From positions 1 through 61,142 of the forward strand of contig JAFGIN010000205.1 of NCBI GenBank assembly GCA_016929595.1: 61,142 nucleotides of DNA, given 5' to 3'. The notes beneath the pieces were generated by a model. That model had not been told where the DNA came from. It did not search any database and saw only the letters and a list, made by a program, of their open reading frames with translations. Below, piece after piece: positions 1 through 61,142 of this stretch. Source of the DNA: Chitinispirillaceae bacterium. Its GTDB lineage: Bacteria > Fibrobacterota > Chitinivibrionia > Chitinivibrionales > Chitinispirillaceae. A program made the position numbers and the translations under genes. Every line of letters starts with the position of its first letter. The first letter of the stretch is position 1.

Positions 1-86
1 CCATTAACCATTAACCATTAACCATTAACCATTAACCATTAACCATTAACCATTAACCATTAACCATTAACCATTAACCATTAACC
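1..86. repeat. heptamer tandem repeat (CCATTAA)n, about 12 copies
   Basis: The first 86 bases are an uninterrupted run of the 7-base unit CCATTAA (TTAATGG on the other strand), a little over 12 copies with no mismatch seen. The run is open at the left edge, so its full length is unknown. It stops exactly at the stop codon of the leftward gene 86-955, so transcripts of that gene read into it. Because 7 is not a multiple of 3, copy-number change would shift any reading frame crossing it. A perfect repeat like this can be a slipped-strand hotspot or a read-assembly trouble spot. Confidence 0.95.
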
Positions 87-955
87 TACTTTCCCAAAGG
101 AAACGAGATGCCAAATCCCACACCACCCAGAATAAGAGCCCCGGCACCAACGGATGCACCAATGACTTTTTTATGAAAGGTGTTTCTTATCTCTTCATAC
201 TGTGTATTAGTAAAGTTGTGAGCTCTTACCTCATCTTCAGCCTTCTCAACATCATTAAAAGCTCCCGGGACTTGAGCGCCAAAAACTGCACCCGTAATCA
301 ATCCGACAGCGGCAACGCCCAATGATGAATACCGGAGAATTTTCACACCTCTGGATGGATCTTTTTTACCTTCAGGATTACTATTTTTACCCGTATCTTT
401 TATTACATCATTGGTATTTGGATCGAGCTCCTGTTGATTAAACGAATAGGAGATATTATCCTGAACAAACTGAATTTTATCCATAATGGTGAAATGAAAC
501 TGGCCGTTCTGCTTAAAAATTCCATTTTCAACTTTTATTCCCGGATTTTGCGATTTGATCCCATAGACAGAGTACTGGAGATGAAAATTGGCGAGAGTGA
601 TACTGCCAGCCTCACGTGTCACCAGCAATCCGTTCCAGTCAAATGGATTGGGAAGCTGCGGACTCTCGGCGTTGTACTGGTTATCGTAAATTGATGTAAA
701 AACAACAGGGTTCTCCTGAGTTCCTTTTACCTGCAACTCTCCAAGGACTTGCAACCCGGTAAAAGGATTAAACAGAAATACACACCCCTCCTTGATAACC
801 ACCTTCTGGCCATCAGGAACTATTATATCCTGTTCTACGATAAACGGATTACCCGACTCATCCAGATTCATTCCGGTGAGATCCCCTTTTATTCTTGTTT
901 CAGCGAATAAGCTGAATACAACTACAGATACAACAAGTAAAAGTGAACGACTCAT
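86..955 (-). CDS. secreted beta-strand-rich protein with C-terminal hydrophobic hairpin
   Basis: The start chosen is the ATG at 955, 30 codons inside the longest frame, because it has an AAAGGT ribosome site and opens a good signal peptide (MSRSLLLVVSVVVFSLFA). The 289-residue product has a middle region of short beta repeats typical of right-handed beta-helix proteins, including a conserved PNPFDWNG segment and YSVYG. The C-terminal third holds two glycine-rich hydrophobic stretches separated by a charged helix, so it may sit in a membrane. It is a clear paralogue of the protein at 7893-8783, sharing the segment order EPGAVFLF-like / PNPFDW.G / YSVYG. Function is unknown. The stop codon touches the heptamer repeat. 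Confidence 0.75.
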   Translation of the reverse strand: MSRSLLLVVSVVVFSLFAETRIKGDLTGMNLDESGNPFIVEQDIIVPDGQKVVIKEGCVFLFNPFTGLQVLGELQVKGTQENPVVFTSIYDNQYNAESPQLPNPFDWNGLLVTREAGSITLANFHLQYSVYGIKSQNPGIKVENGIFKQNGQFHFTIMDKIQFVQDNISYSFNQQELDPNTNDVIKDTGKNSNPEGKKDPSRGVKILRYSSLGVAAVGLITGAVFGAQVPGAFNDVEKAEDEVRAHNFTNTQYEEIRNTFHKKVIGASVGAGALILGGVGFGISFPLGK

Positions 956-1107
956 TTTATACCTTTCGAGGCAAAGCACTGTAATCACATATTTTCTAAT
1001 CTGTGTACAATCGTATAAAATAGTTGAAAAAAATATAAAATTCAACTAATTACTTAGTTTTTAAAATTTATCCCGAACCCGACGACAGGTCAGGGTGACA
1101 GGCTCTT

Positions 1108-1156
1108 TCCCCCTCTCCATTTCCTCAATGGAGAGGGGGACCAAGGGGGTGAGGCG
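1108..1156. repeat. inverted repeat, copy 1 (14-bp stem)
   Basis: Arms at 1108-1121 and 1127-1140 (TCCCCCTCTCCATT and its reverse complement) form a perfect 14-bp hairpin around a 5-base loop. It is followed by AAGGGGGTGAGGCGA. The same hairpin plus tail recurs at 1280-1327, which marks it as a dispersed palindromic repeat rather than a single terminator. Confidence 0.8.
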
Positions 1157-1214
1157 AAGTGGCGTGAGGCGAAGGGGAACAGTTGCGGTTTTACTCACAA
1201 TCCAAACAAACTCC

Positions 1215-1265
1215 TCTTCGCCTCTCTCCCCAACCCTCTCTCCACTTGTAGAGAAAGGGAGCTCA
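1215..1265. repeat. degenerate member of the same C-rich repeat family
   Basis: This stretch reads as CCTCTCTCCCC..CCCTCTCTCC, then a spacer and AGAGAAAGGGAG. It is an imperfect palindrome in the same style as the two perfect copies on either side, so three repeat units are packed into about 220 bases. Confidence 0.5.
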
Positions 1266-1279
1266 CGCGCTATCTCTCT

Positions 1280-1327
1280 CCCCCTCTCCATTTTCTCAAT
1301 GGAGAGGGGGACCTAGGGGGTGAGGCG
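1280..1327. repeat. inverted repeat, copy 2 (13-bp stem)
   Basis: Arms at 1280-1292 and 1298-1310 pair perfectly around a 5-base loop, followed by ACCTAGGGGGTGAGGCGAA. It nearly repeats copy 1 at 1108-1156. It lies directly downstream of the leftward methyltransferase gene and might also end its transcript, but it has no T-run. Confidence 0.8.
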
Positions 1328-1334
1328 AACACCC

Positions 1335-2531
1335 CTACTCAATCTCCCCGAAATACGCACTAACCGTAATACCGCCATTTGAAAACGGCAGGACCTTTTT
1401 TATCCTGAAACCGCAAACATCTTCAAATGCCGCGTAATCGGTTACAAAGGTAAAATGGGAGCCCCGAAATTTACTTTTCATATATTTTGACAATCGCTTG
1501 AGGAACAGCTCCATTGATGCATCATGCACATGAGCCCTTTTTCCGTATGGAAGATTTGAAATTATCAAGCCATTTTCGGTAGTAAAAGAGCTTGTTACTG
1601 CCAGAAAATCAGAGACAGAAAATGAGATCATCTCCCCCACTGCCGCATTTGAAGCATTTTCCTTTGATGCTTCAATGGCCTGCACACTGATATCAGAGCC
1701 TGCAAGATGTATACTGCTTGACGGTTTAATCTTTTTGAGAGCATTCTCTACCGAGTGTCGCATCTGTATCTCACTGAATGCTCCCCAGGCTTGAAAAGCG
1801 AATTGACGTCTGGCTGCAGGTGGTCTGTTGGTTGCCAGTAAAGCAGCCTCGATAAGAAATGTTCCCGAACCGCAGAATGGATCCAGTATCCAGCCGTACT
1901 TCTCCCATTGAGACTCTATCAGTAGTGATGCTGCAATCGTTTCACGGATCGGAGCGTGCGCCGTATTTAAACGATACCCTCTTTTGTATAGAAGCTGACC
2001 TGAAGTATCGATACTCACGGTACACTCATCATCAGAAAACCGGATAAAAAACTGTATCGGGGCTTTCTCATCGTATGCCGTTGTAACACCAAGATCCTGC
2101 ATATAGACGATCAGAGCCTCAGCAACGGACCGCCGGATATTTTCTGTATGGTGCAGCCGGGAGTGTCTCGATGACACATTGAGTGAGAATGACGTTGAAA
2201 AGCCACAGTAGAGCTCCCATGACACCCGTTTCATTTTGTTAAACAGTTCCGGATATGACCTTACAGTAAATGAAGCAATCCGCAGAAGAATGCGATTCGC
2301 ACAACGCAATGTCACATTCGCAGTATAGAGAAATTCAAACGGTGCCGAAAACTCTACACCTCCGGTAACCGATTGACTGATTGAAGCAATCGCGGAACTG
2401 CGTATTTCTGAAGCGAGAACCGGTTCAAAACCCGGTGTTGTGATTGCAAGAAACTGTTGTGTTGTTCCAGCACAATGCCTTTTAATCCTGCGCTCAAGCC
2501 CTCTTGGGGTAAGTACCTCTTTATCACTCAC
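1335..2531 (-). CDS. THUMP-domain rRNA methyltransferase (RlmL / UPF0020 type)
   Basis: The 398-residue product has an N-terminal THUMP RNA-binding region (about residues 50-170) followed by a class I SAM methyltransferase. The SAM loop DPFCGSGT lies at 217-224 and the catalytic motif NLPYG at 326-330. This motif set is that of N2-guanine RNA methyltransferases (RlmL for 23S G2445; TrmN for tRNA), where N-[LP]-PY-[GF] binds the target guanine. It matches the N-terminal half of E. coli RlmKL in length and order, with no RlmK part. The gene overlaps the upstream AsmA-like gene by 8 bases, so the two are translated from one message. The exact target base cannot be told from sequence. Confidence 0.88.
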   Translation of the reverse strand: MSDKEVLTPRGLERRIKRHCAGTTQQFLAITTPGFEPVLASEIRSSAIASISQSVTGGVEFSAPFEFLYTANVTLRCANRILLRIASFTVRSYPELFNKMKRVSWELYCGFSTSFSLNVSSRHSRLHHTENIRRSVAEALIVYMQDLGVTTAYDEKAPIQFFIRFSDDECTVSIDTSGQLLYKRGYRLNTAHAPIRETIAASLLIESQWEKYGWILDPFCGSGTFLIEAALLATNRPPAARRQFAFQAWGAFSEIQMRHSVENALKKIKPSSSIHLAGSDISVQAIEASKENASNAAVGEMISFSVSDFLAVTSSFTTENGLIISNLPYGKRAHVHDASMELFLKRLSKYMKSKFRGSHFTFVTDYAAFEDVCGFRIKKVLPFSNGGITVSAYFGEIE

Positions 2532-3882
2532 CGTAATTCATTTTCCTGAACAGGTGTTTGAAATTTTCTTTCATTTCATTAAAAACGCTGCCGATAGCTC
2601 TTTTAAGGACTATACTGTCAAGTTCAACACGTGGTGATGCGCTGTTCCCGTATACTTTACATCGAAAAATCCGGTCTCCATTGTCACCCACTATGAGTGA
2701 ATTGGCCGCTACTGGAGCCATCTTCCTGACAAAACTCTCATTGAAGACCGCTTCAATGTTCTGGTTCAGAGAGCCATCCGGCCGTATCCATCCTTTAGCG
2801 GAGAAATCAATCTCTGAACCGCTTCCCTGTGTTTTATTAAAAAAAGTAAGATTTTTTCTTAAATTAAATTCATTTTTAATCTTCGTAAACCTTAGCGTAT
2901 CGATCAGGGGAGACATAATCAGATTTTTCAATGAACGCTGAAAACTGGTCCCGGTAATGACGGTGTTTTCAATGACAAGAACACCGTCGCCTCTTAACGA
3001 ATCATAATGAAATGCAGACGGTTCCAGTTTTACATCGAAATCAATATCACCACCAAGTCTGCCACCTGATGAGTTAGTGATATAACGTAGCGAGCTCATT
3101 TCAAAACCGGTAACTCCAATCTCAAGCGTTCGGATACGATATTGATATACATCAATATCACCCGTCATTTTGTACTTGCCATTAAAGCACCTGCCCTTAC
3201 TTCTAATAATTTTGAGATTGTTCTCATCAATTGACACTACACCCTTATTATATTCGAAAAGCAACCCATTGATTTTTGAACTGCCGATCTGATACTGCAC
3301 GTTCATTTCTTTCTTTTCACAGTCATTGTCCAGATCTACCACACCACCGTTCATCTCGATGTCCAGTGAATCAAATCCAGTAATAGTAACATCAGGCTCG
3401 ATAACACTGAGCCCACGGAATGTTTTATACTGATTGAGAAACCTGAACCATTCACCAAGGTAGTATTTTGGCTCCCTGTAGAGCTCATAAAAAAGGTATT
3501 CTTTCCCTTTTACCGGCAGCTCCCGTGATTTTTTTAAAAAGATGGATGACAGGATGTTAACTTTAACAGTTATCTTTTCTGCGGAAAAAGAGTATTTCTC
3601 ATGAGAGCTGATCTCTTTATCAACATAGAAATCAGAGATTTCGATCCCCTGCCAGATTTTGATGGTCACATTTCCTACTCTTGAGCTGTCTGCACCACTA
3701 TCCTTAAGGTACTTTGAAACTTTCTTAACCAGTATGGGATGTGAAACCGGAAAAATAAGAGTTGCTACTGCAGCTACAAAAATCAGTAACAAAAGTATTG
3801 TTGCAGTCCACTCCATCAGCCGGTACACAGAAAGTGGTCTTTTTATCCGACTTGTTTTTTTTATTGTGGAATCAGCACCCAT
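2524..3882 (-). CDS. AsmA-like envelope protein
   Basis: The 452-residue product has one transmembrane helix near the N-terminus (about residues 28-50) and a long beta-rich periplasmic part. The C-terminal 150 residues, with segments such as LRGDGVLVIENT and FSAKGWIRPDGSL, fit the AsmA C-terminal-like region. AsmA-type proteins are bridge-like lipid carriers or outer-membrane assembly factors between the two membranes. Length is short for full AsmA family members, so it may be a minimal form. Its 3' end overlaps the RlmL-type gene by 8 bases. The start ATG at 3882 faces the divergent sigma-54 activator across about 209 bases. Confidence 0.65.
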   Translation of the reverse strand: MGADSTIKKTSRIKRPLSVYRLMEWTATILLLLIFVAAVATLIFPVSHPILVKKVSKYLKDSGADSSRVGNVTIKIWQGIEISDFYVDKEISSHEKYSFSAEKITVKVNILSSIFLKKSRELPVKGKEYLFYELYREPKYYLGEWFRFLNQYKTFRGLSVIEPDVTITGFDSLDIEMNGGVVDLDNDCEKKEMNVQYQIGSSKINGLLFEYNKGVVSIDENNLKIIRSKGRCFNGKYKMTGDIDVYQYRIRTLEIGVTGFEMSSLRYITNSSGGRLGGDIDFDVKLEPSAFHYDSLRGDGVLVIENTVITGTSFQRSLKNLIMSPLIDTLRFTKIKNEFNLRKNLTFFNKTQGSGSEIDFSAKGWIRPDGSLNQNIEAVFNESFVRKMAPVAANSLIVGDNGDRIFRCKVYGNSASPRVELDSIVLKRAIGSVFNEMKENFKHLFRKMNYGE

Positions 3883-4091
3883 ATTAACCCTCTATAAATT
3901 TTTGGTACAGTGCAGTGATATACTTTCTGTACACAGCCTTTTGCAATCCCGATACATGGTTGTATTTTATACTATATCAGTATGAGAGAGCCTGGAAGCA
4001 CCAGTTCGCTGTAAAAGTTACCTTCTGTTTCTCAGAGCCCCTCTCGCGAGAGATAAAATTACCATATTTCACAACAGACTGCTATAGATAA

Positions 4092-5477
4092 ATGTCAATT
4101 ATTACAAGTAGTGAAAAAAAAGTCAAATCAGTTCTGATTATCTCAAGCGACCTTGAACTCAAGGAAAATTTTCGTCAGAGTTTAACAGCCTTTGATTTTC
4201 AGTTCTTTGAAGCCACCACTCCTGCTGAAGCACTGCCGCTAATCGAAAAACACCAGATTACCGTTGCTTTTATAGATCAGGAAAGTATTATCCATTCAGA
4301 GATGGATATTGTGAGCTATCTCAATGCCAGTCATGGGGTCGAAGTCATAATTCTTGCTACAATCAATGGTCTTGACGAAGCAACCAAGGCACTGAAAAAT
4401 GGAGCCGCATTTTATCTGGTTAAACCGGTCAAACCTGCTGATCTCAAATCTGTAATCGATAAATTGTCATTGAGAGCGACCAGCAGAGAAAACAGCCGGG
4501 AGATCGAACAACGTTTTCTATCTGACCTGATGGCAGGCTCACCGTTAATGCAGAAGCTGCTTAAATTCTCAATGAAAATAGCTCCTACCCCCTCTACCGT
4601 GCTAATCGGAGGCGAAAGTGGTACTGGAAAGGAGTTTTTTGCCAAGATAATTCATCGTATGTCGAGACGGAGTGATGGAAGATTTGTTGCTGTCAATTGC
4701 GGAGCCATACCCGACACACTTTTTGAAAGTGAACTGTTTGGTCACAAAAAAGGTTCTTTTACCGGTGCAGACCGGGACAGGGCCGGTATCGTTGAAGAAG
4801 CACACATGGGAACACTTTTTCTTGATGAAGTTGGCGAACTTTCACTCCAGTCCCAGGTAAAACTTCTGCGGTTTCTCCAGGATAGAGAGTTTCGGCGTAT
4901 TGGAGAATCAACAAACCGTTCTGTTGATGTACGTATTATTGCTGCAACCAATAAAGATCTTTCCAATCTTATCAAACAGGGAACATTCAGGGAAGACCTC
5001 TACTTCAGATTAAATGTTTTTTACCTGCACCTGCCTCCTCTGAGAGAACGAAGAGAGACCCTCCCCAACCTCATTCGGCTTTTTGTCCATAGAAACAATC
5101 AAAACTTTGACAAAAATATTCTTCATATATCAAAAAATGCTGAGTCACTCCTTGCCGGCTATGAATATCCGGGTAATATCAGAGAGCTGGAAAACATTAT
5201 TGAACACGCGATGGTGCTAGCCGAAAATGATGAAATAACCGAAAAAGACCTGCCTGAATTCATGCTCCGAAACCGCCTGCTTCTGGGGGGACCATCATCA
5301 TCGCTTTCAAATTCAGCTCCGGATGAAATACTCACCCTCGCGCAGCTTGAAGAACAACACATCCGGATGGTTCTGCAAACAACAGATTACAATTATACCG
5401 AGACATCAAAAAAATTAGGTATTTCACGCTCTACGTTATGGCGTAAAATAAAAGAATTTAACATAGAAGAAAGATGA
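4092..5477 (+). CDS. sigma-54-dependent transcriptional activator (NtrC family)
   Basis: The 461-residue protein has the classic three parts. A receiver-like domain (12-125) keeps an Asp at 62 and Lys in LVKPVKP (near 111), but the upstream acidic pair is weak (SSD). The AAA+ domain has Walker A GESGTGKE (174-181), the sigma-54 contact loop as GSFTGA (221-226; the usual form is GAFTGA) and Walker B TLFLDE (241-246). The C-terminal Fis-type helix-turn-helix ends in SRSTLWRKIKEF. It activates RNA polymerase carrying sigma-54. No histidine kinase lies beside it, so it is an orphan regulator here. The thioesterase gene follows after 7 bases and is probably co-transcribed. Confidence 0.93.
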   Translation: MSIITSSEKKVKSVLIISSDLELKENFRQSLTAFDFQFFEATTPAEALPLIEKHQITVAFIDQESIIHSEMDIVSYLNASHGVEVIILATINGLDEATKALKNGAAFYLVKPVKPADLKSVIDKLSLRATSRENSREIEQRFLSDLMAGSPLMQKLLKFSMKIAPTPSTVLIGGESGTGKEFFAKIIHRMSRRSDGRFVAVNCGAIPDTLFESELFGHKKGSFTGADRDRAGIVEEAHMGTLFLDEVGELSLQSQVKLLRFLQDREFRRIGESTNRSVDVRIIAATNKDLSNLIKQGTFREDLYFRLNVFYLHLPPLRERRETLPNLIRLFVHRNNQNFDKNILHISKNAESLLAGYEYPGNIRELENIIEHAMVLAENDEITEKDLPEFMLRNRLLLGGPSSSLSNSAPDEILTLAQLEEQHIRMVLQTTDYNYTETSKKLGISRSTLWRKIKEFNIEER

Positions 5478-5484
5478 GCACCAG

Positions 5485-5880
5485 GTGAAAATCAGAGTCT
5501 ATTACGAAGATACTGACTGTGGAAATGTGGTCTATTATGCAAATTACCTCAAATTCATGGAACGAAGCAGGACTGAATACCTTAGAGAACGGGGTATCGA
5601 CCTCGCAACACTTCATAAAAATGGCATACTGTTCGTTGTAATAAATGTGAATATCACCTACAGGGCTCCGGCAGTCTATGATGACCTTCTTGAAGTACAT
5701 TCAGAAATTATTGATTTTACCTCCTCAACAGTCACTTTCACTACAACCATCTCCAATGCTCAGGGGAAACTGCTGGTCAAGGGAGATGTTCGTCTTGCCT
5801 GCACCAATGCTGCAGGCCGTGCCGGAAGAATACCGAAAGAGATAAGAGAAAAGATTTTTTTGAACCATGACGGTTTTTAG
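5485..5880 (+). CDS. YbgC/FadM-type acyl-CoA thioesterase
   Basis: The 131-residue product is a single hotdog (4HBT) domain. The family signature is clear: YYEDTDCGNVVYYANYLKFM at the N-terminus with the catalytic Asp in DTD, followed by ERSRTEYLRERG. Relatives hydrolyse short or long acyl-CoA or acyl-ACP; YbgC is linked to the Tol-Pal envelope system. The start is GTG at 5485, 7 bases after the stop of the sigma-54 activator, with AAAGATGAG as ribosome site. No tol or pal genes are nearby. Confidence 0.9.
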   Translation: MKIRVYYEDTDCGNVVYYANYLKFMERSRTEYLRERGIDLATLHKNGILFVVINVNITYRAPAVYDDLLEVHSEIIDFTSSTVTFTTTISNAQGKLLVKGDVRLACTNAAGRAGRIPKEIREKIFLNHDGF

Positions 5881-6066
5881 ATCGACTCTTATTAATGAAA
5901 CGCAATGCAGTATTCTTTTTCGTAGTTCTATGAAAATGACAGCACCATACTACATGAACCTGCGGACACTGCTTTTTTGACCGGGTCTTACCACATCATC
6001 TATCTTAAAGTAGACTTATTTAAAGATTTTCGGTATAATTTCATTGTTGAAATTTAAAGCGGTTAA

Positions 6067-7890
6067 ATGACTATGGATCAAAAATCCCCAACTCCCGGCA
6101 ACCCCTTTCTCGCTCCACATATCCCTGCCGGCAAGGAAAATGCACCTCTTGGGTCCGGTACGATTACCAGAATGCTTGGCAATGGTGGAATGGCCAGTGT
6201 GTACGAAATATGGAACAAACAGCTCGAAGTTTATCGTGCAGTCAAACTGATGCATCCCAACTGCAAAACAGAAGCTCTGCAAAGGTTCCAGACGGAGATT
6301 AAAATAACCGCCAAGATGCATCATCCCAATATTATCGAGATCCATGGTGTAGGAGAATGGAATGGACTGCCTTACATCGAAATGGAAAAAGCAGAAGGGA
6401 TAACACTGGAATCGCTGATTCTTGAACGCGGTGCACTTCCGGTTGAAGTGGTATTATCAGTTGGCATACTGATAACCAGAGCACTTGACTATGCACACAA
6501 CCATGAATATATGCTTTACAACAATTCATACCATGGAATCATTCATCGGGATCTCAAGCCTGGCAATGTCATGATTTCAAGACGTGAATACGTAAAGCTC
6601 ATGGATTTTGGCATTGCACGACCCACCGATGCATCATTCCATACAGTTGACGGAACGGTACTTGGGACACTGCAGTATCTTTCTCCCGAACAGCTTGAGG
6701 GAAAGCCTCTTGATATCAGAACAGACATCTATTCTCTGGGAGCCTGCCTGTATGAGGCAGCATGCGGTAATTATGCTTTCCCTGAAGTAAATATCACACG
6801 TCTTCTTTCTGATAAAGCCAAAAACCACTACCGCCCGCTTAAAGATTATTCCAGAAAATTTCCTGATAAACTCGTAAAAATAGTTCACCAGTGTATGCAT
6901 CATGACCGCAATATAAGACCCCAGTCAGCCCGAGAGCTTGGTGATGAGCTGACAATGCTGCTGAAAAAAATCACCATTAATCAACCAGAGGAGATCATCG
7001 CCAGTTACATGGACACTGATCCAACCAGAATCACAGTGGTTCCACTGCACCATATCTCCATGAAATCTGTACTATCCGCCATATTACTCATGTGTATAGG
7101 AATAGGCGGGATTTTAATGATGATCCGGATCAACCAGACCCACAAATCATCGGCCCGCTTGAAAACACTGGAAAAGGTAGTTCAGGACACACTACTTACA
7201 GCAGCCGCTCCAGCGCTTCCAACGCCGGTACCAGAACCGGAAAAACCAGTTATTTTTTCTGTCACCGAATCATCACAAGCTCTACAGATCATTGCAGAAG
7301 TTGAATCGCTGAAAAATAGAACTGCTACAATTAAAAAGAGTTTTCTTGATGTTTTATACCAGAAACACAACACCCGCAATCTTGAGCAGATCATGTTGAA
7401 CGAACTCAATGCCGGCAACGCTTCAAAAGTGATCCAGATCTACGACAGCCTTCCCGATACAGCAGCATCAAAAGCTACTGCGATTATCATTAAAATACGT
7501 GCTCTCCAAAAGCTTAAAAACAGGAACATTACAGGTTTTCTCAAAAAAATCACTCTTGCAGAGGCTGAGATACTGCTTGCAAAAGCAAAGAATGCTTATG
7601 ATCAGGGTAAAACTACCGATGCAGAACAGTTTCTTGATCTGGCCATAGGAGCTCCGCGTAAATTAATCAGTTATGAAAATCTTATACAGGAAATTTTTTA
7701 TCTGCGGGCACTCAGTGCAACGAGTAAATTTGACAAAAATCCTGATCAGCAAAACTGGAAAAATGCTCTCGGTGCATGGTATAATATTAAAAAGGAGCTA
7801 AAATCTCAACCTTCACATGCCTACTTTATGACGGCAGATAAAGAAATAGCACGAATTGGTGCTAAATTCCGGGCTGCACAGGGTAAACTT
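6067..7890 (+). CDS. transmembrane Ser/Thr protein kinase with C-terminal helical region
   Basis: The reading frame ends with TGA at 7891-7893. The 608-residue product has a Hanks-type kinase domain (about 30-300): glycine loop GNGGMASVYE, ATP Lys60 in RAVK, HRDLKPGN (160-167) with catalytic Asp162, DFG (180-182) and SPEQ in the activation segment. All catalytic residues are present, so it should be active. A transmembrane helix (about 334-355) links the cytosolic kinase to an outer part of about 250 residues rich in TPR-like helices. It heads a three-gene unit: the next gene starts inside its stop codon (TGATG) and encodes a secreted beta-strand protein, then a large lipoprotein. This suggests the kinase answers to, or controls, those envelope proteins. 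Confidence 0.92.
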
Positions 7891-7892
7891 TG

Positions 7893-8783
7893 ATGATATT
7901 TTCATTCCGTCAGATTCTTTCAGGTTTATTGTTCTGCCTGAGTATTTCAAATCTCAATGTCAGAGCAGCCGATCAACCATCGCCTGTAAGATATGATACA
8001 CTGGCAGGCGCACTGCCACCATTAATCAAAGCTCAAAAAACTCCCTATATTGTCCATTCAAACATTGAGGTACCACCACAGAAAACAGTAACAATTGAAC
8101 CGGGTGCAGTATTTCTTTTTAAAAATTTTTCGGGGCTCCATGTGCGCGGACGACTTATTGCGCGGGGTACTGTCGATCATCCAATAATTTTCACCTCGGA
8201 ATTTGACCAGAGCTGCAACCACATCTCAGAGCGTGATCCCAACCCATTTGACTGGGATGGTATTTACATGACCAATGATGCACTCGGCTCTCAGTTCTCT
8301 CATTGTGAGATCCGCTATTCAGTTTACGGTCTGATTTCAGATACAAAATTGATTCGTCTCGACCCGGTTCTTTTTAAAGACAATGGAAAAAATGTCATCG
8401 TTATCGAAAATGAGGAGATTGCAATCCCGGATTTGCCGTTCAGACATGTTCTCTCACAAAATGATCCTGAACTATTAAAGTATGCAGTTGAGTTTATGCG
8501 GGACCCGCTTCAGACAAAACGCACCCTGCTCAGAACAGGTTCGGCACTGATGATACTGGGCGGCATAGGTATCACTTCTGTTTTTGCACATAAATGGTAC
8601 AATTCATACAACAGACATAAGGAATTAAGCTCGGATACGTTCGAAAATCTCAATCAGGATTATGGCAATGAACATTGGAAAGATGCTAAAAAAAAGTGGA
8701 TCCGGAATATGATTATTGCAGACGGCGGAATTCTGCTGACCGCAGCCGGGGTTTACGGAATAAAATTATCATTTTCATTTTAG
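7893..8783 (+). CDS. secreted beta-strand-rich protein, paralogue of 86-955
   Basis: The ATG at 7893 overlaps the kinase stop by one base (TGATG), a sign of coupled translation; the in-frame TTG one codon earlier is less likely. The 296-residue product starts with a signal peptide ending near NVRA. A beta-helix-like middle holds TIEPGAVFLFKNFSG, NPFDWDG and YSVYG, all in the same order as in the protein at 86-955. The C-terminus has two hydrophobic segments around a charged linker. No enzyme motif is seen. Its place between a kinase with an outer domain and a large lipoprotein suggests a role in an envelope assembly. Confidence 0.8.
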   Translation: MIFSFRQILSGLLFCLSISNLNVRAADQPSPVRYDTLAGALPPLIKAQKTPYIVHSNIEVPPQKTVTIEPGAVFLFKNFSGLHVRGRLIARGTVDHPIIFTSEFDQSCNHISERDPNPFDWDGIYMTNDALGSQFSHCEIRYSVYGLISDTKLIRLDPVLFKDNGKNVIVIENEEIAIPDLPFRHVLSQNDPELLKYAVEFMRDPLQTKRTLLRTGSALMILGGIGITSVFAHKWYNSYNRHKELSSDTFENLNQDYGNEHWKDAKKKWIRNMIIADGGILLTAAGVYGIKLSFSF

Positions 8784-8796
8784 GAATCATGTGCAG

Positions 8797-11700
8797 ATGA
8801 CCATTCGTTCACATAAAATAAGCATGATCTCTCTGTCAGTGATCTCTGTTCTTTTTATAACATGCCAGCATTTCACAAACCCATTTGACCGTCTTGAAAA
8901 TGCAGACATACATATTACCGAAAACACCACATTCGCAACGCAATGGGTTGACACATTAGACATCTTTTCAAACGATACACTTTATCTTGCTGCAACAGTT
9001 CCTGAGCTTATCGACTCTTATACAGTAACCATTCCAAATAACCGTGATTTTCAAAAGAAAACAGTTATTAAACCCAGAGCTGCTGCGCATCCGTTTCGAA
9101 TTTCAGTCTATGCAACCGGTGATCAGAGAATAACCATCGACGTATTCCGCAACGATGGGAAACCCAAGCCTCAGAATATTTTATTCTACGCAAAAAATCC
9201 TCTTCGTCAGGAAAATCTGCTGGAATGTGATCTTAATGACAGCATAACACTTTCTACCGATCCGGTACAGGACAGTAAAGTTATCTATACCTGGATTCTG
9301 GATCATCAGATTATAAGATCCCCTTATTCAAATGAACGAATCAGGGCATACCAGATGGATAACAGAATACGTTCCGGACGCCTTTATGTATCTGACAGCG
9401 TTTTCAAATCATCCGAAACAACCTTCGAATTTTCTTTTATTGACAATATCCCGCCAGTAATCACCTGTGATGGTCTGGATAAAAGCACAAAAATAATAAG
9501 GACTGCCGATTCAATATTTTTATTAAGTGTTCATATCGATGACGGTTATGAACAACCTGTCAGCACAGTGGAATTCAACAATACTCTCTATGAACCGGTT
9601 TCCAATAATATCTACAAAAAAATGTTCGCAAATACCCACACCTACACACAGGACCATCCCTATTCAATCGTCATCAAAGCAACTGACAATTTCGACAATA
9701 CTGCACATGACACATTTAAAATTGTTTTCGATCCTTCATATGTTAAAAAGGATACAACATATATTACGATTTATAAATTACAAGGAGATACATTAAGGAC
9801 AGCTTCCAATCCAGCCAGTCTTACCGGAACCATTTCACATTCCGGAAGTAAGCCTGTAAACCTGAAAGCGACATTGAACGATTCTCCGCTGTTTGATACA
9901 CCATTCAGTTCAGGAAGCGGCGTATGGAGTCAGGCATGCCCACTGCAACAGGGACAAAATAATCTCACCTTAAAAGCATTCAGTGAAACTGGTGTTCTAC
10001 TCACCATAAGAAGTCTGTCGATTGTATACAATAGCGCCACTGCAGACAACACTCCACCGATACTGCTTCCTCCACTTGTAAATGATATAGAGTCCGAACG
10101 TCATTATGTAGCCAGCAGTTCTGCACAGCTTTCATTCATGGCATATGATTATGAGAGTGGAATTAAAAGCATAATCATTAATAGAACCGATACTCTCAGT
10201 GTTACTCCAGGTCAATTTCTCTGGCGTAAAACTATCAGCAATATCAGACATGAATGGGAATCTGTTTTTCTGGAAATATCGGACTTTCAGGGTAATACAA
10301 CATTCGATACAATCCGTGTCTGCTATAACAGACTGCCAATAGCAAAGCCATCAGAGCTTCCTTACGGGATAGAAATTAATAAAGTATATACTGAAGAGAT
10401 CTCACTTTTCGATCCTGATAATGATACGATGAGAGTGATACCTGTAAAAATACCCCCTGATCTTGTATTTTCAGATAACAATACACAATTCAGCTGGCTC
10501 CCCAATTCCGAACACATCGGTGCAGACACTCTGATTTTTCAAATTTACGACCGCTTCCAGACCTCCGAACAGTATATCTGGCCATTCATGATCTTTGACC
10601 CATCACTAGTAAACCTTTCTGTTTCTCTTGCTGACAGTCAAAACATTCCGGAGTTTTTAAAGGCTCTGCAGGATACACTGCACATTTCAACAACTCTCGG
10701 CGTACCATCAGGAACTCCACCCTACACCTATCGTATACAGATACTCAAAAAAAGCGGATTTCTGGACAGCAGTTCCGATGATGGTATATTCGCCTGGACA
10801 CCGGATACAGCGGATGTGGGAGAATGCCAGATACGATTATATGTCGAAGATGGACTTAAACATTCCGACACGTTAATATCAGACCTTCTTATCGTATATC
10901 CCAACAGCGATGAAGCACAACTGAATCTCAAAAGTATGAGCGGCGCGACCTGGATCGACAGCGGCAATCTGTTTCTTACTGAACCAGATTCAACGGGACT
11001 ACTGACATTTGAAATAGTTGACAAAGACCATCCCGTAACTGAGAACTACGATGTCACCGTGACAATAGACGGGGTTACAACAAAATTTTCTCCTGCTGAA
11101 AAATTGTTCCAGTTTTCAATCGTTCCACCATCATTTAATATTGATTCCGTACTCTTCACCCTTAAAGACAATACCCGATTGCACCCCTGCTCCCTACAGT
11201 ATATAATTATCAATCCGGTTTCCGACCCGACACTTATTTCCGGACTTGAGCACTGGTACAAACCGGAGAATCTGACTTCAACCTTCTTTTCCATTACCTG
11301 GAAAGATCAATTAAGTACTAACAACAATTTTACCGCCAACGATGGTGTCTCTTCAATTATGAACGGATTGAATAATAACACAACAGTTAAGCTCAGTTCA
11401 TCGTATCTTACTAATCCTGAAGGCGGCAACTGGATGGCTGATCCGTTTACCATATTTATCCTTGCAAAGTACGATTCCCTGTTATCATCCAGCCAGACAC
11501 TCATAGCCAATTTCAATCCGAACATGTACAGTTCATTTTCTCTGGGCCTCTCAGCAGCCGGAGAGGTTATCGCTTTTACAAATTCAACTATGTTCTCAAA
11601 TACAGCTAAGACCTCTTTACGTACAGATAAGAACACCTGGTATATCTACTCTTTCCGCTCCAGTGGTATAGAGCAGAATAATTCCATCACTGTTACCGCA

Positions 11701-11898
11701 GGTATCAACAGAAGCTTCGAAAATGTTACTATCATGAATGTACCCGATGAATTCAGTATGTCAATCGGTTCACATAATCGAACGACGAATAAATGGTCTG
11801 GTGAGCTTGCAGACATACTCCATTATAACAGATCACTGAGCTCTGCAGAATGTAGAAGTGTCATTGGATATCTCATGGACAGGTATGGTTTGAGATAA
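8797..11898 (+). CDS. large surface lipoprotein with Ig-like repeats and LamG-like C-terminus
   Basis: About 1033 residues. ATG 8797 is preferred because GGAA lies 10 bases upstream; an in-frame GTG lies at 8791. The N-terminus has a hydrophobic signal ending in FITC, a plausible lipid-attachment Cys. The body is beta-rich with repeated Ig- or cadherin-like units (for example the LFDPDNDTMRV and FSWLPNSEHIGADTL segments, as in putative-Ig domains). The last 220 residues, from GLEHWYKPENL to GELADILHYNRSLSSAE, look like a concanavalin-A/LamG jelly roll, a carbohydrate-binding fold. It ends the kinase operon. A role as surface adhesin is inference. Confidence 0.8.
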   Translation: MTIRSHKISMISLSVISVLFITCQHFTNPFDRLENADIHITENTTFATQWVDTLDIFSNDTLYLAATVPELIDSYTVTIPNNRDFQKKTVIKPRAAAHPFRISVYATGDQRITIDVFRNDGKPKPQNILFYAKNPLRQENLLECDLNDSITLSTDPVQDSKVIYTWILDHQIIRSPYSNERIRAYQMDNRIRSGRLYVSDSVFKSSETTFEFSFIDNIPPVITCDGLDKSTKIIRTADSIFLLSVHIDDGYEQPVSTVEFNNTLYEPVSNNIYKKMFANTHTYTQDHPYSIVIKATDNFDNTAHDTFKIVFDPSYVKKDTTYITIYKLQGDTLRTASNPASLTGTISHSGSKPVNLKATLNDSPLFDTPFSSGSGVWSQACPLQQGQNNLTLKAFSETGVLLTIRSLSIVYNSATADNTPPILLPPLVNDIESERHYVASSSAQLSFMAYDYESGIKSIIINRTDTLSVTPGQFLWRKTISNIRHEWESVFLEISDFQGNTTFDTIRVCYNRLPIAKPSELPYGIEINKVYTEEISLFDPDNDTMRVIPVKIPPDLVFSDNNTQFSWLPNSEHIGADTLIFQIYDRFQTSEQYIWPFMIFDPSLVNLSVSLADSQNIPEFLKALQDTLHISTTLGVPSGTPPYTYRIQILKKSGFLDSSSDDGIFAWTPDTADVGECQIRLYVEDGLKHSDTLISDLLIVYPNSDEAQLNLKSMSGATWIDSGNLFLTEPDSTGLLTFEIVDKDHPVTENYDVTVTIDGVTTKFSPAEKLFQFSIVPPSFNIDSVLFTLKDNTRLHPCSLQYIIINPVSDPTLISGLEHWYKPENLTSTFFSITWKDQLSTNNNFTANDGVSSIMNGLNNNTTVKLSSSYLTNPEGGNWMADPFTIFILAKYDSLLSSSQTLIANFNPNMYSSFSLGLSAAGEVIAFTNSTMFSNTAKTSLRTDKNTWYIYSFRSSGIEQNNSITVTAGINRSFENVTIMNVPDEFSMSIGSHNRTTNKWSGELADILHYNRSLSSAECRSVIGYLMDRYGLR

Positions 11899-11918
11899 CA
11901 ACTGTAAGAGAAGGAAAA

Positions 11919-13259
11919 TCAGGTGTCCTGAATTGTTACATTACCAGAAGTAATCCATCTGTCCATTTCCTGAAGCGCCCTTGTGCAATAGAGTTCCTTT
12001 TTTTCTTTCTTGCCAATTTTCTTTCGCGTTGAAATAAGTGGATCAAAGAGACCGAAATGAACATTTGAGGGAGTATACGGGGTATCTCCGGTGGCTGTCA
12101 CATGACGTAATAAGGAGCCAAGAGCAGTTGTTGTGGGTGGCGGCTGTAATGAACCGCTTTTTATTCTTGATGCAAGAAACCGGGCTGCACTGTGTCCGGT
12201 AGCGATACTCTCAGTATATCCCTCGCTGCCGCACATCTGCCCGCACAGGTAGACATCCGGCATTGACCGGAATGACAAATCCGCTGACAGCATAAGTGGT
12301 GCATCGAGATACGTATTACGGTGAATACTTCCATAACGAAGAAACTCTGCATTCTGCATTCCTGGAATAAGAGAAAAAACTTTTTTCTGTTCGCCAATAG
12401 TCAATCTTGTCTGAAACCCGACCATATTGTAACTATCAGCAGACGCATTTTCCTTACGCAACTGACATACGGCATAAGGCCACCTTCCCGTTCGCGGATC
12501 AGTCAGACCAACAGGCCGCAGGGGGCCAAACGAGAGCGCATCAAAACCCCGCTGCGCCGCAACCTCTACAGGCAGACAGGCTTCAAAAAAACGGGCATCT
12601 TCAAAAAGCCTTGCATTCACCTGATCAGCGCTGCGAAGCGCATCGTAAAAACGCCCATACTCTTCTTTTGAAAATGGACAATTAAGATAATCACCTTCAC
12701 CCTCTTCCCACCTTGAGGCAGAAAAGACAATCGACCTGTCCAGAGAATCTGCAGAAACAATCGGAGCTATCGCATCATAAAAATGAAGTGATTTCGATGA
12801 GACTTTTGATAAAAGCCACTCGACCAGCGGTTCAGATGCCAGCGGACCGGCAGCAATGATACAGTATGTATGATTCACGGGAGGTGATGAAAGTTCTTTT
12901 CGGGTGAATGTAATAGCGGGATCACTGATCAATTGTTCCAGCACGCGTCCGGAAAACAATTCTCTGTCAACTGCAAGCGCAGAACCTGCATCAACGGCAC
13001 ATTCACGGGCGATCTGAAGAAGCGGGCTCTGCAGCTTCGTCAATTCAGCTTTAAGTAAACCATGTGCAGACGGAAGTTCGCAGGATTTGAATGAATTGGA
13101 ACAGACCAGCTCGGCGGGAAGATCGGTTTTATGGGCCGGTGAACACCAGTGCGGTCTCGCTTCGAAAAGCTCTACGCGAATACCGCAACGGCTCAAAACA
13201 AGAGCGGCTTCACTCCCGGCCAGACCACCACCGATAACTGCAACTGAGATATCATTCAT
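11919..13259 (-). CDS. trmFO: methylenetetrahydrofolate--tRNA-(uracil-5-)-methyltransferase TrmFO
   Basis: The 446-residue product has an N-terminal FAD-binding motif IGGGLAGSEAA, the conserved ELVCSNSFKS with the active-site Cys (Cys53), and the family segments GFQTRL and LCGQMCGSEGYTES. TrmFO makes m5U54 in the T-loop of tRNAs using methylene-THF and FADH2. Length fits the family. It starts 12 bases after the topA stop, as often found, and ends convergently 20 bases from the kinase operon. Confidence 0.97.
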   Translation of the reverse strand: MNDISVAVIGGGLAGSEAALVLSRCGIRVELFEARPHWCSPAHKTDLPAELVCSNSFKSCELPSAHGLLKAELTKLQSPLLQIARECAVDAGSALAVDRELFSGRVLEQLISDPAITFTRKELSSPPVNHTYCIIAAGPLASEPLVEWLLSKVSSKSLHFYDAIAPIVSADSLDRSIVFSASRWEEGEGDYLNCPFSKEEYGRFYDALRSADQVNARLFEDARFFEACLPVEVAAQRGFDALSFGPLRPVGLTDPRTGRWPYAVCQLRKENASADSYNMVGFQTRLTIGEQKKVFSLIPGMQNAEFLRYGSIHRNTYLDAPLMLSADLSFRSMPDVYLCGQMCGSEGYTESIATGHSAARFLASRIKSGSLQPPPTTTALGSLLRHVTATGDTPYTPSNVHFGLFDPLISTRKKIGKKEKKELYCTRALQEMDRWITSGNVTIQDT

Positions 13260-13271
13260 GTGACGGTTCTA

Positions 13272-15545
13272 TCACGATTCACCGTTATCTGCAGCATCTT
13301 CGGCCGGAGGCGCGATCTGCTTCTCGAAACGGCACGACGGACATTTTATCACTTTGCCCTTTCGCTTTGACTCCTTGACTACCATTACCGGCGAACCGCA
13401 TTTTTCACAAGTTTCCTTAACAGGACGATCCCAAACCGCAAACGTGCACTTCGGATAATTGTTGCAGCCATAAAATATTTTTCCCCGCTTGGTTTTTCTT
13501 TCAACCAGCTGGCCTGTACAATCTTTCTGCGGACAATTCACTCCTGTCGACATCGATTTTGTATTTCTACACTCAGGGTAACGGGAACATCCAAGAAACC
13601 GGTTACCATTTACCGACAACATTACCATCGGTGAACCACACTTATCACAGATTTCGTCAGTTTCAACCGGTACGGTTTTCTCAAGAGGTTCAGTATATTT
13701 ACAATCAGGAAAGCCCTGGCACGCAAGAAATTTTCCATTACGACTCCACTTTATCACCAGCGGATGCTGCTTGCATGAAGGACAGATACGATCGGTTACC
13801 TCCTGATTGCGTGCCCTGAGGTCTTTTATGCTATTCTTAACATTTTCAAGCCTTCCCGAGAAGGGGCCATAGAAGTCCCTGAGAACCTCGACCCAGTTAA
13901 CATCGCCAACCTCAACCTTATCAAGAGTATTCTCCATCTCAGCAGTGAAACCGACACCAAACACATCGGGAAACTCTTTCACCAGAATATCTCTCACCAT
14001 GAAGCCGACTTCTGAGGGAATAAACCTTTTACTTTCAATAACAACGTATTTTCGACGTTTTATGGTATCGATAATCTGTGCATAGGTACTTGGCCGGCCA
14101 ATCCCTTTATCTTCAAGCTCCCTCACCAACGATGCTTCAGTATAGCGCGGCGGCGGTTGCGTGAAATGCTGTTTATCCAAAAGCCGCTTCAATTCGACAC
14201 TTACATTCTTCTGCAGATCCGGAAGCCGCTCATTCCCTTCAGATTCATTATTGTCTTCAACCGTTTCATCGTAGAGCGCCAGAAAACCATCAAATTTCAA
14301 TATCGAACCATGGGCTCTGAAAATACAATTATCACCAACAATATCAACCCTGGTTGAATCAAAAACAGCATTCTCCATTTGTGAAGCAAGAAACCGTTTC
14401 CAGATCAGTTCATAAAGACGAAACTGGTCTTTGGAAAGATATCCCTTGACACAATCAGGATGAAAATCTTTATTCACCTGTGATGGTCTGATTGCTTCGT
14501 GAGCATCCTGGGCGTTTTTGTTTTTCCCGTAAAACCTGGGTGATGAAGGCAGGTGTTTTTCTCCGTACACCTCCCCTATGAGCACACGTGCATCGGTAAG
14601 AGCCTCCTGAGCGATTCGGGTTGAATCGGTACGCATGTAGGTAATCAACCCCAGAGAACCAAGATGCCCCAGCTCAAGACCTTCATAAAGCTGCTGCGCA
14701 ACCATCATTGTCTTTGCAGCAGTAAACCCGAGTTTCTTTGATGCTTCCTGCTGCAGGGTACTTGTTATAAACGGTGGATAAGGTTTTCGTACCTTTTCCG
14801 ACCTTGTAACATCACCAACAGTAAACTGCACAGGTGAAAGCCGTCTGATAAGTTCTGCAGCTGTTGCACCATCAGGAATAAGGGGATTATCAGCATCACC
14901 CTTTTTTCCATCAACAGAAATCAGCTTTGAGCCAAAAACCGTATTACTATACTCGAATCGTCCCTGTATCGACCAGTACTCTTTCTGAACAAACGCTTTT
15001 ATCTCATCTTCACGCTCGCAAATAAGCCGTAATGCAACAGACTGCACACGACCGGCACTGAGCCCCTTGAATACCGTTCGCCACAGTATGGGCGAAACCT
15101 GATAGCCGACGATTCTATCGAGAATCCGGCGGGCCTGCTGCGCATTTACCTTGTTGGTATCGATATCATGAGGGAAATCGAATGCCTGAAGAACGGCTCT
15201 TTTCGTAATTTCATTGAACATCACCCTCTTGACATTCGTATTTTCTTCACGTATTGACTCCGCAATATGCCACGCTATTGCTTCACCTTCACGATCAGGG
15301 TCGGGCGCAAGAAAAACATCCTCAACCTTCGATGCCTCACTTTTGAGCTCTTTAAGAATCTTCTGCTTACCTTTTGATGTAGTATATTTCGGCTTGAAAT
15401 CATGCTCAAGATCGACCCCAAGCTCCTTTTCAGGAAGATCGATGATATGCCCCATTGAAGCACGTACCGAATAATCCTTTCCAAGGTATTTAGAAATAGT
15501 CTTACACTTTGCAGGTGACTCAACTATTACCAGATGTTTGGCCAT
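13272..15545 (-). CDS. topA: DNA topoisomerase I
   Basis: The 757-residue type IA topoisomerase has the Toprim motif APDPDREGE (80-88) and the active-site Tyr in ITYMRTDSTR (Tyr303). The C-terminal part carries four Cys4 zinc-ribbon repeats (CPSCKQHP, CDKCGSP, CPQKDCTG, CEKCGSP), used in single-strand DNA binding. It relaxes negative supercoils. GAGGAAA lies ahead of the ATG. It follows purH by 27 bases and leads into trmFO. Confidence 0.98.
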   Translation of the reverse strand: MAKHLVIVESPAKCKTISKYLGKDYSVRASMGHIIDLPEKELGVDLEHDFKPKYTTSKGKQKILKELKSEASKVEDVFLAPDPDREGEAIAWHIAESIREENTNVKRVMFNEITKRAVLQAFDFPHDIDTNKVNAQQARRILDRIVGYQVSPILWRTVFKGLSAGRVQSVALRLICEREDEIKAFVQKEYWSIQGRFEYSNTVFGSKLISVDGKKGDADNPLIPDGATAAELIRRLSPVQFTVGDVTRSEKVRKPYPPFITSTLQQEASKKLGFTAAKTMMVAQQLYEGLELGHLGSLGLITYMRTDSTRIAQEALTDARVLIGEVYGEKHLPSSPRFYGKNKNAQDAHEAIRPSQVNKDFHPDCVKGYLSKDQFRLYELIWKRFLASQMENAVFDSTRVDIVGDNCIFRAHGSILKFDGFLALYDETVEDNNESEGNERLPDLQKNVSVELKRLLDKQHFTQPPPRYTEASLVRELEDKGIGRPSTYAQIIDTIKRRKYVVIESKRFIPSEVGFMVRDILVKEFPDVFGVGFTAEMENTLDKVEVGDVNWVEVLRDFYGPFSGRLENVKNSIKDLRARNQEVTDRICPSCKQHPLVIKWSRNGKFLACQGFPDCKYTEPLEKTVPVETDEICDKCGSPMVMLSVNGNRFLGCSRYPECRNTKSMSTGVNCPQKDCTGQLVERKTKRGKIFYGCNNYPKCTFAVWDRPVKETCEKCGSPVMVVKESKRKGKVIKCPSCRFEKQIAPPAEDAADNGES

Positions 15546-15572
15546 AAATGAATTTCTTTCCTCTGTTCACTA

Positions 15573-17195
15573 TTAATGTCTGAAATGACGGGTTCCGGTA
15601 AATACCATCGCTATTCCAAAACGATTGCAGGCATCGATTACATCACTGTCCCGTTTCGATCCACCGGGTTGTACAATATATCGTATTCCCATTATATTTG
15701 CTACCTCTATCGTATCAGCGAATGGAAAAAAGGCATCTGATGCCATCACCATTTCACCGAATTCCGAAAAAACGCCATCCGCTGGAACTGTTTTTCCAAG
15801 GGTTGTGTACTCCGTAGTAAGATTTTCCTTTGCCCTTAAAACGGAGAGCTTCCTGAAAGAATCTACCCGGTTGGGTTGCCCGGCTCCCATTCCTTCTATC
15901 TTAAAGTACCCCTGAATATACTCACGCGCAAGCACTATCGCATTGGACTTAGTATGTTTACACGCTTTCCAGGCAAATATTGCCAGATTTTCTCTGTTTT
16001 TCTGGAAACTGGAACTGGTTACCGTTTCCCATTTTTCAAATAACGTATCATCACGGTCCTGAACAAGCAAACCACCAGTAACATGTTTGAGAACCGTCTT
16101 TTCCCTGTTTGAAGAAACGAGGCTACCCGTTTTTAATAAACGTATTGCACTGCTTTTTGCGCGCAAAAAAGCTACCGCATCATCAGTAAAATCGGGAGCA
16201 ATTACAATTTCAACAAATCGTCCCTCTAATCTTTTAGCTGCATCAAGATCCATAGTCGCTGAGAGAGCAACTATTCCACCGTATGCAGAAACCGGATCTC
16301 CACTCCATGCCGCCTCGAGAGCCTCAGAGGTTGTTGCGCCAGTTGCAAGCCCGCACGGATTGGTATGCTTAATTACTGCAACGGCAATCTGATCCCGGAA
16401 CTCTTTTACTACCTCAAAAGCCGCATCAGCATCAACAATATTATTGTAAGAAAGTTCCTTTCCATGAATCTGGACTGCAGAACTTACACAGGGCTCCGAA
16501 ATAGCCGGATTTATATAAAATGATGCTCCCTGATGCGGATTTTCACCATACCTGAGTCTTTTTCCCCCTGCATAACGAACGTTTAAAACACTTTCCTGAG
16601 TATACACTTTTGATAAATATTCATCAATAGTGGCATCATAAGCACTGGTGTGTCTGAATGCTTTTACCGCAAGTTTCTTTCGGGTTTCAAGCGTAACCCC
16701 ACCCGCATCAATAAGCTCTTTAATCACTGATGAATAATCGGAAGGATCGACTATAACTGTTACAAAATGATGATTCTTCGCTGCACTTCTGACCATTGCC
16801 GGCCCACCAATATCAATATTTTCAATGGCATCTTCAATCGTAACATCTGGTTTTTCAATCGTCTTTTTGAACGGATAAAGATTAACAACAACCATGTCGA
16901 TCTGCTCAATCCCATTATCTTCCATAGCCTTACAGTGCTGAGGGTTATCCCTCACTGCAAGTATGCCGCCATGTACTCTGGGATGAAGCGTCTTGACCCG
17001 TCCATCCATTATCTCCGGATGTTTTGTATAGGAATCAATTGAAATGACTTTTATTCCGGCATCCAACAGTGCTTTAGCAGTTCCACCTGTGGATAAAATT
17101 TCAATATTTTGAACAGCCAGAGCTCTTGCAAGCTCAAGAATTCCTGTTTTATCTGAAACACTAAGTAATGCACGTCGTACCGGCACAGTTGTCAT
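15573..17195 (-). CDS. purH: bifunctional AICAR formyltransferase / IMP cyclohydrolase PurH
   Basis: The ATG at 17195 is chosen over an upstream TTG because GGAGG lies 8 bases before it. The 540-residue product has an N-terminal MGS-like IMP cyclohydrolase domain (ALLSVSDKTGI at the start) and a C-terminal AICAR formyltransferase domain with LRYGENPHQ and KHTNPCG. It carries out the last two steps of IMP synthesis. No other pur genes are nearby; it leads a purH-topA-trmFO unit. Confidence 0.97.
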   Translation of the reverse strand: MTTVPVRRALLSVSDKTGILELARALAVQNIEILSTGGTAKALLDAGIKVISIDSYTKHPEIMDGRVKTLHPRVHGGILAVRDNPQHCKAMEDNGIEQIDMVVVNLYPFKKTIEKPDVTIEDAIENIDIGGPAMVRSAAKNHHFVTVIVDPSDYSSVIKELIDAGGVTLETRKKLAVKAFRHTSAYDATIDEYLSKVYTQESVLNVRYAGGKRLRYGENPHQGASFYINPAISEPCVSSAVQIHGKELSYNNIVDADAAFEVVKEFRDQIAVAVIKHTNPCGLATGATTSEALEAAWSGDPVSAYGGIVALSATMDLDAAKRLEGRFVEIVIAPDFTDDAVAFLRAKSSAIRLLKTGSLVSSNREKTVLKHVTGGLLVQDRDDTLFEKWETVTSSSFQKNRENLAIFAWKACKHTKSNAIVLAREYIQGYFKIEGMGAGQPNRVDSFRKLSVLRAKENLTTEYTTLGKTVPADGVFSEFGEMVMASDAFFPFADTIEVANIMGIRYIVQPGGSKRDSDVIDACNRFGIAMVFTGTRHFRH

Positions 17196-17278
17196 ATAAT
17201 CAGCCTCCAAAAAAAAATTAACGGTTCTAAAAAATGATTAATTGTGCAGAACAATGCAAAGATTAAATGTAAGATATA

Positions 17279-17421
17279 GTCAAAGAATAAGTGTGTCACC
17301 TATACGCCCGTCCTCCGTATCAGCAACTTCTACTGCGGAGGGTGGACAGGATTTTGGCTGGAGTCAAAGGCACCGTTGCAGCAGCATAATTTAGATATTA
17401 TTGTAACAGTTATTCTTTGAC
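17279..17421. repeat. 143-bp element with perfect 12-bp terminal inverted repeats
   Basis: GTCAAAGAATAA at 17279-17290 is matched by its exact reverse complement at 17410-17421. A second, inner pair (CCTCCG near 17311 and CGGAGG near 17335) lies inside. No coding frame is seen in the interior. The layout fits a small non-autonomous mobile element or a structured RNA. It sits between purH and tRNA-Leu. No target-site duplication is obvious at the ends. Confidence 0.45.
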
Positions 17422-17452
17422 AGGCTCTAAGCCTGGAGGAATGAAGCATTTT

Positions 17453-17536
17453 TGCCGAAGTCCGGAATCGAACCGGAATGATATTGCTATCGCTGGATTT
17501 TGAGTCCAGTGCGTCTACCAGTTCCGCCACTTCGGC
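17453..17536 (-). tRNA. tRNA-Leu (anticodon CAA)
   Basis: Read on the minus strand it starts GCCGAAGTGGCGGAACTGG and has the leucine-type long variable arm. The acceptor stem pairs GCCGAAG with CTTCGGC, the anticodon stem pairs CTGGA with TCCAG around loop CTCAAAA (anticodon CAA, reading UUG), and the T-arm has GGTTCGATTCC. The discriminator base is A. The 3' CCA is not encoded, so a CCA-adding enzyme is needed. Confidence 0.95.
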
Positions 17537-17602
17537 AAGAACTGTAAAATTACTATTTTATTACGAAGTAAGCAATAATTATGGAAAAATAATTCTGAAC
17601 AA

Positions 17603-17866
17603 TCATTTTTCTTCTGGATCCACAAATGGCCATCCATCCCCGTTTTCCTCGATATCTAAACCCTTCTCCGGATCCTCTTCATTACTATTGAGCTGCTCGA
17701 TAGTGTCTTCAATGATAGAGTTTGAATTTATTTCCACAAATTCACATACCTCATCATATCCCGCACTCCTGTTCTTTTTCAAAAACTCCATAATCGATAA
17801 CCCTGTCGAAAGCATGATATTATGCACCAGGTTCTCATCATACAATCTGCAATGCTTACTTCCCAT
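17603..17866 (-). CDS. small acidic hypothetical protein
   Basis: The frame is open from 17908, but the ATG at 17866 has a strong GGAAGGG site 6 bases upstream, giving 87 residues (MGSKHCRLYDEN...). The C-terminal third is strongly acidic (NSNEEDPEKG, VDPEEK). There is no signal peptide or membrane segment. I do not recognise a family. It follows the HD-GYP gene by about 60 bases on the same strand and may be co-transcribed with it. Confidence 0.55.
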   Translation of the reverse strand: MGSKHCRLYDENLVHNIMLSTGLSIMEFLKKNRSAGYDEVCEFVEINSNSIIEDTIEQLNSNEEDPEKGLDIEENGDGWPFVDPEEK

Positions 17867-17926
17867 GAATAACCCTTCCAAATGCAGCGGTGATTGACCC
17901 GATGACATTTGCTGTAACTATTTGTT

Positions 17927-19135
17927 TCAATCAAAAGGCGATTTCTGTATATAATCGCTTATCTTAACATTAAAATCCTTTGGATTCAACGATGATTCGA
18001 TGCTGTATTTTTTTCTGTTACTCTCAGTTTGTAACTCCGCGAGTTTATACTCTCTGGGTTCAGAATATCGTATCCCATCCGGAGAGTAAAGAACAAGAAT
18101 GTCAGGAGCCAGAATTTTTCCTTTTTCAACCCTTACAACAACCCCCAGCTCACCGGTTCCCAGCCGCACAAAACTTCCTACCGGATAGATGCCGAGATGA
18201 CGAGTGAAAAACTCCACAATTCTGCGGGGAAACTCCACATCGCATCCTTGAAAAATAGTTGCAAGAGCACGCTGAGGAGTCCATGCCGGACGATAAACCC
18301 GATCAGTGGTCATCGCATCATACACATCCGCAACCGCAGCCATTACTCCAGCTTCACTAATCTGACTGCCGGTGATCCCTCTGGGATATCCTTTTCCATT
18401 GAACCGCTCGTGATGCTCATATACAATAAGACGCGACACATCAGTTATTGTACGGCTGTACCGCAAAATATCAATGCCCAGTTGAGGGTGTCGCTTCATC
18501 ACATTAAACTCATCTTCGGTATATTTGCCCGCCTTATTTAAAATATGTTCAGGTATACGCATTTTGCCAATATCATGAAGCAGCCCGCCAATACCAACCT
18601 CAAGTAAAGCGTTTTTATTATATTGCATCGCTTTTGCCACAGATGTCAAAAGAATACCAACATTTACAGAATGAACATAGGTATACTCATCATACCCCTT
18701 GATCTGTGCAAGCGAAAGTAAAGCATCAGGATTTCTTAGAATACTGGAAACAATTTTTTCCCCGGCAATTTCAATTTCTCCGGCGGTAAACGGTCTTCCG
18801 GTTCTTACAGCATGCAAGGTATTTTTAGTGGCTTCAAGCGTACTCTGATGTACTTCCTTGGCTCTGGATAACTCCAGATAATACTCCTCTTCCCGCTTTA
18901 AAAGCTCCTGCTTCTTGAGTTTTTCAATCGGAACATCGACTCCATCACGAATGTTTATATAGACAGCGGAGACACCCCGTTTTTTAAGGACTTCGATCTG
19001 CCCGGGGGAGGTAACCTCAACCTGGCTTGAAATCAGAAGAACACCCTCATCATTGAACACATCTTCAAGCACCATGCCCGGTTCAACATCAGAAATATCT
19101 ATTTTCCTTAAATAACTCTTACCAGTGGCAGCCAT
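17927..19135 (-). CDS. HD-GYP cyclic-di-GMP phosphodiesterase
   Basis: The 402-residue soluble protein has an N-terminal DUF3391-like segment (10-65), a charged helical linker, an HD-GYP domain and a small C-terminal beta extension. The metal-binding pair is in LLHDIGK (HD at 187-188), followed by HPQLG, HHERFNGKGYPRG (GYP at 249-251) and DVYDAMTTDR. All hallmark residues are present, so hydrolysis of c-di-GMP to pGpG or GMP is likely. AAGGAT precedes the ATG. Together with the HDOD protein at 42317 it points to c-di-GMP or stress signalling in this organism. Confidence 0.93.
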   Translation of the reverse strand: MAATGKSYLRKIDISDVEPGMVLEDVFNDEGVLLISSQVEVTSPGQIEVLKKRGVSAVYINIRDGVDVPIEKLKKQELLKREEEYYLELSRAKEVHQSTLEATKNTLHAVRTGRPFTAGEIEIAGEKIVSSILRNPDALLSLAQIKGYDEYTYVHSVNVGILLTSVAKAMQYNKNALLEVGIGGLLHDIGKMRIPEHILNKAGKYTEDEFNVMKRHPQLGIDILRYSRTITDVSRLIVYEHHERFNGKGYPRGITGSQISEAGVMAAVADVYDAMTTDRVYRPAWTPQRALATIFQGCDVEFPRRIVEFFTRHLGIYPVGSFVRLGTGELGVVVRVEKGKILAPDILVLYSPDGIRYSEPREYKLAELQTESNRKKYSIESSLNPKDFNVKISDYIQKSPFD

Positions 19136-19227
19136 TTATCTAAATCCTTATTGTTTATCCTTTTATTATATTACCACATCTGATTCCGGTCAATAAGATT
19201 GAAAAACAGACACCATGGAATGACAAT

Positions 19228-19929
19228 TTGATTACCTATAAACATATATCAGACAACCAAGTTTCAATTTATACGTCAGCACATCCCTGCGGCCTGCCGT
19301 TTAATGCATCCTTTTTCAAGTACCGTCCGGACCTGTTTCCATCTCCCCTTCTCCGCCCGTCAAACCCCAATGATGTACTGGAGCAGATACCCGAAGAGGC
19401 ATATGACAAAGATAAATTTCTTCCCTATTGGGCAGAACAATGGCCATCATCGGATATTTTGCTTAACTATTTAAAAGATCTCAACATTTCTCAAGGATGT
19501 ACCGTAATTGAACTTGGCTGCGGTCTTGGGATTATTTCGACAAGCCTGGCATTGCAGAATCATACGGTCATTGCTACAGACATATCCCATGATGCCCTCC
19601 TTTTTACAAAAACTAACAGTGAACTTAACCGGACCAGAACATTTCCCTGTTGTGTCGATTGGAGAGCCCTGCCATTCAAGTGCCAATTCGACCTTCTTGT
19701 TGCATCTGACATTCTTTATGAATCACGCTGGATCGACCCGATACTCTCCTGCTGCAAGCAACTGTTACATCCTGATGGAAAAGCGATCATTGCAGACCCA
19801 TGCCGGAGATTCTGGCCTGATTTTAAAAAAAGGTCATTGAATAAAGGGTTTAACAGCACAGTGGTCCACACTGAAATCATTCAACCACAAAATATAACCG
19901 TAGAGATTCTTGAATTGACAATCAATTAA
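19228..19929 (+). CDS. class I SAM-dependent methyltransferase (lysine-methyltransferase-like)
   Basis: The 233-residue product has SAM motif I VIELGCGLGIIS (about 92-103), an acidic ATDIS after strand 2, and ASDILYE in the motif IV position. The preceding LPYWAEQWPSS is typical of the Methyltransf_16 family, whose members methylate protein lysines such as in ETF-beta. The start is TTG at 19228; no in-frame ATG fits, and GGAA lies 7 bases upstream. The gene is monocistronic and convergent with the pilin operon. The substrate is unknown. Confidence 0.78.
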   Translation: MITYKHISDNQVSIYTSAHPCGLPFNASFFKYRPDLFPSPLLRPSNPNDVLEQIPEEAYDKDKFLPYWAEQWPSSDILLNYLKDLNISQGCTVIELGCGLGIISTSLALQNHTVIATDISHDALLFTKTNSELNRTRTFPCCVDWRALPFKCQFDLLVASDILYESRWIDPILSCCKQLLHPDGKAIIADPCRRFWPDFKKRSLNKGFNSTVVHTEIIQPQNITVEILELTIN

Positions 19930-19961
19930 ACACTCAGGATTCTTTTAGTACATTTTGACAA

Positions 19962-22004
19962 TCAATCAAGATCGCCGTAATCTCTTTTCCAGCTGCGTTT
20001 GTTACTCTGAGGCGGAACAAACATCTGCATGTTGGTGGTGATGTATATATTCGATTCGGAAACAAAACGTTCACAATAAAAGAAATCAAACCAGTACATT
20101 TCACCTTCTTTAAGACCGAGAGTATCAAGATTTACTGTCGCAGTCAATTCGTTATGGATCCCACCCAGATCGATAACCAGCCTGTTATTGATAAACACCC
20201 AGACATCATCATCACCTTTGAAGGTAAATATCTGGCCGGGTTTATAAGTAAACAATTTATGCATCTCCATGGAAAAACTGAAATTTTCAACCGATGAACA
20301 GTATGAACTTGGCGCATAATAAAATGTCGGGTCAAAACCGAAGCCTTTCCTTTTTAAAGGCATGAATTTGTACTTCGATTTACTATCAGAACATCCGAAA
20401 ACATAGTACTGCGTGTCTACTGTTGTAGAATAGAGTGAATCTCCAAAGACGAATATACCGGAACCGGAAGGTTTTTCCCTGAACTTTAAAGAATCGTAGA
20501 TAACGATTGTAGCGTATTGACCATATTTATTATAATTTTGTCCTACCCATTCATCTGCTGCAACCCCACCACTTGACCTTGGCCTGTTTTTCAAATTACT
20601 CCATCGACCGGTGTAGGGATCAAACTCAGCGCCTGGAGCATCACTGGGTCTGAACCAGAGTTTTAAACTGTCGCTGAACCACCAGCTTTTTACGGTCTGG
20701 TTCGGATATCCCGGCAAATGAGATTTAACACAATACATTTGACATGAGGAATCAAATATATTACTGGTGATTTGGTTGATTCTTTTCGATGCCGGAAAGG
20801 AATACCAGGTATTACCGTAACCACTGTAGCAGTATAAAAAACATGAACGCGGTTGTTCAGAAGAAGAAAATGCAGAAGGCACTGGCTTTCTGTCTGCATC
20901 CAGTGTTTTCTGTACCATATTTTTCATACCCTTAGCACTTGTATGATATACATTGAATTCAGGATTGGAATTATCTGCCCTGTAATCGTAAAAAGTTACA
21001 GGTACATAAGCGCTGTCTATTGAAGTTGAAATGAATTGCCGGTTACGCTTTCTGGAGAGCTGCTGCCCGAGATTTGAAACGTAATTTTTTTCTCCATTGG
21101 CTTTAAGCTTGAAAGCCTCAGTACTCATACTGAAAAGATCCTGCCCCAGTTCATTAATCGTATAATTTATATGCGTGTTATCGGAAAACGTAAACGTTAG
21201 AGAATCCGAATAGCTTCTCCTTACCATGCCCCGAAGATCAGATACAATGGCAGTTGATTTAACATCGGTACTCCCGGAACCAATAATTATCCCGGCATAA
21301 GTCTCCTCTCCCATTGTAACAGTATCAGTGCCGACCACTTTCCAGACACTGCCATCATCAGACCGGTAACTGATAAATGTCTTTCCGCTCTTCTTCAGAC
21401 GTATCCAGTTATTGTACCCAAAAGGCTTTTCCGTTACGTCAACAGTTGCAGCAGCAGCAGTTCTCCGCACTCTCATTGATACCGGATTACTTGACATGTA
21501 AGGCCGTATTACCGCTACATTTCCAGAATTGTCTGAAAGACTCTTTCTGATCATTATGCCGCACAACGGATCTCTATTTACTTTTGATAGACTGACCATA
21601 CGAAAGCTGATATCCACATCCCCGTTAAACTTCTGATAGATAAAGGTGATCTGATCTTTTGTGCCAGACAATGTTTTTCCCGCACCATAAATAGTATCTG
21701 TGTTGTTATATTTACAATATCCATGTCCCCCCTGAACCGTAAGTCCGACATTCTCAACAAAAATGGCATCTTTGAGATATACATTCTCAGCGGTATCAAT
21801 CATCTCCTGTGCCAGTAATGTCATAACTCCATCCGCAGCATAGAAGGATTGTATTCTGTGACGATAATTTTCTGCAGAGGTCATGTTCATTTTTGTATTC
21901 ATTATTGTATGAACAGTCAGAGCTGTGACACCAAAAAGAACCAGCAAGGTGACGATTGATGCAAAACCTTTTGTGTTCAGTGAAACTGGAAAACGAATCC
22001 GCAT
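19962..22004 (-). CDS. PilX-like pilin-anchor protein with DUF1349-like and fibro-slime domains
   Basis: The ATG at 22004 is chosen (GAGG 7 bases upstream). The 680-residue product starts with a PilX-type N-terminus: KGFASIVTLLVLFG hydrophobic helix followed by ENYRHRIQSFYAADG. Residues about 110-260 look like a DUF1349/LamG-like jelly roll (NNWIRLKKSG). From PVTFYDYRADNSNPEF to the end it has the fibro-slime (PA14-like) architecture, with the signature FKGDDDVWVFINNRLVIDLGG. Fibro-slime domains are known from Fibrobacter cell-surface proteins that take part in adhesion to cellulose. As last gene of a minor-pilin operon it is probably a pilus-tip or pseudopilus adhesin. Confidence 0.88.
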   Translation of the reverse strand: MRIRFPVSLNTKGFASIVTLLVLFGVTALTVHTIMNTKMNMTSAENYRHRIQSFYAADGVMTLLAQEMIDTAENVYLKDAIFVENVGLTVQGGHGYCKYNNTDTIYGAGKTLSGTKDQITFIYQKFNGDVDISFRMVSLSKVNRDPLCGIMIRKSLSDNSGNVAVIRPYMSSNPVSMRVRRTAAAATVDVTEKPFGYNNWIRLKKSGKTFISYRSDDGSVWKVVGTDTVTMGEETYAGIIIGSGSTDVKSTAIVSDLRGMVRRSYSDSLTFTFSDNTHINYTINELGQDLFSMSTEAFKLKANGEKNYVSNLGQQLSRKRNRQFISTSIDSAYVPVTFYDYRADNSNPEFNVYHTSAKGMKNMVQKTLDADRKPVPSAFSSSEQPRSCFLYCYSGYGNTWYSFPASKRINQITSNIFDSSCQMYCVKSHLPGYPNQTVKSWWFSDSLKLWFRPSDAPGAEFDPYTGRWSNLKNRPRSSGGVAADEWVGQNYNKYGQYATIVIYDSLKFREKPSGSGIFVFGDSLYSTTVDTQYYVFGCSDSKSKYKFMPLKRKGFGFDPTFYYAPSSYCSSVENFSFSMEMHKLFTYKPGQIFTFKGDDDVWVFINNRLVIDLGGIHNELTATVNLDTLGLKEGEMYWFDFFYCERFVSESNIYITTNMQMFVPPQSNKRSWKRDYGDLD

Positions 22005-22021
22005 AATCAATCCTCAATAAT

Positions 22022-22831
22022 TCACTTATTTATATCAATTTTATTCCTTAACCGGAAGTCAAAATTCAATGAAATCCGGTGATGATGATCTGCATACTCT
22101 TTATACCGTTTATCAGGAAGAGCTGTTTTTACCCTCACAAAAATTCTTGCGGCTCTCATTGAACGCCACTGAGAGGTCGGCTTATAGTCATTATCCAGAA
22201 ATAAAATTGACAATGAATCAATATTTTCAGATATTATATTCATGTCAGAATCGACACAAAGATCTGTGCCGTTAAGATAGTACCGCGTTTTGGAAAAAGA
22301 ACAGATAGCATCTCCCTTTTGAAATGAATCTGCCGGTGAAAACACGATATAATTTGACAGCGTATCCACATTAACAATGGAATAATATGTCAGATCTGAC
22401 TTTGTTCCCAGCACTGGAATTCGCTGTAAATTCGGAGCCATTCTAAACCCTTTTGCATCATCAACATGCACCGTACAAATGCGTACCGGAGAACCCACCT
22501 TCTGCGGAAACTGATAAAATCCCCCCCGTGGATTAATTTTAATTGTAAACCCACTGCACTCCGCACCCCCGCCATCAGGAATGATTATCGTGTCCCTGTC
22601 AACGGTATCGATACCCATAACCTGTAAATCAGAACCCGCTTCCATAATTATGTCACTGATCTCATTGATCGTAAATCGTGCATTCTGATTCATATCAGCA
22701 AGCTGTTCCTGAAGGTTGTAGGTATTTAAAGACAACGAAAGAAGCTTTGAGAGAATAACAAGAGCTACCCCGGAGATTGCGAGTGCCACGAGCAATTCAA
22801 CAATTGTAAATCCTGTGGAATATTTTTTCAC
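22022..22831 (-). CDS. PilW-like minor pilin / pseudopilin
   Basis: The 269-residue product has a short basic leader and type III signal MKKYSTG|FTIVELLVALAIS with Glu at +5, cut by prepilin peptidase. The long C-terminal part is beta-rich, with segments usual for PilW (MNQNARFTINEISDIIMEAG). The start is GTG at 22831 with AGGA 6 bases upstream. It sits 17 bases before the PilX-like fibro-slime gene and 8 after the PilV-like gene, in the usual order for minor-pilin operons. Confidence 0.85.
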   Translation of the reverse strand: MKKYSTGFTIVELLVALAISGVALVILSKLLSLSLNTYNLQEQLADMNQNARFTINEISDIIMEAGSDLQVMGIDTVDRDTIIIPDGGGAECSGFTIKINPRGGFYQFPQKVGSPVRICTVHVDDAKGFRMAPNLQRIPVLGTKSDLTYYSIVNVDTLSNYIVFSPADSFQKGDAICSFSKTRYYLNGTDLCVDSDMNIISENIDSLSILFLDNDYKPTSQWRSMRAARIFVRVKTALPDKRYKEYADHHHRISLNFDFRLRNKIDINK

Positions 22832-22839
22832 ACCAGATC

Positions 22840-23247
22840 CTAAAAATTTCTGGCCAGAAAAGTTCTGACTCTCAAAGTGTCATATCTATTCGCACCCCAC
22901 CCGGCAGTAAAATTGCACTCCCGCACATTGGCGATTGTTACCGGTGTTCCAACAGATCTCGTTACCGATACAATCTGCCACATCAGGTGTATCCCATTTT
23001 CTGTAATAGAACTGTCCCGGGGCGGGAAATTGGATTGCGGATCTTTATCAATATTCATCCTTAACTGCTCAATCTGCCGGTCGATCATTTGACCAGCAAG
23101 CAATAGTTTACCGGAGGAACTGTTCATCTTCCAGGTTGAATTCTGAAGTGCCATAATATTTGCCGCAATAATCCCGATAACGACCATGATAAGTATTATC
23201 TCCATCATGGCAAACCCTCCCGGGCATCCCGTTAAGCATCTTTTCAC
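22840..23247 (-). CDS. PilV-like minor pilin
   Basis: The 135-residue product has an N-terminal leader ending CPGG|FAMMEIILIMVVIG, a prepilin peptidase site with Glu at +5 and a hydrophobic helix. The rest is a small globular part. The start is GTG at 23247 with a G-rich stretch just upstream. Position between FimT/GspH-like and PilW-like genes supports the PilV assignment; sequence alone says only type IV pilin-like. Confidence 0.8.
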   Translation of the reverse strand: MKRCLTGCPGGFAMMEIILIMVVIGIIAANIMALQNSTWKMNSSSGKLLLAGQMIDRQIEQLRMNIDKDPQSNFPPRDSSITENGIHLMWQIVSVTRSVGTPVTIANVRECNFTAGWGANRYDTLRVRTFLARNF

Positions 23248-23259
23248 CTATCCCCCCTA

Positions 23260-23754
23260 TCAGTAAACCTTTACCCTTCCTGTACTTGGCAATACAGTTA
23301 AGGAATTTGATCTACCTTTGCTTGTAGTCAGAGTTACAATCATACCATGCACTTTTGTGGACCCATCACCGCGAAAGAGTATATCACAACTTTTACCTGT
23401 ACCCTCGATTTTCATAACAATAGTTGGCGGTAAAATGTAAGCACCACCTGATTTCTGATCACTGCCATTTGAATAGATTCCATCATGCTCCGGACCATCA
23501 ATGAATACCTGAATACGATGAGGATTGGATGTCGTGTCAAAATGTACACCACAATGGACTTTTGAATCACCAAGCGCCCGGGTTTTAGCAACCAGCAGTT
23601 TACTCTTAATACTTTTGACCACCATCGTCAGCTCTATATTTTCGATCAAAGGTTTGAGTGATGGTACTGCGATAGCAGTTATTACCAGTAAAACGGTTAC
23701 AGCTGTAATCACCTCCAAAAGAGAAAACCCCACGGGCTGGTGACTCTTACTCAC
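23260..23754 (-). CDS. FimT/GspH-like minor pseudopilin
   Basis: GTG at 23754 is chosen: it follows GGAGGG and gives a short leader SKSHQPVG|FSLLEVITAVTVL, as normal for prepilins. Upstream in-frame starts at 23778 and 23787 would make an unusually long leader. About 164 residues. The region after the helix (VKSIKSKLLVAKTRALG) and the C-terminal SLTVLPSTGRVKV match the GspH/FimT pattern. It opens the minor-pilin operon. Confidence 0.85.
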   Translation of the reverse strand: MSKSHQPVGFSLLEVITAVTVLLVITAIAVPSLKPLIENIELTMVVKSIKSKLLVAKTRALGDSKVHCGVHFDTTSNPHRIQVFIDGPEHDGIYSNGSDQKSGGAYILPPTIVMKIEGTGKSCDILFRGDGSTKVHGMIVTLTTSKGRSNSLTVLPSTGRVKVY

Positions 23755-24037
23755 GTTTACAGATTCCCTCCGGTACATTAAGAGCACAACCTTTGGTTTA
23801 TTGGTATTTTACCCCAGAATCTTCATAAATCTCTTTTTTACAGCATATCTATTATAGCTGTTAAACTCAGGTTTGAAAAGACTTTTAAGCTTTCCTTTTA
23901 TTCAGAACTGAATAACACTTTGATTTTAAGAGGCTTTATTTTCGAAATAACTATTCTGCTGATGTCTGGACTCACTAAAAAGGAGAGTTTCAACATTTGT
24001 TAATCGCACATTTAACTCCTTATACTTCACGTTTAAC

Positions 24038-24120
24038 CTCAACCCCCAACCCGCTCTCCTATCCTCTCTGGCAGGAGAAAGGCCGAACGATGCACTGAGC
24101 GAAGCCGAAGTGGAGAGGTT
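24038..24120. repeat. C-rich intergenic repeat remnant
   Basis: The stretch CCTCAACCCCCAACCCGCTCTCC followed by CTGGCAGGAGAAAGG and GAAGTGGAGAGG resembles the C-rich palindromic family at 1108-1327 (CCCAACCC..CTCTCC and GGAGA blocks) but has no perfect hairpin. It is probably a decayed member. Confidence 0.35.
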
Positions 24121-24256
24121 TTATGAAATGCCAGAGAAATGAAACTGCGATAATACATCTGATTTTTTAATACTTTAGTGAGTTCTGAATGAGATTCAAC
24201 ATTTTCAGAATATCAGCTTTGTTACCTGCAGATCCTTTTTTCAACCTGATCACCAT

Positions 24257-24291
24257 AAAAAAAGCACATGAGAAATAAATCTCATGTGCTT
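24257..24291 (-). terminator. intrinsic terminator after the 24315-25208 gene
   Basis: Arms AAGCACATGAGA (24262-24273) and TCTCATGTGCTT (24280-24291) pair perfectly over 12 bp around a 6-base loop. On the minus strand the stem is followed by a run of seven T, so it ends the leftward lipoprotein transcript. Confidence 0.9.
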
Positions 24292-24314
24292 ACTTAAAAA
24301 AATGAGTCCTGTTC

Positions 24315-25208
24315 TTACTTGATTCTTCCAATAACCACTGCATTGCCTGATTCTGAGGCTGATGCAGAAACGATTCTGAGCAAACGGTAATTTCCTTCAA
24401 CGGTTTTAATTACAAACACATCATTTGCAGCAATTTGCACAGAAGAAACCGAACCGGTTTCAGTCCATAGTGCATTAATTTGTGACTGAGTCTTTATTTG
24501 ATCAAAGGCGGCTGAAACTTTCAGAATTTTTGTTGAATTCTTTGTTGTCCAGTTATTACTAACTGGCGCAAAACCGGTTGCGACTGATGGTGCCATCATT
24601 TTTGCCGTACCGCCCGATACAATCCCAAACCACAGATCAATGGTTGCCTGCACTGACGGCGCACTGAATTGTTGTGAACTGTAAACAGCCATAAAATCAG
24701 CATCAAGCGCGCTGCCGGCAGCTGCAGTCTGATTACCAAGCGTTACCTTTTGTGTTCGCAGTGTATCCTCAGTAACTACACTACAGGTCTTCACCCCTGA
24801 AATAGTAATCGGTATCAATGCAGAACGTTCTGCAGTACCTGCAACAACATCAATCTTCAATGTATAGTCCCCATCACATGCCTGAGCTGATATTTTCAAT
24901 CGCAGCTTAAGATCCTCCTCAAGATCGAGCTTTTTCTCTCCAACCGGTGTTACATCTTTATCTACTTCAATCAAAGAGGGCGAAACCTCTGCATTTACAG
25001 CATCAAGCACTTTACATGTTACTGAATTAATCTCGACATTTGCTTTGATATCTCCTGTTATACTAATATTTCCGCTACTTCCAATAATTTGAACCTGATC
25101 CACATCGATGCTGACCTCATCCTCATCGGAAGCAGGCCCCAGTAAACATCCGCTCAACCCAAGCCCAAGCGTTAATGCTGTAAAAGAAACGGTAAAGAGT
25201 TTGTTCAT
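24315..25208 (-). CDS. lipoprotein of unknown function
   Basis: The 297-residue product has a clean lipoprotein signal ending LGLSGC (lipid Cys at about 21), then an acidic segment PASDEDEVSIDVD. The first half is beta-rich; the second half (from about LGNQTAAAGSALDADF) is a separate region with many Ala and Ser. GAGGAG lies ahead of the ATG and a strong terminator behind the stop. I do not recognise a family. It lies 242 bases after the COG3014-type gene, so it probably has its own promoter. Confidence 0.75.
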   Translation of the reverse strand: MNKLFTVSFTALTLGLGLSGCLLGPASDEDEVSIDVDQVQIIGSSGNISITGDIKANVEINSVTCKVLDAVNAEVSPSLIEVDKDVTPVGEKKLDLEEDLKLRLKISAQACDGDYTLKIDVVAGTAERSALIPITISGVKTCSVVTEDTLRTQKVTLGNQTAAAGSALDADFMAVYSSQQFSAPSVQATIDLWFGIVSGGTAKMMAPSVATGFAPVSNNWTTKNSTKILKVSAAFDQIKTQSQINALWTETGSVSSVQIAANDVFVIKTVEGNYRLLRIVSASASESGNAVVIGRIK

Positions 25209-25450
25209 GTTTTCTCCTCAAAAGAGTTAAAAAAAGAGGGTTATTCCTTAACAAATTTTACAAATCAAAAGAATAGACGCAGCCCCGGGATAAAAATGCT
25301 CATTTTTTTACATTTTTATGGTGAGCACGCCCTGCCCTACCCATTCAGGAATAGTTTACAATCTAATCGATGATAGATCCAGAGTTAAAACGGCAGTAAC
25401 TATTCAGGTACTTAAAGGCTGTACACAACGGGTTTCATATAGCGGATAAT

Positions 25451-26899
25451 CTACTTCAATGATGAATAAAACAGATATCTTTTTTCACCTCTTTTTATTG
25501 TAAGTGAATCGAAAGATTTCGTTCCAATCACCATTCCCTGCTGGTCAAGAGCATCAACCGAAACCGACCAGGTTCCCGGATTAACCGGAATTCGCGCTAC
25601 ATGCACCTGTTTTGGAACCAGAAAGCAGTTACGCGCATCAGCATGCTCCAATTGATCGGCAAGAAGATCAGTTCCAACGTTCAAAAGCAGATTGGCCATC
25701 GAATTGCCTGTCTGCATCTCATTCTTGGCCTTTTCAGCAGTGATAGTTCTGAGAACAACACGGATTACTGTACGGGTTATGGTAGCCGCCCTGGTGTCTT
25801 CAAGATTTTTCTCAAGTTGTTTTTCAAGATCATTGACAACAATCGATTCAGCTGTTTTTCCACAATTGACACATCGGGCAAGAAAGCGATCTGTCTGAGA
25901 GGGATTTTTCTTTATTTCAGGAAGGGCAAACTTGATATGCAAAGTAGTCCCCGACTTTGTTTTCTCCCCTTTTTCCGCTTTCTGCAACTCCTTCTCGGGC
26001 AATGATGGTGCAGGCAGCGTCATCGTTTCTATTGCCCCGTTTGGACCGGTGTGATTAACGACAAGCATTCCGTCCCTGACCCAGGTACCCCTCCAGGTTT
26101 TCTCACCAAGCGCAGGTCCCCTTCCAGCATACCCGATAACAATAATCTCTGTAACTTCATTGCCAATTCCATCAACCTGAGATTGCGGCCGGGTGGCGGT
26201 CAGCCCTAAGAGCGTATTATCTCCTTCACGATCATTTTTTATAAACTGATAATAGGCATAGTTCTGAACTTCCTCAGGAAGTTTAAGAGGACCGTTCTGA
26301 AACGCTTCAATAGCCTTATACAGAGAAATCATGGAATTATCATACTCGCCAGATGCATCGTACGAAATTGAAGAGACATAGTGAAACATCGGATCGTTAG
26401 TGTATTTTGTCCCGTTTTTATCCTTTCGTTCCCATTCATTGAAAAGCAACTGGGCTCGACGGGTTTCCACAAGCGCACTTTCAGTATTCCCCTTTGCAAG
26501 GAAATTAAACGCTATCAGCTGATGAAGCATCGAAAGTTCGTAGGGTCTGCTCCTGTATGGACGGATATTGTCGTTTGTAAGTATGGCGGCAGCTTCATTG
26601 GTAACCGAGCGCGTGAAGAGTTCCTGATTGATATCAACTGCACGCTGCAGATAAACGTTACTTGAATCGTATATCTGTGCATAATGAAAAAGCACTCCAA
26701 TATCCATATAGTAAAGATACTGATTGAGTTTTCCATAGAGTTTTGGATTTTGCTGAATGCTCTTAACTGCAGTCAGGTAATCTCCATTTACCATTGCACT
26801 GGTCAGGCTATCCTGTCGTAATGCGCTTCTGGTAGCACACGATTGAAACACAATCGCAGAAGCTACCCCGACAACTAAGATCTGTAACGTTTTTTTCAT
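25451..26899 (-). CDS. COG3014-like lipoprotein with TPR-like N-terminal half
   Basis: ATG 26899 opens a signal ending AIVFQSC; an in-frame GTG at 26908 is also possible. The 482-residue protein has a helical repeat half (LTSAMVNGDYLTAVKSIQQ to ALVETRRAQLLFNEWERKD), then a beta-rich half with EIIVIGYAGRGPALGEK. This arrangement is that of the COG3014 family of uncharacterised lipoproteins, which often lie next to LpoB-like genes. The LpoB gene ends 21 bases upstream here. A job in cell-wall synthesis control is inferred from that link. Confidence 0.75.
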   Translation of the reverse strand: MKKTLQILVVGVASAIVFQSCATRSALRQDSLTSAMVNGDYLTAVKSIQQNPKLYGKLNQYLYYMDIGVLFHYAQIYDSSNVYLQRAVDINQELFTRSVTNEAAAILTNDNIRPYRSRPYELSMLHQLIAFNFLAKGNTESALVETRRAQLLFNEWERKDKNGTKYTNDPMFHYVSSISYDASGEYDNSMISLYKAIEAFQNGPLKLPEEVQNYAYYQFIKNDREGDNTLLGLTATRPQSQVDGIGNEVTEIIVIGYAGRGPALGEKTWRGTWVRDGMLVVNHTGPNGAIETMTLPAPSLPEKELQKAEKGEKTKSGTTLHIKFALPEIKKNPSQTDRFLARCVNCGKTAESIVVNDLEKQLEKNLEDTRAATITRTVIRVVLRTITAEKAKNEMQTGNSMANLLLNVGTDLLADQLEHADARNCFLVPKQVHVARIPVNPGTWSVSVDALDQQGMVIGTKSFDSLTIKRGEKRYLFYSSLK

Positions 26900-26920
26900 A
26901 TCAGACACGGGTAGCTCACA

Positions 26921-27514
26921 TTAAAATTTTGTATTTGCCCGCTCAACGAATTTTTTGATCTTTTTCTCGCCAATCCAGACTTTGGTGTTACTTTCCATTT
27001 CAATAAGCTCAAGGTTCGTCTGATAAAAAACAACAGCCTTATTACCATTCTGATCGGGAACACTATTAATGGTACCCAGAAGCATCAGGTCAGCACCAGT
27101 TTCCTCACCGTCTGATTTAGCGGTACTGACAGAAGCGTTCTCAGCCATATCATCTCTCTCTTCCCGGAGCTGTTCGCGTTCAGTTTTTGAAGCTACAAAA
27201 TTTACTTTTCCAGAGTTCAGCAAAGCTCTTTCCATATCTTTTGTAAAAGTTTCAACACTGATATGTTCATGGCTTTTATTAACTACCTTGCCGATGATCA
27301 CCACCGGGCGCTTATTCTGCGATTCCCACGAATAGAGCCAGCGCTGCGAAAGGCAATCTTTAATCATCTCTTCGGCAACAAGTCGTGAATCTGTATCGTT
27401 CCATCTTCCGGTCAGATCAATTACCGAATCGGTTTGAACACGAGTCACTTTCGTACTGCATCCAACTGCCAGAACCGGAGCGATTAACAACAACGCCTTT
27501 AGAATCTTATTCAT
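26921..27514 (-). CDS. LpoB-family penicillin-binding-protein activator lipoprotein
   Basis: The 197-residue product has lipobox LAVGC, then the family signature IDLTGRWNDTDSRLVAEEMI, followed by VVIIGKVVNKSHEHI and GADLMLLGTINS. In E. coli LpoB reaches from the outer membrane through the peptidoglycan to activate PBP1b. The match to the LpoB family is strong, although the partner in this phylum is unknown. GGGAG sits 8 bases before the ATG. Neighbours are a COG3014-type lipoprotein downstream and an unknown exported protein upstream. Confidence 0.9.
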   Translation of the reverse strand: MNKILKALLLIAPVLAVGCSTKVTRVQTDSVIDLTGRWNDTDSRLVAEEMIKDCLSQRWLYSWESQNKRPVVIIGKVVNKSHEHISVETFTKDMERALLNSGKVNFVASKTEREQLREERDDMAENASVSTAKSDGEETGADLMLLGTINSVPDQNGNKAVVFYQTNLELIEMESNTKVWIGEKKIKKFVERANTKF

Positions 27515-27593
27515 ACATTTTCTCCCGTTAGATCTTAAAAGAATGAATTAAAATCTTAAAAATACCATTTTGGCCACATTGAATCAACTACAC

Positions 27594-28142
27594 CTATTTT
27601 TTACACGTCACCGAAGCCTGTTGTTTGATCCATGCCGAGGCCCGTTTTTTAACATCATTTGAAGCGGCCTCCGGTGTTGAAAAGTAATACTCCCGACGTG
27701 AACGGCCGGCGTAGAGATCACCATCGGATGCACTCGATTCAAACCGTTTGCTCTGAGTCAGATTCTTTTCCATCACTTTCATGACAGGCTCCTGCCCCTT
27801 TACAGAATTTGTGGTCACCACAATCAACACTTTCTGATAGAGTATGTAGTTGATTTCAAGCGTCGCACTGTAAGTCTTTACAAATTCATTTTTCTGCGGA
27901 TCACCATTGATCTCCTTGAGATATTGAGAACCAGAGTTTACAATCGGTTCAAGTTCATTCACGGAAGGAAGTGATACAATACACTCTTCCAGAATCCGCT
28001 CCCCGATCTGTGATTTTCCATCAGCAGTAGATGTCCCATGAATAATGGTAACATCCTTACTTGTCACATTATCATCAGCGTTAACAGAACTGCCGATCGT
28101 GCATGCAGTTATCAGCATCGATGTCACAATTAACTTTTTCAT
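27594..28142 (-). CDS. exported hypothetical protein
   Basis: ATG 28142 is chosen because GGAG lies 6 bases upstream; an earlier ATG at 28154 lacks a site. The 182-residue product has a signal peptide (MKKLIVTSMLITACTIGSSVNA) and a soluble alpha/beta part with two Cys (EECIVSL and VTCKK at the end). No family is recognised. It lies in the sigma-caspase-LpoB operon. Confidence 0.7.
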   Translation of the reverse strand: MKKLIVTSMLITACTIGSSVNADDNVTSKDVTIIHGTSTADGKSQIGERILEECIVSLPSVNELEPIVNSGSQYLKEINGDPQKNEFVKTYSATLEINYILYQKVLIVVTTNSVKGQEPVMKVMEKNLTQSKRFESSASDGDLYAGRSRREYYFSTPEAASNDVKKRASAWIKQQASVTCKK

Positions 28143-28164
28143 AGATGACTCCATTTTTTATGTT

Positions 28165-28722
28165 TTAGTTATTATACTCGAGTGTTTTTACTTTTTTAAA
28201 TCTGTTTGAGAACATGATAGCAAATTGTACCCCTAGAGTCTGATCCCGTGTTTTGTTCAACACTACATGATACGGAATAAACACTTTTACGTCAACAGCA
28301 TCCGTAAGTTCAAATACAACTCCGGCATGCACAACCGCTGATGGTCCAATATTATCACTGAATTCATCAGATTTATCGAAATACTGTACCCCGGCACCAG
28401 CACCGATAAACGGCCTCACATCCCCTGTTAAGAGAATAATATCAAGCCCGAGATTTGACCCAAGGTTAACTTTCGGAAAGAACCAGTTCAAATCCCAGAA
28501 AAAAGAGAGGTTTTCCCTGAAATAGAATGAATTAACAAAACTCAGGTTCCCCATGCTCTCGGCAAACGCTTCCAACGAATCTGAAACAGGTTTACACCCC
28601 CCCAGACTGAATCCACCACTATAAATTTTCAACCTTCCGGATGAAGTCTCCTGAGCAGAAACCATCGTAGCCGCAACAAGAATACTTATACATACTGAAG
28701 TAATCAACAATCTTTTTTTCAT
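28165..28722 (-). CDS. outer-membrane beta-barrel protein
   Basis: The 185-residue product has a signal peptide ending MVSA and alternating hydrophobic strands, such as RPFIGAGAGVQYFDKS and HAGVVFELTDAVDVKVFIPY, typical of small OmpW/OmpX-like barrels. The GAGAGVQYFDKS strand resembles GAGAGLMYDHKS in the C-terminal part of the caspase-like protein encoded just upstream, so the two barrels may be related. AAGGTG precedes the ATG. Confidence 0.75.
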   Translation of the reverse strand: MKKRLLITSVCISILVAATMVSAQETSSGRLKIYSGGFSLGGCKPVSDSLEAFAESMGNLSFVNSFYFRENLSFFWDLNWFFPKVNLGSNLGLDIILLTGDVRPFIGAGAGVQYFDKSDEFSDNIGPSAVVHAGVVFELTDAVDVKVFIPYHVVLNKTRDQTLGVQFAIMFSNRFKKVKTLEYNN

Positions 28723-28788
28723 AGATACACCTTTTTTAAAGTTTTTAATCTGTTACAATTATAGGACGCATCCTTCACAAAAAACCGC

Positions 28789-30303
28789 TTACTTTTTTCC
28801 GTATACCACAAAATTAAACTTAAAACCGCTTCTAAAGGTTGTTTTATCACCAAAACCAACTGTAAAAGGTACCATCAGTGAAAAGGTACTGCTTCTCCCC
28901 AGCGGCATCGCAATTCCATTCTGAACGGTAATCAAGGGGAATGCATCATTGGCACTCCCGGATTTATGATCATACATAAGTCCGGCACCTGCACCGGCAA
29001 CGAACTGCACGTTTCGATATCTGTCTGGTATGAACAATAGATTTGGAACCACTGCAATGTCTTTTGATGCAGGAAATCCGGTTATATCCAGGGAGAAATC
29101 GAAATACTGATTCAGTAGCCATTTTCCGGTAATTTCAAGAAACAAATTCCTGTCTGGTCTGGAATTGTTTACAAAATTAAATGAAATTCCTGTTCCTGCA
29201 GAAACAGATGCGTTAGGCAACGTTTGAACAGATGAATTTACCGGATAATGAACCTCATCAGAGGACGGCCCTTTAATCCGGCTCTCCGTAAGAAAATCCG
29301 GTGAAAACATATTATCACGGATTTTCCGCGTTTTTGTTCTGTTGAGTGTTAACGAATATGTCCCAACCTCATTCTCAAACGCCCTGATCACCGTATACTT
29401 CCCGGTGTTCAATACGATAAAATGTTCCCGCCCCTTTTCTTTATAGAAGTCGGCAAAGACATCAAGATAGCTTTCGCTCAGAATGAGATATTTCCCGACA
29501 CTGTTTTTATCAAACAGCAGCCCCGCACTTTTATCGGTAAAGCTTGTCAGTATAATATCTCCCTGTCCCTGAATATTAAATTTATATACAGGATGCTGAA
29601 TTTCCCCAGATGTCAAAGCACTGGTTTCTATTGTCTTACGATAGGCATACTGATACGCTTCATTAAGTGTAATTTTTTTATCACCAGAGATGTCAGCACT
29701 ACCCCGCAATCCGTTGCACAAATGAAATGTAAACACAGAACTCTTTAGGGATGATGACTCCTGTGCACGCTCATATGCAGCTGACGAAGCAATGATTACC
29801 TGCCCCTTCACACTGCGAGGCCGTTCAAAAAAAAGCGGCTCAGCACCAGCGCCCCCCTTGAAAGCTGTAACCACCCCACTGTAACAGGCATCAAAAATAC
29901 CTATTCGCACCCCGGCAGTAATTTTTGAAAACGTCTCATAAATTTTATCAAACGCAAAACGTTCCTTACCCAGAAGCAGCCCGCCGGCATCCGCATGACC
30001 GGAATAATAGAGCAGAAAAAGATTGTCATTATCATTTGCCGATCCTGCGGTCAGAGCTCTCATGCGCTTCAGAGCATCAGCGATCTGCGTACTGTCCGGA
30101 GAGATCAGCACCTCAATATCGTCCGGTCTGAATCCACCCGATTCACGCAAAAGATCGGCAAGCTGCTGTGCATCCTTTTGTGCATATTTCAGAATTTCAA
30201 CCGACTCCCCCCCGTCATTTCTGCCAATAAGCAACGCGTAGCGGGAAGCCTCAATCTGCACAGACAGTGAAACTATGCAAGCGCATATTATTCCAAATCG
30301 CAT
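28789..30303 (-). CDS. exported caspase-like (C14) peptidase with C-terminal barrel-like region
   Basis: The 504-residue product starts with a signal peptide (to about residue 19) and a caspase/metacaspase fold (20-250). The catalytic dyad is visible: His103 in YYSGHAD and Cys140 in FDACYSG; QVIIASSAAYERAQE and VFTFHLCNGLRG follow as in other bacterial C14 members. The rest is beta-rich and ends in strands like VQFVAGAGAGLMYD and FKFNFVVYGKK, as in outer-membrane barrels. It lies 3 bases after an anti-sigma gene, so it is likely part of the ECF regulon. Dyad presence suggests activity; the target is unknown. Confidence 0.88.
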   Translation of the reverse strand: MRFGIICACIVSLSVQIEASRYALLIGRNDGGESVEILKYAQKDAQQLADLLRESGGFRPDDIEVLISPDSTQIADALKRMRALTAGSANDNDNLFLLYYSGHADAGGLLLGKERFAFDKIYETFSKITAGVRIGIFDACYSGVVTAFKGGAGAEPLFFERPRSVKGQVIIASSAAYERAQESSSLKSSVFTFHLCNGLRGSADISGDKKITLNEAYQYAYRKTIETSALTSGEIQHPVYKFNIQGQGDIILTSFTDKSAGLLFDKNSVGKYLILSESYLDVFADFYKEKGREHFIVLNTGKYTVIRAFENEVGTYSLTLNRTKTRKIRDNMFSPDFLTESRIKGPSSDEVHYPVNSSVQTLPNASVSAGTGISFNFVNNSRPDRNLFLEITGKWLLNQYFDFSLDITGFPASKDIAVVPNLLFIPDRYRNVQFVAGAGAGLMYDHKSGSANDAFPLITVQNGIAMPLGRSSTFSLMVPFTVGFGDKTTFRSGFKFNFVVYGKK

Positions 30304-30306
30304 CTC

Positions 30307-31092
30307 TTACCTCTTTTGTAATAACAGAGTCCTGCATTCGATGACGTCCCGAGGCAACCCCCGCCGTACACGTTTCTCTACATCGCTGAGATTAACATCG
30401 TTATTCGATACCTGAGCCGCCCAGGAACGAATATCGTCAAGTAAAAGCTCTTTTCTGGCAATCAACAGAATTATCAGCTCACCCCCGGGGGTGCCATCAA
30501 GAATTATACTTTGCGACACAGGACAGTTATCACATTCTTTCACGTAAGTGGTAAGATTCTGTCCGCCTGATACGGGCTGGTAGGTCGATACAGTCCCCTT
30601 ACTGTCGATACTCAACAGTCCTGCGTAATGCTCATCAGGAAATGAATAGCTGAGCTGAATCTGATCACCCTGCTGAAACAGTTTCCCGGTTGCCCCATCA
30701 TGCAAAACGCCATCTCTTTTATATACGAATGACAGCCCGCGGTTTCCTTTGTACTGAATCCCCGGGTCATCTTTCTGAATGATAAAGGGTACAACAACAC
30801 AAAGAACCAGTGCCAGACCATACAGAGGATAGAATGCAGGTTTGAAAAGCCATGATTTCATACGTTCCAGTAATGAAATCTCTGCAGTCTCAATATTTGA
30901 AACAGCAGCCCAGTCCCTGTAAGGATGCTTATTGAGATACACTGCCTTTTCCAGATCAAGACTCTTAACATACGATGCACATTCACTGCAGGTTTCAAGA
31001 TGCAACTTGACCTCTGCTGAACTTTTCTGATCCAGCTCTCCAGCAAAAAAACGCTCTAATGTATATTTCCCGGGTCCTGAATGCCTGTTCAT
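30307..31092 (-). CDS. membrane anti-sigma factor with zinc-finger motif
   Basis: ATG 31092 overlaps the sigma gene stop (ATGA) and has GGAGG 8 bases upstream. The 261-residue product has the ZAS motif HLETCSEC (H-x3-C-x2-C), one transmembrane helix (about YPLYGLALVLCVVVPFII), and a beta-rich periplasmic domain of about 150 residues. Such proteins hold the ECF sigma at the membrane until a signal is sensed. The outer domain resembles the DUF4384 style (IQLSYSFPDEHYAGLLSID), often found next to caspase-like proteins. Confidence 0.88.
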   Translation of the reverse strand: MNRHSGPGKYTLERFFAGELDQKSSAEVKLHLETCSECASYVKSLDLEKAVYLNKHPYRDWAAVSNIETAEISLLERMKSWLFKPAFYPLYGLALVLCVVVPFIIQKDDPGIQYKGNRGLSFVYKRDGVLHDGATGKLFQQGDQIQLSYSFPDEHYAGLLSIDSKGTVSTYQPVSGGQNLTTYVKECDNCPVSQSIILDGTPGGELIILLIARKELLLDDIRSWAAQVSNNDVNLSDVEKRVRRGLPRDVIECRTLLLQKR

Positions 31093-31604
31093 ATAAGATC
31101 CTCCATCTGAATCCCTGATTGTGAACATTTTCTTTTAAACGTTGTCAGATGACGGCGTATCGTTGACTCCCCCATTCCTGTCATTTCAGCAATCTCCTCC
31201 TGTTTGTAACCGTCAAAGTAGGTGTAAAGAACAACATCACGGATTTTTTTATCCCAGGGATTCAGGAAATGCTGCATTACTTCCTGAATTACCATATTCT
31301 TTTCCTGAGGGAGTTTTTTATCTGTGCCACAGGAATGTATCTCCTCTTCAAACTCCACGTGCTTCTTTTTTCTTAGTTTTGATATACAGTAATTAGTACT
31401 CACACTCAGAAGCCAGGAGTAGATCGATTCTTTTTTTTGAATACTGTTTAATGAGTCTGTCAATTTCATAAACACATCCTGTACTGCATCCCACGCATCA
31501 TCTTCAGATTTCAGGAAAGAGAAACAACGTCGGTACACCATTGATGAATACCGTTCATATAAGAGACGTATCTCTTTTTCCTGCTCAGCACTAATTGTTT
31601 TCAT
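31089..31604 (-). CDS. ECF-type RNA polymerase sigma factor
   Basis: The 171-residue product has region 2 (YERYSSMVYRRCFSFLKSEDDAWDAVQDVFMKL) and region 4 (VVLYTYFDGYKQEEIAEMTGMGESTIRRHL) of ECF sigma-70 factors. AAGGTG precedes the ATG at 31604. It is translationally coupled to its anti-sigma. It probably starts the operon running to the COG3014-type gene at 25451, and may drive its own promoter. Confidence 0.95.
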   Translation of the reverse strand: MKTISAEQEKEIRLLYERYSSMVYRRCFSFLKSEDDAWDAVQDVFMKLTDSLNSIQKKESIYSWLLSVSTNYCISKLRKKKHVEFEEEIHSCGTDKKLPQEKNMVIQEVMQHFLNPWDKKIRDVVLYTYFDGYKQEEIAEMTGMGESTIRRHLTTFKRKCSQSGIQMEDLI

Positions 31605-31691
31605 TTTTCACCTTATAGACGTGTTGATCAGTAAAATGTGCTCACCACTTTAAAATATGTATTTCAATTCAGAGGGTGAATTAAAACTTTT

Positions 31692-33656
31692 TCAGGGAGC
31701 AGGTATGGAATCCAGTTCATCCGGTACCGGGGAATCCAGACTATCCTTATCAGATATCTCTTCAACCTGATCTTCAACCTGATCTTCAACCTGAGCAAGC
31801 GAGTCTGAGAATGTTGTTCCGGTAGTGTCTTTCACACTGCCGGATGAAGAATCCGCTTCACTTTTACTTACTGAAGGTTGCGATACGTTGCTCTGCGGCG
31901 TTCCTTTGAGATCTGCTATCGCTTTTTCTACAGCATCAAGACGAGGCTTTGCCTCATTTTTACAATACACGGATTCCGGATACCTGCTGCAGAGTTTCGA
32001 GTAAAGATCTCTTGCTGTTTTGTTCTTCTGAAGAACGTCATCAATCAACCATGCTGCGGTAAAAAGACTCTTTTGTGCGATGTCAATATCAGGATATACC
32101 CTGTATACATTGTAGTAAGCATTTATCGCTTTTTTAACATTCCGTTCTTTTCCATAAAGAAGCATTTCTGCATTTCTGAATACCTGATAAGCAGAATCCT
32201 GTCTGGTCATGATAGTAACCGCCAGTGATAGCTCCTTTTGCGCAAGTTTTGCATAATCAGTTGCCGGATAACGTTTTATAATCAGTTTGAATATACTGTC
32301 GGCCCTTTTTGTATCCTTAAGTTCATTTTTAGCCACATAAGCCGCAGCCGATAGTGCCACAGGTGCAATTTTGAAGGTGTCAGAAGCATCACCTGCAATA
32401 CTCATATACAGACTATATGCGGAATCCGGTTCACTCAACTCAAACCTGAAAAGCTCTCCGATCTGAAAAAAACGTGATTTTTCCGCCTCAACAGACGAAT
32501 CACGCTGGCTCCTTAATTCTTCAAGCCGTAAATAGGCATCTCTAAGCAACGAAGCCTGTATCCTTACTGATGTATCTCTGGACTGAGCAGCGAGCTTTGC
32601 ATATTTCTGAGCACTCTGGAAATCGGCTTTCTTGTACTGGTAAAGAAGAGCCAATTCATAGAAGGCCTTTCCGACTGCAGTAGATGTATCACTCAGTACA
32701 TCGGTACTATCAATTCCAGATGTCAATTCCTCCAGAGCAGCAAGAGCATCATCAATACGATCAAGTCGTTTATAAATCATCGCTTTCATAAAGAGGAGAT
32801 CTTTATGATATTCCTCATACATATTCTTTCTCATCATCATATCAATAAGTACAAGTGCTTTTTCATATTTCCCGAGTTCTGAATAACAGGTAAATAAAGC
32901 CTTATCCATCCTGTAAGACTGTTGTGGCAAGTCCTTTTTCCGGGGAGCCTTTTCAAGAAGGGGAACGGCTTTATCATATTGTTTAAGATCGACATACAAT
33001 TCACAGATACGAAGCAGTATCTGAATCCGTTTTTCTTCTGAACGCTCCGACTTTCTTGCTTTTTCAAGCAACCCGATCGCCTGCGAACGCCCCCCCCGCA
33101 GAATTGCAATCTCTACCAGCAGCAGACTGACTTCATTGTTTTTGTTAAAAGCCGGATATTTCTGGAGCAGAACCCCGCACAAATTTTCAGCCTTATCAAG
33201 CTCACCCTGATCCACATATGCTTTTGCCATATATAAAAAGGACTCAGGTATGAATGGACTGGATGGAAACTCTTTCTGAAGCTGGGTTAACTTTCTTATT
33301 GCGGGTACATTTTCTCTCTTGTAATAATAGGCTTTTCCTATCAGCATCAACGCATCATCGTGCCACTTTTTATCCTTTTCATAAAGGTCCATCACCTTCC
33401 TGGCTTTTTCGATAGTGCGGTCATATTTTCGGGCAATCTCATCATCAGGCTTCACTATGATAGAATCCGGATAGTGACGTATCACCTTCAGGTGTTTTTT
33501 ATTCGCTTCCTCAAATGCTATTTTACCATTGTAATAGGTATTGAAATAAGCAGTGCAACTTAATTGTACAAGTATCAGAACCAGAACACAGAAAAATGAG
33601 TTCTGGAAAACAGTAAAGGTTTTTATTAATTTTGAAATCATTCTATTAAAATACAT
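31692..33656 (-). CDS. TPR-repeat lipoprotein
   Basis: The 654-residue product has a hydrophobic N-terminus with QLSC as possible lipid site, then many tetratricopeptide repeats (for example PESFLYMAKAYVDQGELDKAENLCGVLLQKYP). The C-terminal 60 residues are low-complexity Ser/Asp/Glu and end in a triplicated VEDQ unit. It resembles TPR proteins of the BamD/YbgF or gliding-related type, but no definite function can be given. Start at 33656 is uncertain; an alternative ATG lies at 33641. It is divergent from the TonB-receptor-like barrel gene. Confidence 0.78.
   Translation of the reverse strand: MYFNRMISKLIKTFTVFQNSFFCVLVLILVQLSCTAYFNTYYNGKIAFEEANKKHLKVIRHYPDSIIVKPDDEIARKYDRTIEKARKVMDLYEKDKKWHDDALMLIGKAYYYKRENVPAIRKLTQLQKEFPSSPFIPESFLYMAKAYVDQGELDKAENLCGVLLQKYPAFNKNNEVSLLLVEIAILRGGRSQAIGLLEKARKSERSEEKRIQILLRICELYVDLKQYDKAVPLLEKAPRKKDLPQQSYRMDKALFTCYSELGKYEKALVLIDMMMRKNMYEEYHKDLLFMKAMIYKRLDRIDDALAALEELTSGIDSTDVLSDTSTAVGKAFYELALLYQYKKADFQSAQKYAKLAAQSRDTSVRIQASLLRDAYLRLEELRSQRDSSVEAEKSRFFQIGELFRFELSEPDSAYSLYMSIAGDASDTFKIAPVALSAAAYVAKNELKDTKRADSIFKLIIKRYPATDYAKLAQKELSLAVTIMTRQDSAYQVFRNAEMLLYGKERNVKKAINAYYNVYRVYPDIDIAQKSLFTAAWLIDDVLQKNKTARDLYSKLCSRYPESVYCKNEAKPRLDAVEKAIADLKGTPQSNVSQPSVSKSEADSSSGSVKDTTGTTFSDSLAQVEDQVEDQVEEISDKDSLDSPVPDELDSIPAP
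31759..31794. repeat. three tandem 12-bp repeats inside the TPR gene
   Basis: TCTTCAACCTGA occurs three times head to tail. It keeps the frame and encodes the repeated VEDQ segment near the C-terminus of the TPR lipoprotein. Copy-number change would only lengthen or shorten the acidic tail. Confidence 0.85.
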
Positions 33657-33738
33657 TCCGAATATAAAAGGATTAAAAACTTTAGAATATCGAATAAACC
33701 AATTCCCGAACCACCGGTATAGGTAGTATTTTCAGATA

Positions 33739-35796
33739 ATGAGTATACACAGGATTACATTAATTGTCATAAACTTATTGCTGCTCTCAATTCAGTTCAC
33801 GGTTTCAGCTCAGAATGCTGACAGTTCCCGATCAGAAATTCAGGCAGAAATGCCTCCCCAGACTGCAGATACATCTGCAGTGGAGCCTGGAAAAGCCAAT
33901 TCAGATACCATCCCGGCATTATTGAAAGAGGATTCGGGTGAGAGAACACCTGTTTCCTCCAGCGTAAATGCCGACACATCCTTACACCAGGAATGCCACC
34001 ACGAAGACATTATTCATGATACAACCAGATTATCACTTTTCAACAGAAAAACGATAGTTAATCGAAATGAAACTCCATTTCATTATTCAACACAAGCAAT
34101 TTACCGCTCCGATGCATCCTCGCCATCAGAGATGGTCACTGGTAACCCATTTCTGGTCAGTATCCCGTTTGGGCTTTCAAACAGCCTCAACAGAGTACTG
34201 CATCAGGGGAATACCGCACCAATCACAAAATTCAAACAGGGACAACTTCTATCCAGTCCGGTGAGAAATCCTCTTCAAGGCACCGATCAATTGTTCCTCA
34301 CCTCTATTGCAACTATGGAGCTTAATCCCGGCTACCTTTCATTTTCACCACCATCGGGAACTTTTTCAACTCCGGAAGTACATATTCTCTGGGAAAATGG
34401 CGTTTTTGATGAAAACATACTTAATGTCAGGTTCTCACGCCCCTTCACCAGAAATCTGACAGCTCATGTCTATTCAAATTACCGTTATTTCAAAGGGCAA
34501 TCGTACAGTCATTTAGGAAACGATGTATTTGATCGTTTTGCCAGCTTTCAGGATTCTGCGGATTTATCCCTGAAGGGGTACACTCCTCTTGTGAATGAGC
34601 GTGTGACAGGTGCGGGTTTTCACTGGGCTGGGCATAAAGGACACTTTTCATTAAATACACAATACGGTGAGTTCAATAATGAAATTCCAATCGACACACC
34701 ATCCACAACCCCGGACAAAACGATTAATGCCAGATATTCCCGTTACCCCCTTACCATTTTCGGAAATGCAACACTGACACATTCCGAAAACATTTTTTCC
34801 ATAATTGAAGCTCAGGTTCACACAGAACCACAAACCAGAATCACTGCCTCAACAACATCAGGAACTCTGAAGCCGTTGCGTAAAGATGCTGATATGTTTG
34901 CTATAGATGGTGCACTGAAAACAGGTCTGAAACTCACCAGAAATGATTCTGCAGGCCTGCTGTACACAACACATATAACCAGACAGACTCTTTACAACGA
35001 TTCATTAAGAGATGCCTTCCAGCATTTACCATCACTCTTTTATACCAGAACGTTTGATCTTGCCGGCTTCTCCGGAAATGTATCTATTGACGGTGGATTG
35101 ATACTTTCCGCTTTTAATGACTCACTCTTTGTCGACCCGGGATTGAATTTTTCTGCTCAGTTAAATTCTGAAAAGCAAAAATACCGTCTTTTTATTGAAA
35201 AAGATCTGCTGCCGCTGGTGCGATCTCCCGAACCAGACACGCTACCGGAATTTGAATTTACACACAAAGAATATTTCAGGGCCGGATGCGAACTTTTTTA
35301 CAAATGGAATATGCTGAGCCTCAGTCTGGGATACCAGTACGTTTCACGGATCGATTCACAGTATATCGCCAGTGCCTGGCCATCAGGTATACCACCATAC
35401 CAGCAGCCACGCTCAACAATAAGTATTGCACCTACATTTGCGCCCACAGAAAACATCACTGTTTCAGCAAGCACGACACTATCTGACAAAAAACCATTTG
35501 TCAAGGCATTCGGTAAAGTAACCTACACGGCACATCCTTTTAACACCAGTGAATTTATAGATGTATCCCTGTATACCAGTTACTGGAGTGAACGTGATCG
35601 TATCCTGTTCGCAGGAAAAAGCAACTGGAATAAAGCTGTTATCCATCCCGGTCTTGAAATAGCTGCACACATCAAAACATTCCGACTTTTTTACAAAGTA
35701 GATAATCTGTTTAACAGAGAATTTGCGTACGTTCCCGGGTATTACTCGCCAGGTATTACTTTCAGGTGGGGATTTAACTGGTTTATCCAGCGATAA
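33739..35796 (+). CDS. TonB-receptor-like outer-membrane barrel protein
   Basis: The 685-residue product has a signal peptide (MSIHRITLIVINLLLLSIQFTVSA), a Ser/Asp-rich linker, and a beta-barrel. The region from SSPSEMVTGNPFLVSIPF to LNPGYLSFSP looks like a plug-domain remnant. The C-terminus VDNLFNREFAYVPGYYSPGITFRWGFNWFI is typical of TonB-dependent receptors. No TonB box is clear, so it could be a porin-like relative. Its end overlaps the convergent subtilase gene by 14 bases. Confidence 0.78.
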   Translation: MSIHRITLIVINLLLLSIQFTVSAQNADSSRSEIQAEMPPQTADTSAVEPGKANSDTIPALLKEDSGERTPVSSSVNADTSLHQECHHEDIIHDTTRLSLFNRKTIVNRNETPFHYSTQAIYRSDASSPSEMVTGNPFLVSIPFGLSNSLNRVLHQGNTAPITKFKQGQLLSSPVRNPLQGTDQLFLTSIATMELNPGYLSFSPPSGTFSTPEVHILWENGVFDENILNVRFSRPFTRNLTAHVYSNYRYFKGQSYSHLGNDVFDRFASFQDSADLSLKGYTPLVNERVTGAGFHWAGHKGHFSLNTQYGEFNNEIPIDTPSTTPDKTINARYSRYPLTIFGNATLTHSENIFSIIEAQVHTEPQTRITASTTSGTLKPLRKDADMFAIDGALKTGLKLTRNDSAGLLYTTHITRQTLYNDSLRDAFQHLPSLFYTRTFDLAGFSGNVSIDGGLILSAFNDSLFVDPGLNFSAQLNSEKQKYRLFIEKDLLPLVRSPEPDTLPEFEFTHKEYFRAGCELFYKWNMLSLSLGYQYVSRIDSQYIASAWPSGIPPYQQPRSTISIAPTFAPTENITVSASTTLSDKKPFVKAFGKVTYTAHPFNTSEFIDVSLYTSYWSERDRILFAGKSNWNKAVIHPGLEIAAHIKTFRLFYKVDNLFNREFAYVPGYYSPGITFRWGFNWFIQR

Positions 35797-38002
35797 GCAA
35801 TTTACGTTTGTATGTTTTTTTACCATGTCTTAACAGAGCATAATACATCCCCGGGGCAATATTCCTTCGTGTATCCCCGGTTGACCATTTAAAGACAACC
35901 GGTTCCTGACTCTGAGTCTGCTTTCGTTCACTCCAGAGCAGATTTCCACTCACCGAATATACTGAAGCAGTCATCTCTGATGCACCGGATTGTGAACCGC
36001 AGGAAAAAACCATTGTAACCAGGCGGTCATCCTTTTTTACTACTGTAGGGAATACAATAAAGGAATTTTCCTGAATTTCTATCAATGTAATCGAAACGGT
36101 ATCCTCTTCCCCGGAAAAGTAAGCCCTCACTGTACCGGGCGTAAAATATCCCCTGGCATTCACACTGATCTCTACATCTGTTTTTTTACTATATACCAAT
36201 CGGGCTTCTCCACCCGCACTGGATTTCATTTTCCAGACAGATGTGCCGGCGAGTATTCTCATTGTCACATTACATTGAGATACAGGACTTTTATTGTTAT
36301 CTGTAACCTTTACCGTTAAACCAGCAGTATTTTTTAATGAATAGTGTTTGTAATATGGCAGGTTTCCGACAGAAACAGGGATTGTATCCCACAATGAGAT
36401 AAGATGTAATCCGGAAAAATCGGTATTTTCAATCATTGCGCAGATAACGCCTGAAGAATCAGACTCCCCCAGCAAACGGCGATCTACAGAATAAAGTGCA
36501 ACTCCTGCAACAGGAATTCCTGCGATATCAGTCGTTTCGATAAAGAGCTCATTACTATCCATTATTGCAGTAAGCGCATCCGGTATACCTCTGCCGTATT
36601 TATTATCAACCTCCGTCTGTTCCTTTGCAAAAATGCAACTTTCATATAATCTTTTTATCACATTATCCGAAGAATAAGGTCTTCCCATTGATTGGATAAT
36701 CAGCGCAACGATACCCGATACAAGCGGTGTGGAATAGGATGTACCAGTATAATTTGTCAAATATGAATTACTGATTTTGAATCCAGGAACTACAATAGCT
36801 TCACCAGGTGCCACACAGTCAGGTTTAATCCGTCCGTCAGCAGCAGGACCGACACTTGAAAACTGGCTTAAAAAACCCCGGTTATCAATTGCCCCCACAG
36901 AAATCACCCCTTCGACATCTGCCGGAGCATTCAGTGTTCCGGAAATGCTGTTTCCCTCATTTCCAATAGCATTTACAATGATCATTCCCCGTTTTGCGGC
37001 AAGATCAGCAGCATGGGAGACTATCGTGCTGTGTCCATCAAGGCTGTTGAAAGGATAATCTTTAAAATATTTGTTATCAATATAAACTGAATCCTCAAAA
37101 TCAACTGCATATCCAAGTGAACTGGACACAATATCAACCCCCAGACTTTCCGCCCAGACCAGCGCGGCAACCCAATTATCCTCCTCGGCATGAATTTCCC
37201 GCTCAGAAATCTCGGTTCTTGCAAGTGCAATATCAGCATCCCACGCTACACCTGTAAATGTACCCGGATCATATCCTGAAACCTGCGCAAATACTGTCGT
37301 ACCATGATTTGTCAATGAATCAGAATCCTGCGCATCGTTATCACCATCAACAAAATCATGCATTGCTTTAATTTTTGATTTTTTTTTCAAATGATTAAAA
37401 CAGGCATGGTCAAGTCTGAAACCGCTATCAAAAAATCCGATAAAAACGCCATCCCCCGGCCCTCCCCCCCTCACTTTCTTCGACAAATATGAGTGTGCCT
37501 GCAGAACGTTTAATGCATTCAGCTGGTTTTTCCTTATCGGGAATACCGGATCCACATACCCGTTTTTTTTCAGAACTCCGGAAGGTTTATTTTTATAGTA
37601 ATATATGCGAACTGGTGCAATAAAACTTACAAATGGTAGCGCTGTAATTTCAGGTAACCGATCCACCGGGACTAGAAAGCTTGCAGCATTCCCCCACCTG
37701 TAAACATTTTCAAGGCTGCCCCCAAGCACTTTAATTTTATTGATATATGTTCTGTCAACTGGAGTATCATCGTCATCCATAGCGAAGTGCACTGCAGATC
37801 TTCGGGCAAGAGACTTTTTTGAAAGCACTTGTTTAAAAACTGGTTTTTTACTATTAAAAAAAACCCATATTTTAACTGTTTCCTTAGACGGATAGGTGGA
37901 ACAGTCAGTAATCTGAGAGCCATTGGAGGATTTCACTGGAGCAGGAACAACGAGGCAGGTAATTAAACAGAGTATAATTTTGTAAAAGGTGTGTGTGTGC
38001 AT
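35783..38002 (-). CDS. secreted subtilisin-like (S8) protease with C-terminal sorting-type tail
   Basis: The 739-residue product has a signal peptide, a prodomain, and a subtilase domain. The catalytic residues are visible: Asp192 in FFDSG, His233 in TNHGT, oxyanion Asn348 in AIGNEGN and Ser422 in GTSYSTP. Beta-rich domains follow. The last 85 residues (FIVFPTVVKKD..VYSVSGNLLWSE..APGMYYALL..KRKLLI) fit a type A type IX secretion sorting tail or FlgD-like Ig module. Type IX secretion is known in Fibrobacter, so export that way is likely. No secretion genes for it lie in this window. Confidence 0.92.
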   Translation of the reverse strand: MHTHTFYKIILCLITCLVVPAPVKSSNGSQITDCSTYPSKETVKIWVFFNSKKPVFKQVLSKKSLARRSAVHFAMDDDDTPVDRTYINKIKVLGGSLENVYRWGNAASFLVPVDRLPEITALPFVSFIAPVRIYYYKNKPSGVLKKNGYVDPVFPIRKNQLNALNVLQAHSYLSKKVRGGGPGDGVFIGFFDSGFRLDHACFNHLKKKSKIKAMHDFVDGDNDAQDSDSLTNHGTTVFAQVSGYDPGTFTGVAWDADIALARTEISEREIHAEEDNWVAALVWAESLGVDIVSSSLGYAVDFEDSVYIDNKYFKDYPFNSLDGHSTIVSHAADLAAKRGMIIVNAIGNEGNSISGTLNAPADVEGVISVGAIDNRGFLSQFSSVGPAADGRIKPDCVAPGEAIVVPGFKISNSYLTNYTGTSYSTPLVSGIVALIIQSMGRPYSSDNVIKRLYESCIFAKEQTEVDNKYGRGIPDALTAIMDSNELFIETTDIAGIPVAGVALYSVDRRLLGESDSSGVICAMIENTDFSGLHLISLWDTIPVSVGNLPYYKHYSLKNTAGLTVKVTDNNKSPVSQCNVTMRILAGTSVWKMKSSAGGEARLVYSKKTDVEISVNARGYFTPGTVRAYFSGEEDTVSITLIEIQENSFIVFPTVVKKDDRLVTMVFSCGSQSGASEMTASVYSVSGNLLWSERKQTQSQEPVVFKWSTGDTRRNIAPGMYYALLRHGKKTYKRKLLIAG

Positions 38003-38074
38003 AAAGGTTTACATACATCATCGGCAACGACAAAAATCATACTTTTTTCGGAAACGAGGTTTGATCTATCTGAG

Positions 38075-38111
38075 AAAAAAAGGCCGGAATACCACAATGC
38101 ATACTCCAGCC
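38075..38111 (-). terminator. intrinsic terminator after the OmpA-like pair
   Basis: Read leftward, arms GGCTGGAGTA and TATTCCGGCC pair over 10 positions with two G-T wobbles around a 10-base loop, then a run of seven T. It lies 18 bases after the stop of the OmpA-like gene at 38130. Confidence 0.8.
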
Positions 38112-38129
38112 CTTAAAAATTATCTTTTA

Positions 38130-40031
38130 TTATTTGACACGAGCGATTTCAATTCGTCTGTTCTGAGCCCGCCCGGCAGCGCTTCTGTTGTCAGCCACAG
38201 GACTTGACGAACCAAATCCGGTGGCCTTGATCCGTTCACCATTAATACCCTGTGAAATCAGGTATTGCCGAACAGCATCTGCGCGACGCTGCGATAAAAT
38301 CATATTTTTGCCGTAATTACCCACGCTGTCAGTATGTCCGCGCACCTCGATCTCGACATCAGGGTATTGTTTGAGCTGTTTAATAACAGGTGCCAGATAT
38401 TGATATGATTCAAAGGACATATCTGCTTTACCACTCCTGAATGCAAGACCGTGAACAACCTGAACTTTTGGCATATCAGGCTCTTTTTTAACTGTATCCG
38501 GACACCCATCTGCATCATCAATGTTATTGAAAACCTCTGGCTCATTCGGACAACGATCTTTCAGGTCTGGAATTCCATCCTTATCGTTATCGAGATCTGG
38601 ACATCCATCCTCATCCTGGAAGCTGTCGAAATCTTCAGGTTCATTGGGACACTTATCAAGGCTATCAGCAACTCCATCCTTGTCATTGTCAGGATCAGGA
38701 CATCCATCACGATCTTCAAAGCCATCAAAATCTTCGGCAAGATTTGGACACTGGTCCTTTAAATCGATAATCCCATCACCATCATTGTCAGGATCAGGGC
38801 ACCCGTCTTCATCCTCAAATCCATCCTTATCCTCAGCCTCATTAGGACACTTATCCTTAAGATCAGGTATTCCATCATTATCGTTATCAGGATCAGGACA
38901 TCCATCTTCATCTTCGAAACCATCAATGTCTTCAGCATCCTTCGGGCAACGGTCCACATCGTTTTTTATACCATCGTGGTCATCATCCTGCATTGTTATA
39001 AACCCATTCCAACCCAGAATCGCCTGGACACCATAATGGGGAATAACATTGGTTGAATAATAATAATTATCTGCAGCCCCCCTGTCTGGTTTCCAATTTA
39101 AACGGGATTCCGTACTCCTTGATGATAATGAAAAATCGCTGTTAACGCTAATGTAAAGTCCACCGGGTGTCTTTATTTTCACACCTGGAGAAAGATAGAT
39201 AGGATTATGGGTCGGATACCAGTCTCCACTAGTCATTCCACGGGCACGCATTTCAGTCGAAAGATCTGTAAAAAGTGTCAGGAAATGGACAGGTGTATAT
39301 TCGAGAGCAAAACTCCCGGTGGCCGTATTACGATCCTGTTGATCAGAGAGAAACAGAACCCCGCCAGCATTAACATGAACTAAGAATTTGAAATTGGGAT
39401 TAAGATCACTGAAATCAAATGTCATAAGGAATTTTCCCTGAAGCGTCGCATCAGTGGAAGTGTAAAACTGAGCTACCTGCTTCTCCTTAGAACTTGCCTG
39501 ATAAAAAGTATGTCGTGGAAAGATACCGTTTTTCATGCCGAGCGGTATAGTACCTGAAATTTGAAACGCTTGATGATATACGTTTTTAAGTGCCGGAATC
39601 GACAACTTTGTTGAATATTCCAGATCACCAAGCCCACCGTCACGCACATCCTGCATTCCAGACCAGTCATAATAGAAAGGAAGTGAAAAAGCGATATCCC
39701 AGAACGAGAGTAGGCCGATTCCGAAAAAGAGATTTGAAGACAACCTGCGAGCAGCATCAAAATCTTCATCTATTATTGAAACGCCATTTTTTTCAACAGG
39801 AACAATCTCTCCATTTACTACAGGCCCCTTCATATAGTCGTTCGACTGACCAAAGTGAATTCCGGCACCAAGGTTGAGGATCCCTTTTCCAAGAGTATGG
39901 GCACTTAAGGCTCTTCCAACACCATTCTGACCGTTTGTGTTGGTTGCCGCCATTGATTGACTGTAACTGACAATAAGAACAACCGGCAGTACTGTCTGCA
40001 ACATTGTAATTAGCCCGGTTTTTCGTTTCAT
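38130..40031 (-). CDS. OmpA-family protein with thrombospondin type 3 repeats (copy 1)
   Basis: ATG 40031 is chosen (GGAGG 11 bases upstream; signal peptide ends MA). The 633-residue product has an N-terminal barrel-like domain (about 330 residues), then five to six calcium-binding TSP3 repeats of the form DxDxDGIxDxxDxCPxExEDxDGFxDEDGCPD, then an OmpA peptidoglycan-binding domain (VRGHTDSVGNYGKN..LSQRRADAVRQYL..NRRIEI). It should tie the outer membrane to the wall. A paralogue lies 35 bases upstream, so they form a tandem pair. Confidence 0.93.
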   Translation of the reverse strand: MKRKTGLITMLQTVLPVVLIVSYSQSMAATNTNGQNGVGRALSAHTLGKGILNLGAGIHFGQSNDYMKGPVVNGEIVPVEKNGVSIIDEDFDAARRLSSNLFFGIGLLSFWDIAFSLPFYYDWSGMQDVRDGGLGDLEYSTKLSIPALKNVYHQAFQISGTIPLGMKNGIFPRHTFYQASSKEKQVAQFYTSTDATLQGKFLMTFDFSDLNPNFKFLVHVNAGGVLFLSDQQDRNTATGSFALEYTPVHFLTLFTDLSTEMRARGMTSGDWYPTHNPIYLSPGVKIKTPGGLYISVNSDFSLSSRSTESRLNWKPDRGAADNYYYSTNVIPHYGVQAILGWNGFITMQDDDHDGIKNDVDRCPKDAEDIDGFEDEDGCPDPDNDNDGIPDLKDKCPNEAEDKDGFEDEDGCPDPDNDGDGIIDLKDQCPNLAEDFDGFEDRDGCPDPDNDKDGVADSLDKCPNEPEDFDSFQDEDGCPDLDNDKDGIPDLKDRCPNEPEVFNNIDDADGCPDTVKKEPDMPKVQVVHGLAFRSGKADMSFESYQYLAPVIKQLKQYPDVEIEVRGHTDSVGNYGKNMILSQRRADAVRQYLISQGINGERIKATGFGSSSPVADNRSAAGRAQNRRIEIARVK

Positions 40032-40066
40032 TTGCACACACGCCTCCTCTTGACACATAAAATATA

Positions 40067-41908
40067 TCAATTTTTTCTATGAATTTCCACTCTTGTATTT
40101 ACTTTACGTCCAGCGACTGTATTATTATCAGCTATGGGATCAGATCCCCCTTTGCCAACAGGCACCAGACGATCAGACGAAATACCTTTATCAACCAGAT
40201 AGCGATAAATTTCATCGGCACGTTTCTGAGACAACTGAAGTGTTGCGGATGGATCGCCTGAATTATCCAGGTGTGCCTGAATCTCAAGCCTGATCTGGGG
40301 CCACTCTTTGAGAGAAACAACCACCTGATCCAGAACAGAATACGAACCTTCAGACAGTACACTGCTGCCGCTGCCAAAATCAACACCTTGTAAAATCACC
40401 CGACCAAACTTTATCTCTTTTGGTTCAGGTACATCCCCCGGACAACCATCCAGTTTAACATTTCCAGCTACCATAGGACATTTATCAAGACTATCCAGAA
40501 CACCATCAAGATCGTTGTCAAGATCCGGACACCCATCATCATCCTCAAAATTATCCCGATCTTCCGGAACCATCTGGCATTTATCCAGACTGTCAGGCAC
40601 CCCATCGGCATCATTGTCATAATCGGGGCACCCATCATTATCTTCAAAACCATCAAAATCTTCTGGTTGCTGACAGTTATCTATAGAATCAGCTATATTG
40701 TCCATGTCATTATCAAAATCAGGACAGCCATCCTCATCATTAAAGCCATCGATATCCTCAGGAACATCTCTACAATTATCGAGGCTGTCAGGCACACCAT
40801 CATTATCATTATCATAATCCGGACAACCATCAGCATCTTCGAATTGATCGAAATCTTCCTTTTGATCGGGACATTTATCCTTGTCATCATCGATCAAATC
40901 ACTATCTCTGTCGGGACGCTTTGAAAAACCATCCCATCCGATCTGAACACTTACACCCCACAATGGCTGTGCATTTGCCTCAAGTTTACGGGTTCGATTA
41001 TCAAAGTCATAAAAAAACCTGGACTGTTTTGCTGAGAGATCAAAATCTCCGGATAGTGTGAATGACAAACCATTGCTGGATCTGATCCTGATCCCCGCTG
41101 CCCATCGCAAGTAGTCCTCATTTAGTTGAAAACCGTCACGAATATGTTCGAAAGAATTCATCGATTTTATATCAGCAAACAATGTTATGTTACTTGCAGG
41201 ACAATACTCCATACCGCAAGCCATCGACAATACCTGGTCAACATCACGATTCATAGTCAATCTTACTCCACCATTGCCATGAATTTTTATACGCGGTGTA
41301 CAAAAAGATACTAAGAGAGCCGGAGCAAACTCAGGCTTTTTGTTTCCATACATCCCGGATATCTCCTGTGTTATTGAATCCGGGCTCATTTTTATATCCT
41401 TGAGATCCCAGAATCTTCTTGGAATAAATCCATTTGACTGACTTCCTGTCGGGAAACTGAATGATGCATACAAAGCAGATTGAAACTTATTCTCAACAGG
41501 TACAGGTGTCCTGAATTTTAAATCAAGTTCAAGATCCCCCAACCCGGCCTCAGGCGTGAAATTCTCAACAATGTCTATATACAATGGCAGGTGAACGGCC
41601 GCATCGAGAAACTCTGTGATTCCATATGAAACAGCTGGATTTAAAGCACATAAAGTGTACTTTGGATGTAACGTATCAAATCCGATTTGATACCCTTCTT
41701 TTGGCACAATCAACCTGCGGATCTGATCCCCAGTTGATGAAAAGTCAAAATTCAGAAAAATAGACAGGTGAGAACTTCCTAAAGTTTGCGCAGATAAAAC
41801 CTGTTTCAATCCTACCTGACCAGATTCATTAAGAACCGGATTTGTAACAGAAAAAGCCGAAAAAAGAAACACTGTTGTAATAAAAACTGATGCATTTCGA
41901 AAAATCAT
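40067..41908 (-). CDS. OmpA-family protein with thrombospondin type 3 repeats (copy 2)
   Basis: ATG 41908 is chosen over an upstream GTG since GAGAGTAGA lies ahead. The 613-residue product has the same layout as its neighbour: signal peptide, barrel-like part, a TSP3 block (DNDNDGVPDSLDNCRD, DNDADGVPDSLDKCQ and others), and an OmpA domain (IQAHLDNSGDPSATLQLSQKRADEIYRYL). Identity to copy 1 is moderate, so the duplication is old. In the OmpA domain the usual GHTD is AHLD. The gene is divergent from the HDOD gene. Confidence 0.92.
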   Translation of the reverse strand: MIFRNASVFITTVFLFSAFSVTNPVLNESGQVGLKQVLSAQTLGSSHLSIFLNFDFSSTGDQIRRLIVPKEGYQIGFDTLHPKYTLCALNPAVSYGITEFLDAAVHLPLYIDIVENFTPEAGLGDLELDLKFRTPVPVENKFQSALYASFSFPTGSQSNGFIPRRFWDLKDIKMSPDSITQEISGMYGNKKPEFAPALLVSFCTPRIKIHGNGGVRLTMNRDVDQVLSMACGMEYCPASNITLFADIKSMNSFEHIRDGFQLNEDYLRWAAGIRIRSSNGLSFTLSGDFDLSAKQSRFFYDFDNRTRKLEANAQPLWGVSVQIGWDGFSKRPDRDSDLIDDDKDKCPDQKEDFDQFEDADGCPDYDNDNDGVPDSLDNCRDVPEDIDGFNDEDGCPDFDNDMDNIADSIDNCQQPEDFDGFEDNDGCPDYDNDADGVPDSLDKCQMVPEDRDNFEDDDGCPDLDNDLDGVLDSLDKCPMVAGNVKLDGCPGDVPEPKEIKFGRVILQGVDFGSGSSVLSEGSYSVLDQVVVSLKEWPQIRLEIQAHLDNSGDPSATLQLSQKRADEIYRYLVDKGISSDRLVPVGKGGSDPIADNNTVAGRKVNTRVEIHRKN

Positions 41909-42316
41909 TCTACTCTCAATACCGATTATGTTGCTCACCCATTAATCGTATGCACCAGAATCAGAACAAATTACATCTGTCTTTTCGATGTATACGATAA
42001 ATCCTTAATAAATATAATTCTATTTCGAACCATATTTAGAATTCACACTACTGCAATATACCTATTTTATTCTAAATTGCATTAATTCAAATGTTTAAAT
42101 AACATTTTGATCCCATTTTCTTTGATTTTTAAATAATAACTACACCAACCAGCCCAATCTCCACCAATCCGGAGAAATATATAACAAAATTACATTTCCG
42201 GGAATAAATAGGCAAATTGAACCGATTAAGATTTATCTTTATTCTCGATTCCCATTCTTATATAATATGAAAGTCGATAAAAGAGTACCGTTTTTAAGGG
42301 AACAGGCCGGCAATTT
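41909..42316. other. A+T-rich divergent promoter region
   Basis: No gene is seen. The region must hold promoters for the leftward OmpA pair and the rightward HDOD gene. A TATAAT at 42261-42266 lies about 50 bases before the HDOD start and could be its -10 box; no strong -35 is seen 17 bases upstream. Confidence 0.55.
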
Positions 42317-43192
42317 ATGAAAATGAATGAACTTTTGTTAGATAAAATTCAGCATGTGGCAAACCTGCCAACACTTCCACAGATTGCATCACATCTGATT
42401 CATGTAATAAATGATCCTCTGACATCAGCAAGCGATGTTGCATTTATTATTGGCCAGGACCTGTCACTTTCTGCGAAGGTACTACGTCTGGCAAACTCCG
42501 CTTTTTATGGCATTCCCCGAAGTATTACCAATATTAACAATGCAGTAGTAATTCTCGGGATCAAAGTCATAAACACAATGGTATTGAGTCTCACTGTATT
42601 CGATTTATTTCCAGAGGATAAAAAAAGCAAGGCTATATTTGACAGAAAAAAATTCTGGCTCCACTCCCTCAGTTGTGGAGTAATTTCAAAGTTTCTTGCT
42701 GCAAAAGTAAAAAAGTTAATTCTTTTTGATCCTGAAGAGGCATTCTGTGCAGGCCTTCTCCATGATATCGGAAAAGTTGTGATGGAACAATATCTGCACG
42801 ATGATTTTCAGAAAGCATTGGCAGTATCAGTTGAAGAAAACTGTACTCTTTACGAGGCAGAAATGAAAGTATTCGGGTTTTCACACTGTGAAGTAGCCGA
42901 ATGGCTGACCCAGAGCTGGAGCCTTCCCTTTGATATACAGCTTCCCATGATCTATCACCATACCCCTCAGGACGCTCTGCAGTGTCAGGAGATTGTATTA
43001 CTTTGCCACCTCGCGGATATCATCTGTTACGAAACTGGAATGACCATTGACGCAAAATTTCGAGCTCCAGAGCTTCAACCAGGAACCATTGAAACACTTA
43101 AATTAACAACCGCAGATATTGAAGAGGTAAAAAATGTTTATTCCAAGGAGCTCGAAAAACTGACTTCCTTCCTGGAAATCGCCCACAATTAG
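42317..43192 (+). CDS. HDOD-domain signalling protein
   Basis: The 291-residue product is a single HDOD domain, with LPTLPQIASHLIHVINDPLT and AKVLRLANSAFYG near the N-terminus and AGLLHDIGKVV in the middle. HDOD proteins are HD-like regulators tied to c-di-GMP, chemotaxis or stress signalling and usually lack phosphodiesterase activity. Here the HD residues are retained. AAGGGAAC lies about 13 bases before the ATG. It sits at the head of the secretion-related block, but the gap and the broken gene between make co-transcription unlikely. Confidence 0.92.
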   Translation: MKMNELLLDKIQHVANLPTLPQIASHLIHVINDPLTSASDVAFIIGQDLSLSAKVLRLANSAFYGIPRSITNINNAVVILGIKVINTMVLSLTVFDLFPEDKKSKAIFDRKKFWLHSLSCGVISKFLAAKVKKLILFDPEEAFCAGLLHDIGKVVMEQYLHDDFQKALAVSVEENCTLYEAEMKVFGFSHCEVAEWLTQSWSLPFDIQLPMIYHHTPQDALQCQEIVLLCHLADIICYETGMTIDAKFRAPELQPGTIETLKLTTADIEEVKNVYSKELEKLTSFLEIAHN

Positions 43193-43261
43193 TGTAGCTT
43201 CCTCAAAACCTTTTTATGCACAGTTCTCGCATCCCGAGTAATGCAAGCACTATTTTAAAAA

Positions 43262-43722
43262 TCATAAGTAAATAGCACCAGCCATCCAGTTTCTCATTAT
43301 CATTTTCACACTTTCGATCACCTCTTGATAATCATGTAATCCGTTTCGTCTTATAAGTCTCATTGTCGGATACCAGGGCATTACAATACATTTTCACCCT
43401 GCCACTGTGGACAATTGAATTTTTTAACCGGCAATTCACCCGTATGCCATCTATCCTCAAAAGCCTTCCAACCTTCAGAATAATTTTTATTGTAAAGAAG
43501 ATTTTGTGAACGTTCAAATTCTATTTCAAGATTGTGCGGGTCCAATGTCCTTGCCTTTTCAAACACTTCCAACTCTTCGTCAAACTGGCTATTCTCACGA
43601 AGAGCACATGAATAATTTATCAGCGCCCGAACATCATTATATTGATTTCTCATCACTTGAGTATGGTATGCAAGTGATTCCTCTAACCTCCCCATATCTT
43701 TTAATACAATTTCATAGTACTA
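43262..43722 (-). pseudogene. remnant of a TPR / ADP-heptose-type glycosyltransferase gene
   Basis: On the minus strand, a TPR segment (LKDMGRLEESLAYHTQVM..., including FEKARTLDPHNLEIEF and EGWKAFEDRW) reads from about 43722 without a clear start and meets a stop at 43381 right after WQGENVL. In another frame directly after the stop follows WYPTMRLIRRNGLHDYQEVIESV. In intact TPR-glycosyltransferase proteins, W-x-G-x-x-L precedes a glycosyltransferase domain of some 300 residues and WYPTMRLFRQ closes the protein. The gene therefore seems to have lost its 5' end and its whole middle. It is most likely dead. Confidence 0.65.
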
Positions 43723-43993
43723 CGCCAGTGGAACATTAATGGATCCATTTAAATATAATTTGAATATATACATATAAAATGGTTGATTTCAGACTCACAG
43801 ATCCCAGATTATATTTTTTCCCTATCTCACTTCGGCACAGTATATATTTTCGCACTGAAAAAAATCAGCATATCGCGCTTGCTCACAAATAAGAGTTTAA
43901 CGGCTAATTCACAAAAGAATCGTTTAACCCATTTAACAGCAATGCATTAAAAAGATATAACCTGGATGCAAATTTTTACAGGAATTGCCAGAA
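43723..43993. promoter_or_regulatory. presumed promoter region of the secretion-like operon
   Basis: About 270 A+T-rich bases lie between the broken TPR gene and the first adaptor gene. No gene or clear hairpin is seen. The promoter of the five- or six-gene operon beginning at 43994 is most likely here, but I cannot point to confident boxes. Confidence 0.4.
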
Positions 43994-44920
43994 ATGCGAT
44001 TAATTTCACTATTTTTTACAATAATCATCAATTTCGGATTATCCTCAAATGCATTTCTATTCAAATCTCTTCGCGGAGGATTTGTTGAGAATAAAAGAGT
44101 GCCTTTCATTTACATCATCTTCATTTTTGAAATGTTTTTTTTATCAGATTCACTTAACGCACAATCTGAAAATATTTTTTCTATACATGGTATAACCGAG
44201 CCTTACTGCCAGGCAACAATCAGCGCAGAATTCGCCAGTAAAATTGTTCACATATATAGGGACGAAGGTTATACAGTAAAGAAAAATGATACCATTATCG
44301 CTCTTGATTATGAACAAGCTCAACTGGAAGCAGAACGAACAAAAATAATAGCTGAAAGCAAAGCAGAACTTTTCGCTGCTGAAAACCGTTTAAAAATTGC
44401 AAAACTTGATTTTGATGCAACACGCCTGGTATTTGACAGCACACGAGCAATTAGTGAAGAAGACCTGTGGAAAAAAGAGCTTGAATATAATCTCGCCAAA
44501 GCTGAATTTGATAAATTAACCGCAGCGAAAGCAAAAGAAGTAGTTGAACATAAAATTGCCCTTCGAAATTTAGCTCACCATTTTATTCTGGCACCATATG
44601 ATTGTGTTGTTGCGACGCGTTTTCTAAACCTCGCAGAAACATGCAAACCGCAGGAATCTCTTGTAAGAATTGCGGATATTAACCGATGCAGATTTATAGC
44701 ATATGTACCTTCCTCTCACACAAAAAATCTTCAAAAAGGAACAAAGGTTAATTTAGTACTGAATAGTGCTAACGGTGAACTTCCACGCGAAGGAACTGTA
44801 GATTTTATTTCTCCGGTAGTTGATCCATCATGCGGATTACGTACAGTGAAAATTCTTTTTGATAATCAGGATCGTGCAATTCAGCCTGGTATTACCGGCC
44901 AGTTCAAAATAGAACAATAA
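43994..44920 (+). CDS. HlyD/RND-type periplasmic adaptor protein
   Basis: About 308 residues from ATG 43994 (AGGA 11 bases upstream). A second hydrophobic stretch, VPFIYIIFIFEMFFLSDSLNA, looks like the true signal peptide, so GTG 44099 may be the real start. The mature part has a lipoyl-like half (ISAEFASKIVHIYRDEGYTVKKNDTII), a helical hairpin (about 100 residues), the second half (LAPYDCVVATRFLNLAETCKPQESLVRI) and a beta-barrel domain. This is a membrane fusion protein without its own membrane anchor. It opens an operon with two more HlyD-like proteins, a SecA-like ATPase and a TolC-like protein. Confidence 0.85.
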   Translation: MRLISLFFTIIINFGLSSNAFLFKSLRGGFVENKRVPFIYIIFIFEMFFLSDSLNAQSENIFSIHGITEPYCQATISAEFASKIVHIYRDEGYTVKKNDTIIALDYEQAQLEAERTKIIAESKAELFAAENRLKIAKLDFDATRLVFDSTRAISEEDLWKKELEYNLAKAEFDKLTAAKAKEVVEHKIALRNLAHHFILAPYDCVVATRFLNLAETCKPQESLVRIADINRCRFIAYVPSSHTKNLQKGTKVNLVLNSANGELPREGTVDFISPVVDPSCGLRTVKILFDNQDRAIQPGITGQFKIEQ

Positions 44921-44966
44921 GTATGGTCATTTTTCAATTATCAATTTCTACGGGCGAATACCTTGT

Positions 44967-46811
44967 ATGAATAGTAGTAAAGCTCTTGAACGTTTACAAT
45001 TAATAAATATATTAAGGGAATTTCAGAAAATACGCCAATTCCAGGGTAATGCATCTGAGTTCTGGCAGCTGTTCACAAATGCATTGATTCATCTATGTAA
45101 TGGTCGTTTCGGAATGATTTGTACCAGAAATGTCGCAGGTTGCCGATGGGAAATGCTTGCATCAGGTCCATCCAATAATGATTCGTTAAAATACTCAAAA
45201 ACATTGTTTGATGCTCTTTCTATTGCTTCAGAACAATGTGCTCAATCAGGGTTCGCATTTCTTAAAAGTAATAATGGCTCAATTCTTGCCACAAACCTTC
45301 TTTTCGATACAAACCCGCAGAACAATATTATTCTACTGTATTTGGATCCAATTGATGATATAACAGCACGATTCTATATCGATTCTCTATTATCATTTAA
45401 CGATATTCCCACTCAATATCGCATTCAGAAAAGTGCATATGATTCGTTGATAAAACAGAACCAGCTTACAGGTATTCTCACGCTATCTTTAAAAGTAAAT
45501 GAACACAACCGATTTATTGCTGCTGCAATGACTATCTGCAATGAATTAGCCTCTCGTTTTACATGTGATCTGGTAAGTCTAGGTTGGTATAGCAAAAGTT
45601 ATATTCGGATAAAAGCACTGAGCCATACAAACCATTTTGAAAAAAAAATGGAGGCTATTCAACAGCTTGAACTTGCTATGGAAGAATCAGTCGATCAGGA
45701 TACCGAGATTGTTTACCCTGCACCCAAAGATAATTCATATGTCACTCGGGACCATCATGTTTACACGAGTAACCAGGGTACTTTATTTATGGCTTCTCTT
45801 CCGCTCCGGAAATCAAATCGTATTATCGGAGTCTGCTCGCTTGAACGGTGTACCACATCATTCACTGATTCAGAAGTAAAACAGATCAGAATCGCACTTG
45901 ATCAGATAACTACCCGGATTTCGGAATTAAAACACCATGACCGCTGGTTTGGGGCCCGCCTGGTCGATTGGTTGCTGAGTAAAGCAGCTCTTCTGATCGG
46001 ATATGAGCATATATGGGCAAAACTTGCGGCAATTTCAGGAGCCATTTTTTTTCTTTTTGCTGCTTTTGTGCCAATAAACTACCGTGTCAGCGCCACTATG
46101 ATTTTAAAAACAGATGATATCGCATACATAACTGCGCCCTTTGATGGCTATATCGATTCTGTGTATATACGTCCGGGTGATTTGGTGTCTGAAATAAAAA
46201 CCATATTGACACTGGACAAAAATGATCTGTTGCTTGAAGAGGCTGGTTTACTTGCCGAAAAAAACAGGGAACAACGTGAAATCGAAAAGGCCCTTGCAGC
46301 AGTTGAACTTGCTGATATGGGGATCGCACAGGCCAGGCTTAATGAAGTAACTGCAAAACTTGCTATTACAAGATATAAATTGCAGCAAGCATCAATCCCC
46401 GCTCCATTTGACGGAATAATTGTTGAAGGCGACCTGAGAGAAAAAATCGGTTCACCGGTTAAACAGGGAGACATACTGTTTAAAATAGGCCGAATTGCAA
46501 ATGTATATTCTGAAATAAAAGTACCGGAATCGGAAATACAATATATACTTACCAATTCATCAGGACAAATAGCGTTAGCAAGCCGTCCTCACGAGAAATT
46601 TGATATCAAAGTAACAATTATTGAGCCATCTGCAGTGTCAACACAAAATGATAATGTATTCCTGGCCCGTTCCATAATTACAGACACTGTACCGCAATGG
46701 TTCAGACCAGGAATGACAGGCATTGCTAAAATAAATGCAGGACAAAGAACTTTACTATGGATTATTTCTCACCAGACGATCGACTTTCTCCGTTTGAAAT
46801 TGTGGTGGTAA
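44967..46811 (+). CDS. GAF-domain HlyD-type membrane adaptor
   Basis: The 614-residue product has a cytosolic N-terminal half with a GAF-like domain (about 170-320), a transmembrane helix (351-370), and a HlyD-type periplasmic part with lipoyl halves (ITAPFDGYIDSVYIRPGDLV and IPAPFDGIIVEGDLREKIGSPVKQGDILF) around a helical hairpin. GAF domains bind small ligands, so the adaptor may be gated from the cytosol. The fusion of GAF to a HlyD adaptor is unusual in classical type I systems. The next gene begins 26 bases downstream. Confidence 0.9.
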   Translation: MNSSKALERLQLINILREFQKIRQFQGNASEFWQLFTNALIHLCNGRFGMICTRNVAGCRWEMLASGPSNNDSLKYSKTLFDALSIASEQCAQSGFAFLKSNNGSILATNLLFDTNPQNNIILLYLDPIDDITARFYIDSLLSFNDIPTQYRIQKSAYDSLIKQNQLTGILTLSLKVNEHNRFIAAAMTICNELASRFTCDLVSLGWYSKSYIRIKALSHTNHFEKKMEAIQQLELAMEESVDQDTEIVYPAPKDNSYVTRDHHVYTSNQGTLFMASLPLRKSNRIIGVCSLERCTTSFTDSEVKQIRIALDQITTRISELKHHDRWFGARLVDWLLSKAALLIGYEHIWAKLAAISGAIFFLFAAFVPINYRVSATMILKTDDIAYITAPFDGYIDSVYIRPGDLVSEIKTILTLDKNDLLLEEAGLLAEKNREQREIEKALAAVELADMGIAQARLNEVTAKLAITRYKLQQASIPAPFDGIIVEGDLREKIGSPVKQGDILFKIGRIANVYSEIKVPESEIQYILTNSSGQIALASRPHEKFDIKVTIIEPSAVSTQNDNVFLARSIITDTVPQWFRPGMTGIAKINAGQRTLLWIISHQTIDFLRLKLWW

Positions 46812-46837
46812 CATAAAAGTACTCAGCTGGAGATCTC

Positions 46838-48994
46838 ATGAGTTCACGTACTAAAATTTTCCATGAATCCTGGTACCAGATTGCGAACCAGCGCATTTAT
46901 CTGCGCTCAAGTGTTCGTATTCGTCGCCAATTGTTCAGAGGAGAACTCTGGTATGTACTTCACGACCCTTTTGCAAACCAGTTTTTCAGATTACGCCGTA
47001 ACAGTTATGAATTCCTTGCCAGGATAAATAAAAATAAAACCATAGAACAGCTATGGAATGAATTACTTGATACTAATCCGGAAAATGCTCCCGGCCAGGG
47101 TGAAATTATAGATCTTCTCGCACAGCTCTATCATGCAAACCTTCTGCATTATGATCTTGCACCCGACAGCATCAAACTCTTTGAAAAATTCAAAAAACGA
47201 CGGCAGAACCTGATTAAATCAAACATTTTAAATATAATGTTCGCACGTTTTCCGTTGTTTGATCCTTACTTTATTCTAAAATTTCTAAATCCGTTAATCA
47301 AAACTCTTATAGGACCTGCAGGTGCATTACTCTGGATACTAGTTGTTGGATTCGGAATTAAAACCGCAATTGACAATTTTTCCACCCTTCAAATACAAAC
47401 AGATGCTATCCTTGCTCCCGAAAACCTGTTTCTTCTCTACATCAGTATAGCCTTTATAAAGATATTTCACGAAGTGGGGCATGCATTCACTGTACATCGT
47501 TATGGCGGAGAAGTACACATAATAGGTATCATGCTTATGATGCTTACCCCCCTTCCATACACAGATGCGACTGCATCCTGGGCATTCAGACGTAAATGGC
47601 AACGAATACTTGTCAGCTCTGCTGGAATGATTTTTGAGCTTTTCGTAGCTGCAATTGCAGTAATGATATGGGCAGGGACCGGTGCAGGACTGGTGCACAC
47701 CCTTGCATATAATATAATATTTACAGCATCTGTATCTACATTGCTCTTTAATATTAACCCATTACTCAGATACGACGGTTACTATATTTTGTCTGACCTG
47801 GTTGGTATTCCAAACCTGCAGAAGCAATCAACACAGCAGATAACCTGGTTCGTTGAACGGTATGCGTTCGGTAAAAAAGATGAAACACCTGTCGCTTCAA
47901 ACACAAAGGAAGCATGGTTGCTCTCTATATATGCAATACTCAGCATCATTTACAAATTTTTTGTTTTCACTGGCATTATGTTATTTGTCGCAAATAAAAT
48001 GCTCTTAATCGCAATTATTATGGCAATCAGTTTTTTGTTCTCATGGGCTTTTATTCCTCTTTTTAACTTTATCAAATATCTTACGAGTAACCCTGGTCTG
48101 AGTCGTGTTCGTGGAAGAGCAATTCGTGTAAGTATTATAGCTGCCGGAACGATTTTTCTTCTTACCTGGTACATCCCGTTTCCATATAGCTTTAAAGCAC
48201 CTGGAGTACTTAAAGCTGTGGGTTATTTTAAAATAGTCAATCCTGCAGAAGGCCGTGTAATACGAATAGATAAAAAATCAGGAAGTACAGTTAAACAGGG
48301 TGATACACTTTTTCTGCTTGAAAACCCTGTTCTTATTAACCAGAGTATAGAAACAAAAGCGGCGCTTCTTCAAGCTGAAATCGGTTTCGACAAAGCACTT
48401 GTCAGCTCACATGCAGATATGGAACCAATGTCAAAGAAGATTCAGGTATATTCACAACGGCTGGAATACCTTCGTAAAAAAATAAAGGCACTGGCGGTCG
48501 AGGCTCCCATTGATGGAATCTGGGTAGCTCCCGATGTGGATGATTTTGTTGGCAGAACAATGCCGCGAGGTACACCCGCAGGCGAATTAATCGATCCTGA
48601 GCAATTCTATTTTGCTTCAGTTATCTCGCAAAATGAAATATCTGAATTATTTGCCTTACAAGTCAAATCAGCTGCGATACGCTTAAGTGGAGAAGCTGGA
48701 AAAAAACTTTTGGTAAAAAATTACACGATCATTCCAGTTGCACAAACAAATCTTCCATCCTCCGCGCTCGGATTCAGTGGAGGTGGAGATGTCGCAGTTA
48801 ATCCAGCAGACAGCAGCGGCCAACGAACACTTGAACCATTCTATGAAGTCAGGGCATTTGTGGAACAGAATAATGCTGTTCAATTACTAAATGGGCGATC
48901 AGGTAGAATACGGTTTTCACTCGGAAATAAACCTATTCTATGGCAAGCATGGCGCAAAGTAAGGCAACTGGTGCAGAAGCACTATCAGGTTTAA
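46838..48994 (+). CDS. PqqD-like / M50 zinc metalloprotease / HlyD fusion protein
   Basis: The 718-residue polytopic protein has a PqqD-like winged-helix N-terminus (about 15-110), an M50 site-2-protease core with zinc motif HEVGH (211-215) and a second ligand region NPLLRYDGYYILSD (307-320), further membrane helices, and a C-terminal HlyD-type part with lipoyl halves (IVNPAEGRVIRIDKKSGSTVKQGDTLF and VEAPIDGIWVAP) around a short hairpin. Similar proteins are labelled putative peptide zinc metalloprotease (YydH-like). All metal ligands are present, so it should be an active intramembrane protease. GGAG lies 5 bases before the ATG. Confidence 0.92.
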   Translation: MSSRTKIFHESWYQIANQRIYLRSSVRIRRQLFRGELWYVLHDPFANQFFRLRRNSYEFLARINKNKTIEQLWNELLDTNPENAPGQGEIIDLLAQLYHANLLHYDLAPDSIKLFEKFKKRRQNLIKSNILNIMFARFPLFDPYFILKFLNPLIKTLIGPAGALLWILVVGFGIKTAIDNFSTLQIQTDAILAPENLFLLYISIAFIKIFHEVGHAFTVHRYGGEVHIIGIMLMMLTPLPYTDATASWAFRRKWQRILVSSAGMIFELFVAAIAVMIWAGTGAGLVHTLAYNIIFTASVSTLLFNINPLLRYDGYYILSDLVGIPNLQKQSTQQITWFVERYAFGKKDETPVASNTKEAWLLSIYAILSIIYKFFVFTGIMLFVANKMLLIAIIMAISFLFSWAFIPLFNFIKYLTSNPGLSRVRGRAIRVSIIAAGTIFLLTWYIPFPYSFKAPGVLKAVGYFKIVNPAEGRVIRIDKKSGSTVKQGDTLFLLENPVLINQSIETKAALLQAEIGFDKALVSSHADMEPMSKKIQVYSQRLEYLRKKIKALAVEAPIDGIWVAPDVDDFVGRTMPRGTPAGELIDPEQFYFASVISQNEISELFALQVKSAAIRLSGEAGKKLLVKNYTIIPVAQTNLPSSALGFSGGGDVAVNPADSSGQRTLEPFYEVRAFVEQNNAVQLLNGRSGRIRFSLGNKPILWQAWRKVRQLVQKHYQV

Positions 48995-49104
48995 GGAATC
49001 TGGAAGTTTAAATTGAATGTGAAAATACAACATACAGGATACAGGAATCAGAAAGTTGTGATTGCCGGATTCCAGAATAGTAAGAAGAATAACGGTCACA
49101 TAAG

Positions 49105-51090
49105 ATGTCTACAATAACCAGTGATTATCGTCATACATCAATTTACCATTCACCGGAAATTCTGACCGGTCTGAATGCCGCTGTCTACAAATGTGCTGGC
49201 AGATTCCGACGTAAAACAACCGTTCTTACGATGCTTTCAAAACACGCATCTATGATAACGAAAGAAACCTCTTTATACAAGGATTGTTCAGATCGTTCAC
49301 TGCGAGAAAAACTTAATGATTTTAAAATCGTTTTTCGCAGGCGAGATCCCAATTGTAAAGACTGCCTTTTTTCAGCTCTTTCAGCAATCGCTGAGAGTGC
49401 ATATAGAACCTTGGGGATGCGCCCCTTTCATGTACAACTTACCGGTGCTCTTGCACTTTATAATAATTACATCGCAGAAATGGCAACTGGTGAAGGTAAA
49501 ACTCTGACTGCCTCCCTTACAGCAATTCTTCACGGATGGAGCGGTTTTCCCTGTCATATTATTACCGCAAATGACTATCTTGCTGAACGAGATGCTGAAA
49601 AGTTGAATCCATTATATACCTATTGTGGTGTTTCAGTCGGTAGTGTAACTTCAGCTATGGAACGACCACTAAGACGAAGCGGTTATAAGCAGGATATAAC
49701 CTATTCGACGGCAAAAGAAGTTACCGCTGATTTCTTGCGTGACAGAATAGCTCTTGGGGATCTTCAAAAATTTGAACACAGAATTATACGGAACCTTCTC
49801 GACAGTTCTGCAACTAAACGAGAAAGTATCGTAACTAGAGGCCTGCACACTGCTATCATTGATGAAGCAGACAGTCTTCTTATCGATGAAGCAGTTACGC
49901 CATTGATCATTTCTCAACAGCAACCAAATGAAGTTTTCAGCAACGCATGTAAAACAGCATCAATACTCGCCGCAACTCTTGAGCCAGGGAAACATTACAT
50001 AATTAATAAACAATACAGAGAGATCGAAATTCTGCCTGAAGTTGATTTAGGTGAAGTATGTAAATCATCTGCAATTCCACATCAGTTTTCAGGCCGCGGG
50101 TTTCAGCGCGAACTTATTTTACAGGCATTAACAGCACGTGAGTTTTATCATAAAGATAAGCAGTATATCATTCAGGACGATAAGATTGTTATCGTTGACG
50201 AGTTTACCGGGAGAACAATGGCACAACGTTCGTGGAGTGAAGGGCTGCATCAGATGGTTGAAGCAAAAGAGAATCTGCCAATAACTCCACCAAACGAAAC
50301 CCTTGCAAGGTTGAGTTTCCAGCGATATTTTCGATTCTACAGAAACCTTTCAGGAATGACTGGTACAGCATTTGAAGCCGCAGATGAATTGTGGCATGTA
50401 TACAGTTTGCCAGTTGTTCAGATTCCTTCCAATAAACCATGTAAACGGATAATGCTGGAACGTAAATTTTATCCTGATCAGACTACAAAATGGAATGATA
50501 TAGTCAATGAGATCATCGAAATACATACGACAGGGAGACCAGTGCTTATCGGAACGCGTAGTGTTCAGAGCAGCGAGATGCTCGCCGGAAAGCTTTCACA
50601 AAAAGGATACGACTGCAAAGTGATAAATGCAGTCCGTCACCGGGATGAAGCTGCGATAGTTTCAAGAGCCGGTGAGCGTGGAGCAATTACAGTGGCAACA
50701 AATATGGCCGGACGAGGAACAGATATTCTGATTCCACGTGACATTGAAAAAAAAGGAGGACTTCATGTTATCGCAACCGAACTCAATGAATCATACCGTA
50801 TCGACCGGCAGTTATTCGGCAGGGCAGCACGACAAGGAGACAATGGCAGCGCACGTTCTTTTGTCAGTATGGATGACGAGGTACTTAAACAATATGTTTT
50901 TCCTTTTTTCCTGCAAACTGTAACGAAAGCAATTACAGCAAATGCGCCATTTTCTAAATTGATGGCGAATAAAGCTGTCAAACAAGCACAGAACAACGCC
51001 CGTGAAAGGGCTTATAAAAGCCGCAGATCTGTTCAAAAAATGGATACCTGGCTGAAAGACTCATTGACCTTTTCTCATAGTGAATACTAA
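49105..51090 (+). CDS. short SecA-like ATPase
   Basis: The 661-residue product is a SecA paralogue. Walker A is MATGEGKT (126-133) and Walker B IIDEADSLLIDEA (251-263); the second motor domain has VIVDEFTGRTM, NMAGRGTDI and the arginine-finger stretch GRAARQGDNGSARSFVSMDD. The motor and a preprotein-crosslinking region are there. The protein ends soon after (KAVKQAQNNARERAYKSRRSVQKMD), so most of the helical scaffold, the two-helix finger, wing and zinc tail of housekeeping SecA (usually 840-900 residues) are missing. This is probably not the cell's main SecA. It sits between a metalloprotease-adaptor gene and a TolC-like gene, 14 bases from the latter. Confidence 0.93.
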   Translation: MSTITSDYRHTSIYHSPEILTGLNAAVYKCAGRFRRKTTVLTMLSKHASMITKETSLYKDCSDRSLREKLNDFKIVFRRRDPNCKDCLFSALSAIAESAYRTLGMRPFHVQLTGALALYNNYIAEMATGEGKTLTASLTAILHGWSGFPCHIITANDYLAERDAEKLNPLYTYCGVSVGSVTSAMERPLRRSGYKQDITYSTAKEVTADFLRDRIALGDLQKFEHRIIRNLLDSSATKRESIVTRGLHTAIIDEADSLLIDEAVTPLIISQQQPNEVFSNACKTASILAATLEPGKHYIINKQYREIEILPEVDLGEVCKSSAIPHQFSGRGFQRELILQALTAREFYHKDKQYIIQDDKIVIVDEFTGRTMAQRSWSEGLHQMVEAKENLPITPPNETLARLSFQRYFRFYRNLSGMTGTAFEAADELWHVYSLPVVQIPSNKPCKRIMLERKFYPDQTTKWNDIVNEIIEIHTTGRPVLIGTRSVQSSEMLAGKLSQKGYDCKVINAVRHRDEAAIVSRAGERGAITVATNMAGRGTDILIPRDIEKKGGLHVIATELNESYRIDRQLFGRAARQGDNGSARSFVSMDDEVLKQYVFPFFLQTVTKAITANAPFSKLMANKAVKQAQNNARERAYKSRRSVQKMDTWLKDSLTFSHSEY

Positions 51091-51104
51091 TCGATATTAC
51101 AGGT

Positions 51105-52943
51105 ATGTATACATTGAAAGACATGAAAAACAGAACAAAAACGATTCACAGAGCACTCCTGGCTATCCTGATCATTTATGCAGTTTCCTGTGCTCAACCG
51201 GGTCAAAGTAATCAATTTGTCATCGACACTATTAACACCTTAAAACAGGATACCATCAGTACAGGAAATACAAGTATACCAGATTCTGTCAGTTCAGATT
51301 CGACATTGTTTTCTGACAGTCAACCAATACTAAATTCTGAGATTCCCACTTTTGACTCCTTAATGTTTTTTATCAATGTCAGTGATGCATATCCTCAACC
51401 AGAAAGAACTGCAAAAAATGATATCGCATCCGAAAGTGTTGATTCAGTCTTTATGACATTGCAGGAAGCTGTTGATAAATTTTTGATTTCTAATCCTGAT
51501 GTTATCCGTGCAAAACTCGAATGGATGGCTGGTAAGGATAAAGAAAGATCGTCATACGGACTTTACGAGCCATCATTAGTTATATCATCAAAACAGGAAA
51601 CAATAAACAGACCTTTGTCGAGGCGTGCTCAATCTGAAAACACATATAAAGGAGGAATAGAAGGGATTTTACCTTCTGCAACTAAATATGATATTAACTT
51701 TTCACTTACCGATATACAAAACCGATTTTATGATAATTCACTCAAGCCAAATACCTTTTCCGGTATTTCTATTACGCAGCCATTGCTTCAGGGACTATGG
51801 TTTGGTAAGCCAATTATTGACCAGAAGATAAGCCGAATCGAGAAAAAATTTTCATTTCAAAAATATAGAGCTACATTGTCGAACAAACTACTTGAACTTG
51901 AAAAAACTTACTGGAAAGTTTGTTTTTCTCAGGAAAAGCTCAATTTCGCACTTGCATCGATTAAAATGGCACAGGAAATCGTTTACGATAGTAAATATCT
52001 TGTTAAAGCCGGAAAAATATCATCATTGGAAGAGATTGAAGCTCAAGCTGGATTAGCGACACGGCTTGCAAATGCAAATGATGTATGTAAAGAACTTTTT
52101 GCTGCAATTAACGAACTGCAATTATTGGTACATAACGGAGAAAAAGGGTATATTCATATTGTAGCATCAACGCCTCTAGAAATTTTGCAATCTGACTCGA
52201 CTGAAAATAGTTCAGAAGCAATGCAATCTTCATTATATGAACTCCAGCCAGAATACCTTATGAAGAAAGCGGAGCTTGAAAAAAGCCGTGTTTCAAAAGA
52301 CTTACAAGCAGACCGCTGTCTTCCTGAATTGAATATCAAAGGGACATTTGGTTATCTGGTAGATGGAAAACAAACCAATATGGCATGGGAAAATTTCTGT
52401 GACCCGGTTTACCGTACACGGAGTGGTATCTTTTCACTTGAAGCAGAATTCAAGATACCTCTTGGAATTGGCTATAAGGAGAAAAACCTTTTATCTGTGG
52501 AATATCGCAAGGTCAGAAGCTCTGAGATTGATCTTAATGAAACCGGTATGCAGCTTAATGAATATCTTACCCTTTCTTATAAACGCCTTTCTCAAATAAG
52601 ATACAATCTCGATAATGCAAAAATAATCATTGAATATAGAACAACCCTTCTCAAGGCTGAATTGGTAAAACAATCAGCGGGGAAAAGTAATTATCGTAAA
52701 ATTTTTGAAATTGAAGAAGAACTTACCAAATCAAAACAATGGGAAATGGAAAACATAATTGAATATAAAAACACAAATGCCGAAATTTCCCGTTTAGCAG
52801 GGAAAACACTTCTTTCAATGAAACTCGAAACTATTAAAGATGGAAAAATCGTGCTGAACCAGAAACTGACCAATGCGCCTAAAAGAGTAACCAGATTTAA
52901 CAATGATCTAACAAAAAAATCTCAATATCCCTCGGATAATTAG
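51105..52943 (+). CDS. TolC-like outer-membrane efflux lipoprotein
   Basis: The 612-residue product has a signal sequence ending in VSC (possible lipid Cys), a low-complexity Ser/Asp-rich linker of about 90 residues, then two OEP repeats with long coiled-coil helices (LLELEKTYWKVCFSQEKLNFALASIKMAQ..) and barrel strands (YDINFSLTDIQNRF, GIFSLEAEFKIPLGIGY). TolC-family trimers form the outer-membrane exit duct of type I secretion and efflux pumps. ATG 51105 or 51123 could be the start; neither has a good ribosome site. It starts 14 bases after the SecA-like gene. Confidence 0.9.
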   Translation: MYTLKDMKNRTKTIHRALLAILIIYAVSCAQPGQSNQFVIDTINTLKQDTISTGNTSIPDSVSSDSTLFSDSQPILNSEIPTFDSLMFFINVSDAYPQPERTAKNDIASESVDSVFMTLQEAVDKFLISNPDVIRAKLEWMAGKDKERSSYGLYEPSLVISSKQETINRPLSRRAQSENTYKGGIEGILPSATKYDINFSLTDIQNRFYDNSLKPNTFSGISITQPLLQGLWFGKPIIDQKISRIEKKFSFQKYRATLSNKLLELEKTYWKVCFSQEKLNFALASIKMAQEIVYDSKYLVKAGKISSLEEIEAQAGLATRLANANDVCKELFAAINELQLLVHNGEKGYIHIVASTPLEILQSDSTENSSEAMQSSLYELQPEYLMKKAELEKSRVSKDLQADRCLPELNIKGTFGYLVDGKQTNMAWENFCDPVYRTRSGIFSLEAEFKIPLGIGYKEKNLLSVEYRKVRSSEIDLNETGMQLNEYLTLSYKRLSQIRYNLDNAKIIIEYRTTLLKAELVKQSAGKSNYRKIFEIEEELTKSKQWEMENIIEYKNTNAEISRLAGKTLLSMKLETIKDGKIVLNQKLTNAPKRVTRFNNDLTKKSQYPSDN

Positions 52944-53029
52944 AAGTTTGGTAATAAAAGAGAGATTTCAGTTTAGTTTACATGTAATCACAAAAGAGAA
53001 AATAACAAAATAAAGGAAAATGTACTACT

Positions 53030-56000
53030 ATGAAACCAAAATCTGAAAAGTTGTTAAAACTCATTTATACTATTTTAAAAATATCGGTAATCCTGCTGTC
53101 TTTAATTTTTTTTAATTGTCAAAACGGAAATCCAAATGCAGATTCTTTTGCGGTTTGGAGTTTTTCCGGATATGTAGTTGACGGTTACACACAAAAACCA
53201 TTATCAACAGTTTCGATAGAATACCTAAATGGAGACGGTATTCCAACCGTAACAACTTCCGGCGATTCCGGTTATTTTTATATCTCTGATCTGCCATTTG
53301 GTGAAAGAACTTTTAAATTTTCATATAAAGATTCCGGAGCCATATCTTATACACAAAAAATTATTATGGCAAGTTCGTTCACAGAATCACGCAGTATCGA
53401 TGGTCTCATTGGAAACACGTCAAGAATTCTTGAACTGTATCCCTTATCGGGATCAGTTAATGGCGTTGTAAATATAAAAGTTTTTCGTTCAGAGAAAGCA
53501 GTAGCAGCGGCAGGAATTCCAATTACACTGAATTATACAGACAGCTCAATGAAAAATATTTCCCCGGTTCGTTTTTCTGTCATCACTGATTCTCTTGGAC
53601 ATTTCTCGTTGAGTGGATTACCTCAAGCACCGGGAGCACAATTAGTCTTGGGAAATATGATTAAAAATCAGTATGTTTATTCTATCGCACCAATCTCGCT
53701 TTCCCAACTATTCAAACAACAGGAAACAACACTGGGAACCATTTATATGACAGCAGCAGATAGCACTCGACCACTACTGGGACAGGTTATATCGAATATG
53801 TTATCAGATGATGGTTTTGGCGTTTCTGGAGCAAAAGTTTCACAGGTACTTTGGTATATTTTGCCGGTAAAGTTAGATTCATCAACAATCACCGTTTCTC
53901 TACAGGGTGCTGGAAATCCTGATATAATTAAATCATTCGCAAATGATACAATTTTCATAAGGCCCCTGAAGAAGTTCTATTACGACTCTCTGGTTACTGT
54001 TACTATCTCCGGTTTGGACAGCAGCAGAAATCTTCACGAATTCCTGCTCGATGGATTGCGGGAATTCAGAACAGAAAAGAAAATAATTTTACCAGTACAA
54101 TCAAATGTTTTGAGCAAAGATGGTTTCGGACTGACAAATGTTGAAACAGACGCTCAGTTATGGTACATTCTTCCTGTTGACACACCATATTCAGACCTCA
54201 GTGTAATAATAAAAGGCGGAGGTAACCCGGAAACAATGATTCGGAATTCCGGAGATACTGTTTATGTAACACCAGTTAAAAAATTCAAATATGATGAATT
54301 AATAACAGTACAAATCACAGGCTTTGACAATACAAATACTCATTTCTCTTTTACTCTTGACAGTACAAAACAATTCAAGACAAAAATGGATCCATTCAAT
54401 CGGCCTGTAGTATCGAATGTTCTCAGCGCAGAAGGATTTGGATTAACAGATGTTTCTGTTGATTCACGTCTCTGGTATATTCTACCAGTTGATACTCCGT
54501 TTTCGGATCTGAAAGCAGTTATATCAGGGGGAGGAAATCCAGACGCACTTATCTTCAATTCAGGAGACACTGTATTTATTAACCCAGTAAAAAATTTCAC
54601 CTTTGACGAAATAGTCACCGTCACTATTTCAGGTCTGGATAACAGCAGATCATTTTTTTCAGTTTCTTTTGATAGCTCACAATCTTTTCATACTGAAAGA
54701 GAGCCATATCCAGTTGCATCAAACACCTGGATATCTGCAGAATCCACTCGTAAAACGTTTAGCCTTAATGATACTATCTGGGTTAAATATTCTCATCTGC
54801 TTGATCCGGATATTAGTAAATATAATTGGCTGACATCATCTGCGACTTCTACAATATATGGATACGGCTCTAAAATCAATGCGAATTGCTGGGTAAAAGC
54901 AGACACACTCTTCATAGTACCGGATCAGCGGCTGGAAATTGATTATAACCAGACAATAGGCTTTAATATCAGCATAGTTTCCGCTGGCAATAAACAATCA
55001 GACACAATAGATTTTATTGCACCTGTGATATCGGATAATTACTACATACGATGGACTAATACCAAAAACGAGCTTGGAAAAATGCGAATGGATTTTGGAA
55101 CATTCGATTCAATTTTAGTTACCTCCAATGCGCCAATTGCAGCGATCAAAGGTATTTCCGGCGTAAGCGGAAAAACCACCCCTCCGGATCTTAGCCTTGA
55201 TAATATAACCATCAGTGGAGATACCATCATTTATAAGCCAGCTCTATATCTTAAACCAGATTCGATTTATGGAATTACGTTTGATGTACTTTTCAAAGAT
55301 GGCACAATGCGATACGGAATTTTTGAAGTCAACTGGAAGACATCACTGAAGATTCAAATTCTTTCTTTTGATAACCGCCTGGGAGGCGACTTCAGGAAAT
55401 TTAAAGCTATAGGGGATAGCTTAACTGTAGCATTTTCAGCACCCATTGATACGTCCATTTCAGCGCCGATTCCATTCAAGACAAATCTTACAGATGTGAA
55501 CAATCGTTCTATCAGAACCATTTCAAAATGGTCATCGACACTAAGAACTGTGACCATTTTTAATGTCGATACATTACCAAGTGCAGATTACGATGCATCG
55601 CCATCATATACCAGAGATGCCCCTGGAACACGCGCTGTTAAATCCATCAGTTTTGATCTATGTACCCAGGATGGAGAGAGAGTTTTTAATTTCACGCCTA
55701 AAAATGAAAATATTGAAATCCACACAGAAAAAGGAATTACTGTTGTCCAGACAAACCTCCTTGCAAATCACAATGAACGTAATCCAGTTGAACGAGGAGA
55801 AGTCCCGGTCGATAATTTTCCTTCGAATGGGATAGTTTCCATTACTTTCAATCGGGAGATCGATACTACCTTGATGATTACAACAGATACCCTGGGTTAT
55901 TCTTCATACATTTCACTGAAAAATGACAGTAGTACAATTCAATCAGCGATTTCTTTTTCTTCGGATTTAAAAACGATTCATTTAACTCCGGTATTACCAT

Positions 56001-56149
56001 TATCTACATCGATAAATTACTACCTGGTAATTAAAAGTATACCTGGAGCAGGTATTGCCCATGCCCGAGCAATAAATAAAAACTCAGGACGGTTCAGTGG
56101 TAAGGGTTTAAGCAATGTGCTTCTGGATATTCCATTCAGAGCAAAATGA
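53030..56149 (+). CDS. giant Ig-like lipoprotein with three tandem 104-residue repeats
   Basis: The 1039-residue product has a signal peptide ending IFFNC (lipoprotein Cys likely), two carboxypeptidase-regulatory-like beta domains (SGYVVDGYTQKPLSTVSIEY; VNGVVNIKVFRSEKA), and three tandem repeats of about 104 residues. Each repeat has the pattern SNxLSxDGFG..LWYILPV..GGGNPE..GDTVxVxPVKKF..DExVTVxISG. A Big_5-like Ig domain follows near the C-terminus. No enzymatic motif is seen. It is the last gene of the operon, 86 bases after the TolC-like gene, and could be a surface cargo or a secretion partner. Confidence 0.82.
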   Translation: MKPKSEKLLKLIYTILKISVILLSLIFFNCQNGNPNADSFAVWSFSGYVVDGYTQKPLSTVSIEYLNGDGIPTVTTSGDSGYFYISDLPFGERTFKFSYKDSGAISYTQKIIMASSFTESRSIDGLIGNTSRILELYPLSGSVNGVVNIKVFRSEKAVAAAGIPITLNYTDSSMKNISPVRFSVITDSLGHFSLSGLPQAPGAQLVLGNMIKNQYVYSIAPISLSQLFKQQETTLGTIYMTAADSTRPLLGQVISNMLSDDGFGVSGAKVSQVLWYILPVKLDSSTITVSLQGAGNPDIIKSFANDTIFIRPLKKFYYDSLVTVTISGLDSSRNLHEFLLDGLREFRTEKKIILPVQSNVLSKDGFGLTNVETDAQLWYILPVDTPYSDLSVIIKGGGNPETMIRNSGDTVYVTPVKKFKYDELITVQITGFDNTNTHFSFTLDSTKQFKTKMDPFNRPVVSNVLSAEGFGLTDVSVDSRLWYILPVDTPFSDLKAVISGGGNPDALIFNSGDTVFINPVKNFTFDEIVTVTISGLDNSRSFFSVSFDSSQSFHTEREPYPVASNTWISAESTRKTFSLNDTIWVKYSHLLDPDISKYNWLTSSATSTIYGYGSKINANCWVKADTLFIVPDQRLEIDYNQTIGFNISIVSAGNKQSDTIDFIAPVISDNYYIRWTNTKNELGKMRMDFGTFDSILVTSNAPIAAIKGISGVSGKTTPPDLSLDNITISGDTIIYKPALYLKPDSIYGITFDVLFKDGTMRYGIFEVNWKTSLKIQILSFDNRLGGDFRKFKAIGDSLTVAFSAPIDTSISAPIPFKTNLTDVNNRSIRTISKWSSTLRTVTIFNVDTLPSADYDASPSYTRDAPGTRAVKSISFDLCTQDGERVFNFTPKNENIEIHTEKGITVVQTNLLANHNERNPVERGEVPVDNFPSNGIVSITFNREIDTTLMITTDTLGYSSYISLKNDSSTIQSAISFSSDLKTIHLTPVLPLSTSINYYLVIKSIPGAGIAHARAINKNSGRFSGKGLSNVLLDIPFRAK
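53788..54700. repeat. three in-frame tandem repeats of about 310 bp
   Basis: Unit starts near 53788, 54098 and 54410, spaced about 310-312 bases apart. They encode the LWYILPVDTP / GGGNP / SGDTVxxxPVK units in the giant lipoprotein. The second and third copies are closer to each other than to the first. Confidence 0.75.
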
Positions 56150-56418
56150 GTATAACTATCTGGAATATATTTTTATCTTTTAGCTACTCAGAACCGGGAA
56201 AAAATCAGCATTTCCGAACCCCTTGCCATTGTGTTATAGATGGTTTGGGGTATATAGAGGCGAACGTAAGCGTTCCATTGATAAAAGACCACTAAGATCT
56301 CAATTTATGCCTCTAACATTTCGTCCTTTACAGGGTTTGCGATTGTTTTTTGATTTGTTAACCCAGGTTTTCGCTTTCGCTTCAGCCCCGGGCTATCAAA
56401 TAGCTTTCTTTGAGAGCC
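56150..56418. other. intergenic region between convergent transcripts
   Basis: No supported gene lies here. A frame on the plus strand (56223-56498) has odd composition and runs into the DUF3467 gene, so it is not called. The region holds the stretch AACCCAGGTTTTCGC..GCCCCGGGCT at about 56360-56396, which looks like part of a degenerate repeat. No clear terminator hairpin was found. Confidence 0.5.
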
Positions 56419-56718
56419 TTAAATTCCAATTTCAAGTTTACCGTATCGGCTTTCGTATTCAGCAACTGTTTTGCCGAGAAGAACAGCCAGTCTTTTAGCA
56501 GCAAAAGGACTCAGGACAACTCTGTCTGTCAGTTTAACCTTCACTTCTTTCTGTTCAGGTTGCCATGCTTCATTCATGCCAAAAAGAATAATAAGCTCTT
56601 CTCTTCCGCCAGTAACATTTGTTACGTTCGAATAGATACTTCTCATATTGGAATCATCCCAAACAACTTTAGGCTGATTTTCGTTTTGTTGTACATTGTT
56701 GTCTGTTGTATTAGCCAA
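56419..56718 (-). CDS. DUF3467 protein
   Basis: The 99-residue product matches DUF3467 over its whole length: VVWDDSNMRSIYSNVTNVTG, ELIILFGMNEAW, KEVKVKLTDRVVLSPFAAKRL and AEYESRYGKL. No signal peptide. The family has no known role. GGAG lies 6 bases before the ATG. It is the third gene of a leftward run with SapC and the RTX lectin protein. Confidence 0.92.
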   Translation of the reverse strand: MANTTDNNVQQNENQPKVVWDDSNMRSIYSNVTNVTGGREELIILFGMNEAWQPEQKEVKVKLTDRVVLSPFAAKRLAVLLGKTVAEYESRYGKLEIGI

Positions 56719-56792
56719 TTTTCGACTCCATTTTTTTAAAAAGTAAATAGTTTAGATACATTATATCTTTCACAGTACAGCTTGAAGATTAA

Positions 56793-57515
56793 TCAACTCC
56801 CCTGCTCCATCTTATCCAGATACAAACCCAGGTTTCGCATGGAATGAAGATGAAGATAAATTAATTCGAGCTCATCACTTTTAAGTAATGTATGAGCATT
56901 TTCTGCACTTAATGCTTTTAACTTTGCTCTATTAACAGCAAAGAAACCGCCAAGAGTAATCCGTTCTCCACTAGCTGCTTTTATCTGTGCATTCATCGGT
57001 TCAAGAAGGTCAAGTTCCAGAAGTTTTTTACAAAACATTTTAGTTCTATTAAACTGAATCTGATATTCCTTTAAAAAACCGAGCATGTTCTTCAGATAAA
57101 CAGTCTGTTCACCTTCCGAATCAAATAGACGTTCACCAATACCTTCCTGGTTACACCCGGTGAAAGATTCATCTATACAAAGAGTCAAATTGTTATCATT
57201 ACCACTCGAAAAGATAAACGGATATCTTCTCAAAAACGCCGGTATATATCGCGCGGTCAGTTTATTATCATCCGATACAAAAAGGTTTTCTTTATCCTTT
57301 ACACCTAGGATAACCATTGGAATGAGCGTATCATCTTTACCGGTAAAAATAATCGAAAACTCCTGTGCAAGATTAGGAAACTCAATTGCGGTAACCGGAA
57401 CGGAATTAAGTTCTTTTGAAAAACTAAAATCGTGCCCTGTCTTAACCGACCAGTTTCGATGTCTGATTTTTGAAACCGGTTGAGCATTTTCGTAGATCAT
57501 TAGCTGTTTTGCCAT
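56793..57515 (-). CDS. SapC family protein
   Basis: The 240-residue soluble product shows the SapC pattern: an N-terminal VPVTAIEFPNLAQEFSIIF and PMVILGVKDKENLFV, then YIPAFLRRYPFIFS and a C-terminal ALSAENAHTLLKSDELELIYLHLHSMRNL. The name comes from a gene beside Campylobacter S-layer genes; the molecular role is unknown. It lies 83 bases after the giant RTX protein and 74 before DUF3467 on the same strand, suggesting an RTX-sapC-DUF3467 operon. SapC genes are often found next to large secreted repeat proteins. Confidence 0.92.
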   Translation of the reverse strand: MAKQLMIYENAQPVSKIRHRNWSVKTGHDFSFSKELNSVPVTAIEFPNLAQEFSIIFTGKDDTLIPMVILGVKDKENLFVSDDNKLTARYIPAFLRRYPFIFSSGNDNNLTLCIDESFTGCNQEGIGERLFDSEGEQTVYLKNMLGFLKEYQIQFNRTKMFCKKLLELDLLEPMNAQIKAASGERITLGGFFAVNRAKLKALSAENAHTLLKSDELELIYLHLHSMRNLGLYLDKMEQGS

Positions 57516-57598
57516 TTACATATTGCCTTTCTGAAAATTAATTAATATTACCATTTAATAATTCATGTCTTTAAAACTATTCATCCGATGCAGATTAA

Positions 57599-60500
57599 CT
57601 ACGGAAGAATCGAAACCAGCGTTCCATCCTCCATGAATTTTTTCAACCAATCATTTGCACTGACAGTTGCAGATGAAACCGGAAGAGGCGAACCTTCAAA
57701 AGAAACAACATTCCATGCCTCGATCGCAGTTTCTACCATGTCTGTTCCCTCACTGGAAGTAACTTGCTCAATATCATCTGTTCCCCGTACTATAACAGTA
57801 TTGCTGAAGTCAGATGTCGAAACTTCAGTCCTGTTATCTTCTTCATCATTAACAGGTGTAATAAGCAATGTATCATCAGATACTAAAATAACACTATCCG
57901 AAGATTCTGCGCTGATTACATCATTACCTTCATCCCATACTACCTGATCATCACCAAGACCTGTGTTTATTCTATCATCTCCAACTCCACTGATAATCAG
58001 ATCATCTCCAGCCCCCCCATACACGATATCGTCTCCAGCTCCTCCCAGTAACAGATCCTCACCAGTGCCGCCTTCAACAAGATCAATTCCTTCACCACCA
58101 TCAATGATGTCATTTCCGCCATTACCACGCAGTACATCATCTCCCCCCCTACCATGGAACTCGTTATCACTATCATTACCGCGCATGTAATCGAAGAACT
58201 CAGTCCCAACAGCCCCATCAACATTTAACAATGTGTCAATACTTCCGGTACCATCCTCGTTTACTGTTCCAGTGCTGTTGTTTTCAAGTTCGAGATTTAT
58301 ACCAATTGTGGCACCCGAGAAGAAAATGATATCCTGTCCTGCAAATCCATTCAGACTATCACTTCCAGCTCCGCCGTCAATGAAATCATCTCCTTCACCA
58401 CCAATAATCGTATCATCACCAGCATTACCATAGATCAGATCATCACCACCGAGCGCATCGATATAATCGTTGCCACCGAGCCCGATTATGATATTGTTAC
58501 CATTATTTCCAGTAATGGTATCATCAAAGTCAGATCCCTTTACATTCTCAAAACCGGTAAGTGTATCGACGCTGCCATTTCCATCGTCGTCAGCTCTTCC
58601 GGCTGAGAGATTAACAATCGCACCAACATTATTGTATAAACCTGAGTAATCTGCAGTATCTGAACCATCACCACCAACAAGAGTATCTACAGCACTTCCA
58701 CCCCGTAAAGTATCATTTCCACTCTGCCCATAAACTGACAAAGTACTATCTGTCCGTGAGCCATCAAAAAAGTCATCGCCTTCACCAAGATATGCTTCTA
58801 CCTGAGTAATTCCTGTGAGGCTCCCGACTCGCACATCATCGTCTTCAGAGCCTGTGGTCAGTTTGATCATATCATCAGAGCCATTAGTTTCGACATAAAT
58901 ACTATTCAATACACCATCAGCCTCAATATCAACCACAGCAACACTGACTAATTGATTCATCATTACGTTGTTTGCATTATCCATATCAGCGGAAATATCA
59001 AGTACATCTCTGCCATCACCAAGAGTAACAACATCCACTCCATCTCCCATATTCCAGGAAACAAGGTCGTCACCGCCTCCGGCATCTATTGTATCATGGC
59101 CCAAACCACCATAAATTGTGTTATTGTGCTGATTACCATAAAGAGTATCAGCAAGTGAAGTTCCCCTTATAACGTCAAATCCAGTAACGATGTCATTGCC
59201 ACCAAAAGCATCTATTGACATATCATTAAATGTATATTCTGCAATCCCGTCGATTTTATAATAGTATGCCTGCCGATGATCCCAGTCATTCCATGCACCG
59301 TCAACTGTATCCCAGTTGATACATGTGAAATCTTCACCTCCAGTATAATTCGGTACAGCAGAATTATTTGGTTCACCAGTACTCCAGTGACGATAGGTAG
59401 CCGTCTCTCCACTTATCCACTCCCAGGAGCCTTCCGTAACATTGTCAGTTAATCCAATCCAGTATCTTCCGCTGTTACCGAATACCTGGCGTAACCAGGC
59501 CTCTTCAGAAGCGTCATTAATTGTTACCAGATGTCCACCATTTAATACCGCATTATCTTCAGCATTCTGCCAGGAGCCGGAAGTACCGGATGAAACAACG
59601 CCATAGAGGTGCCCCGTATCCGGATTATAATACACAGGTCCTGCTTCATCACCAGATCCAAGCCTTGTCAGGACACCAACCGCACCAGCCTCAACCGCTT
59701 CAGGGTTAAATACGGTATCATGTCCTTCACCACCGATGATTATATCATTGCCGCGTCCTCCACCTGCCAGATCATCACCTTCGCCTCCATCAACGTAATC
59801 TTCACCAGATCCGCCATCAATAGTATCGTTGCCAGCCTGTCCATATATTGTGTCATTAGCATCATTAGCCAGGTCCGGAGCAGAAATATCATCGTAACTA
59901 TAATATCCGTAAATTATATCGTCTCCAGCACCGCCTGAAATTACATCATTACCAGCACCACCGGAAATCCGGTCATTTCCACTACCGCCATCGATAGTGT
60001 CGTTATCAGCTGCCCGCTCAATATCAGTAAAACTATCTGTGGTATCACCACCATAGATTACATCGTTCCCGTCAAGACCCGAAATAGTGTCAGCGCCGCC
60101 CAGCCCGACAAGTACATTGTCAATTGCATCACCGGTCAATGTATCAGTGTATTGTGACCCGATTACATTCTCGACATTTACAATGGTATCAACACTGCCA
60201 TAGCCATCATCAGCAGCAAGCCCCGTATGTAAATTAACTATTACACCAGATCCGCTGTTGAGATCTGAATAAGCTATCGTATCGATTCCATCACCACCAT
60301 CAAGAAGGTCGTAACGCGTTCCACCAGACAGCGTGTCATTTCCGGCCTGACCATACACCTTGAGAATTCCTCCCGACAGTGTACCCCTGAAAAGGTCATC
60401 ACCACCACCAAGGTTAACTTTTACATATTGAAGACCTCCACCTGATATACTGCTGGCAATCACCGTATCAGCATAATTGCCGGTGGTAATATCTATAATG

Positions 60501-61142
60501 TCATCAGCCCCGCCATATGCCAGTGTTATCTCAGATGTCAGTGAACTCGATGTATATACACTCACCGTGGTAACACTAAGGTTTTCATAAACATTTATCA
60601 AGTTACTTTCATTGACAGCTCCGCTAATTTTGATAGTATCAGAACCATTACCCGGAGTCACATAATCATTATCATCACCCGAATTCCATTCAATGATGTC
60701 ATTACCTTCCTCACCATTGATTGTATCGTCACCACTTTCACCAATGATATAATCTACGCCAGCACCACCAAATATTTCATCATCACCGGAACCACCATGA
60801 AGAACATCGTTCCCACCATTACCAATAATGATATCACTTCCAGCCCCACCCTCGATCATATTTACATTTTCATCACCCTCAATTATATCATCGAACTGTG
60901 TTCCATTAACATTTTCAACATCCTTAATAAAATCATTGCCACCAAAAGCATCTATTGACAAATCACTAAGTGGATATTCTGCAATCCCGTCGATTTTATA
61001 ATAGTATGCCTGCCGATGATCCCAGTCATTCCACGCACCGTCAACTGCATCCCAATTGACACATGTATAGTCTTCACCTCCATAATAATTCGGTACAGCA
61101 GAATTATTTGGTTCACCGGAAGCCCAGTGGCGATAGGCAGCC
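57599..61142 (-). CDS. giant RTX-repeat protein with C-type lectin domains (partial, open at right edge)
   Basis: The frame runs leftward from beyond the window; the TTG at 60961 is not a start because coding continues in phase to the edge. The visible part (about 1180 residues) has many GGxGxDxI calcium-binding nonapeptides in several blocks and a C-type lectin domain (about 59227-59640) with WIGLTDNVTEGSWEW, an EPNNS motif and WNDW. A second lectin copy enters at the right edge. EPN in this fold usually means mannose/GlcNAc-type binding. One lectin-plus-RTX unit repeats every 1740 bases (580 residues). The C-terminal 90 residues have few RTX repeats and may hold the export signal. Confidence 0.93.
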   Translation of the reverse strand, partial: AAYRHWASGEPNNSAVPNYYGGEDYTCVNWDAVDGAWNDWDHRQAYYYKIDGIAEYPLSDLSIDAFGGNDFIKDVENVNGTQFDDIIEGDENVNMIEGGAGSDIIIGNGGNDVLHGGSGDDEIFGGAGVDYIIGESGDDTINGEEGNDIIEWNSGDDNDYVTPGNGSDTIKISGAVNESNLINVYENLSVTTVSVYTSSSLTSEITLAYGGADDIIDITTGNYADTVIASSISGGGLQYVKVNLGGGDDLFRGTLSGGILKVYGQAGNDTLSGGTRYDLLDGGDGIDTIAYSDLNSGSGVIVNLHTGLAADDGYGSVDTIVNVENVIGSQYTDTLTGDAIDNVLVGLGGADTISGLDGNDVIYGGDTTDSFTDIERAADNDTIDGGSGNDRISGGAGNDVISGGAGDDIIYGYYSYDDISAPDLANDANDTIYGQAGNDTIDGGSGEDYVDGGEGDDLAGGGRGNDIIIGGEGHDTVFNPEAVEAGAVGVLTRLGSGDEAGPVYYNPDTGHLYGVVSSGTSGSWQNAEDNAVLNGGHLVTINDASEEAWLRQVFGNSGRYWIGLTDNVTEGSWEWISGETATYRHWSTGEPNNSAVPNYTGGEDFTCINWDTVDGAWNDWDHRQAYYYKIDGIAEYTFNDMSIDAFGGNDIVTGFDVIRGTSLADTLYGNQHNNTIYGGLGHDTIDAGGGDDLVSWNMGDGVDVVTLGDGRDVLDISADMDNANNVMMNQLVSVAVVDIEADGVLNSIYVETNGSDDMIKLTTGSEDDDVRVGSLTGITQVEAYLGEGDDFFDGSRTDSTLSVYGQSGNDTLRGGSAVDTLVGGDGSDTADYSGLYNNVGAIVNLSAGRADDDGNGSVDTLTGFENVKGSDFDDTITGNNGNNIIIGLGGNDYIDALGGDDLIYGNAGDDTIIGGEGDDFIDGGAGSDSLNGFAGQDIIFFSGATIGINLELENNSTGTVNEDGTGSIDTLLNVDGAVGTEFFDYMRGNDSDNEFHGRGGDDVLRGNGGNDIIDGGEGIDLVEGGTGEDLLLGGAGDDIVYGGAGDDLIISGVGDDRINTGLGDDQVVWDEGNDVISAESSDSVILVSDDTLLITPVNDEEDNRTEVSTSDFSNTVIVRGTDDIEQVTSSEGTDMVETAIEAWNVVSFEGSPLPVSSATVSANDWLKKFMEDGTLVSILP
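59202..61142. repeat. 580-residue in-frame repeat module in the RTX lectin gene
   Basis: Bases 59202-59402 and 60942-61142 match at about 90% (19 differences counted in 201 bases) at an offset of exactly 1740 bases (580 codons). The second copy continues out of the window. This recent duplication covers the end of the lectin domain and the following SIDAFGGND segment; the rest of the period is more diverged. Confidence 0.85.

Follow-up and report, generated by a model that had tools for sequence, protein, structure and literature searches.

A short SecA-like ATPase, the probable motor of a dedicated exporter of giant surface proteins

We identified a short SecA-like protein, encoded in a 61,142-nucleotide stretch of DNA (the window) from a Chitinispirillaceae bacterium, that probably drives the export of giant surface proteins through a dedicated machinery, of which no description was found in the literature searched. 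In our preferred reading, to which we give a probability of roughly 0.58, this protein is the ATPase of an exporter specialised in giant surface or secreted proteins, and this SecA-type motor stands where type I secretion has its ABC pump. A more complete version is tentative, at slightly less than even odds: a SecA motor without its C-domain would be docked on a PqqD-M50-HlyD fusion protein and TolC and would define a widespread class of Gram-negative secretion system. Neither SecYEG nor an ABC transporter would take part, and the exported LEPR-XLL proteins would range from several thousand to perhaps 18,000 residues. These readings start from the observed anatomy of the gene, the loss of its C-terminal domains, its clade, its linkage to other genes and its co-occurrence with giant LEPR genes.

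The open reading frame starts with ATG, has no internal stops and encodes 661 amino acids, in which Pfam detected SecA_DEAD (4e-91), P-loop_SecA (5e-48) and SecA_PP_bind (6e-22); no match to the wing/scaffold domain SecA_SW (PF07516) was found in the product. The sequence and structure matches both end at residue ~604-612 of Bacillus subtilis SecA. The chain thus retains about 40 residues from the first helix of the scaffold and has neither the rest of this domain nor the wing, the two-helix finger or the zinc tail. Walker A (TGEGKT), the DEAD box, GMTGT, motif V and motif VI are all intact. The preliminary description of this DNA, which had seen a SecA paralogue ending after the motor, with every ATPase motif in place and with the finger, wing and zinc tail missing, is thus borne out. 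Its estimate of about 200 missing residues holds against ordinary SecA (~840-900 aa) and fails against the genome's own SecA, which shares ~37% identity with the short protein and exceeds it by 366 residues. A frameshift or a lost C-domain, named there as a possible refutation, was rejected as the cause of the short end: tblastn with the C-domain of the genome's own SecA, covering all frames near position 51090, gave a best E of 1.4 in the window, and no such domain was found at E <= 1e-3 in 80 related loci.

The structure prediction of the protein alone, which the preliminary description had proposed, gave an AlphaFold2 model (pLDDT 87.7, pTM 0.86) with the SecA fold up to the counterpart of residue ~612 of the B. 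subtilis protein (6itc; Z 42.5, rmsd 3.0 over 587 residues). TM-scores were 0.80 and 0.79 to the SecY-bound, substrate-engaged structures 6itc and 5eul and about 0.70 to free SecA; the model is thus nearer to the SecY-bound form, and the clamp that grips a passing chain has been retained. The DEAD, P-loop and preprotein cross-linking domains together with the intact helicase motifs place the protein in the SecA superfamily. It scored 568.7 bits against the SecA1 equivalog TIGR00963 (cut-off 800) and 375-496 bits against the SecA2 equivalog models (cut-offs 725-1100), below the threshold in each case.

The genome encodes four proteins with a SecA-DEAD domain, including the short one. The housekeeping SecA (contig C184) has 1027 residues and a zinc tail, and two further SecA-like paralogues have 796 and 979 residues. 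The possibility that the short protein is the organism's only SecA, the second refutation foreseen, was therefore rejected. SecA_SW was matched by Pfam in the 796-residue paralogue, which was also considered as the closest kin of the short SecA and rejected, as it belongs to a different clade. Its gene (in the region L006:4432-12465; G000 contig C84, 22000-41900) adjoins type VI secretion genes (VasJ/ImpA, VipA, VipB and Hcp), and its clade includes proteins from five more genomes of the same order, which have no HlyD neighbours. The 979-residue protein (L007:10033-12972; G000 contig C170) is very divergent, with a branch length of ~4 and no recognised wing/scaffold domain, and has a possible relative in genome G033 (contig C540).

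A tree of 78 proteins, made with a quick method that kept insertion columns and included two accessory SecA sequences, grouped the short SecAs in one clade (SH-aLRT 100, stem 0.63), separate from SecA1, SecA2 and the group of 800-residue paralogues. The accessory SecA2 sequences were placed with Firmicutes SecA1, away from the short SecA; with the equivalog scores, this led us to reject membership in SecA2. Like SecA1, the short SecA has a DEAD motor and a preprotein clamp, but unlike SecA1 it has no wing, finger or zinc tail and little of the scaffold, forms its own clade, carries an NBD1 insertion of ~20 residues and is linked to M50-HlyD. It resembles SecA2 (TIGR03714, TIGR04221, NF012136, TIGR04397) in being a second SecA with specialised cargo, whereas SecA2 keeps its C-domain. 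In the 71 relatives with a recognised motif VI, the chain ends 67-92 residues (median 83) after this motif, compared with 306-361 in SecA1, ~265 in the two accessory SecA2 proteins and ~255 in the 800-residue paralogues. The tail is conserved, with Q629 found in all members and R640, D647 and F656 in more than 90%. The insertion lies in the loop from the LRD motif to the DEAD box, which has a median length of 42 residues versus 22 in the other SecAs tested. The suspicion that this protein does not act like an ordinary SecA is strongly supported by its own clade, its fixed early end, the NBD1 insertion and the absence of a C-domain from the cassette.

The motor motifs are intact in nearly all short SecAs, with PGEGKT in place of TGEGKT in a mainly beta/gamma subset. 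Three Burkholderiales cassettes (L101, L093 and L115) contain a degenerate SecA-like gene, in which Walker A and most of the other motifs are no longer present. M50-HlyD is intact in these three, LEPR-XLL genes lie nearby and the SecA-like copies are presumably pseudo-ATPases. The clade was found in at least about ten named phyla among the matches listed. Short SecAs of six loci (L047-L052) are annotated in public records as DEAD/DEAH box helicase, translocase, SecA, prepilin peptidase or hypothetical protein.

In the window, the short SecA gene belongs to a same-strand row of genes spaced 14 to 110 nt apart, which runs from HlyD1 through GAF-HlyD, PqqD-M50-HlyD, SecA and TolC to a large repeat protein (Table 1). 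The TolC gene begins 15 nt past the stop codon of SecA. The opposite strand carries the RTX/lectin gene, then SapC and DUF3467. No ABC transporter was detected with Pfam in this operon. The repeat protein is a putative accessory surface protein.

Table 1. Genes of the export cassette and its neighbourhood in the window (G numbers are genomes).
Feature	Position	Strand	Annotation
HlyD-type periplasmic adaptor (HlyD1)	43985..44920	+	HlyD_D23/HlyD_3, RND_mfp; orthologue in the same place in G016, G033 and G011
GAF-HlyD adaptor	44967..46811	+	GAF plus HlyD_D23/HlyD_3; in 85/90 loci scanned
PqqD-like/M50/HlyD fusion	46838..48994	+	Conserved HExxH (H211, E212, H215) and D313
Short SecA-like ATPase, 661 aa	49105..51090	+	NBD1, preprotein clamp, NBD2, partial first scaffold helix
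TolC-family outer-membrane channel	51105..52943	+	OEP 1.6e-16, type_I_sec_TolC; orthologue in G016 and G033
CarboxypepD_reg/Big_5 repeat protein	53030..56149	+	Lipoprotein-like N-terminus; homologues in G016 and G033
DUF3467 protein, 99 aa	56419..56718	-	PF11950 4.3e-24; DUF3467 matches in 24/90 loci
SapC-family protein	56793..57515	-	PF07277 1e-69; also in G016 and in 18/90 loci
RTX/C-type lectin protein	57599..61142	-	N-terminus off contig; 15 HemolysinCabind stretches, Lectin_C

A scan of named genomes for the M50-HlyD family, from which 80 of at least 575 confirmed relatives were kept, showed that the cassette is widespread. The matches listed come from Elusimicrobia, Gemmatimonadetes, Spirochaetales, Verrucomicrobia, Planctomycetes, Acidobacteria, Nitrospira, Rokubacteria, desulfobacterial groups and Proteobacteria, and many of these records are metagenome bins. 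A short SecA lies directly downstream of M50-HlyD in 81 of the 84 loci with room on the contig, across many phyla; the three loci with room and no SecA are L072, L073 and L094. Among 151 genomes of the host phylum, 27 encode both proteins, none encodes the short SecA alone, and two (G135 and G011) encode M50-HlyD alone, on contigs that stop before or inside SecA (Fisher p = 8e-28, uncorrected for relatedness). The preliminary description had proposed the neighbouring HlyD and M50-HlyD proteins as partners, and near-perfect genomic linkage (81/84 loci; 27/27 genomes with the short SecA) supports this proposal. The core of HlyD1, GAF-HlyD, M50-HlyD and SecA recurs in three relatives, in two of them with TolC. 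When SecA alone was used as a query, the same core was found in all six of the best plasmid matches opened, which are alphaproteobacterial cassettes. TolC is in the locus in 45 of 90 loci. An ABC-transporter signature within 9 kb, in the surroundings of the cassette, was detected in one of the 90, at a distance of 6.6 kb; an unlinked ABC exporter may lie elsewhere in the cassette genomes. The most sampled genus of the phylum (probably Fibrobacter; L166:113-18325 and L167-L176) has a minimal unit composed of a giant LEPR-XLL gene, M50-HlyD and the short SecA; GAF-HlyD is encoded on the opposite strand or at a different place.

The fusion protein upstream of SecA combines three parts. A PqqD-like domain lies at its N-terminal end (PF05402, above the cut-off in locus L049); such domains bind leader peptides in peptide-modification systems. 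The M50 part has H211, E212, H215 and D313 invariant across 41 M50-HlyD sequences and scores 17.7 bits against Pfam Peptidase_M50 (gathering threshold 27.2), so it would be a divergent M50 member at best. The AlphaFold2 model of the fusion (pLDDT 85.7) matches MacA, AcrA and MexA in its HlyD part, which is the part that the VIA-align list covers. The closest resemblance of the M50 part is to M50 proteins of RiPP systems (the daptide HExxH and the YydH/LiaK epipeptide metalloproteases; NF041824, NF058609): its best score is against NF041824, far below the curated cut-off, and RiPP systems share the PqqD-like domain found at the N-terminus of the fusion. Unlike the RiPP proteins, the fusion is joined to HlyD, paired with SecA and encoded beside giant proteins rather than short peptides.

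The adjacent RTX/lectin protein is the probable cargo in the window. Its reading frame is open to the contig end, with the N-terminus beyond it, and a search for the remainder of the gene on the other contigs of the genome returned self matches only. In the four of the six alphaproteobacterial plasmids that have an annotated giant, the gene adjacent to the cassette encodes a protein of 8.8-12.7k residues, by record coordinates, with an N-terminal LEPR-XLL domain (NCBIfam NF012209, LEPR-8K; the name describes the motif only), and the same domain was found at the N-terminus of a giant protein in genome G087. LEPR-XLL proteins were found in 22 of 26 cassette genomes and in none of 14 well-known control genomes. 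Counted per genome, with adjacency to the cassette read for some, their frames reach 18,012 residues. In the host phylum, 17 genomes have the LEPR motif in ORFs of at least 1500 residues and all are cassette-positive, compared with 0 of 122 cassette-negative genomes. Matches of ~20 bits in small ORFs of relatives were treated as chance and left outside the giant count; when these are counted in, the association with the cassette persists (p = 2e-10). It is important to note that these p-values are inflated by the relatedness of the phylum genomes, and the spread over phyla is the better argument. For 13 giant LEPR genes with coordinates, the distance from the motif to the start of M50-HlyD, downstream on the same strand, is 14-23 kb, about one giant gene length; where the DNA was read, M50-HlyD comes next and SecA after it. 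In the window's own genome, no LEPR-XLL was found at the usual threshold, the giant gene running off the contig; a 13-bit match at a loose threshold lay inside a small ORF and was taken as chance. The LEPR-XLL link would therefore extend to the window's own giant by analogy. The preliminary description had missed the probable cargo (the RTX/lectin protein and the LEPR-XLL giants), TolC as the exit duct, the DUF3467 and SapC proteins, and how widely the cassette is distributed.

The cassette matched none of the named secretion systems tested here, and its parts belong to known families. As in type I secretion (HlyB-HlyD-TolC), there are HlyD adaptors, TolC and RTX-repeat and giant adhesin-like cargo; unlike in type I secretion, there is no ABC exporter but a SecA-type ATPase with an M50-HlyD fusion, and the giant neighbours bear an N-terminal LEPR-XLL. 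An ~8000-residue Vibrio protein with LEPR-XLL and RTX domains is on record (PMC10868602). In the open-access literature searched, LEPR-XLL was found in two passing mentions, this one included, neither tied to the cassette, and no description of the cassette itself was found; preprints and most subscription journals were outside this search.

From the gene content, the simplest machine may be a duct of the type I kind that is powered at the inner membrane by a SecA motor seated on M50-HlyD. The docking, the identity of the channel, the independence from SecYEG and every binding and transport step of such a machine are what we infer here. The SecA-like protein has kept the helicase-like motor and the preprotein clamp and shed the C-domain (wing, two-helix finger, IRA1 region and zinc tail), which in ordinary SecA serves self-regulation and the working of SecYEG. 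It would sit on the cytoplasmic face of the PqqD-M50-HlyD fusion, and the N-terminal LEPR-XLL of the cargo would be recognised by the PqqD-like domain, the motor or both. The motor would then thread the unfolded chain through a pore of the membrane part of M50-HlyD, possibly with GAF-HlyD, and the HlyD domains and TolC would allow a one-step, type I-like passage across the envelope. The M50 active site could trim the leader, and DUF3467 and SapC may be cargo-specific helpers.

Several facts count against the exporter reading. The chief awkward ones are the SecA without ATPase motifs in the three Burkholderiales cassettes, so that catalysis is either not needed everywhere or these copies are decaying, and the half of the loci that have no linked TolC. 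In addition, there are the three loci without SecA, the minimal form in the phylum, in which only the giant, M50-HlyD and SecA stand side by side, and the failure to find LEPR-XLL in the window's own genome.

The main rival is that SecYEG is the channel: as an accessory SecA, the short protein would still drive the cargo through SecYEG, and M50-HlyD, the adaptors and TolC would handle its onward passage from the inner membrane or periplasm. We consider this unlikely. The clamp and NBD architecture of the short SecA does match SecY-bound SecA structures, other accessory SecA proteins (SecA2) work through SecY, and to our knowledge every bacterium has SecYEG. However, the two-helix finger, the wing and most of the scaffold are missing from the entire clade, and none of the 11 LEPR N-termini examined has a Sec-like hydrophobic stretch (best 13-residue hydrophobicity mean -1.3 to 1.4, compared with 2.5-2.7 in three exported cassette proteins). 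The E. coli N-terminal fragment SecA-N68 (N609, PDB 5k9t) ends at nearly the same point; it is a protease or cloning product, whereas the short SecA is a natural family with its own insertion and conserved tail. PMC5456053 reports high ATPase activity for N68, with the C34 part restraining it in E. coli SecA, and the legend of its Fig. 7 gives the fragments alone as having no translocation activity.

A second rival, which we regard as improbable, makes the short SecA a cytoplasmic unfoldase/holdase or a regulator that keeps the giants soluble, with export driven by the proton motive force or by folding outside. SecA has chaperone activity in general, and a role of this kind would suit the persistence of presumably ATPase-dead copies in the three Burkholderiales cassettes, but nearly all members have kept their motor motifs, and the cassettes show no recurring ABC ATPase. 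That the protein is a truncated, decaying or mis-assembled SecA with no role of its own has its shortness in its favour and is refuted by the comparative data, as 71 members from many phyla end at the same point, their last residues are conserved, no lost C-domain lies nearby and all belong to one clade.

If the short SecA is the ATPase of a dedicated exporter, the cassette would be a secretion system that couples a Sec motor with an envelope duct of the type I kind; we found no description of such an architecture. It would have gone unrecognised because its genes are annotated as helicase, translocase, SecA, prepilin peptidase or hypothetical protein, and this on rhizobial and roseobacterial plasmids as well as in Fibrobacterota, Planctomycetes, Verrucomicrobia, Nitrospira and Burkholderiales. 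It would also answer the question of how the LEPR-XLL giants, among the largest bacterial proteins, leave the cell. Finally, the short SecA would provide a natural test of the role of the SecA C-domain, as a motor that evolved without the finger, the wing and the regulatory region.
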